Below, piece by piece: positions 1-64,000 of a DNA stretch of 64,000 nt; position 1 is the first letter of the stretch, and each line of letters opens with the position of its first letter. A program made the translations under genes and the position numbers. The DNA lies in the NCBI GenBank assembly GCA_963971225.1, contig OZ020270.1, positions 70,138,432 through 70,202,431 of the forward strand. Direction: 5' to 3'. This stretch comes from Melieria omissa (lineage: Eukaryota; Arthropoda; Insecta; Diptera; Ulidiidae). Under the pieces are notes generated by a model, which ran no database searches, was not told the DNA's origin, and was given only the letters and a program-made list of their open reading frames with translations.

Positions 1-2
1 TA

Positions 3-1485
3 GCGTACTTCAGTAGGGTTCTATCGAAACCGGAACGCAATTACTGTGTGACACGGAGAGAACTGCTGGCGGTATTGGACTGCGTAAAACACTTCCAAAA
101 ATATCTGTATGGGCAAAGGTTTCGCCTGCGCACAGATCATGCGGCATTGAGATGGCTCCTGAACTTTAAGGATCCTGAAGGGCAATTGGCGCGGTGGATC
201 GAGCGACTGCAGGGCTACGACTACACGATAGAGTATCGCAAGGGCAGCAGCCATTAAAATGCCGATGCCTTGTCACGCCGTCCGTGCCAAGTCGAATGCA
301 GGCAGTGCTCGCGAGCCGAGAGCAAAGAGCAGATAGTGGACGTCCGGTTGGTAAGCGTTATGCCAGAGGAAGAGTGGTCTGCGGAGAGGCTACAAAAGGA
401 CCAGCGTGAGGATGCGGGTATTGCAAAAATCGTCGAAGGCAAGGAGCAAGGCGCACGTCCAGACTGGCAGGAGATGGCTGGTGAAAGCCCGATCGCTAAG
501 GCTTACTGGGCACATTGGAAAAGTCTGCGGCTGAAGGAAGGCTGCCTGTACCGCGAATGGGAGAGCGCGGATGTTCGTACCAGCAACCCTCTAATGGTAG
601 TGCCGAAAAGCAGAATCAACGAGGTCATCGAGGCATACCATAACGACTCCAGTGGAGGGCACCTACGCATCACCAAAACCGTCGCCAAAATAAAAAGACG
701 ATTCTACTGGGTAGGATGTCAGGAGTCTGTAGCCGAGTGGATTAAGAGCTGCGACCGATGTTCAGCCGCGAAAGGGCCGACAAGAAAATCTCGAGGCCGC
801 ATGCAGCAGTACAACGTGGGAGCGCCCTTCGAGCGAATTGCTATGGACGTCGCCGGCCCATTCCCAACTAGCACTCAAGGCAATAAATATGTGCTGGTGG
901 TAATGGATTACTTCAGCAAATGGCCCGAAGTATACCCTATTCCTAACCAGGAGGCCACTACGATCTCGGAAAAGCTGGTAAACAACTGGGTAGCCAGGTT
1001 CGGAGTTCCGTTGGAGTTGCGGAATTTCGAGTCTGCGGTATTCAAGGAAGTGTGTGAGCTGCTGGGGGATAAAGAAAACTCGTACCACTTCTTTGCACCC
1101 ACAGTCCGACGGCATGGTGGAACGCTTTAACCGGACACTGGAGGAATACCTGCGAAAAGTGGTAGGCAGGATTCAAAAGGATTGGGACACGCATATCCCC
1201 CTGTACCTCATGGCGTATAAGTCAGCCCCGCACGACACGACATCACTCACTCCAGCCCGAGCAGTGTTCGGCACAGAGTTGCGGTTACCCGCTGACTTGA
1301 AGTTCGGGGTAGTCGGCGCGACGGGAGGCGCTAAGACGGATTACGTGGTCAATAAGCGGGCGGAACTGGAGGAAATTCACCGGTTTATAAGGGGCCGCAC
1401 CAAACTGGTCAGCGATAAGGCGAAAGCCAGATACGATCTACGGGCCAACTCAGCAGGGTTCCGCGATCATCATGGAAACCTTTAG
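3..1485 (+). pseudogene. Gypsy-type pol remnant: RNase H end and integrase
   Basis: The frame is open from the window edge. It reads the end of a retrotransposon RNase H (RTDHAALRWLLNF, about 135-175), then the linker NADALSR, then integrase. An in-frame TAA at 255-257 breaks the linker. The integrase zinc region (H-H at about 635-660, CDRC at about 750) and the first catalytic Asp (MDVAGPF, about 845) are present. The second catalytic Asp is missing: the residues expected just before RNFES (about 1020) have been deleted in frame. A single-base insertion in a G run near 1066-1070 moves the rest (ERFNRT catalytic Glu, about 1117) to another frame, open to 1485. The C-terminal end runs straight into LTR sequence near 1456, so the 3' end of pol and the start of the LTR are lost. 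It is dead: one stop, one frameshift and one active-site deletion. Confidence 0.9.
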
Positions 1486-1768
1486 TCCACTCGGGAATGT
1501 GCGAGAACGATCTGCGCGATGGCCGAACAGGTATAAAAGGCAGCCGGGTGCGGCGCAGCGCGTCAGTCTGGTTTTGACAAGTGAAGTTGCCACACGGAGT
1601 AATTAAGCAAATACTTAAGTGTACGAACAGTAAAGTGTAAACTGTGAATAATGAAGTGACTGTTGGTTTTAATTGGCTGCGTTCGAATAAACAAAGTTGT
1701 TTCATTTTCAAATTGCACAATCCAGTGATACGTACTAGCCCACTAGAACTAGCATTCGTAACAGTATT
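1456..1768 (+). repeat. Gypsy family A 3' LTR, 5'-truncated
   Basis: This matches the solo LTRs at 7398-7805 (same strand) and 21112-21538 (opposite strand), but lacks the first ~130 bp and is fused to the pol remnant. It has a TATA box (GTATAAAAGG, 1531-1540) and ends in TTCGTAACA like the others. The fusion point lies inside the shared CGCGATCATCATGGAAAC-like stretch. Confidence 0.85.
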
Positions 1769-1963
1769 ATAAAATGCTCCCCCCAACGTGCTCCGATTAT
1801 TTTTTTTCTATTTACTATCTAAAGTGTAAACTGCTATTTTCCATGAAAAATTCCGCCATTTTGTGGGTGTGAAACCCCCTTAATGTAAAAAAAATTTGTT
1901 ACTAAACGTTGGTGGAGGTATTTTATATGTAGAAAATGTGTACCAAGTTTCAAATGAATCGGT
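1769..1963. other. Flanking DNA with LINE target duplication
   Basis: AT-rich sequence with no coding signal. Its last ten bases, ATGAATCGGT (1954-1963), recur at 7057-7066 and are the target-site duplication of the LINE between them. The unoccupied sequence therefore runs from here into 7067. Confidence 0.7.
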
Positions 1964-2047
1964 ATAGATTAGATTAGATTGGTTGGGGCTAGACATTGGC
2001 TGTCTATGGCACTGCGTTCATTTTGAACTATTGTGCCTTACCCGAAT

Positions 2048-2900
2048 TCAATACTGGAAGAGACTATTTCCTCCTATTTTCTCAAAGAACATTTTGATTC
2101 TTGCGAGATCAATTTCAGACAAATGAGTACTCTGTAATAGTTCCTTGCCTAGTACTTGCTTTCTTGCATGAACTAAGGCCGGGCATTCAGTGATCAGGTG
2201 TATGGAAGTCTCGTCATCCTCCATACAGAATCTACATATTTCACTATCTGTTAGTTTTAGACGGGTCTTATGTTTGTTTAGCAGACAGTGTCCGCTGATT
2301 ACCCCTTTCATGAGTTTTAGTTCCGCAAGAGAAATTTTGCATTTCTGCTCGAGTATCGCGGGTAAAAGGCCTTGGTACATTCCATGCCACTTGATTTTGA
2401 CCATCTTGCATTTGCTTTGATCAAGTATTCTTGCTTAATACAGCCTTTGTAATGAGATTTGCTGTCACCTAAGATCGGTTCGGGTCCAAATGGCCGCTTT
2501 CCAGCTCCCTCCCTTGCCAATCTCTCTGCGTCCTCATTACCATCATAGCCGCAATGCGCTGGGATCCAGTGTATTATCACCCGATTCCCTGTTGACAGTT
2601 GTTGGAGAAGATTAGCTGTCTCCCATACCAACTTAGAAGTAAATGTCGACGCGTGCAAAGCTCTTATTGCGGCCTGACTGTCTGACATTATGATAATCCT
2701 TTTCCGATGAGGGTGAAGGTTCAAGATTTCTATGGCACACTGATTGATAGCACAGACTTCCGCTTGGAAGACGGTTGCTAAACTACCAATGCTGACTGGC
2801 ATTTGGGTACTGGAACTGTATATCCCAGATCCTGTGCCTTCTTCAGTCTTGGATCCATCAGTGTACCAGATAATGTCATCACAGGTAAGACTGATTTTTT
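2048..2900 (-). pseudogene. LINE-1 RNase H domain and C-terminal zinc motif
   Basis: The minus strand reads WYTDGSK (first acidic residue, about 2850), FQAEV (Glu, about 2765), MSDSQAAIRAL (Asp, about 2690) and IPAHCGYDGNEDAE, the usual order of an RNase H with its four acidic positions. A frameshift near 2360 passes the frame to a second ORF (2404-2048). That ORF carries GHCLLNKHKTRL and a CRFC...H...C zinc motif near 2220, typical of LINE C-termini. It would remove the RNA strand during reverse transcription. It is non-functional as one protein because of the shift. Confidence 0.85.
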
Positions 2901-3150
2901 AATTGTCCCAGTCTACTCTGTTAGGTATATGTGTCTTATATTTCCTGTTAAAGATATGTAGCGGAGGCATTGAGTCAAGAGGCACCCAAAAGCTTCCGTC
3001 CGCTTGCATGTAGATTCTGTGGTATGAATCCACTATGCATCAGTCTATGTGTACTAATAACCGCAGTCGGTTAGGTCCAACGGCAAAACTCCCAATATAA
3101 TATTGAGAGCAGCTGTTGGTGTTGTGCGAAGGCAGCCAGTGATGCAGGAG

Positions 3151-4233
3151 TTAATTACTCTTTGCAACCGTTCCAGCCTGTTCGCAGTCGTTTTCTCTGT
3201 GGTTTTTTTTCCACCATACTATCGCCCCATAGGTAATGATGGGGAGGATGACTAGGGTGTAGATTTTTTGAAGCGGTTTCGTTCCCCAGTTTTTGCCACA
3301 GATTCGTTTACAAGTCCAGAGTGCGTTGCCCGCCTTCTGAATAGTACGATCTATGTGAGGTTTCCAGTTCAATTTACTGTCTAGAGTTACCCCAAGGTAT
3401 TTGGCTTCTTTTAAGAAGCCTACATCTTTTCCAAAAACCTTTATGGGTCTCAGGTTATATTTTCTTTTGAGTGTGAACGGTACGAAGATTGTCTTATCAG
3501 GGTTTACTGATAGACTCTGCTGGGCGCACCAATTTTCTACAATTCTTATTGCTCCCTGTAGTAGATCAGAGACGGTCTGCCCGTATTTGCCTCTAACCGC
3601 AATAACTAGGTCATCAGCATAGGCAATAACGTCGTAACCTCGATCCGAAAGGATGCGGATTAATCCGTTTATGACCATGGACCAGAGTAGAGGAGATAGT
3701 ACGCCCCCCTGCGGACAGCCCCGGACCGTCCTGGCTAGGATCTTGATGCCATTTAAGCTGGATTCTACTAGCCTGCTTTTGAGCATCATGGAGATCCATC
3801 TTGTAAGTGCAGTTGGCACTTGAAATACCTCTACAGCCGATCCTATAGCTTCATAGGTGGTGTTGTTGAAAGCCCCCTCTTTGTCTAGGAAACCTACTAA
3901 ACAGATTTCTTTCTCGAAAAAGGATTTTTCGATTTTGCTGACCAGGGCAGATAGGGCTGTTTCGGTAGACCTGCCTTTTCGGTAAGCATGTTGGTGTGCA
4001 CTTAGAGGATTTCGGATAAGGACTAGAACATTCACTGTTCTCCATACCTCCGGAATGTAGCCGAAAGCCAACTGCATGTGTATAATTTCGAAAGGATGGG
4101 CAACAGACTGTCTAGTCTTCTTTGTAACAGCGCCGGGAAGATTTAATCCTTTCCCGCCGCCTTGTACGGGGAGAACGTTCCTATCGCCCATTCTACAATC
4201 GAGCGTTCGCAGATGAGATTGGCCAATCTCCAA
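3151..4233 (-). pseudogene. LINE-1 reverse transcriptase domain with internal deletion
   Basis: The 360-codon frame contains RT blocks in order: HQHAYRKGRSTETAL, FLDKEGAFNNT, GCPQGGVLSPLLW and YADDLVIAVRG (active site intact, about 3620), then LGVTLDSKLNWKPHI in the thumb. Between VNVLVLIRNP and LSAHQHAYRK the blocks that normally follow the fingers (PKPGK...RPISL) are missing, a clean in-frame loss of roughly 40 residues. The frame overlaps the end of the endonuclease ORF at 4143-4233, so one frameshift lies there. This is the polymerase of target-primed reverse transcription in this family. Confidence 0.88.
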
Positions 4234-5303
4234 TCTTGCCTACTGGGACAGTGTGACTGCCAACTGCTATGGGTATTATGATCGGGGTCGTCTATTATTT
4301 CTGCAGCTGCTGCAATCTTTTGCAGCCTACAGCCTGAGTTCGCGTTATTCACGTCCTCGCAGAAGCGTCTAAAAGATTCCCTCTTGGCTTTCTTTATTTC
4401 CTCATTGTAATTGGTGAGAGCATCGGAGTAGGTCTGCCAGTCGTTATTCCGCTTGGCCCTATTGAATAGTTTCCGTACTCCCTTCCTTAGCGCGCTAAGA
4501 TGACTGCTCCACCAAGGTGTCTGTCTTTTAAAAGTTTTAGTCTTTAAAGGACAGTTTTTTTCATAGGCGTTCACTACGGCTTCCTGCAGTTTTTTAGAAG
4601 CCCTGTCAGTCTGTCTTTTTGCCCTAAAGGACACGGCAGTCAGTGACTTGTCACCTAACCTAAACCTTATATGTCTATGGTCAGAACAAGAGGGCTCTTC
4701 GGATACTCGCCAATTGCTGACAAGTGATTTCGATAGAGAAGTAGTTAGGGTGAGATCTAGCACCTCTTCCCTGGTTCTAGTTATGAATGTCGGACTATCT
4801 CCTACGTTACATATACTTAAGTCTAGTGAGAGTATATAGTCGAATAGTGACTCACCTCTAGCGTTGGTATCCGTGCTTCCCCAGATAGTGTGATGGGCGT
4901 TCGCGTCACACCCTAGGACCAGCTCCAGACGATTGTCCCTAGCATAAGCAACAAGCTGTTCTGCTATCGTCGTGGGACATTCAGGTACATCTCCAGGGAA
5001 GTATGCTGACGCTATGATCAGTTCTCTGGAGTTGCAACTGATCTTGGCCGCGCACAGATCTGGCGTAACAAAATCTGTCAACGGGAAGAAAGAAGTGCCA
5101 GTAAACACAATACAGGTTCTAGGCCTATTAGTAGACTGACACCACAGTACATTACCTGACTGCGAGAGGCCCAGGATCTCATTGTTGGTGCTGGTCCACG
5201 GTTCCTGCACCAGGGCTATGCTAGGACCGTAGGTGTTGATGGTCCTAGCCAAGAAAGCTGACGCTGCCTGCGCCCTATGGAGATTGATCTGAACAATCTC
5301 CAT
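4143..5303 (-). pseudogene. LINE-1 apurinic-type endonuclease, ORF2 start
   Basis: I place the start at the ATG at 5303-5301, giving MEIVQINLHRAQAA, the usual first strand of LINE endonucleases. It lies one base after the ORF1 stop (TAATATG), a stop-restart arrangement. Visible motifs are QEPW (about 5200), CDANAHHTIWGSTD (about 4900) and SCSDHRHI with the catalytic SDH near 4690. Downstream is the WWSSHL linker, then PYKAAGKD leading into RT, where the frame ends at 4143. The longer frame up to 5477 overlaps ORF1 and is not needed. Confidence 0.85.
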
Positions 5304-5304
5304 A

Positions 5305-6614
5305 TTATTCGTGAGGGGCTTTGGTGTGAGTACCTGCACGCTTGCCTCCTCTACCCCTTGTCTGCACCCGTTCATTGCTGCTCGGGGTTTTTGCAGACTT
5401 ATCCAAACGGCCCAGTTGTTTGGACGGATTATCCTTTCCAGACAATTGAGTCTTTCGGGCGGGTTTAGTTGAGGCATGCTTTACAGGTCTCACTGTTGAC
5501 GGTGTTGGCGTTTTGTCGCCAGTTCTGTTTTCAGTCCTTTTAGCGGTCCGGTCTGTCCGTACCACTAGGGCTGCCTGTCGACTTGTGGATGGTCTTTCGT
5601 CATCCACCCTGATTTGGGGAGTCGTGGTTGTCGTCGTCCCACCTTCACTGGTCGTTGACGGTTTTGTCCCTTGCTCACGCCGCACCCTGAACTGAATCCG
5701 TCCCAGCTCAAAGAAAGGGAGGTCGTTCAGTTCGGCGAGCAAGCGGGTCGACACATCGTCAATGGCCAGCGTCAGCGCCGATCCTTTTGCCATAGCAGTT
5801 CTGTTCATTACTTTCCAGTTGCCTGTGGGTAATGAGCGGTTCTGCATTCGAAGCCTTCGAAGTATTTCATCGGCCGGGAGGGAGCAACCAGGAAAGAAGG
5901 CCGAGGCAATATTGGGTTTGGGAATATCACTTCCCTCCACCAGCTTCAGCTTTTTGTTCCCTGGTTGAATTTTCGGTGTCACCTCTTTTAGCCATTTCTT
6001 CGATGCCTCATCGGCACAGTTCACGGAGGAACTAGGAGCAGCCTATAAAGCGGATTTGAGGACCATCAACGGCGAGCTTATGCAGTTCCTCCTTGATGGC
6101 CTTCTCGACATCCTTCTGCTCCTCCAGATCGAGATGGACAGTCGGATACTCTTCTGATACCCAATCTGATTGCAGCAGCAGCTTCTGCGTAGGATGGACC
6201 TATCTTCATCCTTTTGGGAGCGGGTTGTGCCGCTTCCTTCTTGCTACTGCTGCCGTCCGTCTTTGTCTCTACGTTGTCCTCAAGGACCACCTTCAAAGCA
6301 ACGTCGTACGGCTTACCATCCGCTATCAGCTTCCGAAGCCTCTTCTTTTGAGAAGTCGTCAACCGCTTTCTCTTAAGTGAGACGGCTTCGGTAGCTTCCA
6401 CCAGCGACGGTAATCCGCCCGATATGGCTCCCTCGGCTACCAGAGTGGACACCGTGGTCAGGTTTGATTCTGAACAATCACTGTCCATGTGACCTTGAGA
6501 CGGTTGGTCTCTCCAACCACCCTTGGTCTGGTTTTCAGCGTCACGCTGAGTATTGACGTCGGTCTGTCCTCCCTCCTTCCCATCCGAGGCGAGTTTTAAA
6601 GTGCTCATCATCAT
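5305..6614 (-). pseudogene. LINE-1 ORF1 (gag-like nucleic-acid-binding protein), broken
   Basis: There are two frames. 6614-6078 is a polar N-terminal part with basic KRKRLTTSQKKRLRKL, starting MMMSTLKLAS. 6024-5305 includes CADEASKKWLKEV, NWKVMNR and a Thr/Ser/Lys-rich tail. The second part resembles the DUF4780-type domain seen in ORF1 of these insect LINEs; the same family member in the second LINE (42711-43982) is intact. The translation between 6170 and 6024 needs two frameshifts. It probably coats the RNA as an RNP component. Confidence 0.75.
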
Positions 6615-7066
6615 CTGGTTCTTTGGCCACCTACTCCGACGAGGCGTTTCGGTGGCCTATGCTGATATAGGGGAAAGGGAAAGGTCAGCCATGACAGAGC
6701 CCCGTATCATGGTAAGTCCTTTATACTATCCGAGGCGGACCGGTATCGGATAGGTTCCGTTAGAATACAGCCGGATACCCCTGGCTGCAAACCATCCAAT
6801 GGGCACGGATCACATGACACCCTGGATTAGGGGGGGTAAGGATGTTGGTAAGAGAGGATAATAGCAGGTGGGAAGAATGGAGGGGAGAGTGTGACTAGTT
6901 AGCCAGCCACCCGGGAGGAGACATGACCACACCCGGGTGGGTGTTTCCAGCGGCCACCACAAGGAGGTCTAGTCACATTCCGCCAGCCCTTTAGCCACCA
7001 TTTGCCGTCGGACATCCAACCGCTAGCGGTAGCCAAACGGTAGGCAGAAGACCGCCATGAATCGGT

Positions 7067-7397
7067 TTAGTAGTTTTTAAATGACAGTGAACACGGACTT
7101 TGAAAAAGTAGTTTTGAGACCAGAACAATAGAAGAGAATAATCTTTATACCTGCACTAAAGACAAGGGACTAACTATAGACCATAACTTCAGGACTTTTG
7201 CTCCGATCGACTAAAAATTTGGAGAATATTTTCTTGAAATGTTTAGCAATAAGATAAGAAAAAAAATTCGATTTTTCGAAAGTGTAAACCCTTAACCCCC
7301 TTAATGTTTGTATTTGTTCACTAAATGTAATTTTGTAAATAATTTTCTTACTTAATGAAATGCATTTATATTTATTTTGCATTTTTTTATTTACTAT
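7067..7397. other. AT-rich flank without recognised genes
   Basis: This continues the sequence interrupted by LINE-1. It holds no coding frame I can support. A phrase near 7290-7330 (CCCCCTTAATG...TTACTAAA-like) weakly resembles 1870-1905, suggesting a degenerate repeat. Confidence 0.5.
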
Positions 7398-7805
7398 TGT
7401 AACGATAAGGCAGTCTGTCGCTGTGCAAAGCAACCCTGCCGCTTCGCGCCGTGCTATAATTCAATGTGGCAACGACGGCCGCGATAATAACTTTTAGTCC
7501 AACCTGGCAATGATGGAAACTATTAGTCCACTCCGGAATGTGCGGGAACGATCTGCGCCATGGCCTGAGAGGTATAAAAGGCAGCCGAATGCGGCGCAGC
7601 GGGTCAGTCTGGTTTTGACAAGTGAAGTTGCCACACGGAGTAATTAAGCAAATACTTAAGTGAACGAATAGTAAAGTGTAAACTGTGAATAATAAAGTGA
7701 CTGTTGGTTTTTAATTGGCTGCGTTCGAATAAACAAACTTGTTTCATTTTCAAATTGCACAATCCAGTGATACGTAACAGCCCACTAGACGTAGTATTCG
7801 TAACA
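7398..7805 (+). repeat. Solo LTR of gypsy family A
   Basis: It starts TGTAACGATAAGGCAG and ends GTATTCGTAACA, has a TATA box at 7571-7580 (GGTATAAAAG) and a downstream AATAAA-type signal. It matches the LTR at 1456-1768 and the reversed one at 21112-21538. Flanking bases are CTAT and ATAT, an imperfect 4-bp duplication. No internal region follows, so it is a solo LTR left by LTR-LTR recombination. Confidence 0.85.
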
Positions 7806-7908
7806 ATATGGAGATCTCGAGGGTCGAATTATACCGTGTGCGAGGGGATCAGAGATTTCACGATTTACAAAATTTGCAAGTGCTAGTGGGTACGGGTAGG
7901 TTTTAGAG

Positions 7909-8090
7909 CAGGGGTGCCCAAAATCTTCTTATGGAAGAGCAAACACCAATACATGTAAAGTTGCCCAAAAAAATGCAAACAAAAAAATGGAATCCTGTAT
8001 GTACACCGAAAAAAAATTTTCATTTTATGTAATGTTATTTAAAAAAAAAAAAATTATAATCTTCCTTCTTCCATGATCCTTCTAATAAAT
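7909..8090 (+). repeat. Direct repeat copy 1, CAGGGGTGCCCAAAATC end
   Basis: Begins CAGGGGTGCCCAAAATCTTC and continues through CTTCCTTCTTCCATGATCCTTCT. The same block recurs at 8408-8573 in the same orientation. The terminal CAGGGGTGCCCAAA is the kind of end seen in hAT elements, but I found no inverted partner. Confidence 0.6.
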
Positions 8091-8407
8091 TAATAATATT
8101 AATAAAATAAATTTAAAACCCTCCGCTATCTTATCAGCAACGCAACCTGCATGACATGTCTTAAAATGCCCCTGAATTAGTTGAAAGCATATTGTGCATT
8201 ACGCTTCACCCTTAAAGTTATAACTGAAAAAATATAATGTTCCCATTTCTCATTGCAATTCGCGTTCATTTTGCATGCTTCGAAATTATAAATTAGAAAC
8301 AACCACCGATTTTTTTCTAGTGCTTCTCAATCGACATCCGACACGTTTTGAAGCAAATTCATTCGCTAGACAACAACAAAACCTACGTTGAAGCAAATAA
8401 TATACAA
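8091..8407. other. Spacer between two direct repeat copies
   Basis: AT-rich sequence with no recognisable gene; probably the interior of the same unclassified repeat. Confidence 0.4.
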
Positions 8408-8573
8408 CAGGGGTGCCCAAAATCTTCTTGTGGAAGAGCAGACACCAATACATGTAAAGTTGCCAAAAAAAATGTTATGTATGTGTTATGTATGTGTATG
8501 TATGTTATGTATGTTAATGTTATTTAAAAAAAAATTCTAGTCTTCCTTCTTCCATGATCCTTCTGATAAATTA
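8408..8573 (+). repeat. Direct repeat copy 2 with TATG microsatellite
   Basis: Second copy of the block at 7909, with a (TATG)n-like expansion at about 8478-8518. It ends abruptly against the gypsy-2 pol fragment. Confidence 0.6.
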
Positions 8574-8700
8574 TAGAGCTTCGTTTGGGGTTGCAAAAGC
8601 GGATATATTTTCTTCCAACAGAGTTATCAGTTTTCCGTTTATTAGCGCTGAAGTGTCGGGATCCAGAGCAATACTATTGACCTGCTTGCATTTGAGATAC
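8574..8700 (-). pseudogene. Gypsy-2 pol fragment between protease and RT
   Basis: On the minus strand this reads an open frame typical of the stretch just after a gypsy protease, including ENISAF and ATPNEA. It abuts the TTAA at 8701-8704. The other half of the same frame lies across the inserted transposon at 22248 and beyond, so this is the downstream half of one pol gene split by a 13.5-kb insertion. It is cut on the other side by the repeat ending at 8573. Confidence 0.75.
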
Positions 8701-9197
8701 TTAAGGGGGCCACTCCATGAAATGGTTTCAAAAAATCGATTTTTTTGCTTTAATCGAAAGATATATTATCCGAGAACATTATTGCAAAGTTTCAAAGTCG
8801 AACTCTGAAAACTTTCGGAGACACAGTTCTTTTCATCGACGCGCGCTCAGCCACACCAGATGTTCCGAATAACTTTGGTACGCGTTTCCTCATAAACACA
8901 TTTTTGTAGTCCGTCCACATGATAAAAAAAACTACTGAACCGATCTACACGAATTTATACTCGTTTTGTAGGATATTGAACAGAGAAGTGCATGAACCTC
9001 TGAAATCTATTAAAAAACTGTTACTGTTTTTTTAATACAGTCTGTCCAGTAAAAGCGTGATCGACCAAATTTTAACTTAGAGTACCCTTATCAAAAAAAT
9101 TTGAATGCACCTAAGTAGCCTCATCATTTTTGTAACACGCACTGCAAAAATCGTCAGCCTCGTGAAACAATTACAAACTACACGGTGTTTTAACAAG

Positions 9198-9560
9198 ATG
9201 AGCTCCGCGTGAGAGAAGCGACTTGAAGCCGTATTCCTTTGTCTACACCCAAGAAGGCCGTAAATGTCACGTTTAGCTGCAAAAAAATATATGAAGAAGT
9301 CGAAGTCATTCGTAACGAGGTGGACGAATTGGTATATGGAAGCAAAAAATTTCGATGATTTGGCTGGGCGGGGCCTTGAAAAAAAGACCTCCCCAAAACA
9401 GGACAAGAAAATAAATTATTCGTTTGCGACGAAGCCGGGCTTATCGTGGCGTAAAGCTAAAGCAGTTTTAAAGAAAAGTGATTTTCAGATATCAAAAGAG
9501 TCGATTCGAGGACGTTTAAGATCTAACGACGTTAAATACCGGAGCTCTTGTAATGGATTT
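9198..9560 (+). pseudogene. Tc1-like transposase N-terminal half
   Basis: Starting at ATG 9198 the frame hits a stop almost at once. The DNA-binding region reads in shifted frames, then DDLAGRGLEKKTSPKQDKK and SWRKAKAVLKKSDFQIS, which fit the paired helix-turn-helix and GRPR-like linker of Tc1 transposases. It ends near KYRSS, where these proteins enter the catalytic domain. No catalytic residues are in this part. Confidence 0.7.
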
Positions 9561-11740
9561 CCTTTTTGCGATTGCCCAAAATAGCTCAAGGTAACCCTGA
9601 CAAGATTGTAGGGCTACATGCTTGAATACCCAAAATCCATTGCCCTGCATGCTTCTCGATTCGCTGAATAAACTGTAAAGTGCGAATAGGTGACAGAGAG
9701 AAATAGGATTACCGTTAGCTTATGAGGTGACTTCTGCGCGGCGTACGTGACTCAAGTTCAGCGAGTTGCAAGAAGGTTAGCGAACAGTGAGCACGTTAGT
9801 GAGGCAGTGGAAAGTGTCGGAAAAATTCACTAAAAGCATCTTGTCGTTTACCGTGTCCGTTTAATTCACCCCGGTACCACCGGCAAATATTTCGTCGGGA
9901 GGCGGATTGAGCAGTTAACTCGAAAAGTTTATGCCGACCTCGCCAGTCGCCATCACCGTTCTTGCTTTGTGCGGTTGGTAAGCTTGGCAGTTTCGTCCAT
10001 ATTCGCTGTGCGCGTGCGTATCCTCGTTGTAGCTGTTCGCTGCTGCGCAGCTGGTGTATTCTGTCCGTGAATAGCCGGACTAACTTCTTCCACATCTCTC
10101 TGGACGCAATCATTTAGCGAAGCGGTATCGAGAGAAGCAATCGCCAAGGATTCGGCGGCCAAGAATTCCTCCAGCTGGATTAAACATATATTTTTTTGTC
10201 TTCTTCCTCTCCTCGTTCTGGGTAAGAGCAAATGGGACTAAAGTAGCATAGCAAATGAAGTAGCTAAGCCTTTGATTCATTTCTAGCGGGAGCACATGAA
10301 CCACGTTTCCGGTGACAAGTCCGCGTGGCAAAGTCTAGCGGCAGCCAGACGACTAACCTCTTTTGGGACTTCTTCTGCGCTGCCAAGTCCAACAACTGCA
10401 GTAGCAGCTATAACATAACAGCCTCATGGGGGCGACCTAACCTCTGACCAAACACATTTTTCTTCCAATCATCACGCATGGTGTTACTTGGCTAAGCGGT
10501 TCCTCTGAACGCGCAGCGGCGCTGTCTGTTTCCTCAGATCTTGCTCCGGTCATTCCTTTATTGTAAAAACTCTTAACAAATTTTTTTTATATTATTCTCA
10601 AAATGTCTTTAAAGCTTTTCTAGTAATTTTCCAAAAACTGCAATAACTAAATAACTGTCTTACTATATATTACATAAAAGAAAATAATGTTTAAATTGTC
10701 TTAATTATTAACAGTTTTCTGCAAATGTAAACTTTAAATGAGATTTGCAAAAAAATTAAAAATTTGCTAACTATTGATACCTAAGTGAATCCCTCCCCAA
10801 ATCAGCTAAACCCGCAGCAAGCAATGTAGCGCACACCGACTTCGTTTGGCTAATCGAGTTCACCGGTGGACTACACAATGTAAGTAAATCCCTCCACAAA
10901 AAAAAAAATAAATAAAATTTATTCTATTTTACTTAAGCTATTAATAGTGTAGCATCCACAAATATGTATGTATAATCATTAACAATCTCATTATTAGCTC
11001 AGTAAAAGTTTCCTATTTAAAATCCTTATAATTGTTAAATACCCTGTATGCAGTGTAAGCAATAGACAGCGGCCCTCATGCATTCCAGGCATACACACTC
11101 ACGCACATAAATTCCACTCAATCATAATTTCTCTTTCACTGAGTGCGAAATGAATGCGGGCGCAATTTAAGCTTATATTATTGTCCTAATTTTCGGAATG
11201 CATATACATAAGTACGAATTGAATTTGAATAATGTTTATCTTAAAATGATTTGTTAAATAAAGCCCCACTGAAGGGAATACTACAGGAGGTCATGTGCGA
11301 TGTAACTTGAGAAGGGTGTAATCAGTAGATAGGGGCAATCTAAAAATATGAGTGCGTGGATTGCCATGGCGTCGGATCTTCTTAGGAGAATCCGGGGGTG
11401 GGAAAACTGCACTCCCTGTGAAAACACCACACAGGCCCTGAGGGTGGCTAAATAGGAGCAAACTATCGCTGTTACCTTTTTTGTTTTGAATTTTTGATTC
11501 GGTCTGTTTCGGCTTTTTACATCTTTAATATGGCATGCGATTTTTTTTCTACTGTTGCGTTAGTCGAGGAGTGAATGCAAGGACCACGCCCAGCCGAACT
11601 AGCTAGCCGATGACCGTTATCATGCCGCCGTCGCATTCACAAATCGGCCAGACCATACGCAGTCCACCACGAGCGCTACAATAGAAGGGCGCGAAACGTG
11701 GGCCCAGTTGGTCCTTTTGACAACCGCACGCGACACTCTT
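9561..11740. other. 2.2-kb unclassified insertion inside the Tc1-like element
   Basis: This block separates the two transposase halves at the start of the catalytic domain. I recognise no coding domain on either strand; minus-strand frames at 9796-10231 have no family I know. The region near 11250-11300 has AATAAAGCCCC followed by a unique stretch, which may mark an old LTR or polyadenylation site. Nothing more can be supported. Confidence 0.4.
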
Positions 11741-11744
11741 TGAA

Positions 11745-12373
11745 AAAACTGTTGCTCTCATCATCACACGTTCAAAAAAGACTTTACTGGGCTTATGTCA
11801 ATTCAGATCGGAATTGGAATGATGTAATATTCACGGATTAATCCTAGTTTTGGGCAACTTATAGCATAAATCGATCTTGGTGTGCCGCCATCAACCGATT
11901 GTTCCAACGAACTGTTAAAGACCCAGTAAAGGTCCATGTTTGGGGCTGCTTCTCAGAAAAAGTATTTGGGCGACTTTTCGTTATTACCACCAACTTGAAC
12001 GCGGTTTTGATGAGAAAAATTTATGAAAAAGCTTTATTACCATCAGCTCCGAAGATGTTCGGGAGAAGAGGCCCCCTTGAATTATACAAGAAGACAACGA
12101 ACACAAACATCGCAGCCTAATGTGTGCTGAGTGAAAAAAGCAAAATGGGGTAGAAGTATTAGATTGGCCCTCACAGTCGCCTGATGCCAACCCGATAGAA
12201 AATATGTGGGCAATTGTAAAGCAGAAACTCAGAGGAAATACTATATGGACAGCAAAACTGTTATCGAGACAAATTCGGCTGAGTTGAAGTCGATTGCCTC
12301 GGCAACTTGCTCAGAACTTAGCGCAAAGTATGGGTCGGAGGTTTGAGGCCAAAATAGCGAGTGGCGGCGACTA
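11745..12373 (+). pseudogene. Tc1-like transposase catalytic half
   Basis: Reads KPLLSSSHVQKRLYWA, then a broken segment corresponding to the first catalytic Asp (IFTD followed by a stop near 11840). Then VKVHVWGCFSEKVFGRL (about 11930), LNAVLMRKIYEKALLPSAP and, after frameshifts, VLDWP.SPDANPIENMW with the third catalytic Glu near 12200. The QDN-type second Asp segment is degenerate (about 12085-12110). Several stops and shifts make it dead. Confidence 0.75.
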
Positions 12374-12506
12374 AACCTGTTATTAAAAATATTGCGTACA
12401 ATAAATATTATAAACTTATAAAATGCAGTTTGTTTAAAACGAATCGGACAAAATTTTGAAAATTTTTATAGTTTTTGAGGTTCACGCATTTGCGACAAGC
12501 CTGCTG

Positions 12507-12634
12507 ATTAATTTGATATATAACACCATGCGACAACAAATTTACACACGAAAAAATCGGAATACTCGCAAAACTAGGGACCAAACGTAGTAAAACTGCG
12601 TTTTTAGTTTTTCTCCCTGACGTCAGGATTTTTT
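12507..12634 (+). repeat. Left-arm segment of the long-TIR transposon
   Basis: Contains ACACACGAAAAAATCGG and ACGTAGTAAAACTGCG, the mirror of 21990-21880 on the other strand. It links the outer arm (8705-9035) to the inner arm (18157-18738) across two insertions. Confidence 0.8.
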
Positions 12635-12656
12635 TTAACCTTCACACTGTCACCAT

Positions 12657-14872
12657 CAGTGGCGTCCCCAGGGAGGGGGATTAGGGGGATGGATCCCCCC
12701 CTTGGTCGAAGAATTCATTTATGCAATTTGATATAACAATATGGAATTGTGAAAGATTTTTACTATTTGCTTTATCTCTTCTGTAATCACCCACTTAAAA
12801 CATAATAATTGAACCTCCCATGATCTGGCCAGACCATGATGTGAGCAAGAGGATAGTCAAGGATTGTTGTTAATGATATAAAAAAAATCATAAAGTGTGA
12901 ACACAATGATTTCTTTTGCTTGCCTACATTATTTTTACGTAAAACGGTGAAAATATACTAGAATAATTAAGTAATAGCGAGTTTCGACTTCAATAAACTA
13001 ATTTTGAAATTTAAAAAAAAAACGACAGTAAAGCAAGAAAATAAAAAAAAATGTATAAATGTAAAATACGTTACTTATGGATCTACTTCAACTGCTTGAC
13101 CAATGCAATTATTTCAAGGATGTAATGCAGTATCATGACTAAACCACATTGAGATTTTACATTCGACACATACAAAGCGCGTTTTGATATATCTATTTCT
13201 GGATTCCTTGCACTGTTAATAATTCTGAACTGCTTTGCCAAAGAAAAATATGCAAAACGTGCTCAACATGTTATTGTTCATGCTGAACTGACCGGATATC
13301 TCACATTGAACTATCTAAACGACCATTTTTTCTATCAGTATCAGAAGCTTAGTTTTGTTCAGGGCCAAATGAAAGCGTGAAACTGGCAGCACCGTTATTA
13401 TTACCTCTAGCAGCAAATTATTTAATATCTTAAATTCGTTGCTCTAAAGCATTAGTTTCCGCTATTGCCAAAACAATTTTTTTTTGATAAATTTTCCTCT
13501 CTGATTTAACTCCAGCGTCGAAGTTCAAAACCAATGTCCACCTGATCCTCAAAATAGCATTCCCTCCCTTTCATCTCTGCCACAGAAAACACCCAATCGA
13601 ATTCATAAAAAACCAGACACGACAAGACCACAAATGCTTCCTTCACTTCAGGATTGTAATTGAATTGACACCAAAACACGGACATAACCATGAATACAAT
13701 GGATAAGTATTAATTTTGAATATGTTCCAACATTATTTTCCAACAAAAATTCTATTTATTAACCCAAAGAAAATAAAAGCCAAGGCGAATGAAAAACACT
13801 TGGACCAGGTACATTTTGCGTCAGCTAATTTATTCACTCATAACGGGATGGCACGAAAAAAATGCTTCAAATCGGGTCAGATGGAAAAGCCTAGTTGAAA
13901 ATATATATATAATATAAAAAAAATATTTATAAACAATTCTGACAATAATTACGTCAAAAATAACAAAAAAAACCTGAAAATAACTGGCAATTTTGTATGA
14001 AAATACACCATGGTCTGGCCAAGCCATGGTTTTGGGTTTTGTGCTTAGAAAGGATCAGTTAAGGATATCATGAAATATGAGCTCGATAGCTTAATTACAA
14101 CATTACTAAAGTGGATCCAAAGTTCAATATGGTCTGGCCATATTGGATGCCCGCAGAAGTGTTAAGAACAAATGATTAAAAAAAATCAGCATTGCATCTG
14201 TTCTCGCAGAATAGTTGTGTTTTCAGTGTTCCCAAACGCAGGCTTCATGCCAACCCTGCATCAGCTGTTGAAATTTGAAAAAAAATTCACTTACATTTTT
14301 TTTGTGAATTTTGTGTAAACATGGAAACATGGTCACCTCTATCATAATTAAATTTCAGAACGTCATACATTTTGTAAATGTTGGATTTCTTTTACATAGC
14401 TGGTGTGTTATGCTTTTTAAAATACACCTAATTCTGTTTTTACACGGTTTTGATTTAACACGGTTAGAAAATTAAAAAAATTTCAATTATTCGTGCTAAA
14501 TAGAATAAAAAAAAAATTAAAAATTTTTTATTTTCAAACCGTGTTAAATCAAAACCGTGTAAAAACAGACCGTGTAAAAACAGAATAAGGCGTACATCGT
14601 TTGAGTTTTTCGTAATTCTATTAGAAGGTGTTTTCAAAATGTAATAACTCAAAACAAAGTTGAATTTTTTAGTTGGGTTTTTAGACTTAAAAATACATGT
14701 CACTAAAATTTTTTGTTTTAAGAAGTTATGTTAGTATATGTATACATATATGTATGTATGTACAATTTTATTCAACATATATTAAAAATAATACGCAAAG
14801 ATCAAAGTAAAAAAATGGTGTTAAACTGGATTTTTTGCATATCCCCCCCTTCCCGAAATCCTGGGGACGCTG
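12657..14872. mobile_element. hAT-like non-autonomous element (tentative)
   Basis: Left CAGTGGCGTCCCCAGG (12657) is mirrored by CCTGGGGACGCTG ending at 14872, both next to runs of C or G (GATCCCCCCC, ATCCCCCCC). CAGTGGCGTCCCC is a typical hAT terminus. Flanking 8-mers do not match, so the end points are uncertain. No transposase frame is visible. Confidence 0.45.
14433..14569. repeat. Short inverted repeat, CTGTTTTTACACGGTTTTG arms
   Basis: Arms of about 32 bp at 14433-14464 and 14537-14569 face each other over ~73 bp, followed by an extra partial copy ending at 14588. It looks like a small foldback MITE. No gene. Confidence 0.6.
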
Positions 14873-14882
14873 ACCAGTGGCA

Positions 14883-17305
14883 TAACATATGGGCATCTCC
14901 CAGTGGCACGGACGCGACATTCGCACGCTTTCAATTACACCAAAAACAAGAAAGAAACACAAAAAGTCGATATGTTTTTTTAGTGTTTTAACGCGCTGAA
15001 ATTGTGCTACATTTTAGAAATATATTTGAACGATTTAGTACAAATTAGTACAAAATAAAAAGCAATTATGCAATGAAACGGACGCGACAAAAAAGAGAAG
15101 TTTTTGTGAAGCTCTTATAGAAATATACAAAATTTAGCGATTTTTGGGAACTTTTTTTTTATATATATACATGCAAATAAAGGTCAAAGGATAACTTTTC
15201 TTCGTAGACTTATGAAATATGAGAATTTTCTCTTACCTTTTTTTAATTAGGTATATCATGAATACGGACGCGACATCACGGACGCGACAAATTTGTCCAA
15301 TGGTATTCCCCTTATTAAATACAGTAATGGTTTTCATCATAACACTTCAACTTTGAATAAATATAACACATAACAAGTTAAATTCAAGCTACAGCAATCA
15401 AAATAAGGAAAAATTAAAGTTAAAAGTTCTTAGTGTGGTTTATTAATTTTCCTGAGGAACTTTATTGGAATTAGATGTTGTTTAATATCGCGCACACAGC
15501 TCTTACAATCATTAGCAATGCACCTTTCATTCATCACATCACAGCACACTGGTTGTAGAAATAATTGATTAAATTAATTTAATTAAATGAAATTAATTAA
15601 CTAGCTGAACATATTTGTACAGTATTTTTCATTAACCCTTTCCGGAAATTTGTATGATATATCGTACAATTTTTTTTAAAGATTTTTTTTTTAACAGCGA
15701 ACGTTTTTTTATGAAACGGCTTTTAAATTCTTATTAAGTAGGTTATGTTTTACCATTCTGTTTGAAAATATAAATCACAATAGCCGTGGTTATACAGTGT
15801 GAGTGCGATTTGTAAGCAGCTCTTTGCAAGAATTTGGCGATGCGATGCTTCTGCGGAGGAATTTTTAAATATGTAATACTTTTTAGTAGCAAAAGGACAA
15901 ACAATTTCAAAGTTTGAATCTCAGTTGATTTATAAAACTTATTAAATTTAACAATTTTTGCTTCTAAATATTTTTCCCGAGCCTTTAAAAAATTGTACGA
16001 TATATCGTACAAATGACCACAGTATGATTTATCGTACAAATGGCAGGCAAAGGTTGCAAGTGATGTTAGCATTTTTTTTTAAGTTATGGATTTGGTAACA
16101 GAATTTTTCTGTTTGCTTGAATACCACGCCCATCACTAAATCGTATGACTAATTAAATTCGACTAATCGATTATTTCTATTCAGAAAATAACAATCACTT
16201 AACGATTTTGTGTTTCACTGGGCAGACACAGATTATGTAAGGTTAGACATGAGTACTTGCCACTCCCACTACGATAATAAGAATTGGCTATATTCGGTAT
16301 CTTTTTACAAAGCTATATGGTGTTTAGTTGATTCTGTGTTTAATTGAGGGGAAAAGGGCTTTGCAACAGCAATAACGGTTTTATAAGGCCTGATAGATGT
16401 TACTCAATTGTTTAAATAGTTATAATTTATATAGTTTTCGATCAAAATGAAATCACGTTTTGATTTTTGTTGTTAAATTTATATTTTCTTATCAAATAAG
16501 CCAATGAATTGTTCATAAAATTAAAAAAAACGAAAAAAAGTTTAATGCATTTTTACTCCTTTGCGGACCATTGTACGATATATCGTACAAAATTGATGAA
16601 GCTGTTATTCTCAACCAAAATTATTTTTTTGATATTTTCTTGTATTTTATTGCTAAAATGTTCAATGAGCGTCAATATTTTGAAAAAAAAATTGTATCTC
16701 AAGAAATGCGGAAATTTACCGGAAATCGAATAACAATCGAATCGATTCAGAGCTTCCGGTTACGGACGCGACAAATTTTAAACACCCATAAAATTTTTTT
16801 CCGATTTTGCCGGGAACCAATTATTATATTTTCCTAACGGGAACAATGCACCTATTTAAAAACTGACAGCTACTTGCATTTGAAAAGTTTGTCCACTAAT
16901 GGCAACAACTAATAAGGTTTTTTGGGCACGGACGCGACAATAGGATACAGGAAGAAGCAAACTAAAAAAACTTTCGTTCTTCGAACTCCACGTTCTCTCG
17001 CTTTCTCTAATACATAAGATTGTTGTTAGTAGAAAACTTTTGCATTACAAGAAAAATATAATATTACTTGAATAAGATAAAAACGGAAAGACAAACTGTG
17101 CATATAATTCGTCAAAAGGCTCAGAAAATTTTTTTTTTTCTTTTAAAGTAGTATATTTCGGTCAAAAATAAAAAAAAATTAAAAATTCTTTTACATTTAT
17201 AAAATATAGATATTTAAGCTGTATTATTGGATAATAAAAAGTTTTTCTGAGCAATTTGAATTTTTCACTCGTGGTGGACCTTTTTTGGGAGATGCCCATA
17301 TGTTA
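14883..17305. mobile_element. Element with perfect 20-bp TIR and repeated GC-rich 12-mer
   Basis: TAACATATGGGCATCTCCCA at 14883-14902 is exactly mirrored at 17286-17305. The interior is AT-rich. It carries six identical copies of ACGGACGCGACA, all on the plus strand (14908, 15078, 15264, 15278, 16762, 16928). It also carries two perfect copies of the palindrome TTGTACGATATATCGTACAA (15993-16012, 16571-16590) plus two near copies (15650, 16020). Frames overlapping the palindromes (minus 16072-15743; plus 16571-16837) look like shadows, though both read LYDISY-type residues. No transposase recognised; superfamily unknown. Confidence 0.6.
15743..16072 (-). other. Unrecognised 109-codon frame in the 20-bp-TIR element
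   Basis: An open frame with two related heptads (HLYDKSYCG, HLYDISYNF) created by the palindromic motif copies. No family recognised. It may be a remnant of a coding exon or chance; I list it because of the internal repeat. Confidence 0.2.
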
Positions 17306-17750
17306 ATATTTCAAATTTTGATTTTGCTATAACTTTTTAGTTTTAAGTCCGATTTTCATGCGGCTTCGGCTCAGTGGCCATTTTATCAAGCTCTTTCTAA
17401 ATATGTAATCAGAAAACTAAAAATTTTATTTTTTCCATCTTTTTTTGTACAAATGTAAATTTTTACCCCTATTTTGGTTACAATTAACATATTCAAAATT
17501 CAATGTTCAAATTTGGATATGTGATGTAGAATTACCTAAGTATCTTAAATACAAAATTTTGTGAAAATATCTTTGAAAATGCATTTTATGGCATTTCTTT
17601 AAAAAAAGCAACAAATTCGCCCACATTGTGGGGACAGAAACCCCATTCATCCCTTTTTACCCTTCAACATTTGAAACTTAAATCTCTTAAGCACAGTCCA
17701 TTTTACGTTTTTGCTTACCAACTTAGCTCAAAAAATGAAAACTGTCTTAA
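17306..17750. other. AT-rich remainder of the piggyBac-like shell
   Basis: No coding signal. It ends at TTAA 17747-17750, the left target duplication of the next MITE. Confidence 0.5.
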
Positions 17751-18094
17751 CCCTTCAATTCCCATGTCCAAAATAGTGAAAAAGAAAATTTTCTATTTAT
17801 ATAAAATAGCTTAGATACGTTTGGATAAGACAAAAAAATACATAAAAAATTTGTAAACTACCCTCATTTTTATATTGAAAGAAACCATACAAACTGGCAC
17901 TGCTTTAACTACGCGTGAAACAAATGAATAAATTTGACAAATGACGTTTCGCTAGTGTTGCTAGGAAAATTAAATAAACAAGTACACCAATTGACTTTGC
18001 TATACAAGTGTTAGAATTTAAAAATAAAAACCTGTGTGGTAGGAAAAAAATATTAAGCATCTGTCACCTACAGGTGACACTGGGAATTGAAGAG
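17751..18094. mobile_element. 344-bp piggyBac-like MITE
   Basis: TTAA-CCCTTCAATTCCCA at 17747-17764 is mirrored by TGGGAATTGAAGAG-TTAA at 18081-18098. CCC at the element end next to TTAA is the classical piggyBac signature. An internal GTCACCT...AGGTGAC palindrome lies at 18063-18078. Non-coding. Confidence 0.7.
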
Positions 18095-18156
18095 TTAATA
18101 AAACGGATGAAAAGAAAAATATTAACATATGTTAATAGTGACAGTGTTAAGGTTAA

Positions 18157-18738
18157 AAGGACTTTGAAATTTGAAGGACATGTTTATTTCCAAAAATTAT
18201 TTTAAAAATTGAGCGCATTGTAGAATAGCAATATGGGTATCAAATGAAAGAGAAAAATCCTTAGAATCTTAAAAATGTAAGTTTTTTGGTGTAAAAGGAC
18301 GAAGAGGTATTGAAAATGTCCTTTTAAAACTTTATCCTTGAATATCCTTGAAAGTTTTCAATCTTTTTTTTGGAAAAAATATATCTTAAGGACTAACATG
18401 TACACTACCACATCCTCGAATTTCGTTCTTCTAACTTTAATAGTTAAGGATATAAAAAATTTTATATTTCTCATTATAAAACAAAGATATATTGCACCGT
18501 ACGACAAAAATAAAATATTTAAATTACTCATGTATAAATCGTTATGCTGCTAAGACTGGAGGTTAAATACACTAATTCTGCAACTTCAAAATTGCGTTTG
18601 AACCTAAGTATTTGTTTTTACAAGACATTGAAAATGTAAAAATTTAGTTTTATTGAATAAAACTTATCCAAGGGGAACAAGATGAATGCATGAGGATGCG
18701 TACTTACTGTGAATACAAGTGCTCATAACTTAATTTAA
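18157..18738 (+). repeat. Inner left arm of the long-TIR transposon
   Basis: Near-identical, inverted, to 21870-20862 (interrupted there by the solo LTR). It includes GGACATGTTTATTTCC near its start and CATGAGGATGCGTACTTACTG near 18695. The paired arms could fold into a very long hairpin in RNA. Confidence 0.85.
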
Positions 18739-18778
18739 AAGTTAACAAAAGTCATTTAAAATGCATTTTATGAATGAT

Positions 18779-20160
18779 TTATTTTGAAACAAATTGTTTA
18801 GAAAAATGTTTGCATTTACTTTGACGTTTATGTTTTTGGTACGTGTCACGGCAGAGCGACCAACAATACTCGGAAAGCATGTGGCACATATCTTTTCCCC
18901 GAAAGCGATTTTCAATTGGCGCAATGTCTTGGTGGAAGCGCTCTCCGTGTTCATCACTAACGTCACCTAAGTTTTCGGGGGAAAAGTCCAAGTGGCTCTC
19001 TAAAAAATGTATCTTGAGAGACATGTTGACCCCCATTTCGCGATAGGCGTCAATCATCTTGCGGACAAGTTCTTTATAATTCTCAGCCTTCTTGTTTCCT
19101 AAGAAGTTATTTATTACATCGCTTAAAGGGGTCGTCTTCGTAGCGGCCCGATTTTCGAGCCTTTTTTTTCAAAATTTATTACGAAGAAACGGAAAAAGAT
19201 ATTCACTCACTTTTTTTTGTTTTTTGTTTATTTAATCGTAATCTTTCAAGTGGCAAGATCATGAAAATTATATTTCTACATATTCGAGTGCGGGATGGCC
19301 TTGAACCTGCCCTCATCAGAATTTTGATATCAATTTCCCTGCAAGATTCTGGGCCAACCACGTAAATTACAAAAAAAAATGAAACTAATCTATAATTGAT
19401 ATTACATCAGCTATACTTAGACACGAGCTTTTTGTAAAATTCAAAAATCTCTCGAAATGGTGGACATTTTTGAAAAAAAAAGTTATTTTTCCCTTTTTTT
19501 CAAATGTTTATTGCCTGTTATAATAAAAAAACAATATTTTGTCAAAAGCTCGTGTCTACTCATAGCGACATACATATTTTCTGAGCAAGTAAAAAAATAA
19601 ATCGAATCGATGCGTGTACAACTTTTCTTAAAATCGTGCAAGCAAGTTAGAAAAATACGACTTTCGGGAAAACGCGTTTAAAGTTCACAGGGCGCGTGCG
19701 GAAACACCGTGAGCGAGCGTGCTCAATGCTCTACAGCTAAATAACCGTGAAGAGTTTACCCAAATCCTTTGGAAATAACATTCCTCACGTCTTCCAAATG
19801 AAAATTATGTAAAAAAACCCATTTTTTTAAACTTTGTACGTAGACGACCCCCTTAAGCTTTGCCAGGCAGTTAGTTCAACCGGATTCAAAAGATCAGATC
19901 AAACTTCTCATACTGCAATAATTTCTTCAACTGTGGCCCGTTTAAAACCCCTGAAAAACATATAAAAATTAATAGAAACAAAGTTTTACAATCGGGTAAC
20001 GTACCAGCGGGAATCTTTGCATCGCTTAGTTTTGGAAAATTAGTTTCAAATAATTAATAGCTCGACCATCTGCGTCAAGAGAGCGAATAAAATGTCGAAT
20101 TAGGCCTAACCTTATGTGGAGCGGTGGAAGTATTATTTTTGATGAAGGGACTAGAGGCAA
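18779..20160 (-). pseudogene. Spliced gene of an uncharacterised arthropod repeat protein, core of the long-TIR transposon
   Basis: On the minus strand an exon (about 20160-20006) reads ILPPLHIRLGLIRHFIRSL and FPKLSDAKIPA. A 55-bp intron follows with GT at 20005 and TTTTTCAG ending at 19951. A second exon (19950-18779) reads GPQLKKLLQYEKF, NFLGNKKAENYKEL, MSLKIHFLESHLDF, GERFHQDI and YCWSLCRD, ending at a stop at 18779. I recognise this as a protein family repeated many times in arthropod genomes, of unknown function. Two single-base frameshifts (about 20040 and 19885) are visible. A MITE with TTAA ends (19127-19852) interrupts exon 2; ignoring it and one TTAA, the frame continues. An upstream exon may join at a CTCTAG acceptor near 20150. 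It may be the element's own protein or a captured gene. Confidence 0.7.
19127..19852. mobile_element. 726-bp TTAA MITE inside the spliced gene
   Basis: AGGGGTCGTCTTCGTAG (19127) mirrors CTACGTAGACGACCCCC reversed (19852), bordered by TTAA at 19123-19126 and 19853-19856. Internal inverted AGACACGAGCTTTT (about 19418) and AAAAGCTCGTGTCT (about 19543). Its GGGG ends and TTAA target resemble those of the enclosing transposon, suggesting the same superfamily. Non-coding. Confidence 0.75.
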
Positions 20161-20169
20161 GGTTTATAA

Positions 20170-20861
20170 AATAAAGGTTACGCCACTCGCCATGTTGTGA
20201 CGTAGAATAAGCAATTCGTAGTGTTGCCACATTTATATACTTTTTATTCGTATTTTATATATGTTACCTTGCCTCTGAGCTTTAAGCGTTAAAAGTCTTG
20301 AAATGGTGTTCCAAAGGATCAACGGCGATGGACTGTTATCTGCATCTTGTTATTTGCAGCGGCACATTGAAGAATCGCAACACATTTCTTGCAGTGATAA
20401 TGTTAAAAAAAATTTTTTTTCGATCAAAAATGTATTTTCGAATACGCAGCCTGAATGCTCAAATGCGAGACAACTCTTGCATTAAAAGGCGTAAACTAAA
20501 AAAAATTTTAAAATAATTCCATATTTCAACTTGCTTAATTTTTACTGTATGGCAACTACCTTTTTCCGGGTTTGTTTACATTTTCTAGCATTTTACAAGC
20601 TCGACCAATCAGAGCTCGCTTCTGTGTGACGTCACACGAGCACAACAAATTTTTTGACGTTTAAGTGGCGGGACCTTTGTTCTATAGACCTTGGACTAGA
20701 GGCATATGATCGATGCTGTCGCGGCCAAGTTGATGAGTTATGCGAGGCTCCCATTTGTGGTTGATATATGCATAAAAAACATTGATTTTTTGAGAAGCCC
20801 TTTTTCAAGCCCGTTAGTATAGCTACTACTTCGTCGCTGTGCCGTGACACGTACCAAAATT
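20170..20861. other. Core of the long-TIR transposon, unclassified
   Basis: A plus-strand frame beginning MVFQRINGDGLLSASC (20303-20485) is unrecognised. CTAGAGGCAAGGT (20150) and ACCTTGCCTCTGAG (20265) face each other. TGACGTCACAC at about 20627 and CTATAGACCTTGG at about 20683 are phrases common near transposon ends. Just before the right arm, at about 20833-20862, plus-strand bases repeat the last codons of the spliced gene (LCRDTYQ), so the inverted arms include that gene's 3' end. Confidence 0.4.
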
Positions 20862-22247
20862 AAATTAAGTTATGAACACTAGTATTCACAGTGAGTACGT
20901 ATCCTCATGCATTCATCTTGGTACTCTTGGATAAGTTTTATTGAAGAAAACTCAATTTTTTAATTTTCAATGTCTTGTAAAAACAAATACTTAGGTTCAA
21001 ACGCAATTTTGAAGTTGCAGAATTAGTGTATTTAACCTCCAGTCTTAGCAGCATAACGATTTATACATGAGTAATTTAAATATTTTATTTTTGTCGTACG
21101 GTGCAATATATTGTTACGAATACTAAGTCTAGTGGGCTGTCACGTATCTCTGGATTGTGTGATTTGAAAATAAAACACAGTCAGTTTCTTAAACGCAGAC
21201 AATAAAATACACCAACAGTCACTTTATTATTTACAGTTTACACTTTACTGTTCGTACACTTAAGTATTTGCTTAATTATTCCGTGTGGCAACTTCACTTG
21301 TCAAAACCAGACTGACTCGCTGCACCGCATCTGGCCACCTTTTATACTCTGTCCGGCCGTCGCGCAGATCGTTCTCGCACGTTGCCAGATTGGACTAGAA
21401 GTTTCCCTGATGACCGCGACCATCGTTGCCAGGTTGGACTAAAAGTTACTATCGCGGCCGTCGTTGCCAGATTGGGTTATGGCACGGCACGTAGCGGCAG
21501 GGTTGCTTTGCACCGCGACAGACTGGCTCATCGTTACAATATCTTTGTTTTATAATGAGAAATATAAAATTTTTTATATCCTTAACTATTAAAGTTAGAA
21601 GAACGAAATTCGAGGATGTGGTAGTGTACATGTTAGTCCTTAAGATATATTTTTCCAAAAAAAAGATTGAAAACTTTCAAGGATATTCAAGGATAAAGTT
21701 TTAAAAGGACATTTTCAAAACCTCTTCGTCCTTTTACACCAAAAAAATTATTTTTTTAAGATTTTAAGGATTTTTCTCTTTCATTTGATACCCATATTGC
21801 TATTCTACAATGCGCTCAATTTTTAAAATAATTTTTGGAAATAAACATGTCCTTCAAATTTCAAAGTCCTTTTAAAAAAATCCTGACGTCGGAGAGAAAA
21901 ACTAAAAACGCAGTTTTACTACGTTTGGCCCCTAGTCTTGCGAGTATACCGATTTTTTCGTGTGTTTTGGAATTTTCTGATTTTTGTTGCACGGTGTAAT
22001 TTGTATGTTTCAGGCTTAAACTTCGGACGGCATCGTGTGGACGGGAAGACGTATTTTTTTAAACCAAGCCTCGGAAGATGTTCAATATGATTGCCATTTA
22101 AAATTTTTTTTATGTATAAGTTTTTTTTTTGAACTTTTAACTAATACCTACAGATGTTCCAAACGGATTGTTCCTGTCTCTCTCTTTTTTTGTACAGTAA
22201 AATAAAGAAAATTGGTCTTTTTTTGAGCGTTTCATGGAGTGCCCCCC
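20862..22247 (-). repeat. Right arm of the long-TIR transposon
   Basis: Inverted partner of 8705-9035, 12507-12634 and 18157-18738, about 955 bp after removing the solo LTR. It preserves the uninterrupted sequence at the piggyBac-like site (about 21875) and shares ACACACGAAAAAATCGG-like sequence at about 21945-21965. Confidence 0.85.
21112..21538 (-). repeat. Solo LTR of gypsy family A, inverted
   Basis: Reads TGTAACGATGAGCC to TTCGTAACA on the minus strand, 427 bp, with a TATA-like CTTTTATAC block at about 21338. The flanks are ATAT on both sides (21108-21111, 21539-21542). The other arm at about 18485-18500 has a single ATAT and no LTR, confirming a 4-bp duplication. Confidence 0.92.
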
Positions 22248-22261
22248 TTAAGATTTTCCTG

Positions 22262-22565
22262 TCAACTGTCGAAACGTAATATACCCTGTTGAAGATCTAT
22301 TTGTGCGTTAATTTCATTTAAAAAGTCAAGCCCTATTATTCCGTCAAATGTGTCTAAGTCGGGTAAAATAAAAAACCAAGTGTTTTTCCTAAAAAGATTA
22401 ACGCAACATTTATGCGAGATTTTTGAATTTCCATGAAGGGATTTCACAGCAAAATTTTCATTAACTGGTTTAATGCCTTTTAGTGACTTTAACGTTTTAA
22501 TATAATTCTTGGACGCGCCTGTGTCTATAAGAAGTCGGATAGTCCCTCCCCCAAGGGTTTTTTCT
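22262..22565 (-). pseudogene. Gypsy-2 aspartyl protease
   Basis: Minus strand reads LLIDTGASKNY (catalytic DTGA, about 22525) and later the FDGIIGLDFL flap-to-C-terminal motif near 22330. It ends in a stop near 22262, and pol then continues toward the TTAA at 22248. It would cleave the Gag-Pol polyprotein. It is the upstream half of the pol frame whose next part is at 8574-8700. Confidence 0.85.
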
Positions 22566-22757
22566 ACATATGGTAGGAGGGAGTTTCTTCTAAAAAATTT
22601 TTTTCGTAATTTTCAGCATAATCTATTCAATGAATTGAAACGTTTTGTGTGTATTCTGGAGCCAGTGGGTACTCCTCCAACTCGGGTTCGGAGTTGAAAT
22701 TTCCTTCTACAATTTTATCCTCGCGCCCGATGGAATCTAACAGCTCTAGTTGTTACG

Positions 22758-23458
22758 TTACATTTTCTGTGGGTCTTGTTTGATGGACATGGTCAAAGGT
22801 CCCTTAATTGCTTGAGTTCGCGCGAATGGTACTTTGTTCTGCGTACTCCCTTGTATGCTTCTTAGACTCCTCTCCACCTCCATTGGCTCTGGCCGGTTTT
22901 GCTGCGATTGCGAGACCTGATTGCTCGTAAAACGAGGTGATTGTTGCGATTGAAAACGATGTTGCTGCCATTGCGGATTTTGATTGTTTGGTGTAACGGT
23001 TGTTCGAACCCGGTAGTGTGGAGAATTAGTTATGCCTGGTTGAGAGGCGATTTGTCGATTTTGCAACCCATCACTATAAGTTGCAACAAAATGATAACGA
23101 TTCTGGTTAGTTTCAAGCTCTTGAGCCAAAGCAAGAGCCGAAGGCATGTCGGCTGGTTGGCATGAAAATAAAATGTCACACAATGGTCGTCTCAAACCTG
23201 AGATAAATCCCCTTAGTGCGTCCTTGCGGTATTTGTCATTGAGCGATTCAATCAGGGGAACGTTACGTTCGTTGGTCATCAGGACTTTATTAATTATCAA
23301 GGTTAGTTTCTGCTCTACTGAATCATAGAAATCAAGTAGGGAGCTATTACCTTGCCTTAGGGTTGATAGCTCCTGTTCAAAAGTGAAAATGGACTGTTTG
23401 TCAAAATAGGCGAAATCTAGGCGCGCTATGATTGCTCTAAAGTTTAAAACAGTATTAT
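22758..23458 (-). pseudogene. Gypsy-2 gag, C-terminal half
   Basis: Reads a capsid-type retrotransposon gag: DKQSIFTFEQELSTLRQG, RGFISGLRRPLCDIL, MPSALALAQELE. Then comes a Gln/Asn-rich tail with PEPMEVE and no clear zinc knuckle. The frame appears to extend to 23537, but sequence beyond about 23458 is the antisense of the inserted LINE's 5' UTR, so I end gag there. The N-terminal half is at 27299-27776. Confidence 0.85.
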
Positions 23459-23569
23459 GAAAGGCAGGCTGATAACCTGCTGATCTTAGATCCACCTTAT
23501 CAAAGAAACCACAACGAAAAAGCCTCGGTGAAAACAAACTACTTCTACTTTGACGACCTTTAGCATGAA

Positions 23570-25290
23570 AAACAGGACTAGGTTTGGAACATGGAATATT
23601 CGCACGCTATTATCAGGTGTACAACTTTGCTTCCGCCGTTTTTTTCCAAAATTAAAAGCTTTATTGCGAAAAAGTGCTTACAGATGTATTATTCAAAGTA
23701 TTGTCCGTCGCTAGCGACAACTTTCTCCCATCTTTCCGGCAATTTTCGGATCCCGGCTCGAAAAAAGGAGTCCTCTTTTGACGCTATCCATGAAGCAATC
23801 CATTTTTCCAATTCTTCGAAGGATTGAAAATGTTGATCTGCCAGGCCGTGTGCCATCGAACGGAATAGGTGGAAGTCAGAAGGGGCGACATCTGGGGAAT
23901 ACGGCGGGTGGGGCAAGACTTCCCATTTCAGCGTTTCCAGGTACTTTTTGACCACTTTTGCGACGTGAGGCCGTGAGGTCCCTCGGTTTCAACTCGTACG
24001 GCACCCAGTTTCCTTCTTTCTGAATCATGCCCAGGGCCTTGAGACGTTTTGAAATGGCTTGCTGACTCACGCAACCCAACGATTCGGCACTCAGGCACGG
24101 TTCTTTCACTCAGAGCAGCATCACCGTAAGTTTCTGAGAGCATTCGATGCGCTTCAGCTGCATTTTTTTTTCGAATTGTAACAGAAAAGTAAAACTTCCC
24201 GCAAATGGCGAGAATTGGGCACATAAACGGACATTTTCGAGCGTGAATAATACGAAAACAAGAACAACTGTCACTGAAACGGCGATGACAATTCGTTAGG
24301 CACTGTCCACACTCACTTTAAAGGCATTACCATCTATGTATTTCAACCAGCCTCAGCCGGTACAGCCACCTATCGGAAAACGGCAACGGAAACGGAAGCA
24401 AAGTTGTACACCTGATAGAAGCATCACGTCTAGCTCAAGTAAGCAAAGAATTTTTGAACTACAAGCTTCTCTTTTTAGGACTCAGTGAAATCAGGTGGCC
24501 AGACGCCGGAACACTAACAACAGCAGACGGCTTGACCCTTCTATATTCCGGCAAGCCCAGTGGGCAACCTCGATCGAGCGGCGTAGGTTTTCTACTGTCC
24601 AAGCAAGCACGAGCAGCTCTAATAGAGTGGAAGCCACACTTGGACCGCATCATTGTCGCTCGTTTCCGATCTCGTGTCAGAAACATCACTTGTGTTCAAT
24701 GCTATGCACCAATAGAAGCAGCTCCCTACCCAGAAAAGGATGCTTTTTACAGTCTCCTGCCAAGAGTGTCATCAACAATCAACCAAGGAGACATAGTGCT
24801 GTTTTTGGGAGATTTCAATTCCCAAGTTGGACCAGATAATAACAACATGGACCGCGTAATGGGAAGACATGGTCTGGGCAGAATGAGCGAAAATGGTGGC
24901 TTGTTCACTGAGTTCTGTGCCGGCAACAACCTGGTCATTGGGGGCACACTATTTCCACACAAACATTGCCACAAGGTAACATGGGTATCACCCGTCCACG
25001 TTACCGAAAACCAGATTGACCACACCGCGATCAGCCGCACCTGGAGGGGATCGCTTTTGGACGTCAGAAATAAGCGTGGGGCCGACTGCGCCAGCGATCA
25101 CCACCTCCTGATTGGCACAGTCCGACTCAAAGTAGCGGCAATAAATAACCCACGGCAAGCACATCCTCAAAGGAAATTCAATGTCCAGAACCTTCAAAAT
25201 TCGTCGAAACGCCAAAAATATGTAAACGCAACTGCAAGTTGCCACAAATTCTCGAAATGTCGAGCAACGTCATGATTGGCCAATAATTAA
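23570..25290 (+). pseudogene. LINE-3 endonuclease domain, interrupted by a mariner
   Basis: It starts ATG at 23570, giving FGTWNIRTL, the first strand of the endonuclease fold. The mariner at 23613-24415 follows, and the frame resumes exactly across the TA. Next are GLSEIRWP (catalytic Glu, about 24487), GDFNSQVG (about 24815), IDHTAIS and SDHHLL (catalytic Asp-His, about 25093). A frameshift near 25265 leads into the linker ahead of RT. It nicks the target site in retrotransposition. Confidence 0.85.
23613..24415 (-). mobile_element. Mos1-like mariner deletion derivative, copy 1
   Basis: Ends TCAGGTGTACAACTTTGCTT (23613) and its mirror at 24415, flanked by TA (23611-23612, 24416-24417). The minus strand keeps MCPILAICGK-shifted N-terminus, AAEAHRMLSETYGDAALSER, the QQAISKRLKALGM helix and then the C-terminus LPHPPYSPDVAPSDFHLF (third catalytic Asp) to ASDGQYFE. 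The middle with the first two catalytic Asps is deleted. The C-terminus fits the mauritiana subfamily. Confidence 0.88.
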
Positions 25291-25319
25291 AAACATCTTC
25301 TACCAATCCGCAGAGCAGC

Positions 25320-27294
25320 ATGTGGGCTACCCCGAACGAAACCGAAAGAGTTGGATATCTGACGAAACTTGGCAACTAATACAATGCAGAAAACAATTGA
25401 AAGCTGAGCTAAATGTATCTAGAACTCGAAATGACAAAGCGCAGCGCCAAGCTACTTACACCTATGGCAACAAAGCAGTAAAGAAAAGTGTCCGCCGTGA
25501 CAAACGTGCCATGGCAGATGAGTTGGCCTCAGAAGCTCAATCGGCTGCAGAAACCAACCGCAGCAGGGATCTGTATAAAGCAGTAAAAAAACTTACTAAA
25601 CCCAATAGTCACCTAGCTGACAGACCACTCAAAAACTCGTCCGGCAAACTTGTCACGACCACAGAAGAACAACTAGCGGTCTGGGAAGAGTACTACACCA
25701 ACATGCTGTCACCTGTGCCAGCAGCCGTCCACAACATTTGCGATTGCCTGTCGCACGTAGTGAACGACACAATTCCGTGCGGCTGTCCAGACACACAGGA
25801 AATAATAACCGCAATAAAAACCTTAAAGAACAATAAATCAGCCGGGTTCGATAACATTGCTCCTGAACTGCTAAAAGCGGATTATGAAACCAGCGAGCGT
25901 TTGATTAGTCTTTTAATTGAGGAGTTTTGGGACACAGGACAACTGCCGGAAGAACTAAAGGAAGGTGCCATCATCAATCTCCCTAAGAAAGGCGACCTGG
26001 CAGAGTGTAAGAACTGGCGAGGGATAACGTTGCTGAGCATGGTAAACAAAGTAATTGCACAAATAATTAACATACGACTCTCGGATGCTACACAGCTGAG
26101 GCTAAGAACAGAGCAGGCAGGCTTTCGACCGGGGCGTTCCTGCGTCGACCACGTTAATAGTCTCCGAGTTATAGTAGAGCAATCGGTAGAATGGCGCTCC
26201 CCCTCTATCTTATTTTCATCGACTTTCAAAAAGCTTTCGATACACTTCACCATCAGGCAATTTGGAATGCTCTGGCTTGTATGGGTGTACCACCAAAACT
26301 TATCGAGCTAACAGCAGCATTATATAACAACGCGGGCTGCGGCATCATGCATAAAAAAGAGCTAAGTGAACGTATAAAAGTTACAACGGGCGTACGTCAG
26401 GGCTGCGTGCTATCGCCACTGCTTTTCAACATTGTTCTGGATGTCGTCATGAACAAGGCGACTCGTGAAACAAAAGGAATATCCTGGGGACTGCATGGTT
26501 ACCTACGATCTCGACTATGCCGATGATATTTGTCTGTTGTCACACACCTTCGCCGACATGCTCACGAAACTAACGCTGGTGCAAGAAACAGCGGCAAAAG
26601 TCGACCTAAAGATAAATATCGGCAAAACAAAAGTAATGCGTGTCAATACCACTTGCACACATAAATTTCGAATCGACAGCACAGAACTTGAAGAAGTCGA
26701 CTCCTTTTGCTACCTCTACAGTATAATATCGGTGAACGGAGGCTCAAGTGAAGACACTTGCAATCGCATAAAAAAAGCCAAGCAAGTTTTCGGCACCCTC
26801 AAAGCAATTTGGAATTCCTCAACCATTACACGACGCACAAAACTAAAAATATTCAACTCCAACGTAAAATCCACTCTACTCTATGGAAGCGAAACGTGGA
26901 ATCTAACATCCTCGGATATTCAAGCCCTACAAGTTTTTGATAACCGCTGCCTCCCCACAATTCTGCGCATTTATTGGCCCGACACTATCTCTAACTCCAA
27001 TCTGTGGGCCAAAACAAACCAAACACCAATGCGTCTAGAAATCACAAAAAGGAAATGGGGCTGGCTTGGTCATGTGTTGAGAAGACCACCGAACGACATT
27101 ACACGAAGTGCAATCGACTGGAACACCGCCGGCTGCCTTGTGGAAGGGGCAGACCCGCGCAAACCTGGAGGAGGAACCTAGAAGCAGAGATAACAAGCAT
27201 AAGCAAAACCTGGGGCGAAATCAAGATGCTGGCGCTTGACAATAATGAATGGAGGAAACTCGTTGCGGCCCTTTGCTCCCTCGCGGAACTTTAG
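25320..27294 (+). pseudogene. LINE-3 reverse transcriptase and C-terminal domain
   Basis: Blocks read across four frames: KNNKSAGFDNIAPELL, CKNWRGITLLSMVNKV, EQAGFRPGRSC, FIDFQKAFDTLHHQAIW, VRQGCVLSPLLF and [13 protein letters not shown] (active site intact, about 26515). Then [21 protein letters not shown] motif and [12 protein letters not shown] at the end. Frameshifts lie near 26200, 26480 and 27150. Organisation fits RTE-like elements annotated as endonuclease-reverse transcriptases. Confidence 0.85.
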
Positions 27295-27298
27295 GACT

Positions 27299-27776
27299 CT
27301 ATATATGAGCTAAGCACTGTATCTGCAGAGCCTACTATCCGATTTCCTATTATGGCCACCACCTGATAATACCTGGAACTGCCTTCAAATTTTTCGAATA
27401 GCTTGTGGGCAGTGATTGTCGATTGTCTCCACGAAACGTACCTGCCCGCGTCACCACTAAATTCTGGGACCGATTTTACTATATCCATGGACTCGTTGCA
27501 TTCTATTCCGTTCCTATCCTCAATAGGTTTATACTCTTCTACCTGCACAGGGGTTCCAAGGATACGGAGCCTGCTACTGAGCTCGTTAATAGCTTGTTGG
27601 AAGTCCTGTTTTGTTCGCTCCGTCGCTTGTTGAATAGCGGTGCCTAAAAGTGCTTGAATAGTTGCTGCGTCCATATTGTCAGTTTCAGAGTCGTTGTCGT
27701 TTCTAATTTTGAATGATCTAATTCTTTCTAATATTTCGTCGGTTTCGCTTAAAAGGCTTTTCGACTGTGACATCAA
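27299..27776 (-). pseudogene. Gypsy-2 gag, N-terminal part
   Basis: Starts ATG at 27776 (MMSQSKSLLSETDEIL), with ALLGTAIQQATER and VPEFSGDAGRYVSWRQ, a typical gypsy capsid entry. It is cut at about 27299 by LINE-3; the remainder resumes at 23458. The frame shown as ending in SSYIES* closes only because of the insertion. Confidence 0.85.
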
Positions 27777-27805
27777 AACTACTTAGCAACAACACAAGAG
27801 AAATT

Positions 27806-27920
27806 CGGCTTAAATGTTATCAATCTATTTAAGTTTACAATAGAACAATTTTCATTATGAGTTTAGTTTTGTTGAGAAAAACAAATTTCGGCTTAATTTT
27901 ATCAATCCATTTAAAATTTA
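27806..27920. repeat. ~82-bp tandem repeat, left part
   Basis: Unit begins CGGCTTAA(T)...ATCAATC.ATTTAA and includes CAATTTTCATTATGAGTTTAG. One and a part units occur here and continue after LINE-4 at 29805-29938. They lie in the gypsy-2 leader between the primer site and gag. Confidence 0.7.
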
Positions 27921-29804
27921 AAGAAAAAAAAATACCGGGAGGAGAGGAAGAAAGAGAGGTGCCTTTTTAGACGCAAGAAACGGGAGCAAGAAAGGCGCGA
28001 GCGTGAGGAAATCGAGGAGTGCAGGAGCAGGAATGACGCCCGAAAATTCTTCCAAAAAGTTAAGCGTTTCACGGAAGGATTTAAGCCTGGGGCATCTTCT
28101 TGCAGAGACGAAAACGGGGATCTGGTTACGGATGCGCAGGGTGTGCTGAGGTTGTGGAAGGAGCACTTCACCAAGCTGCTCGCAGGCGACGAAGGGACCA
28201 ATACCGCCTGTGGTGAAGATGTCCAGATGGTACCAATCGACGACGACGGTGTGGATGTGCCACTGCCCACCCATGACGAGGTCCGGGTTGCTATCCAGCG
28301 ACTCAAGAACAATAAAGCTGCAGGGCCGGATGGGCTACCAGCTGAATTGTTCAAGGCCGGCGGCGGTGAGCTGATTGGGTGCATGCATCAGCTCATTTGC
28401 AAAATATGGCTGGAGGAGCGAATGCCCAACGATTGGAACGTCAGTGCCCTTTGTCCTGTGCTGAAGAAAGGCGATCCAACAATATGCGCCAACTACAGGG
28501 GTATAAGCCTACTTCCCATTGCATACAAGGTCCTGACGAGCGTACTATGTGAAAGATTAAAGCCACTCGCCAAGGCGCTGATTGGACCTTATCAGTGCGG
28601 CTTTAGACCTGGTAATTCCACCATCGACCAGATATTCACTCTACGCCAAATCCTGGAGAAGACCCATGAGAATCAAATCGATACACACCATCTCTTCATC
28701 GATTACAAGGCAGCATTCGATAGCCCGATAAGGGATCGCCTATATGCCGCATTGTCTGAACTTGGTATCCCTGCAAAGCTCGTGAGACTTTGCAGAGCGA
28801 CGTTGAGCAATATGCGCAGCTCCGTCAAGGTTGGAAGTGACCTCTCCGACCCCTTTGATACCGTTCGAGGTTTCAGACAGGGCGATCCTTTGTCCTGCGA
28901 CCTCTTCAACTTCACCATGGAGAGTGTTCTGCGCAAGGCCGGTGTACATCGTAATGGCACAATTTTCAACAAAAGTGTCCAGCTCCTTGCCTACGCTGAT
29001 CACATTGATGTCATCGGACGTAACAAGCGAGATGTCACCGCTGCCTTTGCGGCTATCGAAAGAGAATCTGCCAAAATGGGTCTGGTGGTAAATGAGGGCA
29101 AAACGAAGTATATGCTGTCTACATGCAGGGACTCGCAGCGGCTAGGGTCTCACGTCGAGGCCGACAGATATACTTTTGAAGTTGTCAAGGAATACGTCTA
29201 CCTTGGCACCTCCATCAACAGCAGCAATGATGTCAGCCTGGAGATAAAGAGAAGGATAACTCTTGCCAACAGGTGCTACTACGGTCACGGTAGGCAATTG
29301 AGAAGTAGAGACCTCTCTCGACCGACAAAACTTGCACTCTATAGGACGCTCATCTTGCCCGTGCTCCTCTATGGCGCTGAAGCATGGACAATGACACGAA
29401 ACGACATAGCGGCCCTTGGAGTGTTCGAGAGGAAGGTGCTTCGCAAAATCTTCGGCCCTGTTCGTGTTGGTGACGACTATCGTATACGAACCAATAACGA
29501 GCTGTATGAGCTGTATAAGGACATGGACGTAGCGCAGCGAATAAACATCCAGCGGCTACGCTGGCTCGGTCATGTCTGCCGCATGGACGACGAAGCTCCG
29601 GCGAAAAAGGTGTTCGATGCGATGGTTGGAGGTCGACGGCGAAGAGGGAGGCCGTGTCTCCGGTGGAAGGACCAAGTTAAAGAGGCCCTGTCATCTCTTG
29701 GTGTTACCAACTGGAGAAGGCGCGCGCAAAGCAGAGGCGCCTGGAGAGAAGTTTTGCGGCAGGCCGTAACCCGATAACGGGTTGTTATGGCCAGTTAAGT
29801 AAGT
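27921..29804 (+). mobile_element. RTE-like LINE-4, 5' truncated
   Basis: Inserted inside an 82-bp tandem unit; ATTTAAAATTTA (27909) and ATTTAAACTTAC (29805) are the approximate target duplication. The 5' part with endonuclease is missing. The 3' end is TTAAGTAAGT. Confidence 0.8.
27926..29777 (+). pseudogene. LINE-4 reverse transcriptase, active-site mutant
   Basis: One uninterrupted frame from the truncation point. It has a charged helix (RRKKREQERREREEIEE), RFTEGFKPG, LKNNKAAGPDGLPAELF, CANYRGISLL, QCGFRPGNSTIDQI, LFIDYKAAFDS and FRQGDPLSCDLF. The active site reads LAYADHIDVIG at about 28985-29010: the second Asp of YADD is His (CAC for GAC). Thumb and C-terminal LYGAEAWTMT, RLRWLGHVCRM and GRRRRGRPCLRWKDQ follow, stop at 29775-29777. 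The frame is otherwise intact, so the copy is young, yet it cannot polymerise and lacks endonuclease. Confidence 0.88.
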
Positions 29805-29938
29805 ATTTAAACTTACAATAAAACAATTTTCATTACGAGTTTAGTTTTGTTGAGAAAAAAAATGTTGGCTTAATTTTATCAATCCATTTAAACTTACAAG
29901 AAAACAATTTTCATTATGATTTGGGGTTTGTTGAGAAA
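29805..29938. repeat. ~82-bp tandem repeat, right part
   Basis: Continuation of the array at 27806, with a junction at 29865 and further partial unit to 29938. Confidence 0.7.
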
Positions 29939-30556
29939 AAAACTTCCAGTGCCGAGTGCGTTGAACCCTCCAGCTCCCTCCTTACTGGTGTTGACGTGAA
30001 ACTTGTCCAGCTCCCTGTGCCGGAACCACTCGTTTTAAAAGGTAAACAATTTTTGATGTAGTTTTTGGCTGCTGCTGGATCTGGGAATCGTTGTTAATTA
30101 CAGCAGTTGGATCACTGTAGATGTTGCTGTTGCTGGCATGTGATTGTTCTTAGCGTTCTATTGTTCTGCTTTGGATCACTATAGACGTTGCTGTTGCTGG
30201 CATGTGTTTGTTCTTATCGTTCTGCTTATTCTTCTTATCGTATCCTGCTTTTCCTGGTTGCTGGTTTGTTGACTTCTTTTTCGACTATGCGAAACGGCAC
30301 TTTATGTTTTGCTATGCAAAAACTGCACTATGTTTTTCCACTATGTGGAGGTTGCTTTTAGTATGCGAAACTGCACTTTATGTTTGCTATGCAAAATTGC
30401 ACTATGTTTTATTCACTATGTGAAAGTTTCCTTTAGTATTTCTCTTCTTTTCGTTATACGAAGCTTTTTGCACTTGTATGTGTTTTTCCACTATGTGGAA
30501 GTTTTAGCACTTTAAGTCTTTTCCACTATACAAGGACTTGACAAGACTATGTATTT
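29939..30556 (-). other. Gypsy-2 leader region
   Basis: Non-coding stretch between primer site and gag. It has a repeated phrase GATCACT.TAGA.GTTGCTGTTGCTGGCATGTG at about 30110 and 30175, and recurring CACTATGTGGA / GCACTATG motifs (30325-30500). No gene. Confidence 0.5.
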
Positions 30557-30575
30557 CGGTTTTCGTTGGGCGCCA
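30557..30575 (-). promoter_or_regulatory. Gypsy-2 tRNA primer-binding site
   Basis: Minus strand reads TGGCGCCCAACGAAAACCG directly after the LTR end. TGGCGCCCAAC is the complement of a tRNA-Lys 3' end as used by many gypsy elements. It fixes the LTR boundary and the element orientation. Confidence 0.75.
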
Positions 30576-30762
30576 GTTAAATAATATTATAGAACCGTTT
30601 CGGTTGAGGCGAGTTTTATTACTGAAGTTTGAAATTTGGCTGCACCGCCAGCACACCTGCTCGGCGGCCGGTGCAGTAAAAGAACATGTGAACTGCATTG
30701 TCAGGAAAGTCTCACGCTTTGGCTGGCAATGCAACAGGAGACATGTGAAGCTCGGCGGATGG
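30576..30762 (-). repeat. Gypsy-2 5' LTR, right part
   Basis: Read on the minus strand it carries an AATAAA signal (about 30620) and ends next to the primer site. It is cut by the mariner at 30765 and resumes at about 31295 (AAAACTCAGCATTTGAAC region). The outer LTR limit is not determined. Confidence 0.65.
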
Positions 30763-30764
30763 TA

Positions 30765-31292
30765 CGAGGGCGGGTCAATAAATCCGTGACTTTTTGAATT
30801 TCCCGCCTCTTAATTGAAATGGCAATACTGCTCCCGTCAACAGTCATCTGTCAGTTGACTCTTGTCAAAAATTGAACAAGCTGCGACATTTAGACTACCG
30901 CTGACTGAGAAGAAAATGGAAAAAACTGAATTGCGTGTGCTCATTAAGCATTATTTTTAGTTTCCATCGCAAAAATCCATGAATTGGGCTACGAATTGCT
31001 CCCTCATCCCGCCTATTCACCCGATCTAGCCCCAAGTGACTATTTCTTGTTCCCAAACTTGAAGAAATGGCTCGGCGGAAAGCATGAGCACACGAAATTC
31101 ACTTTTTTCCATTTTCTTCTCAGTCAACGCGATAGTCTGATATTAACGGCTGTCAAAAACAAACTAAATGTCGCAGCTTTTTCAGTTTTTGACAAGAGTC
31201 AACTGACAGATGACTGTTGACGGGAGCAGTGTTGCCATTTCAATTAAGAGGCGGGAAATTCAAAAAGTCACGGAGTTATTGACCCGCCCTCG
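30765..31292 (+). mobile_element. irritans-type mariner MITE with long inverted arms
   Basis: Ends CGAGGGCGGGTCAATAAATC (30765) and its mirror (31292), flanked by TA (30763-30764, 31293-31294). The inverted arms extend about 200 bp each. Between them is only a transposase scrap, HELGYELLPHPAYSPDLAPS (about 30978-31040), holding the third catalytic Asp region. The right arm is an inverted copy of the 5' region, as comparison with 49248-49805 shows, so the element arose by an inversion-type rearrangement. Confidence 0.85.
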
Positions 31293-31294
31293 TA

Positions 31295-31649
31295 TTTAAT
31301 TTTAAAACTCAGCATTTGAACAAACCTGAGGCAGAGCTAACTTAAATGTTTGTATTTATTTATTTACTAAATTCAACTTTCATTATTTGTCTTTTGTACT
31401 AATGCTGTTTTATTAAAGCTGAAATTCTACTTTCATTGTTTGTCTTTTGTACAAATGTTTTTTTATTTATGCTTTTTTATTTTAATGTGATTTAACGTAA
31501 TTATAAATGGGTGATAATAGGCCTACTGGGGAACCGAACACCCAAAAAAATCCGTATCGCACAGTGGTGGTGTGGAAAATGCAAAATATGTTGCTCCCTG
31601 CATGCATTTTAATATAACAATTTATATATAAAATAATAATCTATACATA
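31295..31649. other. Gypsy-2 LTR remainder and short tandem repeat
   Basis: AT-rich. TTCATTATTTGTCTTTTGTAC (about 31378) recurs as TTCATTGTTTGTCTTTTGTAC (31432), a two-copy 55-bp repeat. No gene. Confidence 0.45.
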
Positions 31650-32093
31650 CCTGGGTGGTCCGATAAGTACTTAGCCTACAAAAGAAAAACGAACATTTCG
31701 AAAAGTGGCGATTTATTTCTCAACGTAGTCCCCTTTCAACTCGATACACTTGACCCAGCGATGCTCTAACTTCTTTAACCCGTCTGAAAAATACATTTTC
31801 TGGAGGCCTCCGTGGCGGCAATAACCTCCTCATTCGACTCAAATTTCTGCCCAGCGAGTGATTTTTTCAAGTTTGGAAACAAAACGAAGTCACACGGGGT
31901 CAAATCTGCAGAATACGGTGGATGGGGCAGCTGTTCGTAGCCTAATGCGACCAATTTGGCGAATCACCGACCGATATTGCTCTTTTTCCACTTTTCTAAT
32001 ATCCGCGGACATGTTCGTTTCCACACGCGGTCAAAACAAAACTACAAATCCAGTATGGCTGAAATTTTGACAGTAGCCGTCTACGAGGATGTA
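31650..32093 (-). mobile_element. Third mariner lineage, internal-deletion derivative
   Basis: Minus strand: start MSADIRKVEKEQYRSVIR (about 32012-31960) jumps directly to the C-terminal region (LPHPPYSADLTPCDF, third catalytic Asp, then LFPNLKKSL and FESNEEVIA). The whole HTH-to-DD middle is gone. The 3' end CCTGGGTGGTCCGATAAGTA is at 31650. The 5' inverted end is not clear. Confidence 0.75.
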
Positions 32094-32151
32094 CTACACT
32101 ATAGTAAATTTCTCTTACGATAGGGGCACCATCGGGCGGTGGGGCTAAGTA

Positions 32152-33442
32152 CAGGGGTTTCTAACAAGAGGTGTTATTTTGAATCATCCGGTATTTCGGT
32201 AGCTGTCACTTTTGAAGCTTTTATTCTTTGACATTTGACAAGTAGAAACTACGCTATTACTAAAAATGGAACGATACACGCTTCAACAACGCATTGAAAT
32301 TATTAAAATTCACTACAAAAATGGTGACAATCTTGCAGTCACAGTTCGCAAAACTAAAGCATGTTTGGGTCGTCGTGAAGCACCTTGTCGGACCGCAATA
32401 CAGAAATTGGTGGAAAAATTCGTGCTGTTGGGACAAGTTAGTGATGTGAAGAATAAAACCCGTGCACGTCGCTCAAGAACAACTGAGAATATTGCTGCTG
32501 TAGCCCAAAGTGTTGAAGAAAACCCAGGTTTGTCGATTCCTCGTCGTTCTTTGGAATTGGGCATTCCAAAAACGTTATTACACCGTATTTTGCATAAAGA
32601 CTTGGGTCTTAAGGCTTATAAAGTTCAGTTAACACAAGAACTCAAGCCGACCGATCATCAACAACGTCGTGTCTTTGCTGACTGGGTCCTTGAAATGCAT
32701 GAAAATGATCCGGAATTCCATCGAAAAATCATCTTGAGTGATGAGGCCCATTTCCACCTCAGTGGCTACGTCAACAAGCAAAATTGTCGCATCTGGGGCT
32801 CGGAAAACCCAAGAATTATTGTTGAGAAGCCTCTTCATCCTCAACGTGTGACTGTTTGGTGCGGTTTATGGTCCGGCGGGGTCATTGGAGCTTACTTTTT
32901 CGAAAATGAGGTTGAATCAACAGTTACGGTGAATGCATTGCGCTATCGAGAGATGATTAATGATTTTTTATGGTCGGAGTTGGATGGTATTGATTTGGAC
33001 AACGTTTACTTTCAACAAGACGGCGCTACGTGCCACACAAGCAACGAAACCATTGCTCTTTTACGGGAAAAGTTTCCGGACCGTGTTATCTCTGGAAGAG
33101 GTGATCACAATTGGCCACCGAAATCTTGTGATTTAACAACTTGCGACTTCTTCCTTTGGAGCCACGTGAAAGATAAGGTGTACGCCAACAGCCCAGCGTC
33201 GATTCAAGACCTCAAAGATAGAATTCATGAGGCTATCGAGGACATAGGGCAGCCACTTTGCGATTTGGTTATGGAAAATTTCATGAAAAGGATACGGTCC
33301 TGTAAGCGTGGTCACCACGACCATATGGCTGATGTTGTTTTTCATTATTAACGGCATACATTCCTGTTTGTTATGAAATAAACATCCGATCATTTATCTC
33401 AAAAAATGGCATTTTTCTTTGAATACCAAAATAACACCCCTG
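32152..33442 (+). mobile_element. DD41D (rosa-type) Tc1/mariner element, coding-intact
   Basis: TA at 32150-32151 and 33443-33444. Right end reversed is CAGGGGTGTTATTTTGGTAT; left end is CAGGGGTTTCTAACAAGAGG followed by GTGTTATTTTGAAT, so the left TIR carries a ~13-bp interruption. One full-length transposase lies between. 1291 bp, about the usual size. Confidence 0.88.
32266..33351 (+). CDS. DD41D Tc1/mariner (rosa-type) transposase
   Basis: 361 residues from ATG 32266, no stop or frameshift. The N-terminus (MERYTLQQRIEIIKIHY; later TENIAAVAQSVEENPGLSI) holds helix-turn-helix DNA-binding segments. The catalytic core has IILSDEAHFHL (first Asp, residue ~160), YFQQDGATCH (second Asp, ~251) and LTTCDFFLW (third Asp, ~293). 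Exactly 41 residues separate the second and third Asp, the hallmark of the DD41D group named from Ceratitis rosa. It cuts and pastes the element at TA. The usual Pro in the LTP-DFFLW block is Thr here. With both ends at TA it may be recent; the interrupted left TIR could still impair mobility. Confidence 0.92.
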   Translation: MERYTLQQRIEIIKIHYKNGDNLAVTVRKTKACLGRREAPCRTAIQKLVEKFVLLGQVSDVKNKTRARRSRTTENIAAVAQSVEENPGLSIPRRSLELGIPKTLLHRILHKDLGLKAYKVQLTQELKPTDHQQRRVFADWVLEMHENDPEFHRKIILSDEAHFHLSGYVNKQNCRIWGSENPRIIVEKPLHPQRVTVWCGLWSGGVIGAYFFENEVESTVTVNALRYREMINDFLWSELDGIDLDNVYFQQDGATCHTSNETIALLREKFPDRVISGRGDHNWPPKSCDLTTCDFFLWSHVKDKVYANSPASIQDLKDRIHEAIEDIGQPLCDLVMENFMKRIRSCKRGHHDHMADVVFHY

Positions 33443-33444
33443 TA

Positions 33445-34829
33445 TATATATAAAAATGAAACGTGGTTCGTTCGGCTGCTTAAAACTTGAAAACGACTGG
33501 ACCAACTTGGATACTTTCTTCGGCGGGTTTGTTCGAAATTGTTACGTGAAGGTTTAGGAAAAAAGAGAAGTCGGGAAAACGGGGCATGGCACCACCAGAA
33601 TACATGTTTAGACAGTAACTTTGGAACCATAGGCCACACATCAATTAAATTTAGTACAAACTTACTATTTAATCATGTCCTTCGCCCAAGGGAATGGGGT
33701 GGGTATTGAACAAAGGGGTGTGGCACCGCCCATACAACTCAAATCTTTTAAATGGAATAGCTTCGGAATTGTAAGTCGCACATCATTGAAATTTGGTATG
33801 ACATCGTCCTATAGAATTGTCATTCTACTGATGGGCGTTGAATAAGGGGCGTGGCAAATTTTGTATGCAGCAGAACTGTAAGTCGTACACCAATGAAACT
33901 TGGCATGAACCTACCATTTAATCATATTTTTCGATAGAGGGAATGGGGCGGGTATTTAACAAGGGGGTGTGACATCGCCCATACAACTCAAATCTTTTAA
34001 ATAGAATAGCTTTGGAGTTGTAAGCCGCACAGTATTGAAATTTGGTGTACCGTCGTTCCATAGATGTGTCATTCTACTGATGAAATTTGATCGGCGTTGG
34101 TCAAGGGGCGAGTCACATTTTTTATGATCCAACAGTTAAGCAGTACACACACACATCAGTGAAACTTGGTACGAACTTTCCACTTAGTAGCACAATTCGA
34201 CTAGAAGAAAGCTGTGAGCATTGGACAAGAGGGCGTGGTACCGCCTCCATTTTTATATACATAGATTGTTTGCCCTAATTGACTGACTGATTGATTGATT
34301 GATTGATTCATCAACGCTCAACCCAAGCCGCTGAAGCTAAAAACATGAAATTTGAACTGCAGATACATCTTGAAAAATGAACCTCCGCTAAGACGGGATT
34401 TTTTGAAATTCGGGGTGTAAAGGGGCAAAACATATGTTCAAGAGACATATTGATTTCGAACTTCCTGAAAATACTCTAAACCAAAAATAATTCGACACGT
34501 ATTTTATAATTTTTCGAAAATTTGAATTAATTTTTTTCAAAATTTAACTGGACCAATAATGGGTTAAGATTTGTTTAAGGGTGGTCGAAATCGGCCTATT
34601 GACTTCAAAAATTGTAAAAATACTTGAAATAAAAAAAAATAAAAAACGCGTTTCTCATTATTTTCAAAATCGAATCGGTTAAAAGTATGTATGGAGAAAC
34701 AAATTAGCCTTTTGACTTCAAACTTGGTGAAAGTACTTCAAATGTAAAATAACTCGGCGTCAACAATGCGTTAAAAATTTGTATCGGGTGAAAAAAGAGC
34801 TTGCGTGCGAAGCTGCGGGGCCCAGCTAG
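33445..34829 (+). mobile_element. Non-autonomous Helitron-like element
   Basis: Begins in TATATATAAAAATGAAACGT, a start I associate with fly Helitrons. It ends GCTGCGGGGCCCAGC-TAG at 34812-34829, a short hairpin (GCTG/CAGC) before CTAG followed by T. No inverted repeats or target duplication. It lies directly against the right TA of the DD41D element. No Rep or helicase. Identification rests on the ends only. Confidence 0.6.
33696..34180 (+). repeat. 249-bp tandem repeat inside the Helitron-like element
   Basis: Units start GGGGTGGGTATTGAACAA (33696) and GGGGCGGGTATTTAACAA (33945), each followed by CATACAACTCAAATCTTTTA. About two copies, plus a degenerate third beginning. Confidence 0.75.
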
Positions 34830-34989
34830 TAAATAATAAAAATGAAATAATATAATAATTAATTTAATATAATTATGAAACCTAATACTAAAGAACTAAC
34901 AGTAAAAATAATACAAAAAATTTCTAACAATAATAATGACATGAAATATTTAATACTTTTTCTTAAAGAATTTAACTTGTATTTTTCCT
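34830..34989. other. AT-rich spacer
   Basis: No coding signal; leads into the repeat shared with 53112-53400. Confidence 0.4.
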
Positions 34990-36097
34990 CTACATTGCAA
35001 CTCTGCATTAGGAAATAGTTCAAACTCGTCAACACTGTTTCTTGCTGCACTAAAAACGGCAAACTCAATGAGACATGAACTGAAGAAAAAAGCAACTGAA
35101 TATCTGTTGCCTTTAGCGTATGAAATAATTTATTCCTGCTTTTTGTTGGTACGGGTTACAATCAAAATTACTTATAGCCTATTTCCACTGAGCGCTTAAA
35201 TGTATTTAAGGGCTCTGTTAAGTTTGACAACTGTCAAGCGTTTCCACCGAAACTGAGTTAACTCCAAAAGCTTGTTTTTGTTGACATTTTCATTTGGAAA
35301 AATCAAATTCTGCATTTATTTCTGGGCAGCCCCAGCTATACCCATCGCCTCCATCTCCTTATATACGTATGTGTGGTTTCTTGTAGCCTCTCTGGTATAT
35401 GAAAACCAATCCGTTTTCCTTCTCAATAGTCTAGGAATGTCTGCGTTTTCATATTTGTGAAAACTTACCAATTTATTTATTTTTTTTATCAATTTATTTA
35501 TCATTTGTCAATGTCTATTTCATTTGTGAAAGTTGTCGGCTGTTTGATATCAGAGCTGTCTGATTTTTTAATGTCAAAAGGGTTCATGAGAAATTCCACG
35601 TTTTTTATTTTCTTTTCCAGCATTTATTATTGGAAAATAAAAGATGTTTTGACTTTGATTATGACAGATAATATGTATTTTTACGAAAAATGCAGTGAAA
35701 AGTGATTGTCTTGGCAAACAATCGACCACAACGAACGCAATTCAAATCCCTTCTCTCGTTTGTGTTCGTACGTCTCTTGCAGCACCTGAAAGCATGCTAT
35801 CAAAATTTGTACATTTGTGAATATTGCTCCCGCTTTTAACATACAATTTTCTGTTAGACGTCTGTAAATGGCAAAACTGAGTTAACTCAGTTTTGAAAGT
35901 GAGTTCACGCACTTTGATACAAAAACAATTGTATGGGAATTTGAGAATTTAAATGCGATGTCAAACTGCAGTTAAGCGTAAACTGCAGTTAAGGCCCAGT
36001 GGAAATAGGCTATTAGACCAGTAAAATATGGTAGTTCGCAACGCTTTATTTATAGGAAATAAGAAAAGTTATCACTTCAAGATGCAAACAATTGACT
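34990..36097 (+). repeat. Unclassified repeat, copy A (split by a MITE)
   Basis: 34990-35171 and 36016-36097 match, inverted, 53400-53112: e.g. CGTATGAAATAATTTATT and AATAAGAAAAGTTATCACTT. Copy B is continuous where copy A carries the MITE. No protein family recognised. Confidence 0.75.
35175..36012. mobile_element. 838-bp MITE with TTA target duplication (Harbinger-like)
   Basis: Ends TAGCCTATTTCCACTG (35175) and mirror CAGTGGAAATAGGCTA (36012), flanked by TTA on both sides (35172-35174, 36013-36015). The empty site in copy B (about 53208) has one TTA. A 3-bp TWA duplication is typical of PIF/Harbinger. No transposase. Confidence 0.78.
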
Positions 36098-36099
36098 GG

Positions 36100-36394
36100 T
36101 AACGAATTCATACAGGTGATAGCGTTAGGGCAGCAACAAAATTGAAATGTATTTTGTTTTTTTTTCTGGGTTTGGATTATCAAAATCAGCCAGTCAGAAT
36201 AAAGCTTGCTTTTTTCATTTTTAAACTGTCACAGTTTTACACAAGCATTTTGACAATCTAGACCTTTTCCACCACAAAAAAAATGAAATCAGCTGATTCA
36301 ACGAGGTCACCTGTATTAATTCGCCTTGGTAATATCCAAACAATGATTTTTTAGCCCAACATTCCAGTGATATATAGTTGTTAAATGAAATATA
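36100..36394. other. Short region with ATACAGGTGA inverted pair
   Basis: ATACAGGTGA (36111) faces TCACCTGTAT (36306) with AATTC on both outer sides; a possible ~200-bp MITE, not firmly bounded. Otherwise nothing. Confidence 0.35.
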
Positions 36395-36504
36395 GTGTTG
36401 TGTAGGTAGGTAGGTAGGTAGTGGTGGCAGCTCTCATATGAGAGCTCACTTAGGCCAAGCTAGGCCCATTGTGGTACCACAGGATCTCTAACCCCTTTTT
36501 GTTG

Positions 36505-37749
36505 TTAAGATGTCTCGAACCAGCCCGAACCGGTGATGAAGCGTATTAGGCCCTTGGCGTCAACCTCCGATAAGTCCGCGAGGTTGGCTGTATGGTAAAA
36601 CCCTAGATGTTTCTTCCGTTTCCTGCAAAGAGCGGGACAAGTACAAAGAAGGTGGAGAATTGTTTCTTCCTCCTCTATGTCTCTGCAGCTTCTGCAGAAG
36701 TCGTTGGCCAGGTGGCCCAGCCCTAATCTGGTAGCGTGGCTGCCAAGGATGCAGTGACCAGTGATGACTCCGACAACAACCCTGAGCGTGCCCCTATTGA
36801 GGTTTAGCAGACTTTTGGTGCGCTTCCAGTCCAGCTTTGGCCAGATCTGTTGCGCTGTCTTGCCTGTCTCCGAGGTTGCCCATGCATTGTTAGCGGGTTT
36901 TCTCATCGCTTCCTCTATCCCTAGCTTGCAGGTACTCAATGGAATACCTAAGCCGGCGAGTTCTGAGGATAGCTCCTTGGTCGTTCCTTGTCTAGCCAGT
37001 TCGTCTGCCCTGCAGTTCCGCGGGATATCTCTGTGACCAGGCACCCATATGAGTTGGATTTTAAGCTGCTCTGCCATCTCATCAAGAGATTTGCGGCAGC
37101 TGATCACTGTTTTTGATGTCAGAACATGATACCCTAGGGCCCTGATAGCCGCTTGGCTGTCAGAGAGAATGCTAATATCTCGCCTAGAGACACTGCCCTC
37201 TTTGATCCAATTCAGGGCAGCTTCAATGGCTGAAACCTCTGCTTGAAACACGCTACAATGGTCCGGCAGTCTAAAGGAGTAATTTATACTAAGTGAGTCT
37301 GAGAAGACGCCTCCACCCACAGCTCTGTTTAACTTGGAGCCGTCGGTGTAGATCTGGTATGAGTTCCCTATTAGGGATGCTGAGCTTTCCTCCCAGTTGT
37401 TCCTATCTGGAATGGTGCTAGTGAACTTTTTGTTAAAAAGGAATTGGGGTGGTGAAGAATCCAGTTCCTCGAACTCCTTTAAGCGAGTAAGTATCCTGGC
37501 ATGTCCCTTGGTAGACTCCGACCATTGGCAGGTAGCCCGTAGTCTATGGCTTGTTATAGCCGCTGATTTCCTGCAGTGTAGGTCTAGCGGAATAAGGTGA
37601 AGCAGGGTTGGCGTTGTTCTAAGAGCGCCCGTGATGATGACGCAGGCTGCCCTTTGAACTTTCCGAAGGTGTTGGAGGAGCAGTGTTTTTTCCAAAGCGT
37701 TCCACCATATCATATATTTGTAAACCCAGTGCGTCATGTTTGGCTTCAA
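36505..37749 (-). pseudogene. LINE-5 thumb region, RNase H and C-terminal zinc motif
   Basis: One 414-codon frame. After RT-tail sequences (LRKVQRAACVIITGAL) it has QIYTDGSKLN (first Asp, about 37345), VFQAEVSAIEAAL (Glu, about 37240), ILSDSQAAIRAL (Asp, about 37160), VPGHRDIPRNCRADELAR (Asp, about 36995) and CRSCRDIEEEETILHLLCTC (zinc motif, about 36680). The RNase H looks catalytically complete. It is separated from RT by a frameshift at about 37750. Confidence 0.88.
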
Positions 37750-37752
37750 ACC

Positions 37753-38605
37753 CTAGGTTTTCCCCAGTGCCTTTTTGCAGGTGTATAAGGCAATCGTTGC
37801 CTTTTTGACCCTATTGAGGATGTTTGGTTTCCAGCTCAATCTCTTGTCAAAAATGATTCCAAGGAATTGTGCCTCATTCTTGAAAGGGATCTCCGTGTTG
37901 TTTAATGATAGAGGAGGTATGGGTGGGGGTTTGTACTTCCTCGTGAAGAGGACAACCTCTGTCTTCCCAGGGTTGCTTCCTAATCCTCGACCAGTAACCC
38001 AGCCGTTGACCTTGTTTAGCAATACCTGCATTAACATAGATCTCTGATCGAGTTGAGAAACTTGCCCGAGACAGTGAGAACTATATCTGCATACGCCATC
38101 ACTTTGCCGCAACCCCCTCCCAGGGACTGGAGCAGTTCGTTAACTACCAGGTTCCAAAGGAGGGGGAGAGGACTCCGCCCCTGCTCACCCCTCTCGAGGT
38201 AGAAGAGTCGCCCAGTTCAGCGCAGATAATTCTGCTCTGCAGAAGATTATCCACCCAGTTCACCAGGCTACTCTCCACACCAAGCCTGGCGAGCGCGCCC
38301 GTGACGGCTGTAAACTCGACGTTATTGAAAGCCCCCTCTATGTCCAGGAAAGTTGCTAAGGTGTATTCTTTGTGTTCGAGTGATTTCTCGATCGTGTGGG
38401 TCAATGAATGTAGAGCTGTATCTACAGATTTACCCTGAATGTAGGCATGCTGACTATTTGAAATCAGATCCTGCCTAATCGTTTGTCGTAAGTGCAGATC
38501 CAGCAGTCTTTCTAATGTTTTTAAAAGAAATGAAGAAAGGCTTATGGGTCTGTAATCCTTAGGGCTAGTGTGAGAACTTTTGCCCGCTTTGGGGATGAAA
38601 ACCAC
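37753..38605 (-). pseudogene. LINE-5 reverse transcriptase, duplication copy 1 side
   Basis: Minus strand: MVFIPKAGKSSHTSPKDYRP, HAYIQGKSVDTALHSL, FLDIEGAFNNVEF, GVSRGGVLSP and, near 38100-38085, the active site reading AYADIV: one Asp codon of YADD has been deleted (copy 2 keeps both). After GKFLNS the frame is broken at 38032-38038 by TAACATA, which looks like a mariner excision footprint (TA + 3 bp + TA). The following frame (38037-37753) carries LGIIFDKRLSWKPN. Confidence 0.88.
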
Positions 38606-39169
38606 CCGTAATTTGCGCCAGTGCTCTGGTATGTAGTTTAAGCCAATACTGGCTGAGAATATTGAATTGAGGAGTGTTAAGATTAACGGTCCGGCATGTT
38701 GGAGTTGTGCTGGGAATATGCCATCTGGTCCTGGTGATTTAAACGGGTGGAAACCGGCAATTGCCCATTTAATTTTTTCAATCGATACAATACTATTTAT
38801 AGGGGCAACACAGTTAGTGCTGGCCTGAGTTCCTAGCAGCCTGTCATGTTGGCTGATCGGAATGTGGGTATTTGTAAGAAGTGCAAGTGCTTCACCTTCT
38901 GATGATGTCCAAGAACCATCGGGGTTTTGTAAGGCACTTGGAATAAAGGAGGAAGAGGCAAGTAGTTTCCTGAGTCTAGCAGTCTCGGAGACACTTTCAA
39001 TATTACCGCAGAAATCGCTCCAAGAGCTTCTCTTGGCCTCTCTGAGGCTTTTCTTATAGGACCTGAGGGATTCTTTATAAAAATCCCAGTCTTCTTCAGT
39101 TTTTGTCCTCCTTGCTCTATTAAAAAGAGTCCTAGAGTGTTTCCTAAGCTCCCTAAGATCATGGTTCCA

Positions 39170-39475
39170 CTAAGGGGGTTTGTATTTCCCTCTGGTCATG
39201 TACGGGCAGGCGAGGTCCTGAGCCTTAGAAAATGCTAGAGTGAGTTGATTAACAGCCGATTCTAGCATCGTTTGGGTGTCTATTTCAGAGATTTGAATCG
39301 TTTTGATGTGCCTATCCACTGTGCGGGTAAATAACTCCCAATTTGTTTTCCTGCGGTTGTTTACTGGTTTGACCCTCCGGGGGTCGCTGTCAAGAGTGAA
39401 CTCTATATACCTATGGTCGGAAAAAGAGTGTTCGTTGGGGACCCTCCAGTTCCTAACCCTATCGGCTATATTCAC
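39170..39475 (-). pseudogene. LINE-5 endonuclease C-terminal part, copy 1
   Basis: Reads RVRNWRVPNEHSFSDHRYIE, with the catalytic Ser-Asp-His. The rest of the endonuclease (CDANAHH, LLVCNIGRTPT) is upstream across the SINE at 39885-40015. Downstream 39162-38833 is the EN-RT linker frame. A further copy is at 41397-41702. Confidence 0.8.
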
Positions 39476-39530
39476 AGAGGCAAGGGTGAGGTCTAGAACT
39501 TCTTCCCTATTCCTGGTTATAAAAGTGGGA

Positions 39531-39881
39531 AAAATAATAATAATAATTAATAATAATAATAATTGATTGGCACGACAGCCCGCTTACGCGAGACTAAGGC
39601 CTAGCTTCCCGCAACCATCCGTGTTGTGCGTGTGAATTTTGTACGCGGGTGGAAGGGACCTACAGTTTTATGCCGGTTCCGAACGGCAGGTTGGGAGCTT
39701 TTTCATAGGCAATTTTTACTCTCAGAGGTTTGCCATTTCCAGCTGAGAGGACAGCCACCGAAAGAGAAAACGAGTTTCCCGTTATTTTTTTAGGTGTTAC
39801 TACATGCAGTATTCGATCTTGCGTCGCTCTGCATGCGACTCGTTGGACCGCGCACTAACCAACTGAGCCACGGCGGCTGCT
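39531..39881 (-). mobile_element. tRNA-derived SINE, copy 1
   Basis: On the minus strand the head is GCAGCCGCCGTGGCTCAGTT, with a pol III A box (TGGCTCAGTTGG, about 39869-39858) and a B box region (GATCGAATACTGC, about 39817). An unrelated body follows, then an (ATT)n tail at 39531-39565. GTGGGA at 39525-39530 and 39882-39887 is the target duplication. It interrupts the LINE-5 endonuclease codons after GRTPT. Confidence 0.88.
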
Positions 39882-40128
39882 GTGGGAGTGCGCCCTATAT
39901 TGCACACAAGAAGGTTTGTGGTAGAAATGTAATCAAAAAGTGACTCACCTCTTTCGTTGATGATATCTGTGCTCCCCCAGATACAGTGGTGAGCGTTCGC
40001 GTCGCATCCAATCACGAGAACGGTGTTGGACTATGCGGCTTCAGTGACCAGATTCCTGACCGGATCCGGTGGTGGAGGCTCTGGATGGTCATGAGCCATG
40101 TAGCTGGACGCGATCCAGTGGCATTGTT

Positions 40129-40261
40129 GTTGTCGAAAGATTGGAAAAGCGTTGGAATGATTGTATCTCCCTAAAAGGGGACTATGTTGATGAATAAAAA
40201 CGAATTTTGGCAAAAAAATGTGTTTTAATTAGTTAGTCACACACATTATTGAACGAAGTGT
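40129..40261 (+). pseudogene. Mariner 3' terminal fragment at the duplication junction
   Basis: Reads the end of a mariner transposase, RLEKRWNDCISLKGDYVDE followed by stop (about 40140-40195). Then comes a 3' UTR and an inverted end finishing GAACGAAGTGT next to TA (40262-40263). No matching 5' end is present. It lies exactly between the two tandem copies. Confidence 0.85.
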
Positions 40262-42355
40262 TAGATCTCTGATCGAGTTGAGAAACTTGCCCGAGACAGT
40301 GAGAACTATATCGTCTGCATACGCCATCACTTTGCCGCAACCCCCTCCCAGGGACTGGAGCAGTTCGTTAACTACCAGGTTCCAAAGGAGGGGAGAGGAC
40401 TCCGCCCCTGCTCACCCCTCTCGAGGTAGAAGAGTCGCCCAGTTCAGCGCAGATAATTCTGCTCTGCAGAAGATTATCCACCCAGTTCACCAGGCTACTC
40501 TCCACACCAAGCCTGGCGAGCGCGCCCGTGACGGCTGTAAGCTCGACGTTATTGAAAGCCCCCTCTATGTCCAGGAAAGTTGCTAAGGTGTATTCTTTGT
40601 GTTCGAGTGATTTCTCGATCGTGTGGGTCAATGAATGTAGAGCTGTATCTACAGATTTACCCTGAATGTAGGCATGCTGACTATTTGAAATCAGATCCTG
40701 CCTAATCGTTTGTCGTAAGTGCAGATCCAGCAGTCTTTCTAATGTTTTTAAAAGAAATGAAGAAAGGCTTATGGGTCTGTAATCCTTAGGGCTAGTGTGA
40801 GAACTTTTGCCCGCTTTGGGGATGAAAACCACCCGTAATTTGCGCCAGTGCTCTGGTATGTAGTTTAAGCCAATACTGGCTGAGAATATTGAATTGAGGA
40901 GTGTTAAGATTAACGGTCCGGCATGTTGGAGTTGTGCTGGGAATATGCCATCTGGTCCTGGTGATTTAAACGGGTGGAAACCGGCAATTGCCCATTTAAT
41001 TTTTTCAATCGATACAATACTATTTATAGGGGCAACACAGTTAGAGCTGGCCTGAGTTCCTAGCAGCCTGTCATGTTGGCTGATCGGAATGTGGGTATTT
41101 GTAAGAAGTGCAAGTGCTTCACCTTCTGATGATGTCCAAGAACCATCGGGGTTTTGTAAGGCACTTGGAATAAAGGAGGAAGAGGCAAGTAGTTTCCTGA
41201 GTCTAGCAGTCTCGGAGACACTTTCAATATTACCGCAGAAATCGCTCCAAGAGCTTCTCTTGGCCTCTCTGAGGCTTTTCTTATAGGACCTGAGGGATTC
41301 TTTATAAAAATCCCAGTCTTCTTCAGTTTTTGTCCTCCTTGCTCTATTAAAAAGAGTCCTAGAGTGTTTCCTAAGCTCCCTAAGATCATGGTTCCACTAA
41401 GGGGGTTTGTATTTCCCTCTGGGCATGTACGGGCAGGCGAGGTCCTGAGCCTTAGAAAATGCTAGAGTGAGTTGATTAACAGCCGATTCTAGCATCGTTT
41501 GGGTGTCTATTTCAGAGATTTGAATCGTTTTGATGTGCCTATCCACTGTGCGGGTAAATAACTCCCAATTTGTTTTCTTGCGGTTGTTTACTGGTTTGAC
41601 CCTCCGGGGGTCGCTGTCAAGAGTGAACTCTATATACCTATGGTCGGAAAAAGAGTGTTCGTTGGGGACCCTCCAGTTCCTAACCCTATCGGCTATATTC
41701 ACAGAGGCAAGGGTGAGGTCTAGAACTTCTTCCCTATTCCTGGTTATAAAAGTGGGAAAAATAATAATAATAATTAATAATAATAATAATTGATTGGCAC
41801 GACAGCCCGCTTACGCGAGACTAAGGCCTAGCTTCCCGCAACCACCCGTGTTGTGCGTGTGAATTTTGTACGCGGGTGGAAGGGACCTACAGTTTTATGC
41901 CGGTTCCGAACGGCAGGTTGGGAGCTTTTTCATAGGCAATTTTTACTCTCAGAGGTTTGCAATTTCCAGCTGAGAGGACAGCCACCGAAAGAGAAAACGA
42001 GTTTCCCGTTATTTTTTTAGGTGTTACTACATGCAGTATTCGATCTTGCGTCGCTCTGCATGCGACTCGTTGGACCGCGCACTAACCAACTTAGCCACGG
42101 CGGCTGCTGTGGGAGTGCGCCCTATATTGCACACAAGAAGGTTTGTGGTAGAAATGTAATCAAAAAGTGACTCACCTCTTTCGTTGATGATATCTGTGCT
42201 CCCCCAGATACAGTGGTGAGCGTTCGCGTCGCATCCAATCACGAGAACGGTGTTGGACTATGCGGCTTCAGTGACCAGATTCCTGACCGGATCCGGTGGT
42301 GGAGGCTCTGGATGGTCATGAGCCATGTAGCTGGACGCGATCCAGTGGCATTGTT
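40262..42355 (-). repeat. Tandem duplication copy 2 within LINE-5
   Basis: Second copy of 38037-40128. It keeps the intact YADD codons (about 40320-40309), the RT frame 40832-40368, the linker 41389-41060 and endonuclease 41702-41397. Its far end continues into the unduplicated start of the endonuclease. Confidence 0.93.
41758..42108 (-). mobile_element. tRNA-derived SINE, copy 2
   Basis: Same insertion as copy 1, duplicated with its host LINE, with the same GTGGGA borders (41752-41757, 42109-42114). It counts as one insertion event. Confidence 0.88.
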
Positions 42356-42631
42356 AATTGTTAGGGAGATGGAGACCAAATCGTCGTTGCTGAAATTAGG
42401 GAGCAGATACGCATTTAGTGATTTCTTCACAAGGATACAGGATCTTGGTCTACCTGTGCTATTAGCATGGACCAGCCTGTAGTTTGTCGCTCCCAATCCA
42501 CAAACCTTGTTGGCTACAAGCCATGGTTCTTGGATGAGAGTGATGTCGTCCCCGCCTTTAGAAAGGCGGAGGAGTAGTGCAGCCGAAGCTGCTTTAGAGT
42601 GGTGGAGATTTATCTGAACTACTCGGACCAT
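42239..42631 (-). pseudogene. LINE-5 endonuclease N-terminal part
   Basis: Starts ATG at 42631 (MVRVVQINLHHSKAASAALL), then LIQEPW and YRLVHANSTGRPRSCI. After NNATGSR the frame shifts (about 42350) and CDANAHH reappears in another frame at 42230, with a stop between. ORF1 ends 80 bp upstream. Confidence 0.82.
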
Positions 42632-42710
42632 TGTCTGTTTCGCTCATTTCCACCTCCACCACAGTAGCGTCGAGGTCCTCGTCGGTTTCGGCGAGAAGCT
42701 CGGATTTCCT

Positions 42711-43982
42711 TCAGAAATTCCCGAAAGCCGTGGCCATCTCCGATCCCGAGGAGATTGATTCCGCCCGGGATAGGCGACGTAACGGCTTCGAGGAAGACGG
42801 CTGGTTATCTTTCGCCTCGTCTGCCAGGGTAGTCGTCTCGGCTGGCAGCCCCTGCGGGCCACTTTCACCGGGGTCTGTTGTGGCTGGCTGCCCTTGTTGG
42901 CCGCCTTCGCCAGAGTTCGTCAAGGCTGGCAGTCCCTGAGGGCCACCTTCGCCGGTTTCGGTCTGTTCGTCCTTTCTGTACACCCTCAGTTTGATATGTC
43001 CAAAACCGAAGGCCACGACACCATTGGGCCTTGATAGGTGCTCAAGGAACTCCTTGTTCACAATAATAGTGGCACAACGAGACCCCTTGAGCTCCTCCAA
43101 TTTGGCAATTTTCCAGTTGTGCGTGGGTATCTTCGGGTTAGACAATTGGAGTGTCTCGAGGACCCTTGCCGGATCCGTGGGTTTTAGTGGGATCCAGGCT
43201 CTGGTCCTTGGTCTGCTGGGGATCGATTCCCTGGGTACTACCTCAAGTTTAGCACCCGGCCAGATCGCACCAGTCCTGGCTAAGGCCATGCAGAAGATAT
43301 CCAGGGCCCTCTTGTCTGCACACGCAACCAGCTTAACGTGGCCTTGATGCCAGCCGCACATCTGGTATTGTGGCACCGGGCCCGGATTCTCCTTTATGAC
43401 GTCCAGGAAGATGTCGGCGAGGAAATCTTCCACCAACTTCCAGTTTGCGGGAGTGATACTTCCGTCAGGGTCGGAGCGGTCAACGACCGCCATCACGAGA
43501 CTGTGCATTAACACGTCGCTGTAGGTGGTAGCCGTTCTATGCGAGCTGCGCATCTTTTTGGCAGTCAGGGCCTCTTCCTCTGTAGAACGCTGCCTTTTGG
43601 CGGCGGTCTCAGTGATCGGTGCCCCGTCGAGTTTCGCTAACCTAGCGGTAGCCCAGGTAAAGGACTCTTTCTCTTTCTGAGTCCTGCGGTTCTCTGGGAT
43701 ACATTGTATCCGTTCGAGTACTCGCTTGGCACTCTGGCGCTCTCTGTAGCGGACTTTTGAGTCCTTTATATGTCGAGTGCTTGCTGCTACCAGAGCTCCG
43801 CCATGTTTGTTGCTGTTGCTGGACGGAGGTCCGGCTTTGGCAACCACAACGTTGCTGAGGTTAGCTGCAGCACTTATGTTTGCATTTTTTGCTGCGGAGG
43901 CAGAGCCTTGGCTTGAGATCTTCTGATCAACCAAGGATGCGCCTTTTTTGGCGGTGGGCGCTGGCTTGTCTGCTTCACCCAT
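42711..43982 (-). CDS. LINE-5 ORF1, gag-like protein
   Basis: 423 codons without interruption from ATG 43982 (MGEADKPAPTAKKG). A polar N-terminus with KRVLERIQCIPENRR leads to a folded region: YQMCGWHQGHVKLVACADKR, WPGAKLEVVPRESIPSRPRT, HNWKIAKLEELKGS and FGFGHIKLRVYRKD. This resembles the DUF4780-type domain of insect LINE ORF1 proteins. The C-terminus has three imperfect repeats of about 15 residues (GEGGPQGLPALTNS and variants; about 42960-42840). It probably packages the LINE RNA. It is the best-preserved ORF of this element. Confidence 0.75.
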   Translation of the reverse strand: MGEADKPAPTAKKGASLVDQKISSQGSASAAKNANISAAANLSNVVVAKAGPPSSNSNKHGGALVAASTRHIKDSKVRYRERQSAKRVLERIQCIPENRRTQKEKESFTWATARLAKLDGAPITETAAKRQRSTEEEALTAKKMRSSHRTATTYSDVLMHSLVMAVVDRSDPDGSITPANWKLVEDFLADIFLDVIKENPGPVPQYQMCGWHQGHVKLVACADKRALDIFCMALARTGAIWPGAKLEVVPRESIPSRPRTRAWIPLKPTDPARVLETLQLSNPKIPTHNWKIAKLEELKGSRCATIIVNKEFLEHLSRPNGVVAFGFGHIKLRVYRKDEQTETGEGGPQGLPALTNSGEGGQQGQPATTDPGESGPQGLPAETTTLADEAKDNQPSSSKPLRRLSRAESISSGSEMATAFGNF

Positions 43983-44188
43983 CCCCGGCCTCTGGTCCAG
44001 TCAGTGTTTGTGCGTTTGTTTTTGTTTTTGTATTTTTTGTTGTTTAGTCCATAATTGTGTCCCACGAGTGGCGGAGAAGGGGTGGTCCACCTGTGCAGAG
44101 ATCCGTGTTGTGTAACACTGCAGTTTAAAAAAAGAACCTAAATGTTGTTTAAGGAAGAATTAGTCTTGGTTTCTTTTAAATAAAATAA

Positions 44189-44520
44189 TAATAATAATTG
44201 ATTGGCACGACAGCCCGCTTACGCGAGACTAAGGCCTAGCTTCCCGCAGCCACCCGTGTTGTGCGTGTGAATTTGTACGCGGGTGGAAGGGACCTACAGT
44301 TTTATGCCGGTTCCGAACGGCAGGTTGGGAGCTTTTTCATAGGCAATTTTTACTCTCAGAGGTTTGCCATTTCCAGCTGAGAGGACAGCCACCGAAAGAG
44401 AAAACGAGTTTTCCCGTTATTTTTTTTTTTTAGGTGTTACTACATGCAGTATTCGAACTTACGTCGCTCTGCATTCGACTCGCTAGACCGCGCACTAACC
44501 AACTGAGCCACGGCGGCTGC
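44189..44520 (-). mobile_element. tRNA-derived SINE, copy 3
   Basis: An independent insertion of the same SINE: head at 44520 with TGGCTCAGTTGG, B box GTTCGAATACT (about 44456) closer to consensus than in copies 1-2, tail (ATT)n at 44189-44200. AAATAAAATAA at 44178-44188 and in 44521-44535 is the target duplication. Confidence 0.88.
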
Positions 44521-44885
44521 AAATAAATAAAATAAGAGCACTAAAAAACGCACCAAGCACCAAACTCAATATTTTCCGCGTTTTGCTTTCAAATATATTA
44601 AAATTTAAAATGTATTTAACAATTTTAGCAATTCATTTCTCACTTTATTAAAGAGGTGTGTGTTAAAAAAAACCATTAAAAGAATTTAACAACAACAACG
44701 AAAGATAATTTAAATATTTATTAACATTGATAAGAAAATAAACATTTCTGTGCCAGCCAGTAGCAAAATCTTATTTGACTATAGTCAAAATCCATTCACC
44801 ATTCGCATTTTATAAATACCAGCAAGTCCAAATTGGTTTTATAGGCTTTATAAATGTTATATGAATTTTTTTAAGTTTTTTTGTA
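44521..44885. other. AT-rich spacer
   Basis: No gene or repeat recognised. Confidence 0.4.
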
Positions 44886-45626
44886 TCAGGTGTACAACTT
44901 TGATTCCGCCGTTTTCCGATAGGTGGCTGTACCGACTGAGGCTGGTTGAAATACATAGATGGTAATGCCTTTAAAGTGAGTGTGGACAGTGCCTAACGAA
45001 TTGTCATCGCCGTTTCAGTGACAGTTGTTCTTGTTTTCGTATTATTCACGCTCGAAAATGTCCGTTTATGTGCCCGATTCTCGCCATTTGCGGGAAGTTT
45101 TACTTTTCTGTTACAATTCGAAAAAAAATGCAGCTGAAGCGCATCGAATGCTCTCAGAAACTTACGGTGATGCTGCTCTGAGTGAAAGAACGTGTCGGGA
45201 ATGGTTTCAACGTTTTAAAAATATCAAGAGCGACATGACAAAGTAATCCTCCAACACGACAATGCTCGGCCTCACGTCGCAAAAGTGGTCAAAAAGTACC
45301 TGGAAACGCTGAAATGGGAAGTCTTGCCCCACCCGCCGTATTCCCCAGATGTCGCCCCTTCTGACTTCCACCTATTCCGTTCGATGGCACACGGCCTGGC
45401 AGATCAACATTTTCAATCCTTCGAAGAATTGGAAAAATGGATTGCTTCATGGATAGCGTCAAAAGATGAGTCCTTTTTTGAGCCGGGATCCGAAAATTGC
45501 CGGAAAGATGGGAGAAAGTTGTCGCTAGCGACGGACAATACTTTGAATAATACATCTGTAAGCACTTTTTCGCAATAAAGCTTTTAATTTTGGAAAAAAA
45601 CGGCGGAAGCAAAGTTGTACACCTGA
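44886..45626 (+). mobile_element. Mos1-like mariner deletion derivative, copy 2
   Basis: TIRs TCAGGTGTACAACTTTG... and mirror at 45626, TA on both sides (44884-44885, 45627-45628). Start ATG 45058 gives MSVYVPDSRHLREVLLF to FQRFKN. A deletion then joins directly to KVILQHDNARPH (second catalytic Asp, about 45258) in a different frame, and LPHPPYSPDVAPSDFHLF (third Asp) follows. The first Asp is lost. Its deletion is not the one in copy 1, so two separate collapses of one family are seen. Confidence 0.88.
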
Positions 45627-45628
45627 TA

Positions 45629-46109
45629 GCTTCTTGCGTTTTTTTAGTAATAGTAATGGGAAAGTAGAGAAAAACATCGAACATCCGAAAGTTCGGAAAA
45701 AACATCGATATTTGAAATGGATTTGAAAACATCAATGTTGGTTCCAGCACTACACAGCACAGAGATTAAAAGAAAGTAATGATCGCATGCGGCTGTGTGA
45801 AGCATTGAAGGAAAAATAGCGACAAACTGTGGTTGTTGTTCTTGTCGACCAAAAAAACGAAGTGCCGCTTGACTCTTTTCGGAGTAAAGGTCGATATGCA
45901 GCTCTCAAGAAAAGCGAAAACTTCATATAAAAAAAGCTCAAGAAATGTTCAAGAAAATTTCCTTGAGTCATATTTTCTTGAGATGTACGCACCTTACAAG
46001 AAAACTGATTCGGTTTTTTAATACTTGAGAAGATCCATAACAAAACGCAATAATTCCACCAAAACAATTTATTGGATAAACGAATAAATTTAATTAATTT
46101 AATTGTACA
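45629..46109. other. Unassigned spacer
   Basis: Contains AACATCGA repeats (45675, 45703, 45729) that resemble fly promoter motifs but no supported gene. Frames here are not recognised. Confidence 0.35.
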
Positions 46110-46840
46110 TAAGTGTCTCTGAGCCGTCGGCGGACCGAGGGGTGAAATAAAAACGCGGAGATTACGGTTTGTGCTGGTGGTTTATTCCGTATGTTAAACA
46201 CGAATGACAAAGGTAACAAACATTGGACGATACAAGAGGCTGGAGCCGGTGGATTAGGGAAGTGGAACATAAGTACAAAGGGGACTGGAAAGGAGAGGAT
46301 TTGATTTGTGCAGGATCCACAGATCACTGGAACGACACATTTAGCCATGGCGGCCCGCGTTGCCTCTGGCAACATTAATCCTTGAGCTCCTCGCTGAGCC
46401 GGCCCAATGCCTCCAAGGCTCGTTCTATGAGGGTGCGAGCTCTCACGCGCGGCTCGGGGGTCCCGTCGATTGAGGCTTCATCGTCGCTAAATGCGATGAG
46501 CTGGCGCTCAGCGGCTGCCTCGGTTGAGGGGCGATTGGCTGGACGTTGGGGCTGGTGGCGATGGCGTGCCAGCCGGTTGGCGATGGCGGAGCGCTGCACA
46601 GGGCGCTGTGCTGGAGCGGGAGTTGCGGAAGTTGCGGCTTTTTGCCGCCCTTGGGCACCGTTTCTGGGGCTGGCCTTCCGCCGATGTGCAGCATGGTGTG
46701 ATGTGCGCGGCCGCACTTGCTGCAGCGCGCGGTGGAGTTGCACTGATTAGTGGGGTGGGACCGCGCCAGGCTCGAAGGACCATAAATAAGTGTCTCTGAG
46801 CCGTCGGCGGATCGAGGGGTGATATAAAAACGCGGAGATA
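46110..46840 (-). pseudogene. BEL/Pao-like gag remnant between direct repeats
   Basis: On the minus strand near 46745-46690 a zinc-knuckle-like CSKCGRAHHTMLH reads, the compact C..C....HH..LH form seen in BEL/Pao Gag. A Pro/Arg-rich stretch and an acidic end (LIAFSDDEASIDGTPEP) with stop at 46375 follow, in two overlapping frames. A ~54-bp direct repeat (TAAGTGTCTCTGAGCCGTCG...) bounds the block at 46110-46163 and 46787-46840. No pol. Confidence 0.45.
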
Positions 46841-46970
46841 TTTAGCCAAATTGTTTTAAATAGTTGTTGTGGAATAGTAGTTTTCTAGGAACAATACAAA
46901 TCATAAATAAATTTATTTACTTGGCAATTCATTTTTAAGTTTTTTAAAAAACAAATTTGGAAATGTTGGG

Positions 46971-48184
46971 TAAAAGGTTCGGTTGTGTGCATAGTTCGGT
47001 TGTGGGCACCCCTTCGTATCTCTTGATAGAAAGCAGGCTGGGTTTTTTTGACTAAGGCCATTTGTTCATTATGGAACCACGATCTTTTTGTGCCAAATAC
47101 TAAGTCGAACAGACACGCCTGCTTTGTGCTGGGACCATATATATCTTTCTGTGCTTAAAAAATAAGACAAAAAATTTTTTACACATTTTAAATGGTGTCA
47201 TAAATCGAAGTGAATCCATCGAGAAGGCGAGTAAAGTGGGTTTTTATTTAGTTAATTTATTATACTTTGTGATCCAATATTGATTACAACCAATATGTTT
47301 ACCCCGAACAAATTTTTCACTACTTCTCAAAATGGCTGCCAAATTCGGTTGTGGGCACCGCAATTAGTTCGGTTGTGGGCACCCGTCTTTAAGTGATTTT
47401 GTAAGTTTTGGTAAGTTATTTCATCAAAAATGGTCTTTTAACGCATTTTTTGGTTGTTTTAGCTATATCTTCCGAGGGAAAATAACAAAAATCCTCCGAT
47501 ATTTTTTCAATGTGTTGGATGTAATTTAACATTGTTCTGCAGATAAGCTAACCACAAAATCGACTGCCGCAGCGTATGCGATTTCCCAACGCTACAAAAA
47601 GAAGGTGGAAGAAAATTTCGGAGACATCAAAGCTGTCGACGGTGGTGTTTTCTTCTTTTTCTTCTTTTCGTGGATGTTATCGAATCAGGTTGACTGGTGT
47701 TTTCCACCTTCTTCACGTCACAGCACTTGAAGAGTGTTGATTAATTAGGTTGAATTTCATTTTACTTTAGGTCTTCTTGACAGCCCAGGAGAATGACTTG
47801 GTCACTTACATTTTGAAATGCCCGTCCATCTAAAATGTGCCCACATGCGTACCAGCTACTTCACATGCGTGCATTGTGCTTCAAATAATTAAAACTTAAT
47901 ATTTTTCTATATTCGTGTTGGTTTTTCTTAATATTTCCTCGTTTCCAGCAGATTTTCCAAGGGTGCCCACAACCGAACCCAAAAAAAATTTTTGTTAAAA
48001 ATGACTACTTTACAAAATTTTAAAAAAAAGTTTTCTATTTGACGGAATCGATTTACTTTTGTCATTACTTGTTAGCTAAGGTTTCTAGCTTTCCATAGAT
48101 GTCCATATGTCCGATTAAGAAGAACTTGGTAAAAAGTTATGAGCCAAAAACAAAAAGGTGCCCACAACCGGACCCATTCCCCTA
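46971..48184. mobile_element. Unclassified element with six GTTCGGTTGTGGGCACC motifs
   Basis: The 17-mer occurs on the plus strand at 46977 (variant), 46994, 47343 and 47367, and inverted at 47962 and 48157, so it marks both ends in opposite directions. Between are two possible exons of a pogo/CENP-B-like transposase: 47543-47640 (STAAAYAISQRYKKK) after CTGCAG, and 47771-47831 (LTAQENDLVTYILKCPS) after TTTAG. Ends and superfamily are tentative. Confidence 0.5.
47543..47831 (+). pseudogene. Possible pogo-like transposase exon remnants
   Basis: Two short open blocks with plausible acceptor sites. The second, LTAQENDLVTYIL, looks like the start of a CENP-B-type helix-turn-helix domain (normally ...EEE.LV.YIL). 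It stops at 47831. No DDE domain. Confidence 0.35.
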
Positions 48185-48338
48185 TTTATTTCATTTTGCT
48201 ACGAACCCTATGGAAATGTTGCGTTTTGATATGAACTAGGTTTGGAATTGTGGCTGTTTGCTGTGAAGTAGTTTCATTATATTACACAAGTACATTCAAG
48301 TAATACAAAAGTATATAAGTATTCAAGTATTAGAAAAA

Positions 48339-48556
48339 ATCAACATTGTGTTACATCTCATTCCAGTGTTCTCCTCCAAACAGTCACATAAGGTTATATC
48401 ATCGGTTTCATTGGAACTATTTCCCTGTTCGTCTAAAATTCTAACCCTGAAATCTTTGACCATAATGTTTTTCCAATAGTTTAACAACATCTTTCTTCTT
48501 TTCTAAATTAATTGCAACACCAAGAGGAATGCCATCAAGCAAACAAGGGGGTATCT
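48339..48556 (-). pseudogene. Short coding-like remnant, family unknown
   Basis: Minus strand reads IPPCLLDGIPLGVAINLEKK and KDVVKLLEKHYGQ, then after a shift MVKDFRVRILDEQGN and CDCLEENTGMRC. Composition is protein-like, but I do not recognise it. Confidence 0.3.
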
Positions 48557-48565
48557 TTTAAGATA

Positions 48566-49124
48566 CACCCATACCTCACTTTGCGTCGTGGTTACGTTCC
48601 AAAAAAACACGACGCAAATTGAAACGACGCAAAGTGAATTACGATTTCCTATAGCAAACCATGTAAAGATCGAAGATAGGTTCCAGGGTTACGAAAATAC
48701 TACTTTTTAAAAAGAAAATTGAACAAAGTAAACATTTAAAAAACAAAAATAACATACAATTTTATTACATACATACAAAAAAAAAAACAAATTCTATTAA
48801 AACAAAATAAAATATACAATTAATTTATAAAAACAAAATAAAAATTAATCACTGTATGATGAGTCCATAGTGGCTGTTGTCGTAAGTCGGCTTTCTTTCA
48901 CAAAAGTTAGAATCCCCGAGTTTTGATGGCATGGTGTAATTAGAAACAAAAGACGTGCTATCTTTTAGAAAAAAAAAGATAATTAAAAAAAAAATGCAAG
49001 ACTCGAACCCAAAACAACGCAACTTCGAAAATCTAACGACGCACAGTGAAAATGAGTACTAATTCAGCAGCGACGCAACTTCGGAACAACGCAAAACGAA
49101 ACGACGCAAAGCGAGGTATTGGTG
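48566..49124. mobile_element. 559-bp Tigger/pogo-like MITE
   Basis: CACCCATACCTCACTTTGCG (48566) mirrors CACCAATACCTCGCTTTGCG (49124 reversed), with TA on both sides (48564-48565, 49125-49126). CA-CC.ATACCTC.TTT closely resembles the Tigger terminus CAGGCATACCTCGTTTTATTG. ACGACGCAAA subterminal repeats recur. Non-coding. Confidence 0.75.
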
Positions 49125-49247
49125 TAGCTGGTAAATTTTCCTTTGCCTTCAATTTTGTAAGATTCAAAAGATTTTACTATACATTTCTTAAGCTGATTTG
49201 TGGAGAGTTTGAAGTAAATTCTTTTCATACTCTGTATGCCGTTTATA

Positions 49248-49805
49248 CGCGGGCGGGTCAATAAGTCCGTAACTTTTTGAATTTTCCGCCTCCTAATTGA
49301 AATGGCAACACTGCTCCCGTCAACAGTCATCTGTCAGTTGACTTTTGTCAAAAATTGAACAAGCTGCGACATTTAGTTTGTTTTTGACAGCCGTTAATAT
49401 CAGACTACCGCGTTGACTGAGAAGAAAATGGAAAAAGTGAATTTCGTGTGCACGGGTGCACACATGTGCAGTTTCCATGGCAAAAATCCATGAATTGGGC
49501 TACGAATTGCTCCCTCATCTCGCCTATTCACCCGATCTAGCCCCAAGTGACTATTCCTTGTTCCCAAACTTGAAGAAATGGTTCGGCGGAAAGAGATTTG
49601 CCTCCAATGACGAAGTCATCTCACAAACAAATGCCTATTTTGAAGATCTCGACAAATCATATTTTTCGGAAGGGATAAAAACACTGGAGAAACGTTGGGC
49701 TAAGTGTATAGATTTCAAAGGAGATTACGTTGAAAAATAAAATAACTTTTTATCTAAAAACCTGTGTTTCATTCAAAAAGTCACGGACTTATTGACCTGC
49801 CCTCG
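49248..49805 (+). mobile_element. irritans-type mariner, internal-deletion derivative
   Basis: Left end CGCGGGCGGGTCAATAAGTC and mirrored right end, TA at 49246-49247 and 49806-49807. It keeps the 5' UTR and the last part of the transposase: KIHELGYELLPHLAYSPDLA, PSDYSLFPNLKKW (third catalytic Asp) to FKGDYVEK and stop at 49740. Same family as 30765-31292 but not rearranged. Confidence 0.88.
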
Positions 49806-49807
49806 TA

Positions 49808-50582
49808 GGACGGTAATATTCTGCCAACATTTTTTAATCCTTAAGGTCCCAATCCTTTCCTAAAATCGTAACTTGCCCGTGCACAGAATAAACCTTCTTT
49901 AAAAAAAATTGTATTCTTTTTTCGCAAATCTTTTTCAACACGCCCACAAACTCGATAAAATTCTTTCCGTTTAGACCAGTGATGGGCACTAACACAACCA
50001 CGCATTTTGGCAATGTATGCGTGAAAAACACTGCATAAAATTAAGGCGTAAATTTTTTAGCTCTAATATTTTAACTTGAAAAATATTGCTAGCGTTAAAA
50101 TATTAAAGCCGGACGGACAAATAACGGACAGGTATAATAGGAACTAGTTGAATAAGTGTTGAACTGACAAACAGACAAGACATAAGTGGTTGAACAGACA
50201 AATCGTAAGTGGTTAAACAGACAAGCAGGCAAGCTCGCAAGTAGAAATCACATTAAGTTAGTTTGTTTGATTAAATTGTTCATATTAATTTCTTCTTTGC
50301 AGCATTTTATTCGAAGTAAAGATTCAAAATTCAATTTCCCTGATACTTTTAAAATTCCCCTTGCCATGTTTGTAATGTCTTTGAAAATTAAAAAAAAACC
50401 GATTACCAACAATTGTACGCCTGTAAAATAAGCATTGCGCTTTATTAGAAGCGTTTCAAGAAAATAATTTGTATCTCATATTCAACCTTAAACATTTTCT
50501 GATTTGCGTGAATACTGAGTGTACACAAAAACGTAAATATAGTATGCGAGCCGCAAACGAGCGTGAACCTACTTGCATGAAG
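49808..50582. other. Unassigned DNA
   Basis: Contains a run of ACAGACAA-type repeats near 50115-50235. No coding family recognised. Confidence 0.4.
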
Positions 50583-50590
50583 TCTGACAC

Positions 50591-51548
50591 CATGGTACAA
50601 TAACAAGGTATGCCAGATAGGGAGAGTACTCTTCATGTGCTATGAGATGTGAATGTCAAACGACAAAAATTAGAGGTGCTTATGAATGGGAGTCGTGCGC
50701 AGGGCTGCACAGAAAATACTGAAAAGTATACAGTTTTTACAATACACATAAAAACTTTAATAGGTATCTTTTTCTTTGCAAAAAGTATAAAAATGCTCAT
50801 ATTTCTGCCAAAAATAAGTTTCGGACGTAAATAACATGTCCGGTACCAGCTACTTGCGGAAAAATAGAAACAAATTAGTTACGTTACTGTCTTCAACAGT
50901 TTTTTTTTTATTAGAAGATTTTTTTTTTAAGTTCATTTCCTTTGAGTTTTTTGTTTAAAAATTTGATTCTGAAAAAAATTCTGCATTTGAAAAACAAGCT
51001 TTTTACATTTTCAGGTACGCAAATATCTTTGCTACTTTGTAGTAGCATATCTCTTAGATTTTTTAAGGCAATTATTTCGTTGCCGTTTACGGCCACAAAT
51101 ATTTTTTCTAACATTTTTATTTGCTCCATGAACATGCAGCTAGGCTTTGTAAGCTAAAAATAACGGCATAAAATGTCGTCATAAGTCGGCGGAACATGCA
51201 TGAAAAGAGAGAAAAAGAAAAAGTTACTTCGTGGAAAAGTGCACAAGGTCCAGAGCAAAGAAAGTCCAAAGAATAAACATAAATATAAATTATTTTTACT
51301 TAGTTTTTTGTCTTTCCTGTAAAATTTGAAAAAGTGGATTTAGCACTTTTTCATTCTAAGGCAGCTAGTGCATATTTCTTGTTTGTTTAGCATAAACATT
51401 TCCAAAAGGTATGGTATGCATGGAAAAAGGTACTAAATTTCTAGCGTACACGCAACTCCAGTATCTCTGTTTGACAGCATTTCCAAATGTAAACAAACGA
51501 AAAAAGAGGAAGATTTGTCTACTTGGCATACCTTGTTATTGTACCATG
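50591..51548. mobile_element. P-element-like non-autonomous transposon
   Basis: The 25-bp TIR starts CATGGTACAATAACAAGGTA (50591) and is mirrored at 51548. TCTGACAC flanks both sides (50583-50590, 51549-51556), an exact 8-bp duplication. An 8-bp duplication together with the CATG..(A)AATAACA.AGGT terminus matches the P superfamily (Drosophila P begins CATGATGAAATAACATAAGG). A minus-strand frame at 51135-50911 (LRDMLLQSSKD, VKSLFFKCRIFFRIKFLNKK) may be a transposase C-terminal remnant. Confidence 0.75.
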
Positions 51549-51687
51549 TCTGACACGACACCAGCGATAAAGCGATTGGAAACTGGGAGAGTTAGCCGAT
51601 TTTTGTGCGTTTTTTGCAATTCACGTACACAGTCTGTGTGTGCTGTCAGTTATCAGCTATTCACTGTTTTCGCTCTTTTCCTGATAT

Positions 51688-52350
51688 GGGGCCGTTCACA
51701 TATTACGTAACGCATTTTTCGACCTTTTTTGACCCCTCCCCCCCTGGTTGTAACACAACGTAACAAACCTCAATACCCCCCCCCCTAATAACGTAACGCG
51801 GGTTTTTTTTTTTTATAATGGAAAGTGTATAATGTAGCCAGCAATATTTTTAATGTTATAACCATCCAAATACCGTAATTATGATTATAAGCGTAAATTT
51901 AAATGTTTTTCAATATAATCCGGGTACATTAAATACATAATTTTGAATGATCAATATATAAGGACTCTCTTTGAATAGTAATATCTGTGGCTTGCCGCCA
52001 TAACAGAGAAAGTCACTTATGCCATAAGGTTCACAACTAGGAAAAATATTTTAAACAGAAACAATCGTAACGATTCAGATAATCAAACGAGAAGTGAGCA
52101 GGCACAGACGTGCATAGACCGAAAACAGTGCTGCCACAAGATTGTTTGAGGGCCGCTTCACAATGCAAGTCATTGCCAACTTTACCGAATCCGCGCGCGA
52201 ATTTGAATTTCAGGTGCTGATTTTTGGGTATTTTTTCGACGTTACGTAACGCAGTCGATGACCCCCCCATCCCCGTCGTAACACTTCGTAACACACCTTT
52301 GAACCCCCCCCCCCCCCCCTAAGAGCGTTACGTAATATGTGAACGGCCCC
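51688..52350. mobile_element. 663-bp MITE with GGGGCCGTTCACATATTACG ends
   Basis: GGGGCCGTTCACATATTACG at 51688 is exactly mirrored at 52350. Poly-C tracts lie just inside both ends (51729, 51776, 52262, 52306). Flanks TAT/TAT. Superfamily unassigned; non-coding. Confidence 0.78.
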
Positions 52351-52836
52351 TATTAGGGATTCCTTTCTATTATTTTCTTTTTAAAGTATGTTCTCATTAA
52401 TTTCTGCATTAAATATCAGCATATGAACTTGATTGGTTTCATTATGTAAATATTATTGAAAAATATACCAAAGAGCGCAAAGCTAATATGACAGGGTCAA
52501 TTGCCGTCCCTTTTATTTCGCATTTCTTCATTTAGCGAATCTCTAACGATCAGGTATGATTTTTGTGCTAAATGCTGTAGTTTGACCGCAGGGTTGTTTT
52601 TTTGAATGCAGCTTATAAAATCTTAATTTAATTGAATTAAAAGCATACCCAAAGATTATTTTGACGCTTTTGGGCAATAATATATTCTTCTACTAAATTT
52701 TATACAAACGTATTACGAAATGGCACCAAAAATATACAAATAAAAAGACAAATTTCTTTGGTCACAAAAAATGACTCACACCAGCCACACTGGCAATTTG
52801 AAATAAACTAGAACAACAACCCCGTTTTAGAAATTT
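52351..52836. other. Unassigned DNA
   Basis: Nothing supported. Confidence 0.4.
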
Positions 52837-53193
52837 TTATGGAGGAAAACTACGTTCCTGATCAAGCTTGTGGCCTACTAGCAGGCCCCAGGGTTGCAAT
52901 TTTGCAATAATAATAGTGAAATTCTGTGCATGTATTTCTACCGGCTCTCCCAGTTTCACATCGCTTAATCGCTGACGACACTGAAGCTGCGCTCGGAACT
53001 TCGCTGCTTTGTACTGTACTGCTTGAACTGCTACTCTCGAGCAGTGACTACGTGACGCGAAACTAAGCGGGGAAATAATTTTCAGACCATTTTTTGCTTT
53101 TTCCAATCGTCCGATAGTGTACGGCCAGTCAATTGCTTGCATCTTAAAGTGATAACTTTTCTTATTTGCGGTAAGTATAGCGTTGCGAACCAC
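52837..53193 (-). other. Unrecognised 118-codon frame next to repeat copy B
   Basis: An open frame (NKKSYHFKMQAIDWPYTIGR near its start) partly inside the repeat shared with 36016-36097, where the frame is not conserved. No family recognised; may be chance. Confidence 0.25.
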
Positions 53194-53400
53194 CTTGTTT
53201 TACTGGTCTAAGAAATTTTGATTATCACCCCTACCAACAAAAAGCAGAAATAAATTATTTCATACGCCAAAGTCAGCAGATATTCGGTTGCGTTTTCCTT
53301 CAGTTCATGTCTCATTGAGTTTGCCGTTTCTAGTGTAGCAAGAAACAGTGATAGCAAGTTGAACTCTTTTCAAACGCAGAGGTGCAACACAAGCAATTCA
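53112..53400 (-). repeat. Unclassified repeat, copy B
   Basis: Inverted relative to copy A (34990-36097). It provides the unoccupied site for the 838-bp MITE. Confidence 0.75.
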
Positions 53401-54655
53401 AACGTTAAGGCTTTGAGGGCAATCAGCAAAAACTGAAGTAAAATCATATTAAAACACGTTGGAACATACTTATGACGTTTTTCAGCAACAACATTGTTTT
53501 TGCAATCAATTTCCTATAAACGTACTACAGAATGAAAGAAAAAAAAACACTTATTTCATTTGCAAATAAACTTCGAACGCACCAGCAGCCCTTGCCCTGA
53601 CTTTTGTATGGCGAATTTGCTGTACGAACCCTAATCAACTCTGGGGCCTGGTTTGACCGAAATAGCAACCGTGTTTACCGCGTTCGCCTCTCACTTTCGC
53701 CATTAAGCAAATAAACACATAGAGAATGTCAACTCGCACAAATTTGCGTACCAGCGCAGTAGGTCCCATACGCACTTCCGCTATTCGAACATATTCGCGA
53801 TGACTTCGGCAAACTTCTCAATTCGAAGTCAGCTTTCATAATTTGCTTGATGTTGATGTGGTCAGTCGCACATCAACTGTGCGCTGTGATGATGTTATTG
53901 CTGCTGTTATGCGCCTTGTTTTCAGCGCAGCAGGTCCCATACGCACTTCGGCTATTGTGTGTGTGCGTTGCCTTCACATACAATGAAATAATCAACCACC
54001 AAAAACTCCAACAAAAGCAAAAACACAATTTCACTTTCAATTATTTTCGCGGCCACAGAAGGCCAACCAATTGCCATGTATGTTCTGTTGCTTTGGGAAG
54101 CAATAAAGTCGATAGCGCGATTTTCCATTGTAGTTCATGCATTCTTGCCACCGAGTACTTCATTTTTGGTTTAAAAATATTTTGAAAGTGTATGGAGAAA
54201 ACAGCAAAGCATTTTGTTTTTACGGGATTTAAAATGTATAGTTGTCAATAAGTGGCACCTCGATTGTGGCCCCCGCCTACGTTATCAACATGGCGAACGT
54301 TGGGAATGCGCAACCTTAGGGCCAATTCTTCAGTGCGAGTTTAACTCAGTTTTTCAGTCAAACTTGACTGAAGTTTAAACACAGTTTAAACGCCCAACCT
54401 TGCACGGTTAAACCACAGATAACTCATCATATAGATGTCCAGTCTCATACGACCAAAACGGCACAAAAATTTCAAGCTCTGAATTACAGCTTTTTTCCGC
54501 AAAGCTATTTTACGCACACAGCTGCATGTGCTCATCCAGAACTTTTGCCGGATTGAATTAATTTTGAATTTCTTTTCTTGCTTGTGATATTGAAATTAAT
54601 GAAGACATGCTGAATAAATAAATGCATGTCCTACGTTTAATGGAGGTGGCGCTAT
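53401..54655. other. Unassigned DNA with a 34-bp direct repeat
   Basis: CAGCGCAG(T/C)AGGTCCCATA followed by CGCACTTC occurs at 53754 and 53927. The frame at 53847-54185 is unsupported. Nothing else seen. Confidence 0.4.
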
Positions 54656-54701
54656 TTATTTGAACAAGAAAACGATGGATCGATGTGTATGAGTACGAAT
54701 C

Positions 54702-54938
54702 TTGCAGGAAATCGTGCTACCGTATGTCCGTGAAAAAACGCCAATGCTTTGGGTCTTCCAACAGGATTATAACCTAAAGCATACAAGCAAGGTCGCACGA
54801 AAGGGGCTTCGCAAGAGCAGGATTAGGGTTATGGAATGGCTCGCACAATCACCAGACTTCAATACAATTAAAAATTTGTGGTGTGACGTGAAGAGAGCAG
54901 TTGCTCACAATAACCCTTTAAATAATAATCAACTTTAA
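54702..54938 (+). pseudogene. Tc1-like transposase C-terminal fragment
   Basis: Reads MLWVFQQDYNLKHTSKVA (second catalytic Asp) and VMEWLAQSPDFNTIKNLWCD. The third catalytic residue, normally Glu in NPIENLW, is Lys, so it is inactive. It belongs to another family than the one at 9198-12373. No ends identified. Confidence 0.8.
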
Positions 54939-55035
54939 GAAGCAGTAGACCACGCCCCTAGAGAAAGATATTGAAACGAAAAGGCACTTTGTGCTGTGCA
55001 TGAACGCTTTTGCAAGCATACTTTTAGGCATGCAC

Positions 55036-55378
55036 TGTGAAGTACGGCAAACTGGTATAATTCTCTTGGTACAGTCCGATATGGCAAGGTTCGCGAGAAA
55101 TGGACTGTGCGAGAATGGTCGAGCATTTTCCAATTGGAAGTTGCAAGAAACTTCGGCGCGATAAGAAAACTGGTATAAAAGCAGCAGTGTGCAGCGCAGT
55201 GAGTCGAGTCTGTGTTGAGCAAGCAAAGTGGTAACAAGTGTAGATACAAGCGAAGTGTAAATTCTGTAAATAAAGGATTGTTGGGGTTTGGGCCTTTTGC
55301 GCTGAATGATTGAAGTTGTTTTATTTTCAAATACAATCAAAACGAACCGTCGATAACGAACTGTGGAATTTCGTAACA
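55036..55378 (+). repeat. Gypsy-3 5' LTR
   Basis: TATA box at 55171-55180 (TGGTATAAAA), AATAAAGG near 55270, ending TTCGTAACA at 55378 immediately before the primer site. The start at TGTGAAGTACGG (55036) is a guess from TG...CA. Its ending resembles gypsy family A. Confidence 0.65.
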
Positions 55379-55380
55379 TT

Positions 55381-55397
55381 TGGTGTCAGAAGTTCGG
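55381..55397 (+). promoter_or_regulatory. Gypsy-3 primer-binding site
   Basis: TGGTGTCAGAAGTTCGG follows the LTR after two bases, as a minus-strand primer site should. The tRNA is not assigned. Confidence 0.65.
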
Positions 55398-55435
55398 ATT
55401 GTATTACTGGAAGTAAAATAAAATTATAAAAACTG

Positions 55436-56535
55436 GAGCTGGTGAAGGTTGACCAGCTGAAGAAGGAGCTGGCTGCCTGGAAGCATGTGAGAAGCATGTG
55501 AGGCACGAGGCGTCGATTGGACTGTGCACGAGTTCGGAACGCAAGAGCTAGAGGCGTCGGCCAAGGTGGAGGAATCGCCTGCTGGTGCTGCGTCACTGCA
55601 AAGTACGACTGCAGCGGCTGCGCCTCTACAAGCATTGGACATGAGTCAGTTAATGGTTGCACTTAAAGGCATGTTTGAGACTTCCAACCGTGAAATAGCA
55701 GCCAAAATTGAAAATGAAAATCGTGAAATGTCGGCGCAAATGGCAGCGAAACTGGAAACTACGAATCGAGAAATAGCAAGAATGGAAACGGCGACCCGTG
55801 AAATATCGGAGCAAATGGAATCGTGCAACCGAGAAATGGCAACAAATTCTGCGCGCATAGAGCAGAAGGTAGAGAAAATTTCCGATAGACTGAACGGGAA
55901 AGTTGAGCATCTTGAGACGCGAATGGACAAGTGGGACAAACAAGTTGACAGTCTGGAGGATTCGGTGAACAGAAAAATCGACGAGCGGCTTAGAGAGGTA
56001 CAGCTGCGAGCAAGGGTGCAGTCGGTTGAGGAAAGTTTTGCCATAGCAGTGCCTACTTATGATGGTACTACGTCGTTCGACACATTCAAACTACAATTCG
56101 ATATGGCTGCTTTGGAGAGTCAGTGGGCCGATGTTAGGAAAGGTCGGAGACTGATACTGGCTCTAAGAGGTCCTGCGGCTGAGGTAATAAAAACAGTTCC
56201 GGAAGGTTTGAGGGGTGATTACGAGACCGTCATAAGGGCGCTGGCAGCCAGATACAGTGACGAGCACAACAAAATGCTGTATTATTGCGAGCTGAAGAGC
56301 CGTAGGCAAAGAGCCAACGAGGCGCTGCAGACATATGCAGCAGACATTGAGCGGCTCGTACAGTTGTGTTACCCGAAATTCGGCGCTGATGACCTCGAGA
56401 TCATGAAGATTGAGTCATTTATTGAAGGTGTTCATGACCCAGAGACACGTCGCAGTTTGTTGATGATGGGCAAGCCGACATTTAAAGAGACGGTGACCAG
56501 CGCGATGACGTATGAGGCGGCCTGGAGGGGATTAT
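55436..56535 (+). pseudogene. Gypsy-3 gag, 3' truncated by an I-clade LINE
   Basis: A VDQLKKELAAW helix near 55448 resembles the SAP-like start of such Gags but is out of frame. The main frame (from ATG 55641) has a long coiled coil with NREIA/NREMS repeats (about 55680-55960), then a capsid-type domain: YDGTTSFDTFKLQFDMAA, KGRRLILALRGPAAEVI, EALQTYAADIERLVQLCYP and FIEGVHDPETRRSLL. It is cut after MTYEAAWRG, and the last codons to 56576 come from the LINE tail. Confidence 0.85.
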
Positions 56536-59485
56536 TATTATTTTCAGTTTATTTTATAATTAAATTGCTAAAATAAACTTAAGCTAAGGTACTAGCGGCT
56601 ATCGACCTTTTTTGTTTATATATTTTATAAAATGTTGCATAGCCTTAAGATGTTCATTAATTTATATACATTTTGTTTAGTAAAATTTGAAAGTAGGTCT
56701 GGTATGCATGGGAGGTTTAGATGTTCTTGTACTGCTTTGATGGTTTGGCATTCTTCTGTTAAGTGTTGTATTGACATTGTCTCCAGGTTGCAGAGTCTGC
56801 ATAGAGGCACATCAGTTTGTTCCATGAGATGCTGATGTGTAAGAAGAGTGTGACCTAACCTTAGGCGGGTGAATTTCTTCATATATATTCTTTTGCAGTC
56901 CTTGGGGAATAGAGTTGGGTTTCCTTCTATGTTGAATTTTTTATAGTGGTGTTGGTGGTTTCTCCATGTTTCTAGTCGCGAGTTTAGTAGGTAGTGCTTG
57001 AAATACCGATTTATGTCTGTTTTGGTTATAGTTTGTTGTAGATGCATTGGTGATTGACGTGCGAGGTTTGCTGCTCTGTCTGCAGCTTCATTGCCTTTGA
57101 TTCCAATGTGACTTGGGATCCACATTAGCTTTAGTTTGTGTTCGAATTGTATGAGTATATCGCGTATTTCAGTTATTGTGTTGTTATGGTGAAGGGTGTT
57201 GAAAATCGCTCGAAAAGCTGGGTACGAGTCCGTGCAGATGATGTGTTTGCCTTTTTGTATTTTGAGGATTTTGAGTGCAGACAAAATTGCCTCCGACTCT
57301 GCAGTGAAGATAGAGCAGTACTCTTCGAGTCGAAAAAGACGTAAAATTTGGTAGTTGTTGTCTACTATTGCATAGCTGACTCCCGTGTTTGATTTAGATC
57401 CATCCGTGTAGTGAAAATTCCAGTTTATAAAAGTGTGTCTTATTTGAGTGAAGTGTTTAAAGTATATGTGCGCGTTTGTGTTCTCCTTTTTTAGGTAAGA
57501 TAACTTGTCTATTATACTTTCTTTTTTGATGAACCAAGGTGGGTTTTTGGGCGTGTATTTTGTTTTTTGTTGATGTGTAATCCCACTGATTGTTGCAAAG
57601 TTTATGATGTTATGTATGGTTGTTGGATATTTAGGGTTAGTTTGTTTTTGTATTTTTGCAAAATTGTAAAAAATTGGCTTTTCTGTTGGGTTGATTATTT
57701 TGGTATATAAACTTGTCGTTGCTTTTTGTATTCTTTGTTCGATTGTGGGTAAGCCGGCCTCTGTTAGTATATTAATAATTGGTGTCGACGTGAAAGCTCC
57801 TATGCAGTATCTTACAGCTTCATGGTATATTGATTTTAATTTGTTTATGTTGGATTTCGTAGTACGACCGTATATTGCTAATCCATAGTCTAATTTAGAT
57901 AAAAGTATTGATTTTAAGATATTGATAATTGTGTTTGTGTGTGTGTTGCTATGAAAGCGCGAAAGGCATTTTATGAGATTGAGTCTGTTAGATAGATCTT
58001 TTTTAAGGCACTCAATATGGTTTGACCAGTTGTATTTTTTGTTAAATGTTAATCCTAAGATTTTTAGTTTGTCGACGAGAGCAAGTTTTGTGTTGTTGAT
58101 AGATATTGTTGCGGGATTGCAAGCTGTTTTCCTACAGATGTGCAACACTTTGCATTTCGTAGTTGATATTTTTGCTCCGTTTGTCAAGCACCATTCGTTA
58201 ATGTCTGAGCTTCGTTTGTTAAAGTCATTTTGTAAGTTTTGGCTTGGTCGATGTTTAGCAGTAATGTAAAGGTCGTCTGCGTATATACAGTGTTTGAATT
58301 GTTTGTGTTGAGCTACAATTTTGTTTAGTTTTTCGAAAGCAATTTGAAATAGTACAACAGACAATGGAGAGCCTTGTGGTATACCATTTTGTAAAGTGTA
58401 AGTTTCAGAGTAGTGACCGTTTAGTAGTACCCGAAATTTTCTGTTTTTAAGAAATGATTTGATGTAGGTAATTATTTTCGTGCCTACTTTCCATTCATGT
58501 AATTGGTTTAAGATTGTGTGTGTGCCAACCCTATCAAAAGCTTTTTCGAAGTCGATTGAAATCACTGATATATGGTTGCACGTTGATAAAGCTTTAGTTG
58601 TTAAGTAGTCTATGAAAAGGAGTGCATCTAAGGTATTTTTATTGTTTCTGTATGCGACTTGGTTTTGGGACAGTAATTTGTTTTTGTTCATAAACCATGT
58701 AAGTCTTGTTGCAATGATTTTTTCCATCAATTTGCTGACACAAGAAATGAGTGAAATAGGTCTATAGCCATCGACAGAATTGATTGGTTTTTGGGGTTTT
58801 GGAATTGGAACTATTGTTGCTGTTTTCCATTGTTGTGGGATGATGCTGGTCTGAAAAATTTTGTTGTATATGTTTAATAGTTTTCGTGTTGCTATGGGTG
58901 GAAGGTTTTTTAGCATTTTGTAGTTTATTTTGTCGTAGCCTGGAGTATTTCCTTTAAGTTTGCTTAACGCTGATTTTAGTTCGGTTAATGTTATGTCAGT
59001 TTCTATTTTGTGTGCATTTTTGTTAGGTACATAATTTATGTGATTGGTTACGTTTTGTGCGTATTTTAAGTTTAAAAATTGGTTGTCAAAGTTATTGTCA
59101 CTTGAATATGTGGCCCATTCTTTTGCTAGGAAATTGGCTATTTCGATAGGTTCAGTCAGTGAGTTGTTTGAACGGTCTATTATAATTTTTATGTTTTTTG
59201 AAGAATTATTTCCGTATAGTTTGTTTACATTTTGCCAAATTGTTTTTATCGGAGTGTTTGGATTCAAGGTGTTAGTGAATTCGAAGAATGATTTTCTCTT
59301 TTCGATTTTGGCGTACTTTTTGAACACTGCATTTGCTTTTTTGTAAGCAATTCTGTTATCACTTGTCGTGTTGTTTTTGAATTTGTGCCAGAGTATTTGT
59401 TTGTTTGCTCGCAACTCTGTTAGATTTTCATTCCACCAGTGGACCTTCTTTTTGTAATTGTTGTGCGCGTGAGTTACGTTACCTC
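56531..59485 (-). mobile_element. I-clade LINE, 5' truncated
   Basis: The minus-strand 3' end is (AATAAT)n at 56531-56545, typical of I elements. The 5' end lies near 59485, where endonuclease sequence stops and unrelated DNA begins, so endonuclease and ORF1 are absent. It separates gypsy-3 gag from the next LTR. Confidence 0.8.
56625..59485 (-). CDS. I-clade LINE ORF2 (RT and RNase H), N-terminally truncated
   Basis: An uninterrupted frame of about 950 codons. From the EN end (VHWWNENLTEL) it runs through LKGNTPGYDKINYKML, DGYRPISLISCVSKL, QVAYRNNKNTLDAL, ISIDFEKAFDRV, NGIPQGSPLSVVLF and CIYADDLYITAK (active site intact, about 58285). RNase H follows with FHYTDGSKSN (about 57415), FTAESEAIL, ICTDSYPAFRAI and WIPSHIGIKGNEAADRAA, then a CRLC zinc motif (about 56805). 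All visible catalytic residues are kept. The apparent start MLVGGVGW near 59516 lies in flanking DNA, so no native start exists and it needs helper functions to move. Confidence 0.9.
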
Positions 59486-59519
59486 CACCAAACCAACCAA
59501 CTCCGCCAACTAACATACC

Positions 59520-59793
59520 TGTAGACTACACCAAATAAATACACAATTCCCGCTTACTCCACAGAAACCTCCACATTGCTCCTCAAATTTCGAATTCCAT
59601 TCCCACAGTCACACATTTTACTAACCTTGCACTTTTCGTAACTCACCCAAAAGACAATAGAATGAGAGAAGACAAAAATTAATTTTAAGCAGTCAGTTGT
59701 AAATCGGAGTTAAAAGCGAATGGATCGTAATAAAGAATAAATCAAAATTGTGTTGTGTAAATATTATTGAAGTGAGATAAAAATCCACATAAA
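59520..59793 (+). repeat. 5' LTR (right part) of errantivirus-like provirus
   Basis: AT-rich, with AATAAAGAATAAATC near 59730, ending just before the primer site. The left limit is uncertain because of the adjacent LINE truncation. Confidence 0.6.
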
Positions 59794-59811
59794 TGGCGCA
59801 GTCGGACAACT
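59794..59811 (+). promoter_or_regulatory. tRNA primer-binding site of the provirus
   Basis: TGGCGCAGTCGGACAACT; TGGCGCAGTCGG is the tRNA-Ser-type site used by the 17.6/297 group of gypsy elements. Confidence 0.75.
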
Positions 59812-60001
59812 ACGAATCCAAAGATACGTAGAGAAGAACAAAACGCTGAATATAAATATATTTATATATAAATATAAATATAAATAAAAACAAAAAACAC
59901 ACATCAAAGTGTAAAACGCTAAACACAAATAATAATATTCATATTTAAACACACACACAAAAAAAAAAAAAGGAATCAACAACCACCAAAACAGAAATTA
60001 T

Positions 60002-61045
60002 ATGCCGAAAATAACCAATAAGGAAAAAGAGAGAAAAGCAACACCATATCCCACGATGGAGAACCAACAGCCAACACAAATAACACCACCGCAACACCCA
60101 ACAATACAAACAACCCCACCGCAACCAAGGACGGACGCAATTCCTAACACGCCGATAGCAGTTTCGGAGTTATTAAAAGAGGCAGGCAGAATTAAGGAAT
60201 ATAGAGGCGAAAAGGATTATGACCTAACCTCCTTTATACGGGAAGTAGAAATTTTCTTACCGATATTCGAAAACACGCAGATGAAGGAATATGTATTCCA
60301 GAGGTGTATAATCAACAAGCTGCAGGGAAATGCCCTCCATACAATCAGAACACTAGGACCGAAACCGACATGGATACAAATAAAAGAGGAACTAATAAAA
60401 AATTTTGGAGTGAGAGAAACATATCATCAACTGTACTTCAAAGCACTAAACGCAAAAAATAGAAATAATGTAAGTCAATATTATGAATACCTAAAAAGTA
60501 TCTTAGACAAACTAAACACAAAATACGAGCAAGATAATTATCAACCTACAGAATTTTCCCCAACTACAAACGAATCAATGATCCTAAAAACGTTCCTAAA
60601 TAACATACCTCCACATTTAGCGTCCATAGTATATAGTAGGAATATTAATAATATAAGAGAAGCATACCATACACTAGAAGAAACTGGATTAATAAAAAAG
60701 AAAAAATACGAAAATAATTATACCATGAACCCAAAAAGCCAAATCGAACAATACCAACAAAACACACAGTACCAGCAAAACAATGGCCAATACCCACAAA
60801 ACAGTGGACAGTACCCACAAAACAGTGGACAGTATCGACAAAACAATGGTCAGTACCCACAAAACAGTGGACAGTATCGACAAAACATTGGACAGTACCC
60901 ACAAAACAGTGGACAGATCCGACAAAACAGTGGACAATACAGGCAACATGGGGGAAATCACCACGAACTAGACCATGAAATAGACCATGTAACACAAGAA
61001 GAAGTAAATTTTCAATCGGTAGCCCCCAAGGAAATTTACCGATAG
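60002..61045 (+). CDS. Errantivirus-like Gag
   Basis: 347 codons from ATG 60002, intact. A Pro/Gln/Thr-rich N-terminus is followed by a capsid-type region (about residues 50-240) and a Gln/Asn/Gly/Tyr repeat at about 60765-60945 (NSGQYPQ / NSGQYRQ units of 9 residues). No CCHC knuckle is seen. It forms the particle core. It ends at 61045 while pol continues in the -1 frame; AAATTTT at 61006-61012 fits a slippery heptamer in the gag frame. Confidence 0.85.
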   Translation: MPKITNKEKERKATPYPTMENQQPTQITPPQHPTIQTTPPQPRTDAIPNTPIAVSELLKEAGRIKEYRGEKDYDLTSFIREVEIFLPIFENTQMKEYVFQRCIINKLQGNALHTIRTLGPKPTWIQIKEELIKNFGVRETYHQLYFKALNAKNRNNVSQYYEYLKSILDKLNTKYEQDNYQPTEFSPTTNESMILKTFLNNIPPHLASIVYSRNINNIREAYHTLEETGLIKKKKYENNYTMNPKSQIEQYQQNTQYQQNNGQYPQNSGQYPQNSGQYRQNNGQYPQNSGQYRQNIGQYPQNSGQIRQNSGQYRQHGGNHHELDHEIDHVTQEEVNFQSVAPKEIYR

Positions 61046-62958
61046 TTGAATTAACAATTGGGAATAAAACAATTAAATGCCTAATCGATACAGGGTCTTC
61101 GACGACACTATTAGATGAGGACACCTTACCAAACTACAAGAGGAGCAGACTTAACAAACCATTAAAACTCAATACCTTAAATGGACAAAGCCAAACAGAA
61201 TACGAAATAATTACAGAAACGCCAAAAGAATTTCATGACCCTAACTTAATGGCATGGAAAATAACGACATTTAAAGATAAAAATTTTAGCGGACTTATCG
61301 GACAGAATATTCTACAGAGGGTAGGAGCAATTATCAACCTAGACCAAGAATATATAGAAATAAATGGAAACCGAATCAATTTCATTAGAAATGATATGAA
61401 TGAAGAGGAAAAGAAAGAAACAGAAAAAATTATAGAATCCAATAGCGATCTATTTTTCTTAGAAGGGCAGGCACTAAGTCACACCCACCAAATCCAACAT
61501 GAGATTGTAACCAAAACAAATAAACCTGTATATTCGAAAATATATAGGTACCCTCAAGTGCATGAAACCGAAATTAACAAACAGATAAAAGAAAATATAA
61601 TAGCCGACTTTCTAAGCAGAGTTAACCCAGAATCAGGCGAAATATTAAACATTGACGAAGACAACATAAGCACAGACGCAACAACACACTCCCAACGAGA
61701 AGAGCAGAATGACCATTTTCCCATATTGGAAACAGTAGTCAACAGATTTCAAACACAAATAATAATTACTGACAATAAAATCGTGGAAACAGAAATTATC
61801 AATAACAAAATGAAAATTTACATAAACACCGATGACATTACTTCTGACTTCATGACAGATATTATTAGACGACACATAAAAATTGGCAAAGTAGGAATAT
61901 ATTGCGAACTTTCAGATTATATGTACAACAAAGTACAATTAAAACTTATCAGCATTTACGGAACAAAAATAAAATTTCTCAAATGCAGTCACCATGCCAG
62001 AGACATGAAAGATGAAAATGAAACGTTCAGACAAATTGAAAAATTTCATAGAAAAGAATCTGGACATGGAGGCATTAATGAAAATTACAAAAGTTTAAAA
62101 AATTTAATATATTTCAAACATTTAAAACTACTAATACAAAAATATATAAATAACTGCGACATTTGTAGTAGGGCCAAGTATGATAGGAATCCCGTTAGAG
62201 CAAAATTACTAATTACAGAAACACCAAACCACCCACATGAAACTATTCACCTAGATGTCTACACAATAAAGAAGCATAGCTTCATCACTTTCATTGATAA
62301 ATTTTCCAAAGTTGCCACTGCATATCATTTAGAGGATAGAAACAGTATCACAATAGTTGAAAAGTTAAGACAATTCCTGTCAACAAGGACAAAACCATCC
62401 CGCATTATTACGGATAATGAATTTAATTCGGTAAACGTGAAGGACTTTTTAAGAGAAGAAGAGATCGAAGTCCATTTTACAAAGCCAAACAATCACACCG
62501 GCAACGCCGATGTGGAAAGACTCCATAGCACACTATCCGAAAAATTCAGAGTGTTAGAAACAGAAAATTCCACACTGTCAACAAAAGAGAGAGTGTTCAA
62601 ATCTATTGAATACTATAATAAATCCATTCATTCGACAACAAAAGAAAGGCCTATCGATATAGCTGAAGGAAAAATAGAAAACTCAACAATAAAAAGTCGC
62701 TTAGAAGAAGCTAAACGTAAAACCATAAACAAACTAAATCAGAATCGTGAAGATTACACAAATGAAGAAGCCGAAGGCTACGTGAAAAACTACAAGGCAC
62801 TCAGGCATAAATACGAACCAAGATACAAGAAATTAAATTTAGACAATATCCACACAAGCAATATTAAAAGAAAAACTAAATTTGCAGGTCAACTGGTTAA
62901 CACTGATGATGACGATTCTCCTACTAACGAAGCCAATAACGTCAACACTAACGATTGA
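61006..62958 (+). pseudogene. Errantivirus-like Pol lacking RT and RNase H
   Basis: Protease is present (LIDTGSSTTLLDE near 61084; GLIGQNILQ near 61295). The start of RT (YRYPQVHETEINKQIKE, about 61550-61595) then joins in frame to the very end of RNase H (IIADFLSR), so the whole polymerase and nearly all RNase H are missing, probably ~1.5 kb. Integrase is complete by eye: HHCC (H...H about 62045-62060, CDICSRAK about 62158), catalytic Asp in HLDVY (about 62250), Asp in IITDNEF (about 62405) and Glu in DVERLHS (about 62517). Stop at 62956-62958. It can only replicate, if at all, with RT supplied in trans. Confidence 0.88.
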
Positions 62959-64000
62959 ACCTATCAACAGCGACAAGGGTTACGCCGAAATAAAATTAGA
63001 CGATGCACATATTACCCAAAACTACACCAAAATTATTCACATAATTGACGTCGAAGACATAGAAAGCATTATACAAACCTTAGAAGAAAATATACAAAGT
63101 ACAAGGTCAATACAAAACAAAGTTTTACTAGAAAACGAACTAAATAGAGTTAGATCCAAAATACACAGCATCCTCCCAAATAGACAAAAAAGAGGACTAT
63201 TTAACGGACTAGGAACAGGACTGAAATGGATTACAGGAACAATGGACGATGAAGACAAAACAGAAATTGAGGAACATTTACACATTCTAGACGAAAACAC
63301 CCACAATATAATCGATAATCTAAATAACAATGTACGTATAAATAATCATTTTAATAAAACATTTGAAAGCATTAAGCAAACTATAGAAATAGACAGAAAA
63401 AATATTATAAACAAATTCTCAGATATTGAACTACAAAACGACGAAACAATGAACCAATTAACTTACCTAGACATACTTTTTAAAATAAAAATCATAGAAG
63501 ATAACATAGAACACATTCAGAACAACATTATGTCAGCAAGACTAAACACTATGGCCAGTAATATATTAACCCCAGAAGAAATAAACGAGTTCAAAATTGA
63601 CTTCTACAAACTGCAAAATGTAATATTGGCTACAGCTCAACTTGACCACAATAAGATTATATTCATTATAAAAATACCATTAAATGTTATAGCCGTAAAA
63701 CGAACCCTACTAATACCAATCCCTACACAAAACCATACTCAACTAAACTTCAATCCACAGGAAATAATATATATAAATAACATTACCTACGACTATAATT
63801 ACGAATTAAATACAAATAAACTGAAAAAAAGTAAAATATGTATTTTTAGAAACAATTGTAATAAAATAAAAAACCTTAAACCAGAGATAATAGAAATAGA
63901 ACCAGGACTATTAGTATTAAGAAATATTGAGAAAACCACTGTAAAAACTAATTGCGATGATAGAGAAATAGAATTAGAAAATAATTATCTAATCTCATTC
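62906..64000 (+). CDS. Errantivirus-like Env (F-type glycoprotein), runs off the window
   Basis: ATG at 62906 overlaps the pol end by 53 bp in another frame; the first residues are hydrophobic (MMTILLLT), a possible signal sequence. The frame is open to the window end (at least 365 codons). A furin-like RQKR at about 63182-63193 is followed by a Gly-rich hydrophobic stretch, as at the cleavage site of insect errantivirus and baculovirus F-type envelope proteins. Long helical heptads follow (about 63250-63550). The membrane anchor and 3' LTR are beyond the window. Confidence 0.8.
   Translation, partial: MMTILLLTKPITSTLTIEPINSDKGYAEIKLDDAHITQNYTKIIHIIDVEDIESIIQTLEENIQSTRSIQNKVLLENELNRVRSKIHSILPNRQKRGLFNGLGTGLKWITGTMDDEDKTEIEEHLHILDENTHNIIDNLNNNVRINNHFNKTFESIKQTIEIDRKNIINKFSDIELQNDETMNQLTYLDILFKIKIIEDNIEHIQNNIMSARLNTMASNILTPEEINEFKIDFYKLQNVILATAQLDHNKIIFIIKIPLNVIAVKRTLLIPIPTQNHTQLNFNPQEIIYINNITYDYNYELNTNKLKKSKICIFRNNCNKIKNLKPEIIEIEPGLLVLRNIEKTTVKTNCDDREIELENNYLISF

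Follow-up and report, generated by a model that had tools for sequence, protein, structure and literature searches.

The window analyzed here, a 64,000-base stretch of Melieria omissa DNA, contains a LINE on the minus strand that extends from about 44104 down to 36405, the outer ends being those placed by a preliminary description of the sequence. The 5' part of the element (42356..44104, minus strand) is present as a single copy and encodes ORF1, whose product contains a DUF4780 domain according to Pfam, together with the start of the endonuclease, as read from the translation. The 3' part (36405..38033, minus strand, target TA included), also present once, encodes the end of the reverse transcriptase and the RNase H, and was recognized from its translation (MQVLLNKVNGW...) and the domains of P0001, the top relative of ORF2. 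Between the two lies a stretch of ORF2, internal to the LINE, that occurs in tandem as copy 1 (38037..40128) and copy 2 (40262..42355), both on the minus strand. Self-alignment of the copies gives 99.475% identity over 2095 columns, with seven substitutions, one 3-nt indel and one 1-nt indel. When ORF2 was pieced together as one query, 671 proteins were found, including full-length relatives with endonuclease, reverse transcriptase and RNase H. P0001 is 50% identical over 100% of the query and contains the RVT_1, Exo_endo_phos_2 and RNase_H domains; through this full-length relative, the element would belong to the LINE type that combines all three activities in ORF2. The comparisons used the best 120 of the 671 proteins, which represent other LINE families, share at most 50% identity with the query and were compared at the protein level only.

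Each copy of the duplicated stretch contains a ∼340-nt SINE-like insert, located by self-comparison at the same place in both (39542..39880 in copy 1 and 41769..42107 in copy 2). A tRNA scan of the 64,000-base window returned 0, so no tool supports the derivation of the SINE-like repeat from a tRNA. Since the two copies have this equally placed insert and stop codons in common, the LINE was dead before they diverged. The element is further damaged by a frame error in the endonuclease part and by a length error in a C-run (minus strand), and one D of the YADD motif, kept in 120 of 120 relatives (the best 120 of 671), has been lost from copy 1. The endonuclease frame shift had raised the suspicion that another footprint or mariner site lies at breakpoint 42355, on the far side of the duplication. 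This candidate was rejected in favor of a small deletion: the LINE has 125 nt between the landmarks on either side, 4 short of 43 residues, and the landmark spacing is 43 residues in 31 of the 54 relatives (among the 120) that have the motif pair, with a range of 42 to 48. The alignment-based count at this position was uninformative, the query having held a single X there.

The two LINE copies are separated by 133 nt (40129-40261), most of which corresponds to the 3' end of a mariner. On the plus strand, the interval encodes the peptide VVERLEKRWNDCISLKGDYVDE and a stop codon, behind which untranslated sequence runs up to its last bases, CACACACATTATTGAACGAAGTGT, and is followed by TA. The stub itself (40133..40261, plus strand, ∼129 nt) comprises a transposase C-terminus (ERLEKRWNDCISLKGDYVDE), a stop codon at 40195-40197 and a 3' terminal repeat ending TGT, the coding part being delimited by its translation and its match to P0140. 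Its last bases, ...GAACGAAGTGT, end at 40261 and are followed by the target-site TA (40262..40263), which forms the mariner-LINE border of copy 2, and by GATCTCT. The TA directly after the 3' end, together with the same TA in copy 1, is the arrangement expected of an insertion into TA, the other flank having been lost. The stub is a fragment and not a complete element, because only the 3' terminal repeat is present rather than two inverted repeats. Since a mariner requires both ends to move, a one-ended stub would be stuck.

The ∼21 codons of the stub match the very C-terminus of P0140, a mariner transposase of 334 aa, at 20 of 22 residues. P0140 is the best match among the 224 listed proteins compared, which combine the best 120 of 227 obtained with a chimeric bait and the best 120 of 3536 obtained with P0140 as the query. 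The second and third catalytic D of P0140 (D237 and D272) are 34 residues apart. Judging by this shared C-terminus, the stub derives from a mariner; it resembles P0140, from the mariner DD34D family, in these residues and differs in retaining only ∼21 codons and the 3' end. The listed relatives of P0140 include eight proteins of Drosophila palustris and D. subpalustris, with 93-99% identity over 66-81% of P0140, and a ninth with 66% identity over 80% of it; since the C-terminus is missing from the first eight, they have no bearing on the stub itself. The 22-residue stub returned no family in Pfam and no match in a PDB sequence search. A search with the 26-nt terminal repeat, allowing up to 3 mismatches, gave one match in the window, the stub itself, and no complete mariner of the stub's family was found in the 64,000 bases. 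The 18-nt start of the terminal repeat matched 3 stretches in viral contigs and 7 in prokaryote contigs, none of which extends the repeat; these ten stretches, in which 3 to 10 of the 25 bases that come next agree, are chance matches. P0140 itself gave 1 and 7 pattern-fitting stretches in viral and prokaryote contigs, respectively, none of them confirmed, and 2 plasmid records at 50.4% and 42.9% identity. A different mariner family is also present in the window; over 118 nt, the stub is 68% identical to the terminal repeat and 3' end of that family, an 86-residue piece of which returned no Pfam family.

The junction of the LINE end with the mariner interior (40129..40134, GTTGTC), delimited by sequence comparison, contains a few bases that fit neither side clearly. 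LINE identity stops at 40128 (...GGCATTGTT), mariner sequence is certain from about 40133-40135, and the bases at 40129-40132 fit neither parent well. Where the stub reads its first V, 114 of 120 listed relatives have G. GGCATT could also encode G-I, the residues before E-R-L in P0140, so that the two sides may share up to six bases at the junction, with added bases after them.

The counterpart of this site in copy 1 carries the seven-base sequence TA-ACA-TA (38032..38038), with five extra bases, a designation that draws on the sequence, the reading frame and the relatives. The preliminary description had placed the start of copy 2 at TA 40262 right after a mariner 3' end and had read TA-ACA-TA at the equivalent site of copy 1, and both positions are borne out to the base: the stub ends at 40261, and TAACATA occupies the exact counterpart of the TA that adjoins it. 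Removing 38034-38038 opens a single frame, ...NSIRDLMQVLLNKVNGW..., in which RDL is directly followed by MQ. The proposal that this five-base removal restores the reverse transcriptase frame thus holds locally, at the RDL-MQ step and with a 35-residue spacer, and does not hold for the element as a whole, which is dead through other lesions. In a frame control with 15 starting points around the site, removal of 1, 3, 4, 6 or 7 nt reopened the frame at 0 of 15 in each case, whereas removing 2, 5 or 8 nt reopened it at 8, 11 and 14 of 15 starts, respectively. Frame alone therefore allows 2, 5 or 8 nt, and 5 is selected by arithmetic because the spacer of the family is 35 residues. Among the 93 listed relatives with both motifs, 91 space YADD and NPxKT by 35 residues and the other 2 by 37. 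Splicing the left flank of copy 1 onto the right flank of copy 2 gives 35 for this LINE as well, and the same value is found in a second LINE of the window.

A LINE consensus that itself carries TAACATA, the outcome that the preliminary description had regarded as fatal to its reading, is ruled out at the protein level: 0 of the 120 listed relatives (the best 120 of 671) have a residue, or anything extra, inserted between the L of RDL and the M of MQ, and the footprint reading survives. The five bases would thus be foreign to the uninterrupted target, as judged at the protein level from other LINE families with at most 50% identity. For other copies of this LINE, the predicted empty site on the plus strand is CTGCATTAGATC. 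A mariner ending in different bases, also held to be fatal, was tested from the 3' side only, and on that side the stub ends in TGT, which is ACA in the orientation of the terminal repeat. The 5' end lies outside the window and, judging by the 3' terminal repeat, would likewise start with ACA. If both mariner ends begin with ACA, the two simplest products are TAACATA and TATGTTA; because TAACATA keeps the overhang of the 5' end, it rests on that end also beginning with ACA.

Excision footprints of this type are also left by Mos1 and Tc1. Passages of PMC7827188 describe a first nick three nucleotides inside the element for the Sleeping Beauty and mariner transposases, giving 3-nt 3' overhangs, and a passage of PMC3878927 gives the Tc1/mariner overhang as 2 or 3 bp. 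End joining of the donor overhangs after excision is described as leaving a footprint (passages of PMC7827188, PMC2874221 and PMC3878927), which for Sleeping Beauty is TAG(T/A)CTA, as given in PMC2874221. Like the Tc1/mariner footprints described there, the sequence in copy 1 consists of TA, three terminal bases and TA at a donor site (PMC2874221); unlike them, it is a natural fossil that lies beside a second copy of the target site in which one end of the element is kept. The sequence at the former element site thus has the form of a footprint, TA followed by two or three terminal bases and TA. We infer that excision was the source of the five bases, and TAACATA is very probably a mariner excision footprint, whatever the order of events. 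The five bases could instead be an unrelated small insertion or an old variant of the LINE, with the mariner inserted by chance at a neighboring TA. This reading gains something from the other small indels close by, since a 3-nt deletion and a difference in run length are both found in copy 1 at no more than ∼130 nt from 38032-38038. It would require length, letters and position all to be right at once, at a motif frequency of 18 occurrences of TAACATA or TATGTTA in 64,000 bases, or ∼3 in 10,000 at any one position fixed in advance, and the 0 of 120 listed relatives with an insertion at the site also count against it, making it very improbable.

The leading account, which keeps to the order of events originally proposed, begins with the insertion of a mariner, putatively of the DD34D type, at a TA within the reverse transcriptase of the LINE. 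A tandem duplication would then have connected position 40128 of the LINE with a point inside the mariner, ∼129 nt short of the mariner 3' end, thereby placing the second LINE copy behind a mariner stub. The complete mariner would later have been cut from the first LINE copy by the transposase, with the non-transferred strand nicked about three nucleotides inside, and the flanks would have been end-joined to give TA-ACA-TA. The order of insertion, duplication and excision fits all observations without being singled out by them, since an exchange between alleles or a false haplotype join predicts the same letters; it is a credible account that falls short of being probable. In the exchange between alleles, a possibility to be taken seriously if somewhat doubtful, excision comes first in one allele and is followed by unequal exchange or end joining with a mariner-bearing allele: with the excised allele cut at 40128 and the mariner allele cut inside the mariner, the duplication, the footprint copy and the stub copy would arise in one step. 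The seven substitutions and two indels in 2095 columns are as compatible with divergence between alleles as with divergence that followed a duplication, and private changes are found on both copies, four of them polarised, two per copy. Three of these changes were polarised against a third SINE-like copy and the lost D of YADD against the 120 listed relatives; the four LINE substitutions between the copies show mixed states among the relatives and, together with the run-length indel, were left unpolarised. The differences between the copies thus cannot decide the order. Nothing direct counts against an excision that preceded the exchange, which needs a mariner/footprint heterozygote and breaks in two different chromosomes.

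The tandem arrangement could also be an assembly error in which a footprint haplotype and a mariner haplotype were laid end to end, so that the excision would be real, heterozygous and without any duplication. A difference of ∼0.5% is usual between haplotypes, assemblies often break within repeated elements such as mariner, and run-length differences of the kind seen between the copies are a usual sequencing error, all of which would favor a false join. Against it, the window contains no N, and the bases at 40129-40132 that fit neither parent look more like end joining than like assembler overlap; these ill-fitting bases favor, but do not prove, a genuine end-joining junction, and a false join is rather unlikely. 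Duplication followed by excision, exchange between alleles and a false join all require the excision of a mariner at this TA. A further possibility is that the duplication was itself a by-product of the excision, with a broken end that used the sister chromatid as template for ∼129 nt of mariner and was then misjoined 2.1 kb downstream. Footprint, stub and tandem LINE would then stem from connected repair events, an improbable course favored by nothing beyond the shortness of the stub. Abortive gap repair after Ds excision, reportedly described by Rubin and Levy in 1997, is similar in that it can leave one element end with a short inner stretch, and differs in that the stub here is joined to the downstream LINE and not to the other element end.

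A literature search that combined transposon excision and its footprint with tandem duplication, the sister chromatid and alternative transposition returned no match, which is not a claim of absence from print. This kind of event is well known and implies no new mechanism; what the side-by-side pair offers is a neat natural example. Footprints are usually guessed at after the element has gone, whereas here the neighboring copy retains one end, at the same target site, as a witness. The locus thus represents a clean natural example of a mariner excision repaired by end joining, combined with a transposon end stranded by duplication.

The far breakpoint of the LINE duplication (42340-42360) falls where the reading frame of the element's endonuclease is disrupted. 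Here the LINE is 4 nt below the length most common among its relatives, a length shared by 31 of the 54 that carry the flanking motif pair among the best 120 of 671 related proteins.

Several other retroelement-like sequences occupy the window. A second, decayed LINE of similar kind lies at 2317-6656 on the minus strand, and its YADD-NPDKT stretch runs without interruption with a spacer of 35 residues. Two long open frames, one of 966 residues (56625-59525, minus strand) and one of 620 residues (27915-29777, plus strand), look by eye like other reverse transcriptase elements. A SINE-like repeat of ∼340 nt is present in three copies, two within the LINE (39542-39880 and 41769-42107) and a third immediately beyond its 5' end (44179-44520), which shares ∼95% identity with the other two.

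Two short, TA-flanked mariner-like elements, at 30765-31292 (528 nt) and 49248-49805 (558 nt), belong to a single family, distinct from that of the mariner 3' stub between the LINE copies, with a terminal repeat of about CGAGGGCGGGTCAATAA; the element at 49248-49805 retains one end of a transposase reading frame. An uninterrupted open frame of 370 residues (32239-33351, plus strand) encodes a DUF4817 helix-turn-helix domain, and its product looks, by eye, like a transposase. Outside the window, positions 3593-4592 of NZ_CP135988.1, which is catalogued as a plasmid of Proteus mirabilis, show 50.4% identity to the mariner transposase P0140; this stretch is possibly animal DNA within the plasmid record.
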